49,731 nucleotides of DNA from Thermoproteota archaeon (lineage in GTDB: Archaea; Korarchaeota; JAOZGF01; JAOZFZ01). The notes beneath the pieces were generated by a model. That model did not search any database. It had not been told where the DNA came from and saw only the letters and a program-made list of their open reading frames with translations. Both the position numbers and the translations under genes were made by a program. Location: the NCBI GenBank assembly GCA_027492035.1, contig JAOZFT010000033.1:1-49731 (forward strand). The letters run 5' to 3'. Of this stretch, positions 1 to 49,731 are shown in pieces (the stretch's first letter is position 1; every line of letters begins with the position of its first letter).

Positions 1-153
1 TTTAAGATAGCAAATATTGGCGATCTAACAGCCAATGACATCTCTGTAAACCTCATTTTACCCGATAATACAACCGCTACTAAAACAAGATGGAAAATCA
101 ATAAATTAACGGGTGGAGAAGAAATAAGTTGCCAACGGATAAACTTCCGTTAA
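1..153 (+). CDS. C-terminal end of a secreted beta-sandwich (CARDB/NEW3-like) protein, 5' end outside window
   Basis: Frame 1 is open from the first base to a TAA at 151-153 (50 residues). The peptide contains IANIGDLTANDISVNL, the alternating polar/hydrophobic pattern with an N-x-G turn that is typical of CARDB, NEW3 or DUF11 beta-sandwich repeats in archaeal surface proteins. No C-terminal membrane anchor follows, so either the protein ends in a repeat or the frame has been broken; the last ten residues (CQRINFR) do not look like a domain end. The assignment rests on pattern only. The protein's start and total length cannot be seen. Confidence 0.5.
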   Translation, partial: FKIANIGDLTANDISVNLILPDNTTATKTRWKINKLTGGEEISCQRINFR

Positions 154-231
154 ATCCTTCTCTAAAGGGGTTTTTTCGGTTCCCTTCGCGTCAATAAGCT
201 TCATTTCACGCTTCACCCAATTTAGATCGAA

Positions 232-420
232 ATGGACTTTGAAACCGCTAGGGGAATAGTTGAGAAGTACAGAGCTGGAGGGGTTATGGATAGAGATGAC
301 GCTTTAAAACTCCTTGAATATTGCGGTGAAGTTAAATGTGAGAAATGCGAGCTAAATAAACACTATAGGAAATGCCCGATAACAGTGACCCTAGGCAAAT
401 CTTTCACTCTTTTGCCATGA
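232..420 (+). CDS. Small Cys-containing hypothetical protein (62 aa)
   Basis: ATG start; an in-frame TAG nine bases upstream limits the start. The C-terminal half carries CEKCELNKHYRKCPI (CxxC followed by a third Cys), which could bind a metal. The N-terminal half (MDFETARGIVEKYRAGGV) is a plausible helix. There is no convincing ribosome site upstream, and the last residues (GKSFTLLP) look unstructured, so this may be the start of a longer gene cut short by a frameshift. I do not recognise the family. Confidence 0.4.
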   Translation: MDFETARGIVEKYRAGGVMDRDDALKLLEYCGEVKCEKCELNKHYRKCPITVTLGKSFTLLP

Positions 421-460
421 AGCATATGCTCGGCCGAGAAACCTCTTCAAATGAGAGGTT
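421..460. repeat. Two abutting palindromes plus a 7-bp hairpin
   Basis: Directly after the stop of the small ORF come the perfect palindromes AGCATATGCT (421-430) and CTCGGCCGAG (429-438). A perfect stem AACCTCT/AGAGGTT follows (440-446 with 454-460, 7-nt loop). No T-run follows, so a terminator is not supported. It may be a protein-binding site or chance. Confidence 0.5.
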
Positions 461-541
461 AAGGTTAGTGAAAAACTTGTGGAATAACTGAAACTAGACA
501 CTTAAAGCCAAGGGTAGAGTTAAGGTTTAATGGTTTTTTGA

Positions 542-569
542 GTGAGCATTAGGGAGTGAGCATTAGGGA
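542..569. repeat. Tandem duplication of a 14-bp unit
   Basis: GTGAGCATTAGGGA occurs twice with no spacer (542-555 and 556-569). It lies in non-coding DNA. Two copies only, so it is probably a slippage or repair scar. Confidence 0.75.
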
Positions 570-667
570 ATATGTTGCATTAAACACAATGCTTAATCCC
601 GCAGGCCAAAAGGTATCCCCAAACTAAATTGGATGCCTAACAAGTCCATATATACCTGAGGTTTTTA

Positions 668-850
668 ACTTCTCTTTGCACAAGGTACGGGACAGAGGCT
701 GCAACCAAATACTTGTTGACACATCTAGGACTAGGCCCCTACCTTTACGCCGTAATTCACTGGGTTGACCAAGACGGTTCAGGAACAGTAAACGGTAAAG
801 ACTTGGTAGAAACTGTTCAACAGGGAATATACCACATAACCCCAGGAAAA
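668..850 (+). pseudogene. Gene fragment with an EF-hand/dockerin-like calcium loop
   Basis: After an in-frame TAA at 665 the frame reads about 55 protein-like residues, including YGTEAATKYLLTHLGLGPY and the loop DQDGSGTVNGKD, which fits the 12-residue EF-hand/dockerin pattern (D at 1, 3 and 12, G at 6). The frame stays open to 1087, but past about 850 the product becomes a Lys/Arg-rich string with no domain character. No ribosome site precedes the possible TTG start at 713. I read this as the remnant of a secreted or surface protein gene. The parent family is not identified. Confidence 0.35.
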
Positions 851-1361
851 CGTAACACTCACTCCACTAAACGTAACAAAATAAAACCATTAAAAAGCCG
901 CAGAAAAAAGGAACTCCCCTTCCCTTTTTTGAAAATTTTAGGCAGATTCTTCCTTGGAAACAATGGAGTAATAGGTCTTGAAAAGGGAAAGAAAACGTTA
1001 AAGAAGCGATTGAAAGGGAAGGAGCTAATTCAAAGGTTAAAAAACTATCTAATCTTTGTTATTGATTCTATGAAATGTTTCATTTAATTTAGTGGAAAAA
1101 GGATGTTCGTAAGAATTTCTTATAAATCTAAAGGGAAAAGTGTAAAGGATATAACAGCTCCTTAACAAGCTTTCTTGTAACTTTTTAACTTTCAAGGTTG
1201 ATGAAGCATTGAAGAATCAGCGTTTCCTTGAAGATGCGGCGGGGGCTTTCCAGCACATGTCCACAAAATTTTTAAAGTATTTTCAGCTATACTTCTCTTT
1301 TCACAGTTTATTCATAAACGTTTTAATAAATCTTGTGGTTAATAGGGTAGAGGTTTTCCCT

Positions 1362-2240
1362 TTGGTTAACGATATAAAACCAGGGGAATCATTGGCTGCT
1401 TTCTTTAAAATAACTAAACCTAAACAGGCTCTCCTGCTTCTTTTCACAGCCTTTTCAACTTACATTTTAACTTTCAACCTTAAAAAAGCAAGGGTTCCAG
1501 TAGAGGGAATGACTGTTTTCTTTCCTCTTTTATTGGCTTTAATGGGCGTTGACACATTAAATAACTACTTAGACAGAGACATAGATGCTGTAATGGAGAG
1601 GACTAGAAACAGGCCCTTACCTAAGGGGGAACTAAAACCCTTAACTGCTCTACTTTATGGTTCAGCCCTAATTCTTTCAGGGTTAATTTTTTCTGCGGCA
1701 ATTAACCCAAAATTGTTCATTGTAATCTTAATAGGTTCCTTAATTGATTTATTTGCGTATACAAAGTTTTTGAAGAGAAGATCTCCACTAAATATTATAA
1801 TTGGTTCATTTGCAGGTGGAGTTCTTCCTATCTATGGTTGGTTAGCTGCCTATGAATCCTTAACTTTAACTCCCTTCCTAATAAGTTGCTTAATTATTTT
1901 TTGGACGCCTTCACACATCTGGTCCTTAGCTCTCTTTTATAAAGAAGACTACAGAAAAGTGAATGTTCCAATGTTGCCTGTAGTTAAAAGTGACAACTTC
2001 ACCATAAAAGCGATAGCTTCAACGAACATTTTAACCTTTTTAGATTCTTTAATAATAGGTGTGGAAGCCCATTTAACCATTATTTACTTTCTGGTTATTA
2101 TTGCATCAAGTTTATTTTATCTTTCCCTAAACCTGTACGGCTTATTTAATCCTTCCCTGAAAATAGCTAAATACATGTTTAAAGCATCATCTCCATTCCT
2201 TGCTGTAGTTTTAGTTTCAATAATTTGTTTTTCCTTATAA
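1362..2240 (+). CDS. ctaB: UbiA-family prenyltransferase, protoheme IX farnesyltransferase (heme O synthase)-like
   Basis: Integral membrane prenyltransferase of about 292 aa with many hydrophobic segments. The first Asp-rich motif is NNYLDRDIDAVMERTRNRPL (residues 67-86). WTPSHIWSLALFYKEDYRKV with VPMLPVV follows (181-207). The pair closely matches heme O synthase (CyoE/CtaB), which transfers farnesyl from farnesyl-PP to heme b. The frame is open upstream to 1209, but the added residues are not family-like. TTG 1362 has an AGAGGT ribosome site 7 nt upstream and gives the usual family length; GTG 1335 is the alternative. No heme-copper oxidase genes lie nearby. Other UbiA activities cannot be excluded. 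Confidence 0.82.
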   Translation: MVNDIKPGESLAAFFKITKPKQALLLLFTAFSTYILTFNLKKARVPVEGMTVFFPLLLALMGVDTLNNYLDRDIDAVMERTRNRPLPKGELKPLTALLYGSALILSGLIFSAAINPKLFIVILIGSLIDLFAYTKFLKRRSPLNIIIGSFAGGVLPIYGWLAAYESLTLTPFLISCLIIFWTPSHIWSLALFYKEDYRKVNVPMLPVVKSDNFTIKAIASTNILTFLDSLIIGVEAHLTIIYFLVIIASSLFYLSLNLYGLFNPSLKIAKYMFKASSPFLAVVLVSIICFSL

Positions 2241-2338
2241 ATTCTCGAAAAACTCTGTCCCTATCTTTTAAATAGACTCCATAAAACCTTGTCGCTGGAG
2301 GCATTTTCTCTTTTGAAAATAAGTTAGGAGGAGGAAAG

Positions 2339-3478
2339 TTGAAAGGTTTAGGGCAGGAATTAAGGAAATACTTAAATCCATGGTTTTCTTCGCTTGAAAA
2401 CCCTTCTGAAGCCCAAATCAAACTTCTAAAAAAATTAATTAATGTTTACAAAGGAACAAGGTATGGTGAAGAACACGATGTAAAAGAGGTAGGGTCTATT
2501 GAAGACTTTAGGGAGAAATTTCCAGTTGTAAAGTACAATGACCTTAAACCTTACCTGAAAAAAGTTTATGAAGGAGAATACAACGCTATTCTTAATGAAC
2601 CTCCAGTTATTTTTATGATGACAAGAGGAACAACAGGTAAATCAAAAATTATACCTGTCACTAAGTCTGAACTTGATTTAAAAATGGAAATCAGCGGAAG
2701 AGCTTTGTTGAACCATGTTTACAGAACAAAAACCTTTGAAGTACTTGAAGGGTACGATTTAAACCTTAACTTTCCATCAAAAATTGGGGAGATAAGCATT
2801 AAAGGAAAAAGGTATAGTTGTGGGTTCAGTTCAGGGATCTACGCTATGTACAGTGCTGAAAGAAGAAAAATTAAGCTTGTGCCGGAACAGCAAGAAATAG
2901 ACAAGTTAGGGCCTAATTTAACAAGGAAAGGGTGGGAGAAAAGGTTTGAACTTGTTTATGAAAAAGCTAAAGAAAAAAAGGTGACAATGCTGATAGGAGT
3001 GGTTCAAGTTATGATTGAATTTGCGAAATACCTTAAAAGAAAACATAAACTATACCCTAAAAACGTATGGAGACATTTAAAAGTTATCAACGCCTCCAGC
3101 GCCCCGAACATTCAGACAATCTATAAAGAAAGGCTGCAAGCTTTTTATGGAAAGGTTTCAGTTGTTGAAACGTATGCTGCAACAGAAGGTGTTTTTGCGC
3201 AGCAACTTGACGCCAAGCCCTTTGTTTCCCCAAATTATGACTGCTACATTTTCGAAGTTGAAACCAGGAAAGAAGTTAAAATGCTTTATGAAATGAAGAA
3301 GGGAGAAATCGGTAAATTAATTGTTTCTTCTCTCCTTTTCCCTAGATATGACATTGGCGACCTGGTCCGTTGTGAAAGAGGAAAATACTTTGTTGTCATA
3401 GGAAGAGCTAACAAGAAAACATTAATCACCCATTACCTCAACCAATTCCTTAATTACTTCACATTAAGAAAGGAGTAG
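2339..3478 (+). CDS. GH3-family adenylate-forming (acyl-acid amido synthetase-like) protein, short at the C terminus
   Basis: TTG start with a strong GGAGGA ribosome site at 2328-2333. The protein (379 aa) carries the three adenylation signatures of GH3 enzymes: a P-loop-like MMTRGTTGKSKIIPVT (93-108), YAATEG (279-284) and YDIGD (337-341). GH3 proteins activate carboxylic acids with ATP and may conjugate them to amines; archaeal substrates are unknown. Known bacterial and plant members are usually about 500-600 aa. This one stops some 40 residues after YDIGD, so most of the C-terminal lid domain is missing. Either it is a minimal form doing only adenylation or it was cut by a recent stop. Confidence 0.75.
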   Translation: MKGLGQELRKYLNPWFSSLENPSEAQIKLLKKLINVYKGTRYGEEHDVKEVGSIEDFREKFPVVKYNDLKPYLKKVYEGEYNAILNEPPVIFMMTRGTTGKSKIIPVTKSELDLKMEISGRALLNHVYRTKTFEVLEGYDLNLNFPSKIGEISIKGKRYSCGFSSGIYAMYSAERRKIKLVPEQQEIDKLGPNLTRKGWEKRFELVYEKAKEKKVTMLIGVVQVMIEFAKYLKRKHKLYPKNVWRHLKVINASSAPNIQTIYKERLQAFYGKVSVVETYAATEGVFAQQLDAKPFVSPNYDCYIFEVETRKEVKMLYEMKKGEIGKLIVSSLLFPRYDIGDLVRCERGKYFVVIGRANKKTLITHYLNQFLNYFTLRKE

Positions 3479-3535
3479 TACACTTTGGTAACATAGCCTC
3501 TACATAAACAGTTTTGTTGTTGACTTAAAATTTAT

Positions 3536-4945
3536 TTAAAAAACAGGAAAAATTTGCAGGAAATGTACGTAACGTTTAAACATGTATTTCAACATGTGCC
3601 TCCATATTCTTCTCTTCCATTCGTTTCTGGAAAACAGTCCCTCCAGTAAAAAGTGAAGATTCAAGTAGGTTTCCTCGTAACATAAAGAATAAAGCCTCAT
3701 AACTTGCTTCCTTGTTAAATATTTTGTTGGCATTAAAGCATGAGCCATGTCGTATTTGGAGTAGTCCGTGACTTCGATTAAATTTTTGTTTTTGGCTTCA
3801 TCAAATAAATCGGAACCTGGGAAAGGAGTCAAGACAGTGTAAATAGGGAAATCTACACCCAGCTTTTTCATAAAATTTACTTTCTCCATAATTGTTTCAT
3901 ACTTGTCTCCCCAAGTCCCTATAATCATTAATCCTTGACAAATTATGTTATTTTGTTTAAGAAGTTTAACTGCTTTCTTAACAGTTTCTATTTTCAAGTT
4001 TTTCCTTAGAACAGAAAGTTCATTATCGGTAGCTGCTTCAACTCCTATTTGAACCATTAAATTCCCTGCTCTCCTCATTTTAGGAAGTAAATCTCTGTAT
4101 TTCACAACAAAATCAGCTCTTCCTTGATAATACCAGTTCACATCTAAACCTCTCTCCTCTATTTCACTACATATTTTTTCCATGTGCTGTTTATCCACGT
4201 TAAAACAGTCATCTCCAAACCAAATACTCTCTCTTCCATACTTCTGCGTTAACAGTTCAATTTCATCCACTACCTTGGAAGGGTCTCTTTTTCTCCATTT
4301 CCTGTGCCAGAATTTCCACTCTGAACAGAAGAAACAACTAAATGGGCACCCCCTACTTGAAAGTACAACAGAGAATTTACCTAAAACAGGGAAAAAATAT
4401 TTTTTCATGGGTAAAAGATGATAAGCAGGCATCGGTAACTCATCAAGGTTTAGAAGGAGAGAGGGGTCAGGGGTTTCATAAATTTTTCCATTTAACCTGA
4501 AAATCAACCCTTTAACATTGGATAAACTAGTTCCCTTTTCTAAGGCTTTTATTAACTTAGAAAAAATAAGTTCTCCTTCCCCTTTAACAATTAAGTCAAT
4601 TTCAGAATGTTTTTTAAGTATTTCTCTACCCATGAACGTTGCATGGGAACCACCTAGCACGGTTTTAATTTCTCTATCGACTTTTTTAACTACTTCAGCT
4701 GTCTTTAAAGCAGTGTAAAAAAAGGGGGTGATAGCGGAAACCCCTACAACGTCAGGCTTCCTTTTCTCTACTTCAGACGTTAAACTACCCCAATCAATGT
4801 TTTCAGCGTTACAGTCCAGTATCTCTACTTTGTATCCTTCCCTCTCAACCATCGAAGCCAAGTAAGCTAACCCAAGTGGAGGTGAAACATGTTTCCCCAT
4901 CAGTTCCCAGAAAGGTTTAGGAGGTTCAATAAGTAAAACATACAT
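3536..4945 (-). CDS. B12-binding-domain radical SAM protein
   Basis: 469 aa. The N-terminal half is a cobalamin-binding-type Rossmann domain (PPLGLAYLASMVE at 22-34, then VGVSAITPFFY and LGGSHATF). The radical SAM core starts with SSRGCPFSCFFC, giving the 4Fe-4S ligands C200, C204 and C207. The layout matches the BchE/hopanoid-methylase type (class B/E) of radical SAM enzymes, which methylate or rearrange unactivated carbons in lipids and tetrapyrroles. The substrate is not predictable. The start lies one base after the stop of the upstream membrane protein gene, so the two are co-transcribed. A lipid target would fit that partner, but this is inference. Confidence 0.85.
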   Translation of the reverse strand: MYVLLIEPPKPFWELMGKHVSPPLGLAYLASMVEREGYKVEILDCNAENIDWGSLTSEVEKRKPDVVGVSAITPFFYTALKTAEVVKKVDREIKTVLGGSHATFMGREILKKHSEIDLIVKGEGELIFSKLIKALEKGTSLSNVKGLIFRLNGKIYETPDPSLLLNLDELPMPAYHLLPMKKYFFPVLGKFSVVLSSRGCPFSCFFCSEWKFWHRKWRKRDPSKVVDEIELLTQKYGRESIWFGDDCFNVDKQHMEKICSEIEERGLDVNWYYQGRADFVVKYRDLLPKMRRAGNLMVQIGVEAATDNELSVLRKNLKIETVKKAVKLLKQNNIICQGLMIIGTWGDKYETIMEKVNFMKKLGVDFPIYTVLTPFPGSDLFDEAKNKNLIEVTDYSKYDMAHALMPTKYLTRKQVMRLYSLCYEETYLNLHFLLEGLFSRNEWKRRIWRHMLKYMFKRYVHFLQIFPVF

Positions 4946-4946
4946 T

Positions 4947-5327
4947 CTAGGCCCTTTTCTTAATCTTAATCAATCCCTTAAGAATCAACCACAAACCAAT
5001 CACTACAAAAATAAAAGGCCACCAATCCGTAACTCCGTAAATAAATACTAAACCTAAACCTACAAATAAAACTCCTGCAAAAATCCTTCCTGAAACAGGT
5101 CTCCTATATTCAGGAACTGTTTTTCTAATGAGTGCATCAACCAAAAACAAAATCCCTAAACCAAAAATGAAATATGCCCACCATTCACTCCAAGAAATAA
5201 CCTTTTTAGTTGCTAAGTAAAAGGTTACACCTAAAAGTAAAAGAACAAGGCCACTGAAAACTACACGCAAAGGGTCCTTCTCTCTCTTCTCCCACTCCTC
5301 CTTTTCATTTCTTTCCTTCCAAGCCAT
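4947..5327 (-). CDS. Small four-helix membrane protein, unknown function
   Basis: 126 aa with a charged N-terminus (MAWKERNEKEEWEKREKD) and four hydrophobic stretches: about residues 22-42, 48-66, 83-100 and 104-118. Trp and Gly near the helix ends recall LiaF/DUF5668-type membrane sensors or stress proteins, but no diagnostic motif is present. It ends one base before the ATG of the radical SAM gene and is the first gene of that minus-strand pair. Confidence 0.65.
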   Translation of the reverse strand: MAWKERNEKEEWEKREKDPLRVVFSGLVLLLLGVTFYLATKKVISWSEWWAYFIFGLGILFLVDALIRKTVPEYRRPVSGRIFAGVLFVGLGLVFIYGVTDWWPFIFVVIGLWLILKGLIKIKKRA

Positions 5328-5755
5328 TCACACAACCTCCGCATGTAAAAAGTTCTTATTTTAAATTTTTATTTTTGTTTTCATGTTCAGAAAAATTTTT
5401 CAAAAATTTTTTGTTAATGGATTGATCTTCTTTAAAAAAGAAATAAATATTTAACGAAATTAAATTTTTTCTATGGGTTCTAAATATTCTTAAGGGAACA
5501 TGTAGCAAGTTACTAAAAAGAGCATTCTTCCCCTCTGCAATTTTTTAGCTTTTTAATTTTTTTCCCTGTCTCTTTGGAACCAGTTTTTCTCTCCTTCAAA
5601 AACTAATTTACATATTTTTTATTTTTTAACCTATAAACTGAACTATTTAATACAAAAAATTTAAAAAACAATCATGTATGTTATTATACTCCTTATTTTA
5701 CTGAACAATAAAAACCTTTAAAAAGTAAGAAGTTTTCTTTCAAAAAAGGAAGGAA
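5328..5755. promoter_or_regulatory. AT-rich divergent intergenic region; promoter of the lysine cluster at its right end
   Basis: No ORF or RNA gene seen. It separates divergent units, so it should hold two promoters. On the plus strand a TATA-like CTTTAAAAAG (5717-5726) lies about 32 nt before the GTG start at 5756, with a GGAAGG ribosome site at about 5748-5753. The rest is homopolymeric A and T runs. Confidence 0.45.
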
Positions 5756-7012
5756 GTGACACTTTTATGGGTGAATGTAAAAAGGGGAGTCGTAAAAAAT
5801 AGTTTCAACTTAATTTTTGACGCAGAATTACTTGAACCATTTAAAAAACAGAGAATATATGTATTGGATTCACCAAGAGAATTAGGTCAGTCATCTCCCC
5901 TCTACCCTTTTGCATCAGGCGACCAAGTATTTACAGAATACTTAGATCTTCTATTGAACAAAATACATGTAGATTTTGTGGAGATAGACAATCCAGTAGG
6001 AAGTTCAACAAAAACTAGACACGCCGTAATTGCAACATCGAAATATAAAAAAGTAGTTATTCATTTAAGAGCTCATAGTTTCGACGTTGATTATTTAATT
6101 AAAAACGTTAAAGAAGCAAGGAACGTAGCTGTTTTTACAAGTGCTAATTCAAATGATTTAAAAATGTCTTGGGAGAAACATTTTTCAGAAGTAATTAATG
6201 CTTTGACTTACTTACTTGACTCCTCTTTAAACGTAAGGTTTGCAGTAGAAAACTTTTTCGTTAACTCTAGAAACAAAAAATTAAGGAAAAAAATGTTTAA
6301 ACTCTACAAAGAAGCTGTTTATTTAGGTGTGCACGAACTGGATTTACCTGACACTAGCGGGCTTTCCAACCCTTTAGAAATGTATAAGTTAAGCCGTTGC
6401 TTAATTGAAACATTCAGAAATGAAGAAGTAACTATACACATTCATTCACATGCTTCTCCAGGACATGAACCTTTAGAAAAAGCTGTTTTTGCTTTAGCTG
6501 CAGTTTTAGCTGCAAAGAAAAAGGCATGTATTCACACAACAATTAATGGGAGAGCTGAAAGAGGATACATACCTTCTCTCGTGGATGTAACTGTTCGTTT
6601 AAAAGAGTTAGGTGCAAAAACTAAGATTAACTTTAAAGAATTACTGAACCTTTACCCTCTATATTTAAAACTTTTCTGGTGGTCCCCAGCATTTAACGGT
6701 TTACATCCGCCAATATGGCTTGACCCTTCAGTGAATGCACATTATTCAGGAACACATTACTCAAAAATACTTATGGATTCCTCTGACTACGACTCAAACC
6801 CTTTTTCCAAGTCTTCAATTAAAATTTCACACGTCAGCGGCAAACACGTAATCGCATCTTTAACTAAAAAATACTCAATAAAAACAGACAGTAAAAAGGC
6901 TTCATTGAAACTGAGAGAAATTCTTTCAACTCGAGAAGCTTTCAGGTACCTCTCTTCAAATGGGGAATTGAAAGAGTTAAGTTTACTGGAGGAAATAACT
7001 CAGGAAAGTTAA
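5756..7012 (+). CDS. Diverged homocitrate synthase-like DRE-TIM metallolyase
   Basis: 418 aa, GTG start with a good ribosome site. The whole LysS-type homocitrate synthase layout can be followed. A DSPRELGQ block (38-45) replaces the usual DxTLREGEQ, one residue shorter. HLRAHSFD is at 103-110, PDTSG at 198-202, and the metal-binding HxH pair is H230/H232 in HIHSHASPGH. INGRAERG is at 263-270, and C-terminal HYSGTH (329-334) and SGKH (361-364) match HKAGMH and TGRH. The usual ND after HxH has become AS. The family condenses acetyl-CoA with 2-oxoglutarate. The neighbours LysX and a homoisocitrate dehydrogenase support homocitrate synthesis for lysine, but the changed active-site blocks leave room for another acceptor. 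Confidence 0.72.
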   Translation: MTLLWVNVKRGVVKNSFNLIFDAELLEPFKKQRIYVLDSPRELGQSSPLYPFASGDQVFTEYLDLLLNKIHVDFVEIDNPVGSSTKTRHAVIATSKYKKVVIHLRAHSFDVDYLIKNVKEARNVAVFTSANSNDLKMSWEKHFSEVINALTYLLDSSLNVRFAVENFFVNSRNKKLRKKMFKLYKEAVYLGVHELDLPDTSGLSNPLEMYKLSRCLIETFRNEEVTIHIHSHASPGHEPLEKAVFALAAVLAAKKKACIHTTINGRAERGYIPSLVDVTVRLKELGAKTKINFKELLNLYPLYLKLFWWSPAFNGLHPPIWLDPSVNAHYSGTHYSKILMDSSDYDSNPFSKSSIKISHVSGKHVIASLTKKYSIKTDSKKASLKLREILSTREAFRYLSSNGELKELSLLEEITQES

Positions 7013-7036
7013 TAAAATGGAAAGGAGGAAAAATAA

Positions 7037-7891
7037 ATGGTGAAAATAGGTTTACTGGTGGATAAAATAAGACTGGATGAAAAATTAATTCTGCAAGCAG
7101 CTGAGAAACAAAACGTAGATATAGAAATAATAGACACTTCAAATTTAATGTTAAACATTACTGATCTCCAAAGTAATGTTTATCCTGACGTAGATGTTTT
7201 CCTTCAAAGATGTGTAAGTACACTTCGAGGCCTGTACATAACACAAATCCTTGAAGCTAAAGGGTGCACTGTCATAAACGATTTTAATTCGTCTCAACTT
7301 TGCCTAGATAAAGTAAGATGCTCAATAAAACTTACACAAAACAAAATACCTACACCTAAAACTTACGTGTGTTTCACGGAAAAAGCAGGACTTGAAGCCC
7401 TTAAAAAAATAGGGTATCCGGCTATTTTGAAGCCAATAATGGGAAGCTGGGCCCGTTTAGTTGCTAAAATAAACGATGAAGAAGCAGCTAAATCAATTTT
7501 TGAAGACAGGAACATGATGGGGGTTTGGTACAGTATTTTTTACCTTCAAGAATTCATTAATAAACCAGGGAAAGATATACGTTCAACAGTTATTGGAGAT
7601 AAAGTTGTTGCGGCAATTTATCGCATAAACACTAGTGATTGGCGAACTAACACAGCAAGAGGAGCAAAGGCTGTTAAATGCGAAATAAACCCTAGACTTG
7701 AAGAATTAAGTTTAAAAGCTGCTGAAGCAATGGGGGGAGGAATGTACGGTGTAGATTTAATGGAGACAAATGGGGACTATGTTGTCCATGAAGTAAACCA
7801 CTCTTTTGAATTCAAAAATGTTCAAAGAGTAACAGGTGTGGATGTAGCCAGTGAAATAATAAAATATTTAGTTGATGTTATGAAGAAATAA
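7037..7891 (+). CDS. lysX: LysX-type ATP-grasp ligase (alpha-aminoadipate--LysW ligase)
   Basis: 284 aa RimK-like ATP-grasp protein with ATG start and AGGAGG ribosome site. Family blocks are RCVSTLRG (58-65), PAILKPIMGSWARLVAK (128-144), NTARGAK (205-211) and HEVNHSFEFKNV (251-262), all strongly LysX-like; EVNH provides Mg/ATP ligands. LysX ligates the amino group of alpha-aminoadipate to the C-terminal Glu of the carrier protein LysW, protecting it for reduction and transamination to lysine; ArgX homologues use glutamate. It starts 24 nt after the homocitrate synthase-like gene and 50 nt before the dehydrogenase. No LysW-like ORF is next to it, which is unusual. Confidence 0.88.
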   Translation: MVKIGLLVDKIRLDEKLILQAAEKQNVDIEIIDTSNLMLNITDLQSNVYPDVDVFLQRCVSTLRGLYITQILEAKGCTVINDFNSSQLCLDKVRCSIKLTQNKIPTPKTYVCFTEKAGLEALKKIGYPAILKPIMGSWARLVAKINDEEAAKSIFEDRNMMGVWYSIFYLQEFINKPGKDIRSTVIGDKVVAAIYRINTSDWRTNTARGAKAVKCEINPRLEELSLKAAEAMGGGMYGVDLMETNGDYVVHEVNHSFEFKNVQRVTGVDVASEIIKYLVDVMKK

Positions 7892-7941
7892 AAATAGGTA
7901 CTTCTCAAAATTTCAAAAATTTATAGAAAGGTTTCTTTGTC

Positions 7942-8961
7942 TTGAAGTACAAAATAGCTGTGATAGAAGGAGATGGTGTAGGCCCTGAAATAATGAATTC
8001 AGCTTTAGAGATCCTAAATACTTTAACTCTTCCATTTGAATACATAAAACTTGATGTAGGCTATAAAAAATGGATGGAAACAGGTGAAGCAATAAGTCAA
8101 GGCGACATGGATATTTTGAAAAAGTGTGACGCTACCTTAAAAGCCCCCCTTTACACTCCTTCATCAAAAGAAAAGAATTTTTCAAGTGTTACTTTAACTA
8201 TTAGGAAAGAACTTGATGTTTATGCAAACATAAGACCCATAAAAACGTTTCCAGGAATATCTCCATTCACCGGCCTTGACCTAATAATAGTTAGGGAAAA
8301 CACTGAAGGACTTTACTCTGGTGTTGAACATTCCGTCAACAACGGAGCTGTCACTGAAAGAATAATAACTAAAGCTTCATGTGAAAAAATCTGTAAATAC
8401 GCTTTCAATCTAGCTTTAAAAGAGGGAAGAAGAAAAGTAACTTGTGTACATAAAGCAAATATATTGAAAAAAACTTGCGGGTTATTTAGAGAAACCTTTT
8501 TTGAAACAGCCAAAGACTATCCTTCAATTGAAGCAGAAGAAACTCTTGTGGATGCATGTGCCTACAAATTAATTCGTAACCCTTCAAGTTTCGACGTAAT
8601 AGTTACAACCAACATGTTTGGAGACATATTATCAGATGAAGCAGCTGCTTTAACAGGTAGTCTAGGTCTCGTAGGCAGTTGCAATATAGGTGAAAAACAT
8701 GCAGTTTTTGAACCTATTCACGGTACAGCTCCTGATATTGCGAATGAAGGAGTAGCTAACCCTATAGGAATGATAATGGCTGCAAGTTACATGTGCAACT
8801 TTTTAGGGTTTAAAAATGAAGGAGAAAAAATAAGGAAGTCAGTAACAGAGGTTTTAAAGGAAAAGAAAAATTTAACCCCTGACCTTGGAGGCAAATTAAA
8901 CACTAAACAGTTAACTAATAAAATCAAGGAAGTGTTGATTCAGAAGTATTTAATTCAATAA
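7942..8961 (+). CDS. Beta-decarboxylating dehydrogenase, probable homoisocitrate dehydrogenase (or isopropylmalate/isocitrate dehydrogenase)
   Basis: 339 aa, TTG start with a GAAAGG ribosome site. Motifs are GDGVGPEI (10-17), the substrate-recognition helix TIRKELDVYANIRP (86-99), VRENTEGLYSG (117-127), catalytic K171, metal Asps at 228 and 232 (GDILSDEAA) and NAD-type GTAPDIA (261-267). The family oxidises and decarboxylates 2-hydroxy-3-carboxy acids. Sequence alone does not separate homoisocitrate, isopropylmalate and isocitrate; the cluster with a homocitrate synthase-like gene and lysX favours homoisocitrate to 2-oxoadipate. Confidence 0.85.
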   Translation: MKYKIAVIEGDGVGPEIMNSALEILNTLTLPFEYIKLDVGYKKWMETGEAISQGDMDILKKCDATLKAPLYTPSSKEKNFSSVTLTIRKELDVYANIRPIKTFPGISPFTGLDLIIVRENTEGLYSGVEHSVNNGAVTERIITKASCEKICKYAFNLALKEGRRKVTCVHKANILKKTCGLFRETFFETAKDYPSIEAEETLVDACAYKLIRNPSSFDVIVTTNMFGDILSDEAAALTGSLGLVGSCNIGEKHAVFEPIHGTAPDIANEGVANPIGMIMAASYMCNFLGFKNEGEKIRKSVTEVLKEKKNLTPDLGGKLNTKQLTNKIKEVLIQKYLIQ

Positions 8962-9316
8962 GATCTTTTTCCAAAACTTCCCTGTGTAAAGCTAAAAAAG
9001 GCTTTTTACTTGATTACTTGAACCTAACCATTGATTTTCTACTTAAAACCTGCAGAAAAAGGTACTTCTTAACTTTTTCAAGCTAGGGCAGAAAACGTAA
9101 ACTTTAAAAAATTTTTAGTGCATACTTAACGAAAAAAATGAAGCAAAGTTTACTTTTTAAGTACTTTTTCTCCTGAGTCGCTTAAAGTATTAAATTTTTT
9201 CCCTGTTCATTTTTAAGCCCTAAACTGAATGAAGCGAAGACGTGATGGAGCTTACAATTTTTTGTGTGTTCTTAACCTCTTAAACAAATAATTTTTTTCT
9301 CTATGTGGTGAGTAAA
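8962..9316. other. Intergenic region, no gene seen
   Basis: AT-rich, with stops in all frames. Short self-complementary A/T tracts occur (for example AAAAAAGGCTTTTT near 8994-9007, which could end transcription of the dehydrogenase gene). The promoter of the NEW3-ABC unit should lie at the right end, but I cannot choose a TATA box with confidence. Confidence 0.3.
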
Positions 9317-10492
9317 ATGAATAGAAACTATTTTCTTCCCTTGCTACTAAGTATTTTACTTTTCCAATTTATTCCTTTAGTTTTAGCAACCCCGAACAAC
9401 GGAGTAAGTTTAACAACTGACCTTAGAAAAATAGAGGTAAGTAAAGATCAAAGCATCCACTTAGATATTTACCTTAACAACAACGGTGAAAAAGGGGAAC
9501 TGGTAAACATTATAGTAAAGAAACCTTTAGGTTGGGAAGTAAGTTTGAAAAGTCATGGGTACGTAGTAAAAAGCATTTACTTAGATCCTAAAGAAAAAGA
9601 ATTACTTGTTTTCGACGCTTCACCTAAATTAGTTGAAGAAAACCAAACGTACACTTTCAAAATTGAAGCCCTCAATAAGGAGGGTTTAGTTGAAGACATC
9701 CTTGAAATCCAAGCAATAGTGACAAGTAAAACAGTAGGTTCAACAGGTATTTCCTTAAGTACACCCTACCCATCAATTGAAGGACCTTCAGGTAGAGATT
9801 TCGAGTTTACAGTGACTGTTAAAAACGGTGAAGATACTGAAAGAGTAATAGATTTCTCAGCTTACTGTCCCCCACAATGGCTTGTTACTTTTAAGCCTCG
9901 CTTCGAAACAAAACAGGTTCGTTCACTCTATTTCAAAACAGGTGAAACAAAAACTTTAACTGTAACTGTTTCTCCTCCGCCTAAAGTTAAACCTGGAACC
10001 TATAACGTAAAAGTTGTTGCTTCTTCAGGTCCTTTAACGCGAGAACTTAATTTAAACGTAACCATTACAGGAACCTATAAGCTTAAACTTACAACTTCAA
10101 ACGGTCTATTAAGTATGGACGCTGTCCAAGGAGAAGAGTCCTATCTCACCTTACAAGTGAACAACACTGGAACAGGGACCCTGAAAAACATTCATTTCAC
10201 ATCAGAGAAACCTGTAGGGTGGGATGTTAAGTTTGAACCTAACGAAATCCCAAGCCTGCCCCCTGAAGGATCAAGAGAAGTAAGAGTAACTGTTAAGCCT
10301 CCTTCCGACGCTATACCTGGCGACTACTTATTAACTCTCACTGCCTCATCTGAAACATATAGTTTATCAGATAGTGTAGAAATAAGGGTAACTGTTCTTA
10401 AGTCCTTGATCTGGGGCGCTGTAGGAGTAGGGGTAATAATAGCTACAATTCTTGCTTTACTTGCTATTTTCTGGCGCCTGGGTAGGCGGTGA
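9317..10492 (+). CDS. Secreted, membrane-anchored NEW3-domain protein linked to an ABC-2 transporter
   Basis: About 391 aa from ATG 9317; GTG 9305 is an in-frame alternative. A signal peptide (MNRNYFLPLLLSILLFQF then PLVLATP) is followed by three tandem immunoglobulin-like domains. Each has the NEW3 (NPCBM-associated) signature of GWEV or QWLVTF followed by a proline-rich KxVxVxVxPP strand. A C-terminal helix (LIWGAVGVGVIIATILALLA) and Arg residues anchor the protein with its bulk outside. It ends 3 nt before the ABC ATPase gene, so the three form one operon. NEW3 proteins paired with ABC-2 transporters are known in archaea and bacteria, but their substrate is not established. Confidence 0.82.
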   Translation: MNRNYFLPLLLSILLFQFIPLVLATPNNGVSLTTDLRKIEVSKDQSIHLDIYLNNNGEKGELVNIIVKKPLGWEVSLKSHGYVVKSIYLDPKEKELLVFDASPKLVEENQTYTFKIEALNKEGLVEDILEIQAIVTSKTVGSTGISLSTPYPSIEGPSGRDFEFTVTVKNGEDTERVIDFSAYCPPQWLVTFKPRFETKQVRSLYFKTGETKTLTVTVSPPPKVKPGTYNVKVVASSGPLTRELNLNVTITGTYKLKLTTSNGLLSMDAVQGEESYLTLQVNNTGTGTLKNIHFTSEKPVGWDVKFEPNEIPSLPPEGSREVRVTVKPPSDAIPGDYLLTLTASSETYSLSDSVEIRVTVLKSLIWGAVGVGVIIATILALLAIFWRLGRR

Positions 10493-10495
10493 AAA

Positions 10496-11428
10496 GTGGC
10501 TGAAGAAAACGTTATTGAAACAGTGAACTTAACAAAAAAATATAATGGCCACGTAGTTGTAGACAGCGTCACTTTCACTATTAAGAAAGGAGAAATTTAC
10601 GGTTTACTTGGCCCCAACGGTGCAGGAAAAACAACTATTGTGCTTATGCTGCTTGGATTAACTGAACCCACATCAGGTTATTGTAAAGTATATGGTTTTA
10701 ACCCTGTTAAAGAACCTTTAAAAGTTAAAAGAATAATAGGTTACTTACCTGAAAAAATAGGTTTCTACGAGGATTTAACAGCTGAACAGAACCTCAAATT
10801 CATAACTGAACTGAACAACATAAACACTGAAGAAGCTGAAAAAAGAATTCGTGAAGCCTTGGAAAAAGTAGGTTTAAACGAATACAGGAAAATGAAAGTC
10901 AGCAAGTTTTCAAGAGGAATGAAACAGAGGTTAGGCATAGCCAGTGTACTGGTTAAAAAACCTAAGGTAGCCTTCCTTGATGAATTAACTCAAGGATTAG
11001 ACCCTAAATGGATAAATAAAACACTTGATTTATTCAGTAGTTTAAGTAAAGAAAAAGAGGTGACTATTCTCTTGTCTTCACACCTTCTTCACCAAGTTCA
11101 AAGAGTCTGCCACAGAGTTGGAATAATAAAAAACGGAAAAATAGTTGTCCAAGGAACAATAGATGAACTCAGAAAAATAGGTGGGTATTCATGGATTATT
11201 GAAGCTAACGTCCAAAAAACCAAAGAAAAATTAGTGAAGAAAATAAGTGAAATAGAAGGTGTTGAAAAGGTGAAAGTGACAGGAGAAACTTTAATAATTG
11301 AGTCAAACCGTGACTTGAGGCCTGAAATCTCTAAAGCAATAATTGAAGACGGAACCCCCCTACTTGGTTTAAAAGCGAGAGAGGTTTCCTTAAACGAAAT
11401 CTACATGAAATATTTCAAGGAGGCTTAG
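10496..11428 (+). CDS. ABC-2 type transporter ATP-binding protein
   Basis: 310 aa, GTG start 3 nt after the preceding stop. Walker A is GPNGAGKTT (39-47), the signature loop is FSRGMKQRLG (138-147) with FSRG in place of LSGG, and Walker B is KVAFLDE (157-163) followed by LTQGLDP where DEPT is usual. A switch His is in LLSSHLLHQV. The 85-residue C-terminal extension is typical of CcmA-type exporter ATPases. It powers the permease encoded 5 nt downstream. Substrate unknown. Confidence 0.93.
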   Translation: MAEENVIETVNLTKKYNGHVVVDSVTFTIKKGEIYGLLGPNGAGKTTIVLMLLGLTEPTSGYCKVYGFNPVKEPLKVKRIIGYLPEKIGFYEDLTAEQNLKFITELNNINTEEAEKRIREALEKVGLNEYRKMKVSKFSRGMKQRLGIASVLVKKPKVAFLDELTQGLDPKWINKTLDLFSSLSKEKEVTILLSSHLLHQVQRVCHRVGIIKNGKIVVQGTIDELRKIGGYSWIIEANVQKTKEKLVKKISEIEGVEKVKVTGETLIIESNRDLRPEISKAIIEDGTPLLGLKAREVSLNEIYMKYFKEA

Positions 11429-11433
11429 AAGGA

Positions 11434-12327
11434 ATGGTGGGTACATACAAAGTTTTCATGAAGGAATTAACTGATCATTTAAGCAGTAAAAGGTTTTACA
11501 TAATATTTCTTATAATTTACTTGTTAGGTTTTTCAACTGCTCGCGAGGGCATCCAAAGTGTGATTTCACAAATTAAGAGAACCCAAGGCCAAAATGTTTT
11601 CCTTCAACTTTTCACCTCCTACACAGGCACAATACCGCCATTTATTTCAATAATAGCTTTTTTTGGGCCGATAATTGGTTTTGTACTTTCCTTTGACGCA
11701 ATAAACAGGGAATTTTCTACAGGAACAATTGGAAACATTTTATCACAGCCTGTACATAGAGACTCAGTTATAAACGGGAAATTTTTAGCAGGTTCGGCTG
11801 TAGTTGCGCTTATTTTTGGAAGCATAACATCTTTTGTTCTAGGTTTAGGAATACTTAACTTCAGCACCGTACCCACTGTAGACGAAATCTTAAGAATACT
11901 TACTTTCACAATGCTTAACATTATTTATTTATCTATGTGGGTTGCATTTGGTTTGCTTTACTCTGTCTATTTCAGACGTGAAGGAACCTCGGCTTTAGCT
12001 TCTATAGCTACTTGGTTATTCTTTACACTTTTTATTTACATGTTAGCTGAGGCAGCTTCAAACTTAGGGGTTTCTCCGTTTTTAATTCAAAGGTTTTCAC
12101 CTTCATTCCTTTACATAGAAGCAGCTTCTGTCCTAATGTTTCCTAAACTAAGGATTTTAGGGCCTGTTTCTATAGAGAAAATAATTGGAATGATACCTAC
12201 TCCTCTCCCATTTAGTCAAAGCCTTTTATTAGTTTGGCCCCACGTCACTAGCATAGCAGCTTTAACAATAATTATTTTTGCAGTTTCATATTTAGGGTTC
12301 ATGAGAAGAGAAATAAGATCAACCTGA
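11434..12327 (+). CDS. ABC-2 type transporter permease
   Basis: 297 aa with about six membrane helices, beginning FYIIFLIIYLLGF and ending with SIAALTIIIFAVSYLGF. The segment DAINREFSTGTIGNILSQPV after the second helix is the conserved cytoplasmic turn of ABC-2 permeases (normally ER..GTL..LL..P). It is the third gene of the NEW3-ATPase-permease operon. T-rich sequence at about 12336-12343 follows the stop. Confidence 0.9.
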   Translation: MVGTYKVFMKELTDHLSSKRFYIIFLIIYLLGFSTAREGIQSVISQIKRTQGQNVFLQLFTSYTGTIPPFISIIAFFGPIIGFVLSFDAINREFSTGTIGNILSQPVHRDSVINGKFLAGSAVVALIFGSITSFVLGLGILNFSTVPTVDEILRILTFTMLNIIYLSMWVAFGLLYSVYFRREGTSALASIATWLFFTLFIYMLAEAASNLGVSPFLIQRFSPSFLYIEAASVLMFPKLRILGPVSIEKIIGMIPTPLPFSQSLLLVWPHVTSIAALTIIIFAVSYLGFMRREIRST

Positions 12328-12406
12328 ACCCTCCCCAATTTTTCTAAGGAAGAAATGTGCAAGGTTCAAAATAAGTAAAGAGAAAAGTTTTTGTGGTTCT
12401 CTTCCT

Positions 12407-13030
12407 TTAAATTAATTTTTTAACTAATGTTGCTAAATGTACAAGCGGAACTGTTCTTTTACCTTCAACCTTAACTTTTCCTTTCAATAAATCTTTTCGA
12501 ACATCACTTGTTTGAGTTAAAATATATGCTTTACCTATTTCAAAAAGGAAATGGGCATCACTTCCAGCTGTTACGTTTTTACTGTGTTTCCTTGCATACT
12601 TCTCAGCTAACAAATTAAATTTAGACCTTACACACCTAGCATTGAAAACCTCAACCAAATCAAAAAATCTGTTGTCTTTGTCAGAGGGAAAGAAGGAACT
12701 CGACCTAAAACTGTCAAAGGGATGAGGAACAGCCACTAACCCACCTTGTTCCTTAATTTTGTCCACTACCTCCTCGACGGGACCTGGTTTAACTTTTTCC
12801 TGTAAAAAGAAACCCAGAACCTCTCCATTCTCTGTTGTTACTTCTTCACCTTTAATAATCAATAATTTCTTCTTACTTAACTTTTCAACTTCTAAAGCTC
12901 CCTTGAAGGCGTCGTGGTCAGTAATTGCTAAACCATCAATTTTTTTCTTTAAAGCAACTTTAACTATTTTTCTTGGCTCATTTGAACTATCAAAAGAGTA
13001 TTTTGTGTGGACATGCAAATCAATTTTCAA
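12407..13030 (-). CDS. PHP-domain phosphoesterase
   Basis: 207 aa, TTG start with GGTGA about 10 nt upstream. All PHP metal motifs are visible: DLHVHT (H6, H8), ITDHD (D38-D40), GEEVT (61-65), PHPFD (H103), VFNAR (N130) and GSDAHF (D158, H160). Members hydrolyse phosphoesters, either in nucleic acids or small molecules such as histidinol phosphate or AMP-type nucleotides. The short single-domain form is common in archaea. The gene stands alone, convergent with the ABC operon, so context gives no substrate. Confidence 0.88.
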   Translation of the reverse strand: MKIDLHVHTKYSFDSSNEPRKIVKVALKKKIDGLAITDHDAFKGALEVEKLSKKKLLIIKGEEVTTENGEVLGFFLQEKVKPGPVEEVVDKIKEQGGLVAVPHPFDSFRSSSFFPSDKDNRFFDLVEVFNARCVRSKFNLLAEKYARKHSKNVTAGSDAHFLFEIGKAYILTQTSDVRKDLLKGKVKVEGKRTVPLVHLATLVKKLI

Positions 13031-13696
13031 TTATTTTTTCACCAAAAAAGAATTCATTAAATTTCTTTATTTAGAATTCTAATGAAACATAATTTTTTAA
13101 AAATGGAAAATATTGGGAAATTATTAAAAATGTTTTAGAAAATTTTCTAAAAGTTAAAAACTACCTTCTTTCAAGGATCTTTTTTATAAAAGGCGCAAAT
13201 TCACGCCAAGTATTGAAACCTGTAAAGCAGTTAACTTTTACTTTTTTTAAACGTTAAATCATAGTACCTTTTTAAATGCTCAGACGCTGCATAAGAAATA
13301 CTTAAGCCTTATCTACAAACTTAATTGTTATTCACTTAAAACCCTTCTTTCCCCTTCCTTTAAATAAAGAAAAGGTAAAAGGCCCATAAACTCCACGAAA
13401 ATTTTTTAAAGTTTTTCACTTAAAAATAATATTTCAGTGATTCTAAAACGTATTAATGCACCCTTTTATTGAAAACTTTTTCAGCAGCTTTTGTTTAAAC
13501 AGAAACCTTTTTAAAAATAATTAATACAGCTTAACTGTCAAGAAACCGTTAAGAAATAAGCCTGTAAATTTTCCTAAAACAGAATCAAAACTTCAAGACT
13601 TCCCCTGTTTTTAAATCTGAAGTTCACCCGCCCAAAAAAAATAAAAAAGAATAAACATGTAAAATAAAGTTACTGAAGAGGTAACGGAGGATAAGG
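13031..13696. other. Long AT-rich divergent intergenic region, no gene seen
   Basis: About 665 nt between the divergent PHP and phosphatidyltransferase genes. All frames are broken by stops, and there is no G+C-rich island to suggest a structured RNA. It must hold both promoters. A GGAGG ribosome site lies at 13686-13690 before GTG 13697. I find no repeat or palindrome that stands out from the A/T background. Confidence 0.35.
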
Positions 13697-14368
13697 GTGA
13701 ACCCTGAAAAATGGGCTGAAATTCAGAAACTTCAAAAAGGAACACATTTCATGAGCCGCCTCCATAAACCATTTGAGGATTTCATAGTCTACCTTCTTTA
13801 TGATTTAAAATGGGTAAGTGCTGACCACGTTTCATTAATCACTTATGTTTTTGCAGGTTTTACTGCTTACTTGTTTGCAACAGGTTCACTTGTTCCTGCC
13901 TTAATCTTAGCTGTAATAGTTGGTGTTTTAGATGGCGTAGATGGTAAAATAGCTAGGTTAAGGAAGAAACCTACTCTTATAGGTAAACTTGAACACAGTT
14001 TCGACATGGCTTATGAACAGGCTTGGTATGCTTCATATACTTGGTGGGCTTGGAAATATTCGGGAAACGATTTATATTTCGCTTTAGGTCTTTTGTGGCT
14101 TATTTTAGACTCACTGGTGAGACATGTCTACAATGTAACATGGTTAGCCACAGGTAAATCTTTAAAGTATCAGAAGGGAGCTGCGCAAGTAATTACTAAA
14201 ATAGATGGAAGAAGAAGTGTTTATGTTCTTCACATGATCCTCTGGTACGTAATAGGAAAACCTTTACTTGCCATTTGGACAATACTGATACATTGTGCAT
14301 CTACAGTTGTTGCGTACATCTTTTTAGGTTTTAAAGCAATTAAAGAAACAACCACGCTGCCTTTTTAA
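13697..14368 (+). CDS. CDP-alcohol phosphatidyltransferase family membrane protein
   Basis: 223 aa with several hydrophobic helices. The signature DxxDGxxAR is present as DGVDGKIAR (79-87). The second half of the motif is altered: after AR the expected Gx3Dx3D reads GKLEHSFD, so Glu 99 stands where the third Asp would be and the spacing is one residue short; Asp 103 matches the fourth. The family transfers an alcohol phosphate from CDP-linked donors to a polar-head acceptor or lipid. In archaea it makes archaetidyl-serine, -glycerol or -inositol phosphate lipids. GTG start with GGAGG 6 nt upstream. Acceptor unknown. Confidence 0.85.
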   Translation: MNPEKWAEIQKLQKGTHFMSRLHKPFEDFIVYLLYDLKWVSADHVSLITYVFAGFTAYLFATGSLVPALILAVIVGVLDGVDGKIARLRKKPTLIGKLEHSFDMAYEQAWYASYTWWAWKYSGNDLYFALGLLWLILDSLVRHVYNVTWLATGKSLKYQKGAAQVITKIDGRRSVYVLHMILWYVIGKPLLAIWTILIHCASTVVAYIFLGFKAIKETTTLPF

Positions 14369-14427
14369 TAAGTACTTTTTCAAGAAAAATCATGGATTCA
14401 GGAGTAAGTAAAGGCTTCTTCCCTTCT

Positions 14428-14787
14428 TCAATGTATCCTTACTTCTATCCATTCTGAAGGTGTTATTGCTTTTGTTGAATGTATGGTTTTTCTTGGATGG
14501 ACCCAAGTATCTCCCTCCTTAACTGTTTTCTCTTCTCCTCCTATTTCCAGTTTCAGTTTTCCTTTCAACACATACCCTACAGTTTCGAAGCTGTGCCTAT
14601 GTGGCGGTATGTATGCTTCTTTTTCAAAAGTTATTTTCAACATTGTTATGTTTCCTGTCTTTATCAAGGTCTTCGTTACTATTTTTCCTTCCACTTTTCT
14701 TCCTTCCACTTCCTCTATTTCTACACTGTTTTTTTCCGTGTTTACATTACTTCCTTGCTTCATTGAGTTTTCAACCCTTTTTTCCAA
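14428..14787 (-). CDS. Single-domain cupin protein
   Basis: 119 aa. Residues 60-110 hold the two cupin motifs: PPHRHSFETVGYVLKGKLKL (HxH and a Glu as metal ligands, then G) and GDTWVHPRKTIHST (His). The first 30 residues are charged and not conserved-looking, so the true start may lie downstream. Small cupins bind metal and act as sugar epimerases, dioxygenases or regulators; nothing here narrows that. Convergent with the phosphatidyltransferase gene and divergent from the threonine aldolase gene. Confidence 0.8.
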   Translation of the reverse strand: MEKRVENSMKQGSNVNTEKNSVEIEEVEGRKVEGKIVTKTLIKTGNITMLKITFEKEAYIPPHRHSFETVGYVLKGKLKLEIGGEEKTVKEGDTWVHPRKTIHSTKAITPSEWIEVRIH

Positions 14788-14845
14788 TGAAAGACTTTAA
14801 AAGGTTAAGTTTTTTAAAATTTTTTTGTTGCAACGATAAAGAAGG

Positions 14846-14878
14846 TTATATAAGTTAAAAATAATTTTTTTGGAGGTG
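14846..14878 (+). promoter_or_regulatory. TATA box and ribosome site of the threonine aldolase gene
   Basis: TTATATAA (14846-14853) lies 31 nt before the GTG start. A perfect GGAGGTG (14872-14878) sits 5 nt before it. Together they fix GTG 14884 as the start and imply a short leader. Confidence 0.7.
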
Positions 14879-14883
14879 TTTCT

Positions 14884-15915
14884 GTGGGTTTTTTGGTGGA
14901 TTTAAGAAGCGACACCGTAACCATTCCTCCTAAGGAAATGCTTGAAACTATTTTAGAAGCTGAACTTGGTGACGACGTTTACGGCGAAGACCCTACCGTC
15001 AAAGAGTTAGAGGAGTTAGCTGCTGAAAAAATGGGAAAAGAAGCTGCTCTTTTGGTTACCAGCGGCACTCAAGCTAATTTAGTGTCTATAATGGCCCATA
15101 CAAGACATGGAGATGAAGTAATCGTAGAAGCTGAGTCTCACATCTACAATTACGAAGTTGGAGGTTTAGCTGCTGTAGCTGGAGTTATGCCCCGATTAGT
15201 TAATGGTGAAATGGGTTTTATGAAACCTGAAGATATTGAATCTGTTTTAAGGCCTGAAAACATACATTTTCCTAAAACTACTTTAGTGGCTATAGAGAAT
15301 ACACACAACAGAGCTGGAGGAACAGTTATTACCCCTAAACAAATGGAAGCAGTTAGTGAAGTAGTTAAAAGACATAGTTTGAAACTTTATGTAGATGGTG
15401 CCAGAATCTTCAATGCAGCTGTTGCTCTAAACGTTAAACCTGTGAAGCTGGTTGAAGAAGCTGACTCAGTAAGTTTCTGTTTGTCTAAAGGTTTAGCTTG
15501 TCCAGTAGGTTCCCTTGTATGTGGAAGTAAAAGTTTTGTTGAGAGAACAAGGAAAATAAGGAAAATGTTAGGTGGAGGCATGAGGCAAGCTGGAGTTATT
15601 GCTGCTCCTGGAATATATGCCTTAACACATATGGTGTCTAGGTTAAAGGAGGATCATGAGAACGCTAAAAAATTGGCTTTAGGACTTTCAAAAATGGACA
15701 GTATTTCAATTGATTTACGCAGGGTTCAAACCAACATTGTCATTTTCACTTTAGATAACTTAAGTGTTGAAAATTTTGTTTCTAGGTTAAGTGAAAGAGG
15801 AGTTAAGGTAAGTGCAATTGGTTCCCGTAAAGTTAGAATGGTTACTCATTTCGGAATTGAAAAGAAACATATTAATTACGTTTTAGATGTTGTGAAGGAA
15901 GTGTTGGAGGAGTAA
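14884..15915 (+). CDS. ltaE: L-threonine/low-specificity threonine aldolase (PLP)
   Basis: 343 aa fold-type I PLP enzyme. Motifs are DLRSDTVT (6-13), GDDVYGEDPTV (29-39), SGTQAN (60-65), ESHIYNYE (84-91, ring-stacking His), ENTHNRAGG (138-146), DGAR (171-174) and the Schiff-base lysine K202 in CLSKGLACPVGS. The family splits L-threonine or allo-threonine to glycine and acetaldehyde. A Kbl-like enzyme 1.6 kb downstream suggests linked threonine-glycine metabolism, but the two are in separate units. Length and motifs are normal. Confidence 0.92.
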   Translation: MGFLVDLRSDTVTIPPKEMLETILEAELGDDVYGEDPTVKELEELAAEKMGKEAALLVTSGTQANLVSIMAHTRHGDEVIVEAESHIYNYEVGGLAAVAGVMPRLVNGEMGFMKPEDIESVLRPENIHFPKTTLVAIENTHNRAGGTVITPKQMEAVSEVVKRHSLKLYVDGARIFNAAVALNVKPVKLVEEADSVSFCLSKGLACPVGSLVCGSKSFVERTRKIRKMLGGGMRQAGVIAAPGIYALTHMVSRLKEDHENAKKLALGLSKMDSISIDLRRVQTNIVIFTLDNLSVENFVSRLSERGVKVSAIGSRKVRMVTHFGIEKKHINYVLDVVKEVLEE

Positions 15916-16174
15916 ATGTAAAATAAATTCGGTTAAAAAGTGCAACTTTAATTTTTTAAACAATGTTTTCCTCCTGAAAATCTTCCTTTCCCCCTTTTTG
16001 AAACCTACAGTGAAATATAAAAGTTTAACAAGGCTATTCTCCACTATAAAAGAAATAATTTTCACAGTTTCTTGTTTCAATGTAAAAAACCAAAACTGTT
16101 TTTCATGTCTGTAGTTTTGGAAAGTTTTGTTGCTTCACAATTCTTCGAGGTTGCCTGTTTTGGAGAGTTTATGT

Positions 16175-16624
16175 GTGCGTTTCGTTAAGGAAAAAGATTT
16201 GGGAAGTGTGTTTAAAATTGAAAAACTATGTTTCGGCTCTGAAGCTTATTCTCCCTCTTTATTTAGTTATTTTTTGACGACTGGTTTTGTTTTTTTGGTT
16301 GCTGAGTTTAAAGGCTTAATTATTGGTTACTGCGTGGCTGAAGTGAGAAACAGTGAAGGATTAATTATTTCTATTGCTGTTCATCCTAAGTATAGAGGAA
16401 TGGGTGCAGGTTCAGCTCTTTTAAGCAAGGTTTTAAGTCTTCTTGACAGCAAAAGGGTTGAGAAAGTTTTTTTGCAGGTGAAGAAAGAAAATAAAGCTGC
16501 TGTAAATCTCTATTCTAAGTTCGGTTTTGAAGTGTTAAAAGTTTTAAAAAATTACTATATGGACGGTTCAGACGCTTACTTTATGCAGCTGCTGCTTAAA
16601 CACTCCAAAACAGTAAAAGGCTGA
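16175..16624 (+). CDS. rimI: RimI-type N-alpha-acetyltransferase (GNAT)
   Basis: 149 aa from GTG 16175, which has GGAGAG 7 nt upstream; the frame is open further but without a ribosome site or family-like residues. The acetyl-CoA loop is HPKYRGMGAGSALL (70-83). Residues ENKAAVNLYSKFGFEV (105-120) and NYYMDGSDAYFMQL (126-139) are diagnostic of archaeal RimI/Ard1, which acetylates protein N-termini. It stands alone. High confidence in family and role. Confidence 0.88.
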   Translation: MRFVKEKDLGSVFKIEKLCFGSEAYSPSLFSYFLTTGFVFLVAEFKGLIIGYCVAEVRNSEGLIISIAVHPKYRGMGAGSALLSKVLSLLDSKRVEKVFLQVKKENKAAVNLYSKFGFEVLKVLKNYYMDGSDAYFMQLLLKHSKTVKG

Positions 16625-16789
16625 AAATTTCACCTCTTAAAATATCCCTTTTCCTACTCCTCCCTGAAAGAAAACATAATTATACAGAATAAAACTTTGA
16701 AAAAGATAACCTGTACTGGTTTTTAGAGGAAAGGAGTGAAAATCTTTCAAATTTCTTGGTTAAATATAGAAAAAAAATGAAATAAATTT

Positions 16790-17362
16790 TTAAATTGAAT
16801 CTATCTTCTTTAAAAACTCATCAACGATACGGTAAGTCATTCCCCAAATAATTTCTCCCCTAAAAAGAAAAACTTTCCTTTTGGTTCCTCTATAATATAT
16901 CTCCCTTTTCCCTTGCATAAGTTCCGGGACAGAAACCCAGAAAAATGAACTAATCTCTCTTCCAATTCTAACCTTGCACCTTCCCTTAACACTGAAAACA
17001 AAAGGGGTAACTGTTAAGGAAGGCATATTCCTAGGATGAAAATTTCTTAAAACACCAAGAAAAACACCCTTTTTCGCTAAATTTATACCTGTCTCCTCAT
17101 AAACCTCCCTTAAAACTGTCCTGTAAACATTTAAATCATCCTTCTCAAACATTCCACCAGGAAAAGCTACTTGGCCAGACCAAGGATCCCTTTTGTCTTC
17201 AACCCTCTTAATAAACAACACTTCAAAAACCCCATTAACAACCCTTAACAAAACGCCAACAGCTGCTTTCTTTCCCCTTTCCTCCAACCCTTGGAAAACA
17301 GGCCTACTAAGTCTCTTTCTCAACTCCTCTAAAACCTGCTCAGCAACTTCACTGCTAACCAT
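16790..17362 (-). CDS. Nudix hydrolase, CoA-diphosphatase-like
   Basis: 190 aa, ATG start. WSGQVAFPGGMFEKDD (61-76) with REVYEETGINL (85-95) forms the Nudix box. GQVAFPGG and the extra residues before REVYEE are typical of the NudL/CoA pyrophosphatase subgroup, which cleaves CoA to 3',5'-ADP and phosphopantetheine. The first box Glu is less clear than usual. MNIDUF-type residues upstream (RGKKAAVGVLL) fit. Divergent from the Kbl-like gene; the shared 110-nt spacer holds both promoters. Confidence 0.85.
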   Translation of the reverse strand: MVSSEVAEQVLEELRKRLSRPVFQGLEERGKKAAVGVLLRVVNGVFEVLFIKRVEDKRDPWSGQVAFPGGMFEKDDLNVYRTVLREVYEETGINLAKKGVFLGVLRNFHPRNMPSLTVTPFVFSVKGRCKVRIGREISSFFWVSVPELMQGKREIYYRGTKRKVFLFRGEIIWGMTYRIVDEFLKKIDSI

Positions 17363-17434
17363 TCCTTAAACCCCCTAAAAATCCCTAAAAATAACCATTT
17401 AAAAAAATAAACTAAAGACATTAAACCAAAAAAC

Positions 17435-17473
17435 TTTATAAACTGCCACATCCACAATAAAAGGTTTGAGGGG
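17435..17473 (+). promoter_or_regulatory. TATA-like box and ribosome site of the Kbl-like gene
   Basis: TTTATAAA (17435-17442) lies 31-38 nt before the start. GAGGGG (17468-17473) touches ATG 17474 but is ideally placed for ATG 17480, so translation may begin at the second ATG. Confidence 0.6.
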
Positions 17474-18664
17474 ATGAAAATGGGAAACTCCAAAACAACT
17501 CAGCATTTCAAGAAAAAATACCAAGAACTTGTAGAAAAAGGAGAAACATGGGAACTTCTAAAATTGATGGGGCCAACAGGTCCAAGAGCTGTAGTTGAAG
17601 GAAAAGAAATGATAGTATTGGCTTCAAACAACTACTTAAACTTGGCAAACGACCCAAGAATAAAAAAAGCTGCTGCAGAAGCCATAGAAAAATACGGTTT
17701 CGGAGCAGGTTCAGACTGGTCCATTGCAGGCTACACGGACTTACAAGAAAAACTACACAAAAAAATAGCTGAATTCAAAGGGACAGAGGCAGGATTAGCT
17801 TTCCAAACAGGTTTTGCAGTAAATTCAGGAACTATACCTGCAGTAACAGAAAAAGGAGATGTTATATTGTCAGAAGAACTCAATCACGGAAGCATAATAG
17901 ATGGTGTAAGGCTGTCAAGAGCTGACAGAATAGTGTACAAACACTGCAACCCATCAGATCTAGAAAACCATTTAAGGAAAATAGAAGGGAAATACAGGAA
18001 CATTTTCATAGTAACAGATGGAGTGTTCTCGATGGAAGGAGACATAGCTCCAATGAAGGAAATACAGAAGTTAGCAGATGAATACGGAGCAGTGACTTAC
18101 GTAGACGACGCCCATGGTGAAGGAGTACTTGGAGAAGGGAGAGGGATAGGGGTGCATTTCAGAATAGAAAAAAGAATTGATTTCCAAATGGGAACGTTCT
18201 CAAAGGCGCTAGGGTCCTTTGGAGGCATGTTAGCAGGTGACAAAGAAGTAATAGAATATGTGCGAAACACGGCAAGAACATGGCTTCTAAGTGCAGCATA
18301 CCCACCTGCAGTAACAGCCGCCAACATAAAAGCGCTGGAAATAATTATGAAAGAACCTGAAAGAGTTAAAAGATTATGGAGCAACAGAGAATACTTCAAA
18401 AAAGAACTAGACTCAATTGGTTTCAACACAGGAAGAAGCCAAACACCAATAATACCAGTAATAGTAGGCGACACAAAAAAAGTAAAGGAGTTAGCTCAAA
18501 AATTATTTGAAGAAGGAGTCTTTGTTCTACCAATAGTTTTCCCAATGGTTCCAAGAGGAACAGAAAGAATCAGAAACCAGGTAAACGCAGACCATACAAA
18601 AGAAGACTTAAATAAAGCCTTAAACATATACGAAAAAACAGGGAAAAAATTAGGAATAATTTAA
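17474..18664 (+). CDS. kbl: Alpha-oxoamine synthase family PLP enzyme, glycine C-acetyltransferase (Kbl)-like
   Basis: 396 aa, or 394 from ATG 17480, which fits the ribosome site better. Motifs are ASNNYLNLAN (50-59), NHGSIIDG (137-144), TDGVFSMEGDIAP (181-193), YVDDAHGEGVLG (209-220) and catalytic K244 in GTFSKALGSFGG. Kbl splits 2-amino-3-oxobutyrate with CoA into glycine and acetyl-CoA; 8-amino-7-oxononanoate synthase is the main alternative. In the substrate loop GAGSDWSIAG (77-86), Trp replaces the Arg usual in this position in many relatives. No biotin or threonine dehydrogenase gene is nearby. Confidence 0.82.
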   Translation: MKMGNSKTTQHFKKKYQELVEKGETWELLKLMGPTGPRAVVEGKEMIVLASNNYLNLANDPRIKKAAAEAIEKYGFGAGSDWSIAGYTDLQEKLHKKIAEFKGTEAGLAFQTGFAVNSGTIPAVTEKGDVILSEELNHGSIIDGVRLSRADRIVYKHCNPSDLENHLRKIEGKYRNIFIVTDGVFSMEGDIAPMKEIQKLADEYGAVTYVDDAHGEGVLGEGRGIGVHFRIEKRIDFQMGTFSKALGSFGGMLAGDKEVIEYVRNTARTWLLSAAYPPAVTAANIKALEIIMKEPERVKRLWSNREYFKKELDSIGFNTGRSQTPIIPVIVGDTKKVKELAQKLFEEGVFVLPIVFPMVPRGTERIRNQVNADHTKEDLNKALNIYEKTGKKLGII

Positions 18665-19033
18665 ACAAAGATGCAACTCTTAACTTATTTCTCCATATAA
18701 ATTAAAATCAATATGTTTCCAAAACTTGAAAGTACACAGTTTAAGTTTTGTGGAACTAAAGCTTTAAAAACCTCAAATCCAGCAATTAGACTTGGTACAA
18801 AAAAGTGGAAGGTTTATCTTAAACCTGCTCTTAAATTTAATGTATTCAGCTGCAGCAGACAATTCTTTTCCACAAACAAAACAAGAGGCTGTTTTCCAGT
18901 AACTCCTTTATAAACTTCGCTTTTTTTGAGGGAGACTAGGCCAGTAACGTCCCTCACTTAAAATAATTCTCATTTAATAAATCAACTACTTAAACTACAG
19001 GTTAAAAAAGGCTTATTTTTCAAAGTATTTATT
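18665..19033. other. Intergenic region with a weak hairpin, no convincing gene
   Basis: A 66-codon open frame at 18713-18913 has no ribosome site and no protein-like pattern, so I do not call it. T7 (18921-18927) is followed by GAGGGA (18928-18933) and TCCCTC (18950-18955), a 6-bp stem with a 16-nt loop between the convergent kbl and oxidoreductase genes. It could help end transcription. Confidence 0.35.
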
Positions 19034-20149
19034 TCAGTTTTCCTTGAAGTAGTTTAGAACTTGTGTTAAGTAATGGTATGAGGTTTTTACTTTTCTGTAG
19101 TCTCCAAAGAAGGTTTCGTTCCATAAAACCACGTGTTCAACACCTGCTTTTTTATACCATGCTAACTTGTTTATTACTTCCTCAGGTGAACCGTAAACAT
19201 ATCTTTCTTCAAGTACTTCTTTTGGAACTAAATTTATGGCTTTTAGGGCTTCTTTTTCACTTAGTTTAGATGGAATATAGTCTCTTAACCCGTAAAAGTT
19301 TCTACCTAAAGGGTGTTGATACCCATGTTTTTCGTAAACGTAAGCTGGATAAATTAAGGCTTTAGCTTTTATTAAAGGTGAATCCATTATTTTTAAGCAT
19401 TCTTCATTGTTTTTATCGATTATTACACTTATGAAAAGGGCTTTAGTGATTTCCTCCTCCTTTCTTCCGTTTTTTGAGGCATATCTTAAAACTTTCTTTA
19501 GTTTCTCTTTATATTCCTCAACTGTTAAATCTACTGGAAGCCACCCGTCACCGTATTTTCCAGTGATTAAAAGCATTTTTTCACCTTGTCCACCAATCCA
19601 TATTGGTGGGTGTTTGTTATTGTGGGGTTGAAGGTCGAAAACTGCATCTTCCAGTTTCCAAAATTTGCCTTTGAAATAAATTTTTTCACCTGTTCCTGAA
19701 TTCTTCAGTAACTTAATTATTTTCAGCGCTTCCTCCAACTTACTTACTTGTTTAGAGTAATTTAAACCGTATGGAGTAATGTTTTCGGCTTCACCTGCTC
19801 CTAAACCTAAAATGAATCTTCCATTTGAGAAATAACTTAAAGTGACAGCTGTTTGCAGTAAATAAGCAGGGTTTCTCCTTATAGCGTCAGTAACTGATAA
19901 ACCTAAAATTATTTTGTTTGTTTGGGAAGAAACAAAGGAAATAGTGGCTGAAGCTTCAAAAAAAACGTGAGGGCTTTTTTGATATTTTGCAACGTTTGTA
20001 ATTTCAGGTTTCCAAATTGATTGAGGATACCAACCCATTAAATGGTCAGGCCACCATACAGAATCATACCCTTTCATCTCAATTTTCTTCACTGTCTCAA
20101 TTAATTTTTTCGGTGGAGAAAAAGTGGGGCCAATTACTCCTATTTTCAT
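19034..20149 (-). CDS. Luciferase-like (LLM) family oxidoreductase, probably F420-dependent
   Basis: 371 aa TIM-barrel protein with ATG start and GGAGA upstream. Family signatures are GYDSVWWPDHLMGW (27-40), LGLSVTDAIRRNPAYLLQ, NGRFILGLGAGE and PPIWIGGQGEKMLLITGKYG followed by DGWLP. These match archaeal F420-dependent members (Mer/Adf-type) rather than FMN luciferases, but the cofactor cannot be proven from sequence alone. Such enzymes move hydride between F420 and alcohols or methylene-pterins. No F420 or pterin gene lies adjacent, so the substrate is open. Confidence 0.85.
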   Translation of the reverse strand: MKIGVIGPTFSPPKKLIETVKKIEMKGYDSVWWPDHLMGWYPQSIWKPEITNVAKYQKSPHVFFEASATISFVSSQTNKIILGLSVTDAIRRNPAYLLQTAVTLSYFSNGRFILGLGAGEAENITPYGLNYSKQVSKLEEALKIIKLLKNSGTGEKIYFKGKFWKLEDAVFDLQPHNNKHPPIWIGGQGEKMLLITGKYGDGWLPVDLTVEEYKEKLKKVLRYASKNGRKEEEITKALFISVIIDKNNEECLKIMDSPLIKAKALIYPAYVYEKHGYQHPLGRNFYGLRDYIPSKLSEKEALKAINLVPKEVLEERYVYGSPEEVINKLAWYKKAGVEHVVLWNETFFGDYRKVKTSYHYLTQVLNYFKEN

Positions 20150-20394
20150 TTTCTTGTCTCCTTCTTAAAAAGTTAAGGTTGGAAAGTTATAAAATGGTTT
20201 TCCTTAACCTTACCTATTGCTTAAATTGTTTTCTTGGTTTTTAAAGTTATTCCTTCATTGTTTCTTTCTTGTTCTGGGCGAATTTTATCTCTGGTTACAG
20301 GAGGAAATTGTCCTTGTTTTGTTTACTGCACAAAAATCTAATTATTTTTGTGATAAAAAACATAAAGTAGTGCTTATCATTAAAGTAATAATGT

Positions 20395-20953
20395 GATAAA
20401 AAGAGAGTTGATTAAGAACCTTTTTTAGGAAAACAAGTTTCACTGGAATCTTTAAAGGAACTAGTAGTTCCTAAGGCTAAAAAGGTTAATTTTCAATTGT
20501 GGGTTCAAAAAAGTCGGGAAAGACCTGGTATTTTTATTCTCTTATAAATAAGCTGTAACTTCCTATCTACGTTAACCTTGAAGACTTAGCTTTTTAGAAA
20601 ATTAACTACAGAAGAATTTTTCATGTAATTAAAATAGTAAATTTTCTAGAGTTAAAAAGGAAACAAAATGTAAAACCCTTACTAGAAATTTACTATTGGA
20701 AGGATTATCAAGGTAAAGAAGTTAATTTTGTTTTGAAAGAGGGTTAAGGGTGAAGCAACTTATACAGGTAACTTATGCTTCTAACAAGGGTGAAGTTGAG
20801 AGAAGGGAAATTAAAGCTTTAGTAAAAGCCAGCAAACTGCTTAAATGCAAAAACTTGCTTGTTATAACTTGGGATTTGAAAGATGAAACTGTAGTTGACA
20901 AAAGGAAGATAAGATTTATTTCTTTTTGGAAATGGCTGCTTAGACACCAATAA
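20395..20953 (+). pseudogene. Decayed archaeal AAA+ ATPase (DUF4143/COG1672-like)
   Basis: One frame reads IVGSKKSGKTWYFYSLINKL (Walker A, from about 20496), a stop, PIYVNLEDLAF, another stop, then VNFLELKRKQNVKPLLEIYY and WKDYQGKEVNFVLKEG. A one-base shift then leads to KQLIQVTYASNKGEVERREI and KALVKASKLLKCKNLLVITW ending KWLL (to 20953). These are the ordered blocks of the archaeal ATPase family. Two in-frame stops, a frameshift and loss of most of the middle (a full gene is about 1.2 kb) show it is dead. The last 67 codons alone are open and could be mistaken for a gene. KRELIKNLF at about 20400 may be the original N-terminus. Confidence 0.75.
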
Positions 20954-20954
20954 T

Positions 20955-21115
20955 TTAATCTCGGTTCACGTAAAGCTTGACGTCGAAGAATGGTTTGTGT
21001 TTTTGATAATGTAAAATTATTTGAGATGGATTGGCGCGGTGGTTGCGGTCCCAAGTGTTCAATTATTGTAGAGAAGGTTTTAAGGTGTGTCAAGAACGTT
21101 ACTGGAAGAATATAA
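20955..21115 (+). pseudogene. Possible remnant of a polysaccharide deacetylase N-terminus
   Basis: Just after the ATPase remnant the frame reads ISVHVKLDVEEWFVFL. An Asp-Val-Glu-Glu-Trp-Phe string after a beta strand is the opening of NodB-type polysaccharide deacetylases. A frame change gives MDWRGGCGPKC and IIVEKVLRCVKN, which could be the following helix. Stops break it soon after. Low certainty; only the first motif is persuasive. Confidence 0.35.
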
Positions 21116-21154
21116 CAATTTTGACCTAATACTACTCTTAATAAGCTTACTATC

Positions 21155-21359
21155 GAAATTAAGAGAGAACCCTACAGTGGAGAAGTCAATATTTTGCAAA
21201 GTTTGAAATTACTTTGGGTGAAGAATTAGTCGGAGCTGCTGTGAGAGTTTTATTTCATGATTGATTGTTCACGAAATAGTTCATGTTGCCTGTAGATTTA
21301 AGAAAGTGACTCCTTTAACCCTACCTTTTCAAAACCCCTTTTCCTTTAAAGGTGTTTAA
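21155..21359 (+). pseudogene. Gene remnant with a split HExxH (HEIVH) motif
   Basis: Pieces in three frames form a plausible peptide: IKREPYSGEVNIL, then KFEITLGEELVGAAVRVLFH, then LIVHEIVHVACRFKKVTP, where HEIVH is a zinc-metallopeptidase-like motif (21270-21284). Stops and shifts separate the pieces. The parent looks like a small metallopeptidase-type protein, but I cannot name the family. Confidence 0.4.
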
Positions 21360-21437
21360 GGTTTTAATTGAATCTTGGCTTTTCGTTTTTTACTGCGAAA
21401 AATTCAAGGACAACCTTGTTAATAGGGGGATTGTTGA

Positions 21438-21620
21438 ATTTCTGGAGCCAAACATGTTGTAAACCAGTATGCAAGGTTTCAATATAGCTGCAGGTACTGT
21501 TACGCGAAGTTTATGTATAAACGAAAAAGGTATGGGGAATGGGGAAGCTGGGTTGAAGCGGAAATAAATGATCCTCAACTTGTAAGAAACAAAAAAGTTA
21601 ATGGTAAAGGTTTAATTTAG
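21438..21620 (+). pseudogene. Remnant of an SPL/radical SAM protein
   Basis: After an in-frame TGA the frame reads AKHVVNQYARFQYSCRYCYA, KFMYKRKRYGEWGSWVEAEI and NDPQLVRNK to a TAG at 21618-21620. Intact relatives have NPYxGCxxxCxYCYA followed by a WG-S-W-V-E strand. Here the first iron-sulfur Cys is lost (GC has become RF) and the rest of the enzyme is missing. It is a start-region fragment of a spore-photoproduct-lyase-like radical SAM gene, now dead. Confidence 0.65.
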
Positions 21621-21628
21621 GTTATTTT

Positions 21629-22519
21629 TTAGGTTAGTTTAGGTAATTGTAAAATATTGTAGATTGCAAAGGAGAAACTTGTAAGCATTATTGCTAAAGT
21701 AGCTATGAATGATTTATTGTATTGTTTCTTTCTTAAAAGGTAGGTTAAAGTAGCCATTATAAACCCTACTCCGTAAGGAAACCAATTAATAATTGCCCCT
21801 AATGTAATAATTGGAATGCCGTATTTAGGTTTCAGGAGTCCTCCAAACCAAATTAACGCCCAGCTTATGAAGAATGAAAAACCTAAAACTGCTAAGCCTC
21901 CCCCTGTTCCGACATATGTGCTTAAAACCCAACCAACTATGTTAAATGTGACGGGGATGAACATTATGGTTGTGAGTGAGTAAAGAATTTTAGGGTCCCC
22001 TATTTTTCCTTTAATTGCGAAAAAGGGAAACAGGAAAGAGAAAACCAAAACAGGGGGGATAATGCAGATTTTATACAGCCAGTAAAGTCCACCTACATGG
22101 TTTATAAGGATTGATTGAACCCCTGTTAATGAAGGATAGAAAATACCTGTTTGAAAATACACTCCAGCCTCGACAAGGAATACAGCGAGAAAATAGTTAA
22201 ATGTTTCCTTAAAGTTTAATTTCTGACTTAGATTACCTAATTTAATACATAACATTGAACCTGTAAGGGTTAAAAGTGAAGATGTTTCATTTAATAGAAG
22301 CTGCCACACGGTTTCAAACAAAGCACTGTAACCAAATTTTGTGGGTGCTTCTTTCAAATACCTTAACCAGTAAAGTAGGGGGAAATGGTAAAAAGAAACA
22401 GCTGAAAGAACCATATTTGTCAATAAAGCAATGAAGTATGAAAAATAGTTTGGTTTGATTGAATGAACAAAGGAAGAAGCGTTAAAACCATTAAATTTTC
22501 CTAAGTCTTCATTTTTCAA
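21629..22519 (-). CDS. Orphan multi-pass membrane protein, unknown
   Basis: 296 aa, TTG start, about eight hydrophobic segments: roughly residues 27-50, 70-90, 105-125, 145-170, 180-200, 208-228, 236-260 and 270-288. It has few charges outside short loops, a GTGGG turn and no recognisable family motif. The codon pattern is even and the frame intact, next to a zone of dead genes. It stands alone, divergent from the DJ-1 lipoprotein gene. I cannot assign a function. Confidence 0.7.
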   Translation of the reverse strand: MKNEDLGKFNGFNASSFVHSIKPNYFSYFIALLTNMVLSAVSFYHFPLLYWLRYLKEAPTKFGYSALFETVWQLLLNETSSLLTLTGSMLCIKLGNLSQKLNFKETFNYFLAVFLVEAGVYFQTGIFYPSLTGVQSILINHVGGLYWLYKICIIPPVLVFSFLFPFFAIKGKIGDPKILYSLTTIMFIPVTFNIVGWVLSTYVGTGGGLAVLGFSFFISWALIWFGGLLKPKYGIPIITLGAIINWFPYGVGFIMATLTYLLRKKQYNKSFIATLAIMLTSFSFAIYNILQLPKLT

Positions 22520-22752
22520 GGGTTCTGCCTTCCTGAAATTTACTCAAGGGAAAACAAGTAAGTGCCTGATTTAACTAGTTTATAAAATTTATGTCTTATA
22601 CCGCAAAAATTTAAAATCAGTAATGATTTTTCTTTATTCAACCCTTTTTTCAGGAAATGTTTAATCCCTTTTTATATATGGAAAGGTGTTGGTTTCAAGA
22701 ATAGCCTTGGATTAGTTTTGTGGGGGTTAAAAAATTTTGGAGGGGGGTTTCT

Positions 22753-23406
22753 TTGAAATTACTTAAAATGGCTAAGTTTCACTTCCTCTTCACAGTTATT
22801 TCCCTATCTTTTATGTTTCTTTTACTTGGTTGCATAGGTCAATCAAAACCTTCACTGACCCCTACTGTTGCACCTAACATTTTAAAGGGGAAAAATGTGC
22901 TTTTCATCGTTTCCTATAGTGGTTTCCGGGATGAAGAACTTAAGATACCTATGGAAATGGTTAAAGAGGCAGGTGCAGCTGTTTCAATAGCTAGTGACAA
23001 GAAAGGAGTAGCTGAAGGAGTTGGGGGAATGAAGATTGAAGTAGATTATGGTTTAAACGAAGTTCCTGTTGACAAATTTGACGCCGTAGTTTTTGTAGGA
23101 GGACCTGGCACTCCTCAACATTTATGGGGGAATAGTTACGCAGTTTCTATTGCTGAACAATCATTCAAAAAAGGTAAAATTGTTGCAGCGATTTGTTTAG
23201 CTCCTGAAGTACTTGCAGAAGCCGGAATACTTGAAGGTAGAAAAGCAACTATTTTTTACTCAGCAAAAGACAAATTAGTAGCAGCTGGAGCTGAATACAT
23301 TAACTCAAAAGTTGTTGTTTCAGATAACATAATAACTAGTAATGGCCCTGCTGCAGCTCCAGAATTTGGAGAAACAATAATTAATGCTCTTTCTAAACAA
23401 TCCTGA
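22753..23406 (+). CDS. Lipoprotein-anchored DJ-1/PfpI family protein
   Basis: 217 aa from TTG 22753, which has GGAGGGGGG at 22739-22747; GTG 22720 is open but poorly placed. A signal segment with lipobox LLLGC (Cys 27) and a Pro/Ser/Thr linker (GQSKPSLTPTVAP) precede a complete DJ-1/PfpI domain. Its nucleophile elbow is AAICLAP (Cys 148) and the acidic partner is in GFRDEE (Glu 61/62). Family members are proteases, glyoxalases or chaperone-like stress proteins, usually cytoplasmic; here the domain should face outside. The lipobox and linker resemble those of the livK product at 34.5 kb. Confidence 0.85.
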   Translation: MKLLKMAKFHFLFTVISLSFMFLLLGCIGQSKPSLTPTVAPNILKGKNVLFIVSYSGFRDEELKIPMEMVKEAGAAVSIASDKKGVAEGVGGMKIEVDYGLNEVPVDKFDAVVFVGGPGTPQHLWGNSYAVSIAEQSFKKGKIVAAICLAPEVLAEAGILEGRKATIFYSAKDKLVAAGAEYINSKVVVSDNIITSNGPAAAPEFGETIINALSKQS

Positions 23407-23640
23407 AAATTTGAAACTCCCCTTCTTTTTTATTAAGAATTTTTGGAGAAATAAGGAAAGACTTTACGAAGTTGCTAAAAAATTTTCTCTCTTTAAAAGC
23501 TTACTTTCTATTTAGGAATAAATTATGAAAAATAGGTAATTAAAAGTCTTAATTAGGCTAAACAGGCTTTTTTCTTCATGGACTGATTTCAAGGCAGTAA
23601 ACTTGACCGTTTCTCTGTGTCTGTAAAAGCAACTCTTAAG

Positions 23641-26403
23641 TCATAAAAATAGGTAATTTTTAAGTTTTTGGAGATATCCTGAAAATCTAGAACTTCCTTT
23701 TCCTATCCAAAGCTCAGGTAAAACAAGAAACAGTCCTGTTGAGGCAGTAGCTATCGTTATTAAAAACTGTGTAAAAGTTAGTTTGACGCAGTGAAAAGCT
23801 GAGTTAAGTATTGGTATGTAAGGTAAAGCTATAGTTAATGCGATGCTTGCAAAAGTGCCTACAACAAAAAACTTATTTTCAAAAGCCTTCTTTCCCATTC
23901 TCCAGACGCTGCAGCTTTCAGATCTGCAGTTCCAAACAACAAACAACTCAAACAAAGCTGCTTGAATAAAAGTCATAGTTACAGCTGTTTCGTAACTTTT
24001 AAGAACAAAATAGCCATACATGAAAAGCATTAGGCTTCCAAATGATTGAGAAATGAAAGATATAAACATGAAAAGGAACATTCCATGGAAAATGCTTTCT
24101 TCAGGGTTTCTTGGAGGCCTTTCAATCACATCTTTTTCAGGAGGGTCAAAAGCTAAAGAAACAGCTGGGGGGCCGTCTGTTACAAGATTTATCCATAAAA
24201 TTTGGACTGGAAGCATAGGTAAAGGCCATTTGGCAAGGGAAGCTAAACCAATAACTAATAACTCGTCGAAGTTGCATGAAATAAGGAATCTTATGTATTT
24301 TCTAATGTTGTCATATATTCTTCTGCCCCACATCAACGCTGTAATTAATGTTGCGTAGTTGTCGTCAAGCAATACAGCATCAGCTGCTTCTTTACTTACG
24401 TCAGTCCCTTTTATTCCCATCGACACCCCTATATCTGCCCTTTTCAAAGCTGGTGCATCATTTACACCGTCACCTGTCACTGCTACTACATGTCCCTTCC
24501 TTTTTAAGGCTTCAACTATCCTTAATTTATGGAAAGGTGAAACTCTTGCATACACCTTCACTTCCTCCACAATTTTCTCTAATTCTTCATCACTTAAAGA
24601 ATCTAATTCTTTACCAGTCATTACTTTATCTCCTTGGTTAAGTATTCCAAGTTCTTTAGCTATTGCTACAGCTGTTAGTTTATGGTCACCAGTCACCATA
24701 ACATTCTTTATACCTGCCCTTTTACATGTTTTAACTGCTTCAACAGCTTCTTTACGTGGAGGGTCAAGCATACCTTGCATACCAACAAAAACAAACCCTT
24801 CCTCAATTTTTTCCATGTCTTCATTTTTCAAGCTTGGTTTCCAGTTAAGTAAAGGTTTGTAAGCCATAGCTAAAACTCTTAATCCTTCACTAGCTAAGTT
24901 CTCATTCACTTGCAAAAGATTCTTCTTCTCCTCCTTATTTAACTCCTTAACTTCTCCTTCGGTTAATATGTATTTACATTTCTCAATAACTACTTCAGGA
25001 GCCCCTTTCATGTAAGCAACAATTCTTCCTTCTGGTTCCTTGTGGATTGTCGTCATCCTTTTCCTTTCTGAACTAAAAGGAATTTCACTTAACCTAACAT
25101 ATTCTCTATCAATCTCTTTCTTACTTATTTTTAGTTTCTTAGCTGCTTCAACAAGCGCTATCTCAGTAGGGTCCCCTTTCAGTATTTCTCCATCGGTTAA
25201 AACATTGCTGCAAAGAACCCCTATCAAGAAAAGATTCTTTAAAGCTTCAAGTTCTCTGCGGTCACCAACAACTTCAATGAGAGAAGATTCCTTCTTTTCT
25301 AAGCTTAAAAGTTTTTTGTTGACGTAAATTTTGCGCACAGCCATTTCACCCCTGGTTAAGGTTCCTGTTTTGTCCGCACAGACATAAGTTACTGAACCGA
25401 GGGTTTCAGCTGAAGCTAATCTTCGTATAACTGCGTTTTTCTTAGCTAATTCTTTTGCACCTAAAGCTAAAGTTATTGTAACAACAGCAGGTAAAGCTTC
25501 AGGAACCGCTGAAATAGCTAAAGCCACAGCAGCCATGAAAACATTCAAAACAGCTTTAAATGAAAAACCGTAATCTATTAACCCAAAAACAAAAATTATT
25601 ATACATAACCCAATTATCACTTTGCCTAACTTACTGGCAAAGTTATCAAGTTTCTTTTGAAGAGGGGTTTTCTCCTCCTTAATTTTACCCATGACCCCAG
25701 CAATTTTTCCAAGTTCCGTGTTCATCCCTACTGCTGTAACAACAGCTTTGCCCCTTCCCCTGACGACGTAAGTTCCTGTAAAAACCATGTTTTTCCTGTC
25801 AGCTACAGGTGTTTCAAGTTTAACAGGTTCTCTGGTTTTCTCTACAGGTACTGATTCCCCAGTTAATGAAGCCTCATCGGTTCTTAAACTGTAACACTCA
25901 ATTAACCTAGCGTCAGCAGGTATTCTGTCCCCCTCTTCAAGTAAAATTACGTCACCTATTGTGACTTGGTCAGCTGAAACATTACTTACATGGCCATTAC
26001 GTAGAACTCTTGCAACAGGTGCAGTTAAAATTTTTAAAGCTTCCAAGGCTTTTTCAGCCCTATATCCCTGCACAAACCCCATTACAGCTACTAACGCAAC
26101 AATCGAGGATATCGTTACTGCATCAACTGCCTCACCTAAAAGAAAAGAAATAACAGCTGCTGCTACAAGCATTAAAACAAAAACGTCTCTGAATTGGTTA
26201 AGAAACAACTTTAAAGCCTTAAACTTAACTTCTCCAACTGATATCGTGTTTAAACCGTATTTCTTAATTCTATTAACTGCTTCTTCAGCTTTTAAGCCAT
26301 ACCCAGGGTCTGTCCCAAGTTTTCTAATGGTTTCTTCAATCGTTAAAGCGTGGAAAGGCTCTCTCTGCAGCTGCTGCAAACTATCCGACATATTAATCAC
26401 CAA
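23641..26403 (-). CDS. P-type ATPase, calcium-transporting (P2A-like)
   Basis: 920 aa. The start could be ATG 26403 or, four codons on, ATG 26391. It has the N-terminal cation ATPase domain (residues 14-80), TGES (181-184, dephosphorylation), membrane helix 4 with VPEALPAV (300-307), phosphorylation site DKTGTLT (Asp 344), nucleotide site KGAPE, hinge TGDGVNDAPALK, and helix 5-6 motifs NFDELL and NLVTDGPPAVSLAFDPPE. Glu in PEALP and N/D in helix 6 are the Ca2+ ligands of SERCA/PMR1-type pumps. It exports Ca2+ (or Mn2+) using ATP. All catalytic residues are present and length is normal. It stands alone. Confidence 0.92.
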   Translation of the reverse strand: MVINMSDSLQQLQREPFHALTIEETIRKLGTDPGYGLKAEEAVNRIKKYGLNTISVGEVKFKALKLFLNQFRDVFVLMLVAAAVISFLLGEAVDAVTISSIVALVAVMGFVQGYRAEKALEALKILTAPVARVLRNGHVSNVSADQVTIGDVILLEEGDRIPADARLIECYSLRTDEASLTGESVPVEKTREPVKLETPVADRKNMVFTGTYVVRGRGKAVVTAVGMNTELGKIAGVMGKIKEEKTPLQKKLDNFASKLGKVIIGLCIIIFVFGLIDYGFSFKAVLNVFMAAVALAISAVPEALPAVVTITLALGAKELAKKNAVIRRLASAETLGSVTYVCADKTGTLTRGEMAVRKIYVNKKLLSLEKKESSLIEVVGDRRELEALKNLFLIGVLCSNVLTDGEILKGDPTEIALVEAAKKLKISKKEIDREYVRLSEIPFSSERKRMTTIHKEPEGRIVAYMKGAPEVVIEKCKYILTEGEVKELNKEEKKNLLQVNENLASEGLRVLAMAYKPLLNWKPSLKNEDMEKIEEGFVFVGMQGMLDPPRKEAVEAVKTCKRAGIKNVMVTGDHKLTAVAIAKELGILNQGDKVMTGKELDSLSDEELEKIVEEVKVYARVSPFHKLRIVEALKRKGHVVAVTGDGVNDAPALKRADIGVSMGIKGTDVSKEAADAVLLDDNYATLITALMWGRRIYDNIRKYIRFLISCNFDELLVIGLASLAKWPLPMLPVQILWINLVTDGPPAVSLAFDPPEKDVIERPPRNPEESIFHGMFLFMFISFISQSFGSLMLFMYGYFVLKSYETAVTMTFIQAALFELFVVWNCRSESCSVWRMGKKAFENKFFVVGTFASIALTIALPYIPILNSAFHCVKLTFTQFLITIATASTGLFLVLPELWIGKGSSRFSGYLQKLKNYLFL

Positions 26404-26562
26404 AATTTTTCCCTCAGCTTTGTTCCCAACCCGATTTCACCTTCCGTATGTTTCTATCACTTTTAAGGTTAAAACTAGTTTCCTTTATTCTTTAAATTTT
26501 GTAGATGTTCCCCCCTGCTTGAAAAATTGTTCAGGTTGTAAATCTTCCTTTTTTAAAAGGAG

Positions 26563-26602
26563 TTTTTAAAAAGTCTATTTTTATTTAAAAAGTAAGAGGT
26601 GA
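26563..26602 (+). promoter_or_regulatory. TATA-like box and ribosome site upstream of the deiminase-family gene
   Basis: TTTTTAAAAAG (26563-26573) lies about 34-44 nt before the ATG at 26607, and GAGGTGA (26596-26602) sits 4 nt before it, supporting this start. Confidence 0.55.
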
Positions 26603-26606
26603 AGAA

Positions 26607-27632
26607 ATGTCAGTCTTAGAAAATATCCCTAATTATGAACCCAACACTCCTCCAAAACCTTTATGCGAAATAGATTTCCTTGAAGAATTGACTTTAAACT
26701 GGGGTGAAAAATGGGGGGCTCAATCCTCAGTAGGGAAGTTAAAGAGGGTGCTTGTTCATAAACCTGGTGAGGAAGCTGCTTCACCAATCATACGCAAGGA
26801 TCCTATGTTTTTCAATTTACCAGAAGGTGTAACTAACCTTGAAAAAATGCAAAAACAACACGATATGTTGGTTGAAGCTTTAAAAAATGAAAAGGTTAAA
26901 GTAGAATATCTTGAACCTAAGAACCCCCTTATAGGAACCTACGGGGTTCCTCTTAGGTCAGCTTGTTACACAAGGGAAAGTGTAGTTATTAAGGGTGGAG
27001 CCATAATTGAAAGACCTGCACCAGCCTATAAAAAAGGTTTAGAGGTTTTTCATGCTAAGAGATTAATGGAGCTAGGTTGCCCAATTCTTTACACGGTTCA
27101 TGGTAAAGGCTGCTTTGAAGCAAGTAATTTATGGTTTATCGACCGCAAAGGTGAAAAAGTAATAATAGCCACCGGTTTAAGAACAAACATGGAAGGGATA
27201 AACCAAATTAAACCGATTCTTGAAATGAGCGGTGTAAAGGAAGTACATATCGCTCATTTACCTGGTTACCTAAAAACTAGGAAATGGCAAGTGGGAAGTT
27301 CTTCAGGAATTTTCCATTTAGACATGACTTTTGGGATGGCTGATGAAAACTTAGCTGTAATTTACCCCGGCGGTGTTGGTTACGACACAATTCAATACCT
27401 TGAAAGAAACAAAATCAACTTGGTAGAGGTCCCTGAAAAAGAACTCAGGAACTGTGCACCTAACATACTTCCAATATCGCCAGGAAAAGTTATAATTCCA
27501 TCCGGTAACCCAAAAACCAGTAAAGAATTAAGGAAGGAAGGGGTAGATGTTATAGAAGTTGAGTTGTCTGAATTTGTTAAGGGAGGCGGCGGCCCTAGAT
27601 GTTTAACCCTTGACTTAGTAAGGGACAACTAA
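26607..27632 (+). CDS. Arginine deiminase / amidinotransferase superfamily enzyme
   Basis: 341 aa. The guanidine-modifying fold is shown by VGKLKRVLVHKPG (42-54), the acidic substrate site GCFEASNLWF (168-177, Glu 171), FHLDMTF (His 237, Asp 239) and the nucleophile Cys 332 in GGGGPRCLTLDL. Members hydrolyse arginine or related guanidines to citrulline-type products and ammonia, or transfer the amidino group. The usual EGGD of arginine deiminase is EASN here, so the substrate may differ from arginine. No carbamate kinase or ornithine carbamoyltransferase is adjacent, so an ATP-yielding deiminase pathway is not supported locally. Confidence 0.85.
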   Translation: MSVLENIPNYEPNTPPKPLCEIDFLEELTLNWGEKWGAQSSVGKLKRVLVHKPGEEAASPIIRKDPMFFNLPEGVTNLEKMQKQHDMLVEALKNEKVKVEYLEPKNPLIGTYGVPLRSACYTRESVVIKGGAIIERPAPAYKKGLEVFHAKRLMELGCPILYTVHGKGCFEASNLWFIDRKGEKVIIATGLRTNMEGINQIKPILEMSGVKEVHIAHLPGYLKTRKWQVGSSSGIFHLDMTFGMADENLAVIYPGGVGYDTIQYLERNKINLVEVPEKELRNCAPNILPISPGKVIIPSGNPKTSKELRKEGVDVIEVELSEFVKGGGGPRCLTLDLVRDN

Positions 27633-27703
27633 GAATTTACAACCTAAAATTTTTCAGTTTTCTTGAAAAAAGATAAAGGGAGTAAATTGAGTAGGTGTGA
27701 AAA

Positions 27704-27889
27704 ATGGAGGAAAGTGAGAGAGTAATTTCAGACTTAGGCGACGCAATTGTAACTTTAATTAATCAATTGATAAGTAAGGGGTCACATGTAAAACTAAACA
27801 TAGAAAACTTATCTCTAGATTTCAGGGGAGTCAAAGTTGTTTTGAACGGTACAGTATCTCTTGACATATCTTACATTTCAAAAACTTAA
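27704..27889 (+). CDS. Small hypothetical protein (61 aa)
   Basis: ATG start 71 nt after the deiminase-family gene, same strand, so possibly co-transcribed. A helix (SDLGDAIVTLINQLISKG) is followed by three beta-like strands (VKLNIENLSLDFRGVKVVLN). The balanced composition and amphipathic pattern look coding, unlike random open frames nearby. GTAGGTG upstream is a weak ribosome site. Family not recognised. Confidence 0.5.
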   Translation: MEESERVISDLGDAIVTLINQLISKGSHVKLNIENLSLDFRGVKVVLNGTVSLDISYISKT

Positions 27890-28330
27890 AAACGTTGCTT
27901 TCTAAACTAAAGCTGACACAGCAACACCTTTTTTTAATTGAAGAAAATCCTCTACGTAACATTTCCAGAATAGATCTTCTGGGAGAAAGTGGAAATCCAA
28001 GTATTCACACTGAGTGAAAAATTCCTGGTGTAATAGTGAAATAGGTTTCTATAGGATTTAGAATTGCAAACGAAGAATAAAGAAAAGGTAATTAGGGATG
28101 CAGGGGCTTTAAACACTTTTTTACACCAAAGAAAAATATGTTCATTGCTCATTATAGCAAATTGCTCATGTTTTTATTTTGAAGCTTTATGTGTAAAGTA
28201 TTCATTAAAATACGTTGCAGCACTCCTTTTATGTACATAACTTTTTTTTCCAGCTTACCTAAACTCCTTAATGAGAAAGGGTTTCTCAATTTTTTCAATA
28301 GTTAAGCATACCTTTTGTTAAACACTCATT
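27890..28330. other. Intergenic region, no intact gene seen
   Basis: About 440 nt with stops in every frame. A plus-strand stretch near 28063-28110 reads KNKEKVIRDAGALNTFLHQ and looks protein-like before losing pattern, so another small gene remnant is possible but not shown. A T7 run at about 27929-27935 could end transcription of the deiminase unit. Confidence 0.3.
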
Positions 28331-28990
28331 CTAAATATTAGCAGTGGATACCCTCCTTTGCACATTACCCTTTCTAGTCTTGCTTACAGTTTTCCTTTTT
28401 GACACATAAGGGCTGCCCTCTATGAAAAATCTTAGTTTTTGGGGGAGGTCTTTCTTAACTCCTATCCTGTGACTTGCCCCAACCCTAAATTTCAACTTTC
28501 CATTCTTCAAAACAACCAAGGGACTTTTCTCATCGGTTACATCTACTTCATTAAGTTCCTTAGTTATTTTTAACGCCTTGGTTAATTTTCCAGGACCGTT
28601 GGTTAAGTTGTAAATATTCTCGGTTCCTCTGTTCTTTTTCATCACTTCCACCCCCTCTAAAGGCTGTAGAGCTCTTATTAAAACAGCTGAAGCTTCACCT
28701 TCAGGTAAAGTTACAATGTTTAGAAGCCAGTTGCCATGCACCATGTAAATAAACGTTATTCCAGGTTTTCTAAGCATTGGTTCAGAGTATTTCTTTATTC
28801 CACCATAAGCACGTGAGGCAGGGTCTTTGAAACCGTAATAAGCCTCTGTTTCAACAATAATTCCTGACAAAACCTTGTCCTCCAGCTTCCTCACCAAAAC
28901 CTTCCCAAGTAACTCCTTCGCCACAATTTTAGGGTCTCTGACATAGAACTCCCTTGGCAGAACTGGATCTTTAAAGCTCTTCCTCAACAT
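28331..28990 (-). CDS. DNA-3-methyladenine glycosylase (AAG/MPG family)
   Basis: 219 aa, ATG start. Blocks in order are AKELLGKVLVR (24-34), VETEAYYGFKDPAS (46-59, catalytic Glu), FIYMVHGNWLLNIV (the YGMHxxLN block), LIRALQPLEG, NGPGKLTKALKI and HRIGVKKDLPQKLRFFI. The enzyme removes alkylated and deaminated purines by flipping them out, starting base excision repair. The residue after DPAS is Arg where many bacterial and animal members have His. A basic tail (SKTRKGNVQRR) ends the protein. It stands alone. Confidence 0.92.
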   Translation of the reverse strand: MLRKSFKDPVLPREFYVRDPKIVAKELLGKVLVRKLEDKVLSGIIVETEAYYGFKDPASRAYGGIKKYSEPMLRKPGITFIYMVHGNWLLNIVTLPEGEASAVLIRALQPLEGVEVMKKNRGTENIYNLTNGPGKLTKALKITKELNEVDVTDEKSPLVVLKNGKLKFRVGASHRIGVKKDLPQKLRFFIEGSPYVSKRKTVSKTRKGNVQRRVSTANI

Positions 28991-29220
28991 TTCTTCACAC
29001 CCAGGAGAAATTGTTCTTGTTCTTCAAAAAATATAAAACCTTAAAAGCCTTTAGGAATAATTTAAGGTGCATATAAGAAGCCAACTTAGGTTCAGGTTAA
29101 ATTTTTAGGTTTAAAAGGGGATGTTTAATAAATCTGGGTTAAGTTTAAGTTGCTTGTGTAGGTAAAACCTTTAAACAGTTCAAAAACTTTTCCAGAAGTT
29201 TTTTGGAGGTGTAAGGGTGA

Positions 29221-31698
29221 ATGAAACCTTTTCAGGAAGGTAAAAACTTTGCATTCCCTGAATATAAACCCCAGTATCCCAGAGAGTACCCTGTCAAACT
29301 TAAACATGTGAAAGCGGAAATTAAGTTATTCCCTGAAAAGAAAACTTTAACCGGGGCGGTGCTGTTAACTCTAGAATCTAAAAGGGATATGTTAAAAACA
29401 GTTTACTTAGACGCTGTAGATATGGAAATAAAAGAGGTTAAGGTTGACGGGGAGAAAAGGGAGTACATTTACGACGGGAAAAATTTGACGATTGAATTGC
29501 CTAAATCAGTCAATAAAGGGAAGGAAGTAAAGGTTTCAGTTATTTATGAAACAAAGCCTGTTAAGGGTGTCTATTTCATTTTGCCGGATGGAAATCACCC
29601 TGAAAGGACCTTACAAATCTACACCCAAGGAGAATCAGAAGATAACAGGTACTGGTTGCCGCTGCTTGATTACCCGAATGTGAAATCAACAAGTGAGCTT
29701 TTGATTTCCGTACCTAAAAACTTAATAGTTGTTTCAAACGGTGAATTATTAGAGGTTGAAGAGGAAGGAACCTTTAAAAAATATCATTTCAGAATGGATA
29801 AACCCCACTCAACCTATTTAATAAGTTTTGCAGCTGGAGAGTTTTCAGTAAAAAATGAAGAAGTTGACGGGGTCAAACTTGAATACTTCGTTCCAAAGGG
29901 TAAAGAAGAATTTATTCAGAGAAGTTTTTCAAAAACCCCTGACATGATAAAATTTTTCTCCGATTACACTGGGGTAAAGTATCCGTACAAGAAATACTCC
30001 CAAGTAACAGTTTCAGAGTTTATGTACGGTGGAATGGAGAACATAACAGCCACAACTTTAACAGAAACAACTTTACATGATGAAAAAGCACACATGGATT
30101 TTCGTAGCGAACCACTTGTAGCCCATGAACTTGCTCATCAATGGTTCGGTGACTTAGTTACAACTAAAGACTGGGCCAATATTTGGCTTAATGAGTCGTT
30201 TGCAACATACTTTGAAGCTCTCTACACAAGGAAGGACCTAGGAAATGAAGAATTCCTTTATGAAATGTACCAAAACCTAGATTCATATTTGAAAGAATAC
30301 TCAAAAAGATACTCAAGACCCATAGTTACAAGACTATACTCGATGCCTGAAGAAGTTTTTGATGCTCACTCCTACCCCAAAGGAGCCTTGGTTCTGCACA
30401 TGCTGAAAAACTTGGTTGGTGAGGAGAAATTCAGGGAAGCAATTAAGCTTTACCTTGAAAGATTTAAGTTTTCCAATGCTGACACTGAAGATTTCAGGAA
30501 AGTAGTTGAGGAAGTAACTGGAAAAGATATGGAGAAATTCTTTGATTACTTCATTTACAATGCAGGGCATCCAGTTATAAGTTTCTCTTACTCGTTCGAT
30601 CCTGAAAAGAAACTTTTAAAACTTTCATTTAAACAAAAACAAGGGAAGGACTCACCTGAAACCTATGAACTACCTGTTGAAGTCTTAATAAACAACAAAA
30701 AATATGTTTTTAATTTAACAGATAAGGAACAAATTTTCTACGTTAAAACGGACAAAAAACCTGGACATGTATGCGTAGATCCTGAATTTAAACTTTTCAG
30801 GGTTCTTGAACTAGAAACTTCTCAAGAAGACCTTATAAATAATTTATCTTGTGAAAGTATCGTTTGCAGGGTTGAAGGTGCAAGAGCATTAGCTAAAAAA
30901 AGAAGTAATAAAGTAGTTAAAGCTTTGAAAGAAGCAATGTTGAAAGAAAGGTTCTGGGGTGTCATTGTTGAGGAAGCGAAAGCTTTAGGTGAAATAGGTA
31001 CGGATGAAGCTTTAAATGCACTTTTAGGGGTTGAAACCAAAATTAAACATCCGAAAGCTAGAAGGGCTATTGCTTCAGCCCTTGGAAACTTTAAAGAGGA
31101 AAGGGCAGCTGAAACATTGATAAAAATTCTGAATGATGAAAATGAAAGTTACTATGTAAGGAAGGAAGCAGCTACAAGTTTAGGTAAAACAAGGTATGAA
31201 AAAGCTTTTGAAGTGCTTAGGGGGAAACTTAATGTTCCATCACATAATTACTCAATACCAAGCGGTGCTTTGCTTGGCCTGTCTGAACTTTCAACTGAAA
31301 AATCTTTAGAAATAATACTTGAATACACAAGTAAAGAAAAACCTACAACTTTAAGAGCCACCGCCACTCAATGCCTTGGCCAGTATCCTTCAAACAAGAA
31401 AGTTTACGATAAACTTAAAGAATTAGCTAAAGATGAAAACTTCAGAGTTAGAAGAGCTGTTCTCTTAGCAATAGAAACATTGATGGACCCTAAACTTCTG
31501 ACGTTGCTGGAAACAATGTATAAAACAGATTTAGACAATAGAGTAAAAAGAGGAGCTAGGGAGCTTTCAAGAAAAATAAAGGAGTTCATGGAGAAAGGTG
31601 CAGAGTACAAAAGGTTAAGAGAGGAACTGGACAAAGTGAAGGAGGAAAACAGAAGAATACTTGATAAAATCTCTTACTTAGAAACAAAAGGAACTTAA
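29221..31698 (+). CDS. M1-family zinc aminopeptidase with C-terminal HEAT repeats
   Basis: 825 aa. GGAGGTG (29205-29211) lies 9 nt before the ATG. The N-terminal beta domain is followed by substrate motif GGMEN (270-274) and zinc site HELAHQWFGDLV (302-313) with the third ligand Glu 325 (WLNE), all intact. Residues about 545-790 form HEAT-like helical pairs (for example ALKEAMLKERFWGVIVEEAK, RRAIASALGNFKEERAAETL), and the last 35 residues are coiled coil. M1 enzymes trim N-terminal residues from peptides, downstream of the proteasome in archaea. Replacement of the ERAP-type C-terminal helical domain by HEAT repeats is known in part of the family. Confidence 0.93.
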   Translation: MKPFQEGKNFAFPEYKPQYPREYPVKLKHVKAEIKLFPEKKTLTGAVLLTLESKRDMLKTVYLDAVDMEIKEVKVDGEKREYIYDGKNLTIELPKSVNKGKEVKVSVIYETKPVKGVYFILPDGNHPERTLQIYTQGESEDNRYWLPLLDYPNVKSTSELLISVPKNLIVVSNGELLEVEEEGTFKKYHFRMDKPHSTYLISFAAGEFSVKNEEVDGVKLEYFVPKGKEEFIQRSFSKTPDMIKFFSDYTGVKYPYKKYSQVTVSEFMYGGMENITATTLTETTLHDEKAHMDFRSEPLVAHELAHQWFGDLVTTKDWANIWLNESFATYFEALYTRKDLGNEEFLYEMYQNLDSYLKEYSKRYSRPIVTRLYSMPEEVFDAHSYPKGALVLHMLKNLVGEEKFREAIKLYLERFKFSNADTEDFRKVVEEVTGKDMEKFFDYFIYNAGHPVISFSYSFDPEKKLLKLSFKQKQGKDSPETYELPVEVLINNKKYVFNLTDKEQIFYVKTDKKPGHVCVDPEFKLFRVLELETSQEDLINNLSCESIVCRVEGARALAKKRSNKVVKALKEAMLKERFWGVIVEEAKALGEIGTDEALNALLGVETKIKHPKARRAIASALGNFKEERAAETLIKILNDENESYYVRKEAATSLGKTRYEKAFEVLRGKLNVPSHNYSIPSGALLGLSELSTEKSLEIILEYTSKEKPTTLRATATQCLGQYPSNKKVYDKLKELAKDENFRVRRAVLLAIETLMDPKLLTLLETMYKTDLDNRVKRGARELSRKIKEFMEKGAEYKRLREELDKVKEENRRILDKISYLETKGT

Positions 31699-31747
31699 CA
31701 AAGTTCTTTTAAACTTTTCTCGGTAAAAGCTTATTAAATTTACCTTT

Positions 31748-33142
31748 TCAACTTTCCGTTTCTTTATCTGCTATTTTCAAAGTTTCATCCAAAACATCAA
31801 CTCCTTCATCAATTTGTTCCTCAGTAATTATTAACGGGGGGGCTACTATGAAGTGACTTATCCACCCAAGCAAGTAAAGTCCCTTATTTAACATTTCCTT
31901 GCTCAGTTTCGAAACCATCAAAGGTTTCAACGCTGCTTTGTCAGCTCTTGTGTTAAAAGGTTTCTTTGTTTCCCTGTTTTTAACTATTTCAACAGCCCAG
32001 AAATGACCTAAACCCCTTACATCCCCAACAGAAACATGTTCCTCCTTCAACTCTAAAAGTCTTTTCTTCAAGTGTTCACCTACCCTCCTCAAAAAGTTAT
32101 GCTTCAAAAGCTTCTTATATTCTTCAATAACAACGGGAACAGGGGCTAAAGATAATGGATGGGCAGCATAAGTGTGTCCATGAGCTAAAAATCTGTCTTC
32201 AAAGAAATCAGCTATTTCTTTTGTGGTGGCTGTTATCCCCAAAGGAGTGTAAGCGCTTGTACACCCCTTGGCAGTGGTTAAAACATCAGGCTTAACTTTC
32301 CAATGTTGAACAGCGAACCATTCATCAGTTCGCAACCAACCACTCATCACTTCATCAACAACTAAGAGGACATTGTTTTCATCAGTTACCTCTCTTAAAC
32401 GTGGGAAGTATTCTTTAGGGGGAACGATTATACCGTTTGTTCCAACAACAGGTTCAACAAAAACAGCAGCTACATTTCCTTCGTTTTTAATCATGTAATC
32501 AACATATTCAGCACACTGAATCCCACACTCAGGGTAACTTAAACCAAAGGGACATCTGTAACAGTAAGCATCAGGTGCAAAAATCACGCCTGGAACCTTA
32601 CTCATAGGTTCAGCAAACCAACGTCTAGGATCCCCTGTTAAAGCAATACTTACAGCTGTTGCACCATGGTAAGAACGATACCTAGAAATAATTTTGTACT
32701 TTCCCTCCCCAGCAAAAAACATCCTAATAATTTTAACGGCTGCTTCATTAGCTTCAGTGCCTGAAGTTGAAAAGAAAAATTTTTCAAGTCCCCTGGGCAT
32801 AACTTCAAGTAAGGCCTCCACAGCTTTACTTTTAACTTTGCAACCGAATCCCGGAGCCACGTAAGGAAGTTTTTCAGCTTGTTCCTTAATTGCTTTAATC
32901 ACTGCCTCGTTTCCATGTCCAAGGTTTAAACACATTAATTGAGAAGAGAAATCAAGGTAACGTTTGCCTTCACCATCGAAAAAATAAACCCCCTCAGCCT
33001 TTTCAATAAATAAAGGAGACTTCCAATCTCTTTGAGGCCTCCATGTTCCGTAACTATGCTCAGCTAAAACATTAACCTCTTTCCCCTTACTCACTTTCAA
33101 ACTCCCTCCAATCTTTAACCCTCTACTTCTAAACAAATTCAT
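31748..33142 (-). CDS. Class III aminotransferase (PLP)
   Basis: About 464 aa from ATG 33142, with AGGT just upstream; the frame is open 14 codons further to 33184. Class III motifs are SGTEANEAAVK, YRSYHGAT, VVDEVMSGWLR and catalytic Lys in TTAKGCTSAYTPLG, then THTYAAHPLS-like GHTYAAHPLS. The enzyme transfers an amino group from an omega-amino acid or amine (beta-alanine, GABA, taurine type) to pyruvate or 2-oxoglutarate. An insert CYRCPFGLSYPECGIQC holds four Cys in CxxC...CxxxC order and may bind a metal or form disulfides. Convergent with the aminopeptidase gene; no pathway partner nearby. Confidence 0.88.
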   Translation of the reverse strand: MNLFRSRGLKIGGSLKVSKGKEVNVLAEHSYGTWRPQRDWKSPLFIEKAEGVYFFDGEGKRYLDFSSQLMCLNLGHGNEAVIKAIKEQAEKLPYVAPGFGCKVKSKAVEALLEVMPRGLEKFFFSTSGTEANEAAVKIIRMFFAGEGKYKIISRYRSYHGATAVSIALTGDPRRWFAEPMSKVPGVIFAPDAYCYRCPFGLSYPECGIQCAEYVDYMIKNEGNVAAVFVEPVVGTNGIIVPPKEYFPRLREVTDENNVLLVVDEVMSGWLRTDEWFAVQHWKVKPDVLTTAKGCTSAYTPLGITATTKEIADFFEDRFLAHGHTYAAHPLSLAPVPVVIEEYKKLLKHNFLRRVGEHLKKRLLELKEEHVSVGDVRGLGHFWAVEIVKNRETKKPFNTRADKAALKPLMVSKLSKEMLNKGLYLLGWISHFIVAPPLIITEEQIDEGVDVLDETLKIADKETES

Positions 33143-33526
33143 TATTACCTGATTTTGGAGAAATAAAATTTGGTAAATTTGCAATTTCTTAGGAAAATGT
33201 ATAAAAATTTTACTGTTTCTTCAACAAAAACTCTTCCTTTACATAAATTAAATAAGGAATAAAAAGTCCTTAATTTCTTAGAAATGAGATGCAGAAATAA
33301 GAAGTGAAGACAGAGAAAGTAGATATAATTTTTTTTCGAAATGAAACAATATCCCTTCTTTCCAATTTTAATTGCTCCCGAAAACCTATTTCGGAAACAG
33401 TTAATCAATCAATATACTCAATAAATTAAACTTAATCAAAACTGCCAATTTTTAAAACCTACACTCTCCTTCTTTTAACGTATTTAAGCTTTTCTAGTGA
33501 ATGTTTTAAGGTGGAGGTGGTTGATT
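33143..33526. other. Divergent intergenic region
   Basis: No gene seen. It holds the promoters of the aminotransferase (minus) and phosphodiesterase (plus) genes. TTTTTAAAAC at about 33450-33459 is a candidate plus-strand TATA-like element, and GTGGAGGTGG (33511-33520) is the ribosome site. Confidence 0.35.
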
Positions 33527-34036
33527 TTGTTGGTAGGTGTAATGTCTGACAGCCACGACCATTTACCAAACATAAGAAAGGCAATTGAAGTGTTTGTTTC
33601 TGAAAAAGTTGATTACGTATTTCATTGTGGAGACTTTATCTCTCCCTTCACAGCAAAAATTTTCAAAAAACTTAATTGTCCCGTGTTAGGGGTCTACGGC
33701 AACAATGACGGAGACAAATATACTTTAAAAGAAAAATTTAATTGTTTAAAAACAGAAATTCATGAACAACCCTATATTTTCAATATTCAAGGAAGGAAAA
33801 TAATGGTTTTACATGGCTTCCGCACCCCTGAAACAACTAAAGACATAGTTTATGGGTTAGCTGAAACAGGTAAATACAATGTTATACTGTACGGTCACAC
33901 CCACTCCTTTGATGTAGAAAAAATAAATAAAACCCTAGTTTTAAACCCAGGCGAAACCTGCGGTTACTTAACAAATCAAGGAACAATCGCTTTACTTAAC
34001 CTGGAAAAACTTGAGTTCAGAAAAATAAACCTTTAA
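33527..34036 (+). CDS. YfcE/MJ0936-type metallophosphoesterase
   Basis: About 169 aa from TTG 33527, which GGAGGTG (33513-33519) serves at 7 nt; further upstream starts are too close to it. Metal motifs are MSDSHDH (DxH), FHCGDF (GD), YGNNDG (GNxD), VLHG and YGHTHSF (GHxH), the full set for the calcineurin-like fold. Small archaeal members hydrolyse phosphodiesters such as bis-pNPP; the natural substrate is unsettled. It ends NPGETCGYLT as usual in the family. Standalone. Confidence 0.9.
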   Translation: MLVGVMSDSHDHLPNIRKAIEVFVSEKVDYVFHCGDFISPFTAKIFKKLNCPVLGVYGNNDGDKYTLKEKFNCLKTEIHEQPYIFNIQGRKIMVLHGFRTPETTKDIVYGLAETGKYNVILYGHTHSFDVEKINKTLVLNPGETCGYLTNQGTIALLNLEKLEFRKINL

Positions 34037-34456
34037 ATTCACATTTCATTTCTAACTTAGAACAAAACACTTCATTGACTGCTTTACCTTGAACACGGAA
34101 ACTTTTAAACCTTACATCTCCATCTAACCTATTTATGACCCTCTTCAACAGAAAAATTACTGTTTATTGAAGAAAAGTGGGAAATACTGGTTTAGTTACA
34201 GAAAACTAGTAAAATAAACTGAAAATAAAATGTAAAACAGTAAATTGAGGCAATGATTTTATTGCTAAGTTCAAAAAATGCAAAATAACTGGTTTTTAAG
34301 GAAAGCTAGAGCTTTTACTACCTTTAGTAGTAAGTAGTTTCATTTTAAACAAAAAAGAGAAATGTCAAAACAGTTAAGAGATAAATTTATATATTGAATT
34401 TTTTCTTAAAAATTTTCTTAAAAAGGAGGAAATCTATTAGAAAAAGTTAATGTAAG
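34037..34456 (+). promoter_or_regulatory. Upstream region of the liv operon with TATA box and distant ribosome site
   Basis: No ORF seen. TTTATATATT (34386-34395) is a clear TATA box about 62-71 nt before ATG 34457. AGGAGGA (34424-34430) is a perfect ribosome site, but it lies 26 nt before the start, and an in-frame TAA at 34448 rules out an upstream start. Translation may begin through an intermediate site or a non-standard codon, or the SD may belong to an uncalled short peptide. Confidence 0.55.
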
Positions 34457-35710
34457 ATGGTAAAAATGAATGGAAAAACATTGTTAGTGGGGGCGGCTTT
34501 AACAATTCTTCTTCTGATGGTTGGTTGTGTAGGTCAACCGTCGACTCCTTCACCTACTCAAACAGCTTCCCCTACTCCTACTGCATCTCCAACACCTGCT
34601 CCATCTTTGCTTGTAGGAGGGTCTCTTTCATTGACAGGCGAATACGGCAGAACTGGCGAATGGTACAAGTTAGGGTACCAACTCTGGGCTGACCAGGTTA
34701 ATGCTAAGGGAGGCTTGCTTGGTAAGCCTATAAAACTTATTTTGTACGATGACCAAAGCGACCCAACAACTTCAGCTAACCTTTATGAAAAACTTATAAC
34801 AGTTGATAAAGTAGATCTTTTATTGGGGCCATATTCAAGTGCGATAGTTTTCTCTGCATCCAGCGTCTCAGAGAAACATCACATGGTTATGGTGGAAGGA
34901 GGCGGTAACGCCTTAAAAGTGTTTAGCAGAGGTTACAAATACATTTTCTTAACTTTACCGGGGCTTGCAGAAAATATAACAAAGGGGCTTTTCGACTTCA
35001 TTGCACAATTACCTTCCGACCAAAAACCTGAAACAATAGCTGTAATAAACGCAAATGATTTATTCCCCAAAGCAATAGCTTCAGGTGCTCTACACTACGC
35101 TGACAAACTAGGTCTTCAGGTTGTGTTACATGAAGAGTATCCTAAAGGCACCACAGACCTTACACCCCTCATAACTAAAATTAAAAACTTAAATCCAGAT
35201 GTTTTAGTTTGTGGAACTTATTTCCCTGACGCCACTTTAGTCGTTAAAACCCTTAAGCAGCTTAACTGGAAACCTAAAATAGTGTTTCTCACTGTAGGCG
35301 TAGCAATGCCTGAATTCTGGGATACTTTAGGCACAGATGCTCAAGGAATGATGGGGGAAAGTTGGTGGGAAGCCACGGCTCCATGGGCTGGTGTGAAAGA
35401 GTTTGTCCAAGCATTTAAGCAAAAATATGGTAAAGACCCTGACTACCACGCTGCTTGTGCCTATGCTGCAGGGCAAGTTCTTGAAACCGCTGTGAAAGCC
35501 GTTGGGAGCTTAAACCAGGATAAAATAGCAAATTACATAAGAACCCACACAATACAAACTGTTGTTGGACCGCTTAAGTTCACTGAAGCAGGCTACCCAA
35601 CCTTAGGTCCTCTCCTGGTTCAGTGGCAAAATGGGGAAAGAGTAATAATAATGCCTAAAGACGCTGCAACCGGAGAAGCTATTTATCCTTTGCCCTCAAC
35701 TTGGAGTTAA
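34457..35710 (+). CDS. livK: Branched-chain-type ABC transporter substrate-binding lipoprotein
   Basis: 417 aa. A signal helix with lipobox MVGC (Cys 24) is followed by a Pro/Thr/Ser-rich linker (repeats of SPTPTA) and a periplasmic-binding type I domain beginning VGGSLSLTGEYGRTG, with NAKGGLLGKPIKLILYDDQS and LLGPYSS. This is the LivK/amide-urea family, which captures amino acids, amides, urea or similar polar solutes outside the cell. The next four genes encode its permeases and ATPases in canonical order, so the system looks complete. The ligand is not predictable from sequence alone. Confidence 0.9.
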   Translation: MVKMNGKTLLVGAALTILLLMVGCVGQPSTPSPTQTASPTPTASPTPAPSLLVGGSLSLTGEYGRTGEWYKLGYQLWADQVNAKGGLLGKPIKLILYDDQSDPTTSANLYEKLITVDKVDLLLGPYSSAIVFSASSVSEKHHMVMVEGGGNALKVFSRGYKYIFLTLPGLAENITKGLFDFIAQLPSDQKPETIAVINANDLFPKAIASGALHYADKLGLQVVLHEEYPKGTTDLTPLITKIKNLNPDVLVCGTYFPDATLVVKTLKQLNWKPKIVFLTVGVAMPEFWDTLGTDAQGMMGESWWEATAPWAGVKEFVQAFKQKYGKDPDYHAACAYAAGQVLETAVKAVGSLNQDKIANYIRTHTIQTVVGPLKFTEAGYPTLGPLLVQWQNGERVIIMPKDAATGEAIYPLPSTWS

Positions 35711-35796
35711 GTATTTCTTTCAGCAGCTTTTTCCCTTGCTCCCCTTTCCTTTTTTTGATATTCTTTTAAAAACGAAGACAAGGGGTGGAAATTTAA

Positions 35797-36651
35797 GTGA
35801 ATCTTTTTATTCAGGCAGTAATTACTGGAGTACTTGTTGGGGGCATTTATGCATTAGTTACTTTAGGTTTAACTTTGATTTTTGGTGTTATGGACATAGG
35901 TAACGCAGCCCAAGCGGCTTTTGCTATTTTAGCAGCTTACATAGTGTATTGGTTAAGTTCTCTTTACCATGTTGACCCCTTTATAGGTATGATACTGGCA
36001 ACTGGACTCTTATTTGTAATGGGTTTTTACCTTTACAAATACATAGTGTACAAAACCTCTGGTTTAATGGCTTTCGCCCTGTTATATTTCCTTTCAATAT
36101 TTCTTGAAAGCACTATGGTATTTGTGTGGGGTAACACTTACAGAGGCATTAAAGTACCCTATCTCTCCGGCTCTCTACAAATTTACGGTTACTATATACC
36201 CTTGGACAGATTTATAGGTTTCTTAATGGTGAGCGCAGTATTAGCTATTATAGCTTATGTTTTGAAATACACCTATTTCGGAAAAGCTATAAGAGCCACT
36301 ATGCAAAATCCTTACGCAGCTGCTCTTATGGGAATAAACGTGGACAGAATTTATCAAGTAACTTTCGGAATAGGAATAGCTCTCTCCGGTATAGCTGGCG
36401 TAATTTTAGGCACAATTTATTCATTTTATCCTTCACTGCAAGGTGTATGGATAGGTCTTATGTTTGCTATAGTGGTTTTCGGCGGGATGGGAAGCTTATC
36501 AGGAACGTTAATAGGATCCATAATAATAGGAATAATTAGTTCACTTGTTGCAACTTATGTTTCTTCTGTGTGGGCTCCCCTTGTAGCTTACGTAATTCTT
36601 GTACTTACTTTATGGATTAAACCTTCAGGTATTAAAGGGAGAAAAATATGA
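35797..36651 (+). CDS. livH: Branched-chain-type ABC transporter permease LivH
   Basis: 284 aa, GTG start 86 nt after livK. Eight or so membrane helices; family pattern GVLVGGIYALVTLGLTLIFG near the N-terminus, then the EAA-like loop KAIRATMQNPYAAALMGINV and FGGMGSLSGTLIGSII. LivH forms one half of the membrane channel with LivM. Its stop overlaps the livM start by 4 nt (ATGA), showing translational coupling. Confidence 0.93.
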   Translation: MNLFIQAVITGVLVGGIYALVTLGLTLIFGVMDIGNAAQAAFAILAAYIVYWLSSLYHVDPFIGMILATGLLFVMGFYLYKYIVYKTSGLMAFALLYFLSIFLESTMVFVWGNTYRGIKVPYLSGSLQIYGYYIPLDRFIGFLMVSAVLAIIAYVLKYTYFGKAIRATMQNPYAAALMGINVDRIYQVTFGIGIALSGIAGVILGTIYSFYPSLQGVWIGLMFAIVVFGGMGSLSGTLIGSIIIGIISSLVATYVSSVWAPLVAYVILVLTLWIKPSGIKGRKI

Positions 36652-37619
36652 GCTTCACAAGGTCCTTAATAAAAAAATGCCTAGTTAGTAAAAATAAAAA
36701 GTATGTTGTGTTCATCCTTACTGCACTTACCCTCTCGCTTCCCCTCTTATCAAGTGAAATTTTTTACATAGATTTCCTTCTTGTACTTTTTATGTACGCA
36801 ACGATTGCTGTAGGATGGAACATTATAGGAGGATATACTGGATACGTAAGCTTTGGACATGTTGCTTTTTTCGGTTTAGGAGCCTACACTACTGCAATAC
36901 TTCTGGTTCGATTTGGACTGTCCCCTTTCGTAACCTGCATCCTTGGAGGCGTAGTTGCAATTGTGTTTGCACTTTTAATAGGAATACCTACACTTAAATT
37001 AAAGGGTGCATATTTCGCTATAGCCACTCTTGGCCTTGGATTTGTTTTGCAGTTGCTCTTCCTTAATTTGGGGTCCTTAACAGGGGGCGGTGAAGGCCTA
37101 AGCCTGCCTTTACCTCCCTGGGACATAAAAACGTCAGTTGAAATATTTTATTATGCAATGTTTATTGTTTTTTTAGCGTCTGTACTTACTACTTACTGGT
37201 TAGAGCACTCTAGGTTCGGCTTAGCTTTAAAATGCATTAGAGATGATGAATTATCTGCTGAAACCTCTGGTATACCTACAGCTAAACTTAAAACTATGGC
37301 TTTTCTGTTAAGTGCATTTTTTCCAGCTGTTTCAGGTGGTTTGTTCTCTTACTACGCAACCTACATAGACCCGATAACTGTATTCGACCCTAAAATTTCT
37401 ATGTATGCCATTGTTTTTTCAATGTTAGGGGGGTCAGGTTCAGTCTTGGGACCAGTGATAGGATCAATAATTCTTTACAGCGTAGCTCAAACTGCTAGGT
37501 ATCTAATAACAGCACCTGGAGTTGACGTAATGGTTTTCAGTGCAATAGCGGTGGCTGTAATAATATATTTACCGGAAGGCATAGTTGGTTTTTTAAAGGG
37601 AAGAAGCGGTGCAAAATAG
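36648..37619 (+). CDS. livM: Branched-chain-type ABC transporter permease LivM
   Basis: 323 aa, ATG overlapping livH by 4 nt. Motifs are NIIGGYTGYVSFGHVAFFGL (first conserved channel block), LKLKGAYFAIATLGLG, the EAA-like segment ALKCIRDDELSAETSGIPTA and MLGGSGSVLGPVIGS. Second half of the channel. Normal length and complete. Confidence 0.93.
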   Translation: MSFTRSLIKKCLVSKNKKYVVFILTALTLSLPLLSSEIFYIDFLLVLFMYATIAVGWNIIGGYTGYVSFGHVAFFGLGAYTTAILLVRFGLSPFVTCILGGVVAIVFALLIGIPTLKLKGAYFAIATLGLGFVLQLLFLNLGSLTGGGEGLSLPLPPWDIKTSVEIFYYAMFIVFLASVLTTYWLEHSRFGLALKCIRDDELSAETSGIPTAKLKTMAFLLSAFFPAVSGGLFSYYATYIDPITVFDPKISMYAIVFSMLGGSGSVLGPVIGSIILYSVAQTARYLITAPGVDVMVFSAIAVAVIIYLPEGIVGFLKGRSGAK

Positions 37620-37635
37620 TTTTAGGTAGGTTTAA

Positions 37636-38361
37636 ATGTCTCTGCTTAAAGTTATCAATTGCTGGAAACTTTTTGGTGGATTAAAAGCTTTACAAAACGT
37701 GAATTTTGAAGCTGATCAGGGCATCTTAGGCATTATAGGTCCCAACGGTGCAGGTAAAACAACTCTTTTTAACGTCATCACAGGGGTATATAAGCCTGAC
37801 AAAGGCAAAGTTTTCCTGAAAAACAGAGACATAACTGGTTTAAGTCCCCATACAATAAGAAGGTTAGGGATTTCAAGAACTTTTCAAATACCTCGACCCT
37901 TCATTAACGAAACTGTTTTTGAAAATGTGCTTGCAGCAGGTTTCTTTGGAAGAGTAGATAAGGTTTCTAAGAAGGAGTTAATTGAAGAAACCGAAAAAAT
38001 TTTGGAGTTTGTCGGTTTAATTGACAAAAGGGATGAAGAAGCTTCCTCATTAAATATTCATCAACGTAAACTACTTGAAATAGCTAGAGGCTTAATAACT
38101 AAACCTATACTTTTACTTGTTGATGAAATAGCTTCTGGCCTTACTCCTGCAGAAGTTGACAATGTTGTTTCTTTAATAAAGAAAGTGAATGAGAAAGGGA
38201 TAGGGGTTATTTGGATTGAACATGTTATGAGAGCTATTATGAAAGCAGCAGAAAGAATAATTGTACTAGATTATGGGAAAATTATTTCTGAAGGCTCTCC
38301 TGAAAAAGTAGCGAAGGATCCTCTTGTAATTAGAGCTTATTTAGGTGAAGAAATTGCTTGA
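37636..38361 (+). CDS. livG: Branched-chain-type ABC transporter ATPase LivG
   Basis: 241 aa, ATG 16 nt after livM with a TAGGT-type ribosome site. Walker A is GPNGAGKTT and LGISRTFQIPRPF is the LivG Q-loop block. The signature loop is weak (SLNIHQRKLLEIARGL in place of LSGGQ), and Walker B is LLLVDEIASGLTP. This weak LSGGQ is common in LivG proteins. The C-terminus overlaps livF by 17 nt. It hydrolyses ATP together with LivF. Confidence 0.93.
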   Translation: MSLLKVINCWKLFGGLKALQNVNFEADQGILGIIGPNGAGKTTLFNVITGVYKPDKGKVFLKNRDITGLSPHTIRRLGISRTFQIPRPFINETVFENVLAAGFFGRVDKVSKKELIEETEKILEFVGLIDKRDEEASSLNIHQRKLLEIARGLITKPILLLVDEIASGLTPAEVDNVVSLIKKVNEKGIGVIWIEHVMRAIMKAAERIIVLDYGKIISEGSPEKVAKDPLVIRAYLGEEIA

Positions 38362-39058
38362 AGTTAAAAACCTTGAGGTTTCTTATGGGCAATTAAAAGT
38401 TTTGTGGGGTATAAACTTCACAGTTAAAAAGGATGAAATAGTAACCATTATAGGCCCTAACGGTGCAGGTAAAACAACTACTCTAAAAACAATAATTGGC
38501 TTACTGAAAGAAGATAAAGGTGAAATCTATATTAAAGGAGAGAAGGTAAACAATTTACCTGTGCATGAGAGGGTGAAGAAAAAAATTGCTTTGGTTCCCG
38601 AAGGTTGCGAAATTTTCCCGTATTTAACAGTTCAAGAAAACCTAGACCTGGGTGCGTACTTATCTGACGCCAGAAAAAGGTACAAAGAAAACCTTGAGTC
38701 TGTTTTTAAACTTTTTCCTCGTTTGAAGGAAAGAAGGAACCAGTTGGCGGGTACTTTAAGCGGCGGTGAAAGACAAATGCTAGCAATAGGTAGGGCTTTA
38801 ATGAGCGCCCCTGAAATAGTAATGTTTGATGAACCTACACTTGGTTTAGCTCCGAACTTAGCTGTTGAAGTCTTGAAAACAATAAAAGGTCTCAACGAGA
38901 CAGGGTACACCATCCTTTTGGTGGAACAAAATGTGAAAATGGCTTTAAAAATAAGTCACAGAGGTTATGTAATAGAAAATGGAAGATTAATCCTTTCAGG
39001 CGAAGCTGATGAACTAATGCGAAATAAACATGTTAAAGAAGCCTATTTAGGGCTTTAA
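38345..39058 (+). CDS. livF: Branched-chain-type ABC transporter ATPase LivF
   Basis: 237 aa, GTG start inside livG (17-nt overlap). Walker A GPNGAGKTT, signature LSGGERQMLAIGRAL, Walker B IVMFDEPTLGLAP and LivF-type ending (VKEAYLG). The last gene of the importer operon. Confidence 0.93.
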   Translation: MKKLLEVKNLEVSYGQLKVLWGINFTVKKDEIVTIIGPNGAGKTTTLKTIIGLLKEDKGEIYIKGEKVNNLPVHERVKKKIALVPEGCEIFPYLTVQENLDLGAYLSDARKRYKENLESVFKLFPRLKERRNQLAGTLSGGERQMLAIGRALMSAPEIVMFDEPTLGLAPNLAVEVLKTIKGLNETGYTILLVEQNVKMALKISHRGYVIENGRLILSGEADELMRNKHVKEAYLGL

Positions 39059-39086
39059 TTTTTTTTCTTCAACTAAAAATTTTTTC
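39059..39086 (+). terminator. T-tract after livF
   Basis: Two T-runs, T8 at 39059-39066 and a second at about 39080-39085, follow the livF stop by 0 and 22 nt. Archaeal RNA polymerase stops at oligo-T runs without a hairpin, so this probably ends the liv transcript before the separate pyrD promoter. Confidence 0.45.
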
Positions 39087-39112
39087 TGTAAAATAAAAAC
39101 TTTTAATGTCCC

Positions 39113-39143
39113 TTTTTAAAAGTGTTTAAGGAAAGTTGAGAGG
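39113..39143 (+). promoter_or_regulatory. TATA-like box and ribosome site of pyrD
   Basis: TTTTTAAAAG (39113-39122) lies 25-34 nt before ATG 39147, and GAGAGG (39138-39143) just before it. This suggests that pyrDK has its own promoter, separate from the liv operon. Confidence 0.45.
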
Positions 39144-39146
39144 GAA

Positions 39147-40055
39147 ATGTTTATAGGAACCTGTTTGTCAAGTTTGAAACTTAAGAACCCTTTTGTGCTT
39201 TCTTCGGGCATATTAGGAATATCTAAAAACTTTTTTCAACAATTAAGTCCTTATGTTGGAGCTTTAACCACTAAATCAATAGGTAAAAGGGAAAGGAAAG
39301 GCAACCCAAACCCTGTTGTTGCCACGTTGAACAATTACGGATTAATTAATTGTATGGGTTTACCTAACCCTGGAATCAATTACTTCACGCAAGTCATTAG
39401 AGAAGTAAAGTCAGTAATTGACACTCCCTTAATAGTGAGTGTTTTCGGTTTTAATATGCAAGAATATGTTGAAGTTGCATGTAAAGCTGAAGAAGCAGGA
39501 GCTGACGCTGTCGAATTAAACCTTTCATGTCCCCACACTGAGGGAGTATATGAATTCTCTCAAAACAGTAAACTTGCTTATGAAACGGTGAAAAATGTAA
39601 AAAGTGTTTTGAAAATACCTGTTTTTGCTAAACTGTCTCCAAACGTGACAGACATAACCGAAATAGGTTTAGCCTGTGAGAAAGCAGGGGCTGACGCCTT
39701 AACAGCCATAAACACCATTAAATCCATGCAGATAAATGTATGGCTGAAGAAACCTGTGTTTAAAAACTTGTATGGGGGGTTGTCAGGCCCTGCCATACAC
39801 CCAATAGCTGTTAGGTGCATTTATGACTTGTACGAGAAAGTGTCGATACCTTTAATAGGAGTTGGTGGCGTAACTGATTGGTTAAGCGCTGTTGAACTTG
39901 TTTTAGCTGGTGCAAGTGCTTTAGGTGTAGGCACAGCGGTTTACCTTAAAGGAGTAAATATTTTCAAAAATTTAACGGAAGGAGTAAAGAAATACATGGA
40001 AACCGAAGGCTTCAAAAGTTTTAAAGAGATGGTGGGCTATGCACACAAAAAATAA
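39147..40055 (+). CDS. pyrD: Dihydroorotate dehydrogenase, class 1B catalytic subunit
   Basis: 302 aa FMN-binding TIM barrel. NPFVLSSGI (14-22), GLPNPG (71-76), NLSCPH with catalytic Cys 128 and VGGVTDWLSAVE are diagnostic; Cys rather than Ser is the class 1 base. It oxidises dihydroorotate to orotate. The next gene encodes the iron-sulfur/FAD subunit PyrK (17-nt overlap), which marks the NAD-linked 1B type. pyrE and pyrF within 5 kb complete the orotate-to-UMP steps. Confidence 0.93.
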   Translation: MFIGTCLSSLKLKNPFVLSSGILGISKNFFQQLSPYVGALTTKSIGKRERKGNPNPVVATLNNYGLINCMGLPNPGINYFTQVIREVKSVIDTPLIVSVFGFNMQEYVEVACKAEEAGADAVELNLSCPHTEGVYEFSQNSKLAYETVKNVKSVLKIPVFAKLSPNVTDITEIGLACEKAGADALTAINTIKSMQINVWLKKPVFKNLYGGLSGPAIHPIAVRCIYDLYEKVSIPLIGVGGVTDWLSAVELVLAGASALGVGTAVYLKGVNIFKNLTEGVKKYMETEGFKSFKEMVGYAHKK

Positions 40056-40878
40056 ACTGTTACTTAATAATTTAAGGAGAAAATTTATTGTTAAATCAAT
40101 AAATAACCTAAACCAAAACTTTGTAGAAATAAGCTTAGAATCAAGCAGTGACTTCACGGCTCCTAAACCTGGACAGTACTTAATGGTTATGTGTAGAAAC
40201 TCGGAAGAAATTCCTTTAAGTGTTTTTAAATGTGAAAACAAGAAATTAAGCCTTTTAATTAAAAAAGTAGGGTACTCCACGTCTGAATTCTTCAAATTGA
40301 AAATTGGAGATTATGTTTTAGTGAGAGGGCCATATGGAAACTTTTTCGAAACTCTAAATCATGAAAACATCTTGATGGTGGCTGGAGGCTCAGGTTTAGC
40401 TCCTCTCTATTTTCTAGCATGTGAAAGGAAAAAAGGAAACTTGGAACAAGACATACTGTTAGGTTTCAGAAACTTAAACGAAACAGTGAAACTTGGCAAC
40501 TTCAACAACACCAGCTGCTTCAACAAAGTTGTTTATTACACTGACGACGGTTCCTATGGAAAAAAGGGGTTTCCTACAGATGATTTACTTACTTACCTTA
40601 AAAGGGGAAGTTACAGTTTAGTAGTGGCTGCAGGTCCCGAAAAAATGCTTCAAAAAATCTTTCAAACATGTTTGAAAGAAGGAATAGACGCCCTTTTCTC
40701 GCTTGAAAGATATATAAAATGCAGTTTAGGGCTTTGCGGCTCCTGCATCCTAGAAGGCAGAAACAAATCCTACAGAGTCTGTGTAGATGGACCAGTTTTC
40801 TCAATTACTCAATTAAAAGATGTGGTGGACTTTGGTAAATTCAAGTATGATGAAACAGGGAGGAAAATCAACATTTAA
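40039..40878 (+). CDS. pyrK: Dihydroorotate dehydrogenase electron transfer subunit PyrK
   Basis: 279 aa, overlapping pyrD by 17 nt. A ferredoxin-reductase-like FAD domain (PKPGQYLMVM at 43-52; VAGGSGLAPLYFLA at 114-127, NAD/FAD loop) is followed by a 2Fe-2S site CSLGLCGSC plus VCVDGPVF (C228, C233, C236, C248). It passes electrons from the PyrD FMN to NAD+. Its TAA stop shares the palindromic TTAA (40875-40878) with the stop of convergent pyrE. Confidence 0.92.
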   Translation: MHTKNKLLLNNLRRKFIVKSINNLNQNFVEISLESSSDFTAPKPGQYLMVMCRNSEEIPLSVFKCENKKLSLLIKKVGYSTSEFFKLKIGDYVLVRGPYGNFFETLNHENILMVAGGSGLAPLYFLACERKKGNLEQDILLGFRNLNETVKLGNFNNTSCFNKVVYYTDDGSYGKKGFPTDDLLTYLKRGSYSLVVAAGPEKMLQKIFQTCLKEGIDALFSLERYIKCSLGLCGSCILEGRNKSYRVCVDGPVFSITQLKDVVDFGKFKYDETGRKINI

Positions 40879-41543
40879 TTTTTTGCAAAGCCTGAATGTT
40901 GAGTCTTAACCAGTAATTCTTCACTGTTTCTTTTCTTGTTTAAGTAACCCATTATTTTCTCTTTCTCACTCTGCGAAATATACCCCTTTCTAAACATTAC
41001 CTCTACAACGTTTCTTATGCGCACCAGCGGGTAAAAAGGAACTCCTCTCCTTTTTAAAACTTCAGAAGCTAATTCTTCTCTGTCAATCACAGCTGATGCA
41101 TACTTAATTCTTAAACCGTGAGCTTCAAGCACATCAATTGTTTTAGATATACTAGCCCCAGTTGTAGCTACATCGTCAATAACAGCAACTGAGCTACCTT
41201 CTGTAAAGTCACCCTCTATCAATTTACAAGTGCCATGATCCTTGTTCTTATCCCTGATAATAATGAAAGGCAACCCTTTGTCGTAAGCTATCGCTAAAGC
41301 TACACATAAGCCCCTAACAGGTACTCCAGCAACGTACTGGGGTACACCAACCTCTTCCAACTTGTAACTCATCAAAGAAACCAAAACTTTAAAGTATCTA
41401 GGCTTAGAAGGCAGAACTCCCAAGTCAATGTAGTAAGGGCTCTTCTTCCCACTTGAAAGCTTAAACTCCCCGAAAAGCAAACTCCCAGACTTATACAAAA
41501 TATCAGCAATCAAATCAGTTATTTCTTTCTCAGGTCTCCACAA
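40875..41543 (-). CDS. pyrE: Orotate phosphoribosyltransferase
   Basis: 222 aa. LSSGKKSPYYIDLG (29-42), GVPVRGLCVALAIA (73-86) and the PRPP-binding VAVIDDVATTGASI (119-132) are diagnostic. It converts orotate and PRPP to OMP. ATG start. The protein has about 30 residues beyond the usual C-terminus. Convergent with pyrK, stops sharing TTAA. Confidence 0.92.
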   Translation of the reverse strand: MWRPEKEITDLIADILYKSGSLLFGEFKLSSGKKSPYYIDLGVLPSKPRYFKVLVSLMSYKLEEVGVPQYVAGVPVRGLCVALAIAYDKGLPFIIIRDKNKDHGTCKLIEGDFTEGSSVAVIDDVATTGASISKTIDVLEAHGLRIKYASAVIDREELASEVLKRRGVPFYPLVRIRNVVEVMFRKGYISQSEKEKIMGYLNKKRNSEELLVKTQHSGFAKN

Positions 41544-42279
41544 CAGCGACCCGCCTAACAGAATAGAAAAAGAAATATTTAAAATTTACTTTTTCACTCT
41601 TAAATCACCATTTAAAACATCACCCAAAAGTAAAAACCAAGAAGTCACTTCCCTTCCACAAAACACTGCTTCTACTTTGTTTGTTATAAATCAGTTCCTT
41701 TCCAAACAGGATGACACCCCTAATTTTTTAAGAGATGTATAAGTCAGTTTCTTCACCACGTTAGTTCTAAAACCTGCAAATGAAGGAGTTAAATGGTATC
41801 CTTTGATGATTAACTTAGTTTTAACATTTATTTGTCTTTCAATTCAACCTACAACTACTTTGAACTTGCACCTACTCTTTGTTTCAGTTTTTTTCAATTT
41901 CAGGCTTTTGCAGTAACTGGAGACATTATTCTGGTATATTTGGTTATGGGAAGGATGGGGATCGACATGTTGAAGAAGTATTATAAAGAAGGAAGTACCT
42001 TTGCTTTTTTAGGTTTCAGCTGTGGGGGAACACATCCCCAAAAAAAACCAAGGGGCAACCTCCAACTCACCCTCTTGAATCTAACTTAACAACAAACAAA
42101 TCACCCTAACCCTTCACCAAAGGATTCTGTGTATTTCTGTTACTTATCTAGCAAAGTAGTGAAGTCGTTGTAGAAACAAGTTTTCACCTAGCAAATGTTC
42201 AGGATTTATTCTTACATATTAATCTGTAAGATTTAAATTTTTGGTTACTATATTATTTTTATTACATGGTGGTTGTAAG
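41544..42279. other. Long intergenic region; vapB promoter at the right end
   Basis: An 85-codon open frame at 41832-42089 has no ribosome site and an unlikely composition, so I do not call it. Inside it TGGGG/CCCCA (about 42022-42039) can pair, followed by an A-run; this would be a terminator only on the minus strand, where no gene precedes it. CTATATTAT (42248-42256) lies 23-31 nt before the vapB ATG at 42280 and is a good TATA box for a nearly leaderless mRNA. Confidence 0.4.
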
Positions 42280-42513
42280 ATGAAATCCATTGTTTCTTCC
42301 AAGGGGCAAATCGTTATCCCTGCCAGTATCAGGGAGAAAATGGGGTTAAAACCAGGAGACATAGTTGAATTTGAACTAATAAATGGTAAACTTGTCATTA
42401 AAAAGACGGAGAATCCTTTAAGGGAAATCTTCGGGATCTCTAAGGGTTTGTTTGAGAAGAGCTCGGTTGAGCTCATCCAAGAAGTAAGGGGGGAAGATAG
42501 GGAGGAGCATTGA
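42280..42513 (+). CDS. vapB: AbrB/VapB-type antitoxin and DNA-binding protein
   Basis: 77 aa from ATG 42280; the frame is open to 42241, but that start would add residues outside the fold. The swapped-hairpin AbrB fold is complete: SIVSSKGQIVIPASIREKMG, LKPGDIVEFELINGKLVIKK. The tail (LFEKSSVELIQEVRGEDR) should wrap the toxin. It overlaps the PIN gene by 4 nt (TTGA). Such antitoxins repress their own promoter, so the TATA box at 42248 is the likely operator. Confidence 0.88.
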   Translation: MKSIVSSKGQIVIPASIREKMGLKPGDIVEFELINGKLVIKKTENPLREIFGISKGLFEKSSVELIQEVRGEDREEH

Positions 42514-43016
42514 TCTACACTTTCGACAGCGGAGTTTTCCTGGGTATTGCTAATGGAGAGAAAGGCTATGAACTAGCAGTGAAAGAAGTTGAGGAAGCAA
42601 TTAAACCTGGAAATACAATAACCCTTTCAACAATCACCTTAAACGAGGTTTTAACCCCATTTCTAAGGGTAAATGAAGAAAGGAAGGGGTTAAAGATCGT
42701 TGAAACCATAAAGTCATTAAAGCCCAAGGTAAAATTCATAGATGTCAATGAGGAAATATCTTTAAGGGCAGCTGAGTATAGAGCTAAAATTAAAACAATT
42801 GAAAATCGTTTTCTAGCTTTAGCAGATTCTATCATTTTAGCAACTGCTGTTATTGCGGAATCAGACTATTTAATCACAACAGACCCAGATTTCCTTTTAG
42901 TTGACGTCGTTAACATTAAAGGCCCAGGTTTAACTTTGAAAGATTGGTTAAAGAAATATGGTTCAAGAAAAGTGAAGGAGAAAATCAAGGAAGCTGAAGC
43001 TAAAGGGAAGATTTAG
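42510..43016 (+). CDS. vapC: PIN-domain VapC-type toxin (ribonuclease)
   Basis: 168 aa, TTG start overlapping the antitoxin stop. The PIN acidic residues are present: D6 (YTFDSG), E46 (TLNEVL), D106 (ALADSIIL) and D125/D127 (TTDPDF). PIN toxins cut RNA, commonly tRNA, in a Mg2+-dependent way. The basic helix at the C-terminus (KYGSRKVKEKIKEAEAKGKI) goes 30 residues beyond the PIN core. Paired with vapB as a toxin-antitoxin unit. Confidence 0.88.
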   Translation: MIYTFDSGVFLGIANGEKGYELAVKEVEEAIKPGNTITLSTITLNEVLTPFLRVNEERKGLKIVETIKSLKPKVKFIDVNEEISLRAAEYRAKIKTIENRFLALADSIILATAVIAESDYLITTDPDFLLVDVVNIKGPGLTLKDWLKKYGSRKVKEKIKEAEAKGKI

Positions 43017-43036
43017 CGGTTGAGTGAATAAAACAC

Positions 43037-43129
43037 ATGAAATTAAAAGGGGATTTAAAAATGGCGAAAAATGGTTTAAATGAAAAAAGCAAAGTTGCAG
43101 TTACTGGTCTCCACAAAATTTTGAGATAG
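43037..43129 (+). CDS. Very short ORF (30 aa), doubtful
   Basis: ATG 20 nt after vapC; reads MKLKGDLKMAKNGLNEKSKV then AVTGLHKILR. The second half looks protein-like and could be a scrap of an older gene. There is no strong ribosome site. Listed because it fills the gap up to the convergent DUF1847 gene. Confidence 0.2.
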   Translation: MKLKGDLKMAKNGLNEKSKVAVTGLHKILR

Positions 43130-43149
43130 GAAAAAATCTGCCTACAACA

Positions 43150-43824
43150 TTAATATTTTTCCTCTTTCCTCCTTATCATTCGGTTATGGTAACTTGTGAA
43201 AAGAGCTATGAGTGGATTATGCCCTGTAAACCTGTCCTTTACTATTAAAGTTGTTACTGGAGCCTTTGAGTGCTTGGTGAAGAGTATATCATGTCCTATA
43301 CATAAACCAACTATGACGTTGAGGTCTGTCTCTGCCTTATTTAAAAGTGTTGCTTGAAGAACAGGGTTACATCCCGCTTCAAATTCACCTGGTCTCAGTT
43401 TATATTTCTCTGGAACCCCAAGAGCTGTTTTGTCAACTGCCCCACATTTGCAGACAACACTGTAAACTTTAAACCCTCTTTCCTCAAGAACCTTTGATAT
43501 TCTTAAGGCTTCATCACTTAAACCTATACAGAAAGCTACACCTATTCTTTTATAGTTCATTTTTTCACTGAACTCAATTAATTCAAGAATTCTTGGCCTG
43601 ACAGGTATAAGTCTTCCCCTAACTACTTCATATCCTTCTTTTTCGTTAATTGTTGACTGAACATAAACTTTCCCCACATTCTCCTCTCTGTACAATTCAG
43701 TTATTGACTTAATCGTTTCAGTTTCACTTTTCATTGGACAGAAATCTGGAAGCCTTTCTTCATCTTTCACTCCTTTATAACAGTACCTAAACTTGCAGTA
43801 TGCACATTTAAGATTCATCTCCAA
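43150..43824 (-). CDS. DUF1847 putative metal-binding protein
   Basis: 224 aa, ATG start. The N-terminus has the family's Cys set CAYCKFRYC plus DFCP (C7, C10, C15, C29), likely a metal or cluster site. A helical segment follows, then a Rossmann-like region (KRIGVAFCIGLSDEALRISK, VCKCGAVDK, GCNPVLQATLLN, VIVGLCIGHDILFTKHS). The family is widespread in anaerobes and has no known function. Convergent with vapBC; no operon partner. Confidence 0.82.
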   Translation of the reverse strand: MEMNLKCAYCKFRYCYKGVKDEERLPDFCPMKSETETIKSITELYREENVGKVYVQSTINEKEGYEVVRGRLIPVRPRILELIEFSEKMNYKRIGVAFCIGLSDEALRISKVLEERGFKVYSVVCKCGAVDKTALGVPEKYKLRPGEFEAGCNPVLQATLLNKAETDLNVIVGLCIGHDILFTKHSKAPVTTLIVKDRFTGHNPLIALFTSYHNRMIRRKEEKY

Positions 43825-43864
43825 TTATAACACCTTTAAAACCTATATTTCCATATATTTTTCT

Positions 43865-44165
43865 TTATTTTGTTCTGTCATCTTCCACACCTTAAACTCC
43901 ATCTTATTCAAAATATCTGGCTCAACATCATCTAAACCAAGCCTGTATTTTGCTTAAGATCTGCATTAGTCTATGAATATGCCCCGTCACTTATTATTCT
44001 CTGCCCAGCTTGAGTTGCATTGAAATCAACAATGTCTATAACTCCCTGCAATTTTGGATTTTCTATTGCTATCTTCCTCAAAGCTTCTGTTAGTTTTTTA
44101 TTATAGCTACCCAGAACATTTCTATTTTTCTTACTTTTTTTGCAACTAATATTTTTAAAGTTCTC
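43865..44165 (-). pseudogene. Remnant of a type I restriction-modification methyltransferase gene (hsdM)
   Basis: Read on the minus strand from about 44112: GSYNKKLTEALRKIAIENPK, LQGVIDIVDFNATQAGQRII, SDGAYS, a stop, TNADLKQNTG. After a one-base shift it continues RLGLDDVEPDILNKMEFKVW. The order 'EAL..I..ENP.L.GV...DFN' then 'YRLGLDDVEPDILGRAYEYL' belongs to the region before the SAM-binding domain of N6-adenine methylase HsdM. A stop, a frameshift and the absence of the catalytic NPPF part show it is dead. No hsdS or hsdR pieces are visible nearby. Confidence 0.7.
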
Positions 44166-44210
44166 TTGCTCTTTTTTGGTTGTGCCTTAAGTTGGGAAGT
44201 GAGGTGTTGA

Positions 44211-44939
44211 ATGGAAGTGTCTAGGTTGTTCTTTGGGAGGGAGAGGGGGGTGATACCTGCTTGTGACGTTTCAAGTTTAAAGCAGCTTAAGGAACTTGTT
44301 CAGTTAACTTGTGAAGTGGATGGGGTTGTGGGTTACAAGGTTGGTTTTTCTTTGGCTTTGAGGTATGGTTTAAAGAGAGTTGTTGAAACTGTGAGGGAGT
44401 ATAGTGACTTACCTGTTGTTTATGACCATCAGAAAGCTGGGACAGATATTCCGAGGATGGCTGAAGGGTTCGCTGAAGTTTGCAGTGAAGCTTCTTTGGA
44501 TGGAGTAATAATTTTTCCTTTGGCTGGTCCTGAAACCTTGAAGAGTTTTGTGGAGGAGTTGGTTAAGCATGGTTTGAAACCTTTTGTAGGGGCTGAAATG
44601 ACTCATCCAAAGTATTTAGGGAGCGAGGGAGGGTTTATAATTGATGAAGCTTTAGAGAGAATTTATGTGGTTGCAGCTGAATTAGGGGTTGATTGTTTTG
44701 TTGTTCCAGGGAATAAACCGGGGAGAATAAGTTTTTACGTTAAACTGCTTAGTGGAATCGTTAAGAAGCCTGTTTTCTGCCTGCCTGGAATAGGTAAGCA
44801 GGGAGGAGATATTGTTTCAGCTTTTAAATCAACCGTGAACTTTCCCTCCTACGCCATAATTGGTTCAGCCATATACGGGGCTGAAAACATCAAGGAAGCA
44901 GCTGAAAATTTCTGCATGGAAGCCTTGAGAAAGATTTAG
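44211..44939 (+). CDS. pyrF: Orotidine 5'-phosphate decarboxylase
   Basis: 242 aa, ATG with GAGGTG (44201-44206) 4 nt upstream and TTTTTAAAG (about 44152-44160) as TATA candidate. The catalytic tetrad is visible: K43 (GYKVG), D72, K75 and D79 in YDHQKAGTDIP, with the phosphate loop near LPGIGKQGG and IIGSAIYGA. It decarboxylates OMP to UMP, the last step served by pyrDK and pyrE upstream. The long loop FVVPGNKPGRI is as in archaeal forms. It stands alone. Confidence 0.9.
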   Translation: MEVSRLFFGRERGVIPACDVSSLKQLKELVQLTCEVDGVVGYKVGFSLALRYGLKRVVETVREYSDLPVVYDHQKAGTDIPRMAEGFAEVCSEASLDGVIIFPLAGPETLKSFVEELVKHGLKPFVGAEMTHPKYLGSEGGFIIDEALERIYVVAAELGVDCFVVPGNKPGRISFYVKLLSGIVKKPVFCLPGIGKQGGDIVSAFKSTVNFPSYAIIGSAIYGAENIKEAAENFCMEALRKI

Positions 44940-44987
44940 TTTTTTACTCCTAATTTTTTTTCTTTGGCAGGGAAGTTAAGGAAGGTT

Positions 44988-45941
44988 TCAGTGTCTGGAA
45001 GGCAGTTTTCTCATATAGAAGTTGTAGTTTCTGTATTTTAATGAAATTATTTTTCTTTCCCTTAACAATTTATTTAAAATTTTTTCAGGTTTCAACCCCC
45101 TCCTCTTTATTAGTTCATGAATGTAATCTTCTCTCATTGGATGGACGGAAGTTATGCTTAAAATGTCTTCCTCAACATTTCCTGTGCTCACAAACCCTGA
45201 ACCCTCGTATTCTATAAGGTATTCGGTTTTCAGTCCTTTCTTTCTGAACACGTGGTATGCCTTAATTAACTCCTTCTCTGTTGCTGGTTTAACCCATTTC
45301 TCTGCAGGTGGACGGGTTGGTGAAGCTAGAAAAGAGGTTTCAGGTTTCACTTCAGTTAAGAAATCTGCTATTCTTTCGTATTCTTCCTCTTCATCATTTA
45401 ATCCTTTCACAAGCATTGTTTCAGTGATTACTTTGCCTTTGAATGAACGTGAAAAACGTTTCATTCCCTCCACAATTTCTTCAAGTTTCAAGTCCCTATG
45501 CGGCCTGTCTATTTTCTTCCAAACATCCATTTTCACTGCATCAACTTTTAAAGAAACCAAATCTGCGTTCTTTAAATCGTTTCTCACTTTTTCGTCAAAA
45601 ATTAAGGATCCATTAGTTATGACAGCTACGGGGATATCTAATCTTTTCCTCAGTTCCTTTATTTCTTTCCCTAAATTTATGTCTAAAGTGGGCTCCCCAT
45701 CAGGGACAAAAGTTATGTAATCAATTTTTCTGTTCCCTACTTTCTTCACCCTCTTAACAACTTCTTCAACCACTTCTTTTGAGTTGTAGAATTTTTTCCT
45801 TTCAATGGTTTTCTTTACTGTACTTCCGAGTTGACAGTAAACACAACCGTAACTGCAAATTTTTGGAGGGATGTTGTTCACTCCCAACGATTTACCTAGT
45901 CTACGGGAAGGAACAGGGCCGAAAGCAAACATAGCAAACAT
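44988..45941 (-). CDS. Radical SAM protein (COG0731-like)
   Basis: 317 aa. GPVPSRRLGKSLGVNNIPPK (8-27) leads into the cluster motif CSYGCVYCQLG (C29, C33, C36), then TFVPDGEPTLD (the GGEP-equivalent) and VITNGSL. The block GPVPSRRLG...PPKxCxxxCxYCQ defines a widespread, uncharacterised archaeal and clostridial radical SAM family, distinct from tRNA-wyosine TYW1. A small winged-helix-like C-terminus follows (DYIHELIKRRGLKPEKILNK). Substrate unknown. Stands between pyrF and a sugar kinase without clear coupling. Confidence 0.88.
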   Translation of the reverse strand: MFAMFAFGPVPSRRLGKSLGVNNIPPKICSYGCVYCQLGSTVKKTIERKKFYNSKEVVEEVVKRVKKVGNRKIDYITFVPDGEPTLDINLGKEIKELRKRLDIPVAVITNGSLIFDEKVRNDLKNADLVSLKVDAVKMDVWKKIDRPHRDLKLEEIVEGMKRFSRSFKGKVITETMLVKGLNDEEEEYERIADFLTEVKPETSFLASPTRPPAEKWVKPATEKELIKAYHVFRKKGLKTEYLIEYEGSGFVSTGNVEEDILSITSVHPMREDYIHELIKRRGLKPEKILNKLLRERKIISLKYRNYNFYMRKLPSRH

Positions 45942-46021
45942 CTCCCTAAGTTTATTCCTAAAAATTTTTCTTCAATGTTTTTATGGCTTAATTAAACATT
46001 TAAAGTATTTGTTTAATTTTG

Positions 46022-46909
46022 TTAGAGTTTAAGTAAACGCCGGAGTTTTCTTGCATAAATCTCCTCAATCTCTTTTTTGTTTGGTATAGCCTTTAATCCT
46101 TTGTCTTTCAATGAAGCAGCTGCTGCAGCCTCACCTGTCAGCAGAGAGTCTTGCAGGCTTTTCCCTTTAAGCATCGAGTAAAGCATTCCGCCCATAAAAA
46201 CGTCTCCAGCACCTGTTTCATCCACTACCTCTTTTACTTCAACCCCTGGCAGTTTAATTTCTTCTTTGGAAGTTAAGACAAAAACTCCCTCCTTTCCCAA
46301 GGTTACAATGCAAATTCTCACTCCTTCACGTAAAAACATTGAACAGGTAATTTCTGGGTTTTCATGAAATAACTTGGCTTCCTCAATACTTAGTTTAATT
46401 ATATCTACATGTTTCACAGCCTTTAAACATAAATCTCCTTTTAGAAATATTTCCTTTTCCTTGTTTAGAAACCTTGTAAGCCCTTGAGCATCAAGTGAAA
46501 TTACACCCTTAAACTTCCTCCTAATTTTCTCGATCATTTCTAAAGTTACTTCTTGGAATATTGGGCCTAAATGAATGATTTCAGCTTCTAGGAAACTTTT
46601 AGGTATTTGGTTGAAGGACAAAGGCTTACCTGTACAAACAATTTTTGACACCCTCTTCCCTTTTAGGTAATGATGTTCAAAAACAGTTGATTCCTCCATT
46701 AACCTTAAACCACTTAAATTCAGTTCCTCTAAAAAACTTAGGTAATTCCTCAAGTTTAAACCCAAATTAGCCACAACTCCTGTTTTCACACCTAGTTTTG
46801 AAGCAGTTAAACCTGTGTAGAAAGGGGTTCCACCTATGGATTCAAAAAAACTTTCACCCTTGTAAATTAAATCTTTAGAGAAGTTTCCCACCACAACCAG
46901 CTCAACCAT
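46022..46909 (-). CDS. PfkB/ribokinase-family carbohydrate kinase
   Basis: 295 aa, ATG start. GGTPFYTGLTASKLG (26-40) is the substrate-side GG motif; the anion hole and base are in DETGAGDVFMGG (230-241, catalytic Asp 236). Archaeal relatives phosphorylate sugars, nucleosides or inositol-type compounds. The sequence between does not match the characterised nucleoside kinase or ADP-dependent kinases closely enough to choose. It lies 80 nt after the radical SAM gene in transcription order, so weak coupling is possible. Confidence 0.87.
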   Translation of the reverse strand: MVELVVVGNFSKDLIYKGESFFESIGGTPFYTGLTASKLGVKTGVVANLGLNLRNYLSFLEELNLSGLRLMEESTVFEHHYLKGKRVSKIVCTGKPLSFNQIPKSFLEAEIIHLGPIFQEVTLEMIEKIRRKFKGVISLDAQGLTRFLNKEKEIFLKGDLCLKAVKHVDIIKLSIEEAKLFHENPEITCSMFLREGVRICIVTLGKEGVFVLTSKEEIKLPGVEVKEVVDETGAGDVFMGGMLYSMLKGKSLQDSLLTGEAAAAASLKDKGLKAIPNKKEIEEIYARKLRRLLKL

Positions 46910-47103
46910 AAACTACTACCTCAAAAAATTCTTCTTGACCCCTCTTGCAAAGGTTTTAACTGGAATTTCTTCCATTATTTTTTTAAAAGTGAAAAAATCT
47001 TTTTTACTGTTTCTCCTTTTATGAAGCCACCCAACCCTTTGTGAAACAAATACTTCCTTTGAAAAAGGGGTTGCTTAGTTTTTGAGGAAGGAGGAGGGAG
47101 GAT

Positions 47104-47904
47104 GTGATTAAGGAATTTGAAACAAGTGATAATGTCCATGTTTCTTATTTAGATTCAGGGGAGGGGCTGCCACTGTTGTTTATTCATGGATGGGCTGCAA
47201 CAAAGAATTTCTGGCGTTACCAAACAAGGTATTTCTCGAAAAAATTCAGGGTTATAGCTTTAGATTTGAGGGGTCATGGAGACTCAGACAAGTTTTTAAA
47301 CATTGATTACTCGGTTGACAGGTTGGTAAAGGATGTTTCAGAACTTTTAAACACTTTATCTTTGAAAGATTTTGTGTTAATAGGCCATAGTTTAGGGGGA
47401 GTAATAGCTTTAAAAAGTTATAAATTATACAAACAAGAAACCAAGGGTTTAGTGCTTACAGGGACACCTACTGTTTTAAATCCTGGACTTAAAGGGAGAG
47501 TTGAGTGTTTCATTTTAAAAATGCTTTTTAAACACAGAATCCTCGCTGAAAAAATCCTTACACCTAAAATGTTCAGTTCAAACGTTCCAAGTCAACTCTT
47601 AAATTTTGTAAGGGCTGAATCAGCTAAAACTCCACCGCAGATTCTGCTAAAAATTTTGGAAGGAAACAGAGGTGTAAACGTTAAAGGAATCCTTGAAGAA
47701 ATAGAGAAGCCTGTCCTCATCTTAGTAGGCAGTGAAGACTCGGTGGTCAAACCTAAGAACCAGTTAAGGATGAAGGAAATGCTTAAAAAAGCTGAGTATA
47801 TAGAAATTAAAGGTGCAGGACATAACGTAATGCTTGAAAAACCAGAAAAATTTAATGAAGCAGTGAAGAATTTTTTGGAGCATTTGAAAATCGGAAGAAA
47901 TTAA
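47104..47904 (+). CDS. Alpha/beta hydrolase
   Basis: 266 aa, GTG start after an unusually long GGAGGAGGGAGG ribosome site (47090-47101). The catalytic triad is complete: nucleophile Ser 96 in GHSLGG, Asp 212 in GSEDSVV and His 240 in GAGHNVMLEKP. HGWAATKNFW (28-37) gives the oxyanion hole. The cap region (residues 125-190) is helical. Substrate class (ester, lactone or peroxidase-type) cannot be told. Divergent from the sugar kinase. Confidence 0.9.
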   Translation: MIKEFETSDNVHVSYLDSGEGLPLLFIHGWAATKNFWRYQTRYFSKKFRVIALDLRGHGDSDKFLNIDYSVDRLVKDVSELLNTLSLKDFVLIGHSLGGVIALKSYKLYKQETKGLVLTGTPTVLNPGLKGRVECFILKMLFKHRILAEKILTPKMFSSNVPSQLLNFVRAESAKTPPQILLKILEGNRGVNVKGILEEIEKPVLILVGSEDSVVKPKNQLRMKEMLKKAEYIEIKGAGHNVMLEKPEKFNEAVKNFLEHLKIGRN

Positions 47905-48077
47905 TTGCTTCACTTAAAAACCTGAATAAACAACGGAACATGGTGAATTTGTTTTCTTTCCTAGTTTTCTAGGGAAGAAAAATAACATGTTTTAAGGAAA
48001 CAGTTTTCCAAAATAACTTTTGCTATTTTGCATAAACAAATTTAATGGTATTCAAATTGAATAGAAGAGGAAGGGGC

Positions 48078-48758
48078 ATGGTAAAGTTAAATATGAACTT
48101 TATCAGGGATTTACAAAGAAGATTTGAAGCAATCCCAACCTTTTCTGCTTTACTTTACAATGCTTTAGCAAGGAGGATCCTAGCCAAGCCTGAAACAAAA
48201 ATAGCTGAAGATATAGCTAAGAAAATAAAGAAAGGGACTGTTCTTGATTTAGGCTCAGGAACAGGTTACTTGTCGATAGAGATTGCGAAGAGGGTGCCGA
48301 ATCTTCAAGTTTACGGTATAGATTTAAGTGTAAAAATGGTTGAGATTGCAAAAAGTTACGCAAGAAATATAAGAAATGTTAAGTTCTTCCTCGGCAATGC
48401 CGCAAAACTTCCTTTTGGGGAAGAATCAATTGATTTTATTGTGAGTACAGGTTCTCTCCACCATTGGAGAAAACCAGTCAAAGTGTTTAATGAATGTTAC
48501 CGTGTTTTAAAGGAAGGTAAGGAGGCATGGATATATGATGGATGTCCTGACGCCTTAAAAATTGCAATTAAGGAAAAAAGGAAAGAGTACGGACTCCTAA
48601 GTTATGTAATATTGACTAAGATTACTGGAGTCCATGGGTTTACTAAAGAGGAGTATAGAAACAAGATTAAGGATATTTTAGAACAAACTAGGTTTAGAAA
48701 AAGTTACCAAATGGAATTGTTAGACATATGGATGAAAATTAAACTTGTAAAGGCTTGA
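48078..48758 (+). CDS. Class I SAM-dependent methyltransferase
   Basis: 226 aa from ATG 48078, which follows GAGGAAGGGG; the frame is open to 48045 but without a ribosome site. SAM motif I is VLDLGSGTGYLSIEIA (55-70), with acidic GIDLSVKMVEIA, then GNAAKLPFGEESIDFIVS and GSLHHWRKP. This is the UbiE/Methyltransf_11 subgroup acting on small molecules. The C-terminus has no marker for a substrate. Stands alone. Confidence 0.87.
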   Translation: MVKLNMNFIRDLQRRFEAIPTFSALLYNALARRILAKPETKIAEDIAKKIKKGTVLDLGSGTGYLSIEIAKRVPNLQVYGIDLSVKMVEIAKSYARNIRNVKFFLGNAAKLPFGEESIDFIVSTGSLHHWRKPVKVFNECYRVLKEGKEAWIYDGCPDALKIAIKEKRKEYGLLSYVILTKITGVHGFTKEEYRNKIKDILEQTRFRKSYQMELLDIWMKIKLVKA

Positions 48759-49110
48759 GACATCTATCCATTTACAGGCCTTTCTTCAAGCATTAAAGTT
48801 TCACCAGAGTTTATTTAGTGGATACTTCAAAAATTTTCCAGTAAGTAAATTTTACTTTAAAACCTGAAATTTCTGGTTTAGTGTCTAATTATCGGCTTCT
48901 CCCTTTCTTTATCAATAAATATAGGAATAGTTGAAAAAACTTTGTTATTCTCTCCAAAAATCTTACTCTGTATCCTTTTTTACTAACTCAACTTTCCTTT
49001 TCTTCTATTTTGAACCTGAAAAATTATTTAAAGCAGTTGGTTTTATGGAGGCAGCGTTAGGGTCCACTGTTGCTTTTAACTCTAAAATAAAACATTCGAA
49101 AAGGCCAGGT
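48759..49110. other. Convergent intergenic region, no gene seen
   Basis: A 64-codon frame at 48931-49125 overlaps the end of the Nre gene on the other strand and has no ribosome site or protein-like pattern, so I do not call it. T- and A-runs may end transcription from both sides. Confidence 0.3.
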
Positions 49111-49731
49111 TTAGATTCTCTTTAGGAAGTAGTAAAGAGTTAATTGATGTCTTAAACGGTTATAAACTTCGCTTTTCTTTAACCATTTATTTATTGGTGT
49201 TTTAAGTCTTTTATTGAGTAAATTGATGGCTTCCTTCATTTTTTCAAATCTTAAAGGTTTCTTTTTGAAAGCTAAACGACTTATTTCCCTAAACCTCCAT
49301 ACTCCCAATGGTATCCATTCTTTGTAAACTTCTAGAAAAGCTATTACCGCTGCTTGTTTCTTTATTTTGTTTAGGAACTCCAGTACAGGAAGTTTAACTG
49401 CGTAGTATGCACCTGTTATGTTTCCAGCGTATTTCTTTCTCCCCTTTGTTAATTCGTAATCTGAGTAAATTACTGGGTTGTTTGAAACAAGCCATGTTTC
49501 CATTGCTTCAAACATCCAAGGTGAAGGGGCTATTAAAAACTGGACATTGTTTCCCAAGGCTTCATGTCCAAAAATTAAATATTCACTTATTTCAGGGTGG
49601 TCAAGTATTTTCTTGCGTAAATTTTCAGATAGGATGCTGTCCACTGCCGTTATGCTCCATTCAGTTGGAACAATTTTCCTTTTATTCTTTAAACCAAGTA
49701 AACCAAGCGAGAATATTCTTGTTATTTGTGT
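49111..49731 (-). CDS. nreA: Nre-family archaeal DNA repair protein, 5' part outside window
   Basis: The frame is open to the right edge (206 residues visible). From the edge inward it reads KRKIVPTEWSITAVDSIL, the Nre 'VPTRWSITAVD' block with Glu for Arg. Then come SPWMFEAMETWL, YAGNITGAYYAVKLPVLEFL, KKQAAVIAFLEVYKEWI and PLGVWRFREISRLAF, all typical of Nre proteins. The C-terminal QLTLYYFLKRI fits a PCNA-interacting (PIP) pattern Q-x-x-h-x-x-F-h. Nre proteins act with PCNA in archaeal DNA damage repair. The N-terminal Cys-rich region is outside. A GTG at 49644 is an internal codon, not the start. Confidence 0.85.
   Translation of the reverse strand, partial: TQITRIFSLGLLGLKNKRKIVPTEWSITAVDSILSENLRKKILDHPEISEYLIFGHEALGNNVQFLIAPSPWMFEAMETWLVSNNPVIYSDYELTKGRKKYAGNITGAYYAVKLPVLEFLNKIKKQAAVIAFLEVYKEWIPLGVWRFREISRLAFKKKPLRFEKMKEAINLLNKRLKTPINKWLKKSEVYNRLRHQLTLYYFLKRI

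Follow-up and report, generated by a model that had tools for sequence, protein, structure and literature searches.

What does an enzyme resembling homocitrate synthase (HCS) make when near-invariant positions of its family are changed and no gene for the carrier protein LysW lies beside it? The question is raised by three same-strand genes of the window, that is, of the whole stretch of DNA analysed, a 49,731-nucleotide contig (C5) of an archaeal assembly (1.87 Mb in 42 contigs, 93% complete). The genes lie on the forward strand at 5756-7012, 7037-7891 and 7942-8961, separated by gaps of 24 and 50 bases, and encode a diverged HCS-like DRE-TIM protein (418 amino acids), LysX (284 amino acids) and a beta-decarboxylating dehydrogenase of the homoisocitrate dehydrogenase (HICDH) type (339 amino acids). 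A sequence-only reading had reported these three ORFs as a synthase, LysX and HICDH, and all are present. It had also placed LysW, LysZ, LysY, LysJ, LysK and homoaconitase outside the window, in agreement with profile searches of C5, which gave no match for LysW, aconitase or LysK, and with Pfam scans of the 30 other window proteins, among which LysY, LysZ and anything else of the LysW pathway were absent. A class-III aminotransferase at 31748-33184 was rejected as LysJ, being not LysJ-like, and a class I/II PLP enzyme at 17474-18664 was rejected as an aminoadipate aminotransferase, being a BioF/Kbl-type acyltransferase. Two options had been left by that reading: that the lysine genes are dispersed, or that the synthase makes a different acid. 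The analysis below indicates that the three genes quite probably supply the lysine-specific steps of a LysW pathway with dispersed genes, and that the first encodes an HCS that had its active-site loops remodelled along the branch leading to one archaeal family.

The divergence of the synthase is extreme. PF00682 (HMGL-like) is the sole Pfam domain that it matches (67.9 bits; cut-off, 29), and its best NCBIfam model, TIGR02146 (LysS), gave 74 bits where the equivalog cut-off lies at 413.55; only 8 of 198 related genomes encode any protein above that threshold. The HCS_D2 domain, which an ordinary HCS does match, was not found in it by Pfam. An orthologue was detected in one of the 198 related genomes searched, the sister genome G001 of the same family (a Thermoproteota MAG, record JAOZFL010000134; 65% identity), which was also the sole match in a contig-wide genome scan; the next-best matches beyond it share ~29% identity, and a search of viral contigs with an HCS alignment gave no match. 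The adjacency of HCS and HICDH is also present in the sister genome, while LysX of the window type was not found there. In the best tree of 44 sequences, the two orthologues fell inside the HCS group (98/97), their neighbours being HCS genes adjoining LysX, LysK or homoaconitase; the stem leading to the pair is ~5.7 substitutions per site long. A tree keeping the other HCS monophyletic with the pair outside cost 3.4 log units (AU p = 0.25) and was not rejected, so the phylogeny suggests, rather than proves, that the synthase belongs within the HCS group.

Residues of the active site divide into a conserved and a remodelled set. Like the LysS/HCS proteins of known structure (Thermus 2ztj, S. 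pombe 3ivs and 6ktq), the synthase adjoins LysX and HICDH and has a PF00682 TIM barrel with the diagnostic His and Arg, the metal His pair and the HxSGxH motif. H103 (6062-6064) aligns with a His found in 20 of 20 HCS-group rows and 0 of 24 others, and R161 (6236-6238) with an Arg found in all 20 HCS-group rows and 1 of the 24 others; within the compared set, these residues tell the HCS group apart from LeuA, CimA and the others. The former corresponds in the alignment to H72 of TtHCS (H103 in S. pombe) and the latter to R133 (R163). Also kept are T200, H230, H232, E268, R269, H329 and H334, and the LysS layout noted earlier, with D38, H230xH232 and HYSGTH (residues 329-334; 6740-6757, the HxSGxH motif after the barrel), was recovered in full in the 418-residue sequence. 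Unlike the same known proteins, the synthase has several loop inserts (~3-5 residues), DSPRELGQ in place of DSTLREGEQ, AER in place of GER (the first G of GxGER), and HAS in place of HND. The last of these had been recognised from the start and reads H230-S-H232-A-S (6443-6457): the metal pair is kept, and positions 233/234 are A/S in the window and in the sister genome, where each of the 42 other LeuA/HCS/CimA-type sequences compared has N or D followed by D. The TL of TLRE, likewise near-invariant in the family, and the Ser/Thr at position 163 are also changed. The AlphaFold model (two orthologues; pLDDT 46.7) was too poor for use.

Most of the remaining pathway is encoded elsewhere in the same genome. 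LysW (57.2 bits; cut-off, 53.2), LysY (TIGR01850, 434.8; 233.6), LysZ (NF010662, 258.6; 194) and most of LysJ (TIGR00707, 454.8; 410) are clustered on contig C27, which breaks inside lysJ, and LysZ is above the cut-off of the LysW-aminoadipate/glutamate kinase model. No LysK was found over cut-off in this 93% complete assembly; in the sister genome lysK (identified by HMM) follows lysJ, and by analogy its gene would be expected past the break in C27. A second LysX-family protein, on C10, has the ArgX-like sites SNLAVNG and PQFRG and scores about equally against Thermus LysX (197.7 bits) and S. tokodaii ArgX (191.0 bits). Its orthologue in the sister genome lies, as read from the sequence, in argX-argH-argG, opposite and adjoining lysZ-lysJ-lysK. 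One large subunit of the isopropylmalate isomerase (IPMI)/homoaconitase type is encoded in ilvC-leuC-leuD-leuB on C16; apart from it, a single partial match to the aconitase family was found, on C3, and the sister genome has a single IPMI-type locus. LysA (diaminopimelate decarboxylase), which completes the diaminopimelate route, had no match in this genome, in G001 or in G002; four other members of the phylum were searched, and three of them have it above cut-off. As for dapB, it was uninformative as an indicator of that route, as relatives with LysA also lack a dapB match. Each of these absences is provisional, since the assembly is incomplete. The genome encodes three PF00682 proteins, LeuA, CimA (TIGR00977, 589.6 bits) and the window synthase; provided that lysine is formed in this way, the last of these is the only candidate for the opening reaction. 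Thus the lysine genes are dispersed, as the first of the two options had it, with LysW, LysY, LysZ, LysJ, ArgX and the IPMI/homoaconitase on other contigs, no LysA found, and the window synthase the only candidate HCS. The sequence-only reading had held that its case would fall to a dispersed LysW pathway combined with a tight grouping of the synthase with verified LysS proteins; the former was found, and the latter was not, given the long stem and the AU result.

A first alternative, that the synthase condenses another 2-oxoacid with acetyl-CoA to give a different acid for a LysX-like ligation, the product not being lysine, bears directly on the nature of LysX. The window LysX had been called canonical, and it exceeds the TIGR02144 cut-off (327.7 bits; 275.6). 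It scores 216.8 bits against Thermus LysX (3vpd) and 150.6 against S. tokodaii ArgX (3vpb), and carries the signature NTARG/GGG/EFKN, as in Thermus LysX; by these marks it is of the aminoadipate type rather than the ArgX type. The motif GSWGR, which recognises the LysW tail in LysX homologues (PMC10433800), is GSWAR in this protein (7442-7456). This substitution, together with the extreme divergence of the synthase and the changes at its near-invariant positions, would fit a different acid. Nevertheless, GSWAR is shared with other LysX proteins adjoining LysW, the synthase retains the residues characteristic of enzymes acting on 2-oxoglutarate, LysX is aminoadipate-like, and neither another HCS nor LysA was found, so that this second option of the earlier reading went unsupported and seems improbable.

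A function in coenzyme B-like chain elongation, with the synthase acting as an AksA-type (homo)n-citrate synthase either alone or besides lysine formation, appears less probable still. The dehydrogenase falls below the cut-offs of both NF040626 (410.6 bits; 540) and TIGR02088 (403.8; 409.8), and AksF2 is its best match. PF00180 has two members in the genome, this dehydrogenase and LeuB, the latter separate in the leuC-leuD-leuB cluster. Genes for formylmethanofuran/tetrahydromethanopterin C1 enzymes, recognised by reading only, lie at C38:70-78 kb and, like the AksF2 match, would suit such a function. Against it stand the LysX gene in the operon, the single IPMI/homoaconitase and the lack of a second HCS in the genome.

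Whether the synthase is still an enzyme turns largely on how the DSPRELGQ block (residues 38-45; 5867-5890), identical in the sister genome, is aligned. Without gaps it scores -9.2 bits against the family profile; allowing one deletion and one insertion raises this to ~+8.5 bits before gap costs and brings R-E-x-x-Q into alignment. In this shifted register R41, E42 and Q45 would be the catalytic Arg, the metal Glu and the Gln, each displaced by one residue. The earlier reading was accurate as to the letters of the block, and the loss of the motif that it described depends on the register. In our judgement the gapped register is probably the right one. Since the split from the sister genome, pN/pS has been 0.29 for the synthase, 0.27 for LeuA and 0.26 for HICDH. 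The synthase is under purifying selection comparable to that on LeuA, which excludes a decaying gene, and since its ratio resembles those of LeuA and HICDH the remodelling is old and fixed rather than a sign of decay. That catalysis was lost, leaving a regulator or a decaying gene, is the reading of hhalign's gapless alignment, in which the catalytic Arg and metal Glu are missing, and is highly improbable given that among 20,000 random blocks R[ED]xxQ turned up in only 3, that the other active-site residues are kept, that selection resembles that on LeuA and that the genome would be left without HCS.

The best reading of the protein is hence a stem-diverged but presumably working HCS. It is more aptly described as a strongly remodelled protein that is predicted to work like HCS than as a member of the curated family. 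It would show that an essential biosynthetic enzyme can diverge to this extent and still retain its substrate residues, and the lysine pathway of archaea like this one could go unnoticed in automatic annotation. In the proposed route, the synthase (5756-7012) would condense 2-oxoglutarate and acetyl-CoA to homocitrate, and the single IPMI/homoaconitase-type LeuCD on C16, in a presumed dual role, would convert homocitrate to homoisocitrate. The dehydrogenase (7942-8961) would then oxidize this to 2-oxoadipate, and transamination would give alpha-aminoadipate, which LysX (7037-7891) would ligate to LysW for processing by LysZ, LysY and LysJ (C27) and by LysK. The separate ArgX (C10) would put glutamate on the same LysW for arginine. 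In Sulfolobus, separate LysX and ArgX act on one LysW (PMC10433800), and the present genome is similar in having one LysW found, one LysX, one ArgX paralogue and shared LysZ, LysY and LysJ. It differs from Sulfolobus in that the lysine-specific genes lie apart from LysW, in that LysX has GSWAR and in that the LysW tail is EDWGQ.

This tail makes the carrier more surprising than the remodelled synthase. The C-terminal Glu of LysW carries the substrate in the systems studied (PMC10433800), a rule that a Gln-ended LysW challenges. The only LysW found here, a protein of 60 residues, ends in EDWGQ rather than EDWGE (gaagattggggtcag-taa), and would be the sole carrier in this genome unless a second lies in its missing part. 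Among 47 distinct LysW sequences, 34 end in EDWGE, 13 in EDWGQ and none in any other way, given a search pattern that required W near the end and that wholly different tails would escape. EDWGQ occurs in four archaeal families, the source family and three others, with both CAA and CAG as codons, and this recurrence rules out an isolated sequence error. Alignments between the NCBI archaeal LysW model and the Gln-ended sequences extend to the final position of the model, so that these proteins are already recognised as LysW. GSWAR was considered as the partner change to EDWGQ and rejected, as its occurrence does not track the LysW tail. A literature search for LysW with a C-terminal glutamine or deamidation gave only work on Pup or unrelated subjects among the first ten matches listed, and EDWGQ occurred in none of the papers searched.

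Candidate enzymes for handling such a tail are encoded in the operon in two of the three other families. The gene between lysY and a lysZ-lysJ fusion in family f128 (two genomes) encodes a class-II glutamine-amidotransferase-like protein with Cys2, and in family f33 (two genomes) the usual place of lysK, after lysJ, is taken by a class-I amidotransferase. Among the weak relatives of these proteins are EgtC and gamma-glutamyl peptidase 1 of plants, both of which cut gamma-glutamyl bonds, and the amidotransferase-like proteins could release lysine from LysW, remove the Gln amide, or both. As a control, 91 ORFs around Glu-type LysW were examined and no glutamine amidotransferase (GATase) family appeared among those with at least three members, although one or two such proteins could escape, so that a specific association of GATase with Gln-type LysW is weakly controlled. 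Some bacteria tag proteins with Pup, which they produce in amidated form and which Dop deamidates at its GGQ end. It is conceivable, although somewhat doubtful, that in this and several other archaeal lineages LysW is likewise made Gln-ended and then, before aminoadipate is attached, either converted by a glutaminase-like or gamma-glutamyl-hydrolase-like enzyme or charged by a ligase through transamidation, the pathway thus differing at both its first enzyme and its carrier. A deamidation step, if it exists, would resemble that of Pup.

Another close comparison is with the HCS-LysW-LysX-LysK cluster of family f8 (L171, G031), where HCS also lies beside LysX and the lysine LysW, placed beside HCS, LysX and LysK, also ends in EDWGQ. 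The tree puts the f8 HCS among the rows closest to the window synthase; unlike the latter, it has the normal DSTLREGEQ and HND, and the same family has a second LysW, ending in EDWGE, beside ArgX.

The only LysW carrier protein detected in the source genome G000 (locus L038, 3092-3274, minus strand, contig C27) has the tail EDWGQ, in which Gln replaces the expected substrate-carrying Glu at the C-terminus. The 47 distinct LysW sequences collected, with a pattern requiring a Trp near the end, could be sorted into two forms by their tail residue, Gln (13) or Glu (34), with no other residue observed. EDWGQ-ended LysW was found in three further archaeal families: f33 (L166, L167 and L168), f128 (L151, L157, L164 and L165) and f8 (L169-L173 and L190). 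Family f8 possesses both forms, LysX being associated with the Gln form and ArgX with the Glu form. The LysX of the window harbors GSWAR (7442-7456) instead of the usual GSWGR, the motif recognising the LysW tail (PMC10433800); GSWAR is shared with loci L166, L167 and L178, and its occurrence does not follow the Gln tail. In the sister genome G001, the synthase and dehydrogenase genes adjoin with no LysX in between (L040, 1267-3631, contig C214), and no LysX of the window type was found in that assembly.

The ilvC-leuC-leuD-leuB cluster (L078, 3383-7320, contig C16) is the sole IPMI/homoaconitase locus found in G000, and therefore a single LeuCD probably acts in making both lysine and leucine, and may take part in the isoleucine route too.

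Both f128 genomes show the order lysY, class-II glutamine-amidotransferase-like gene, fused lysZ-lysJ (L164, 5792-6463; L165, 5958-6605; also L187, 792-1463); the amidotransferase-like protein is weakly EgtC-like, with Cys2 at its N-terminus. In two f33 genomes, the usual lysK position directly after lysJ is occupied by a class-I glutamine amidotransferase of 222 aa (L184, 685-1350; L186, 7644-8309, minus strand), distantly related to GMP synthase subunit A and gamma-glutamyl peptidase 1. A third f33 genome carries a solitary lysW (L185, 3619-4035, G061:C6), with no lysX, lysY, lysZ, lysJ or amidotransferase gene at the locus; it is followed directly by the gene that in relatives comes after this set.
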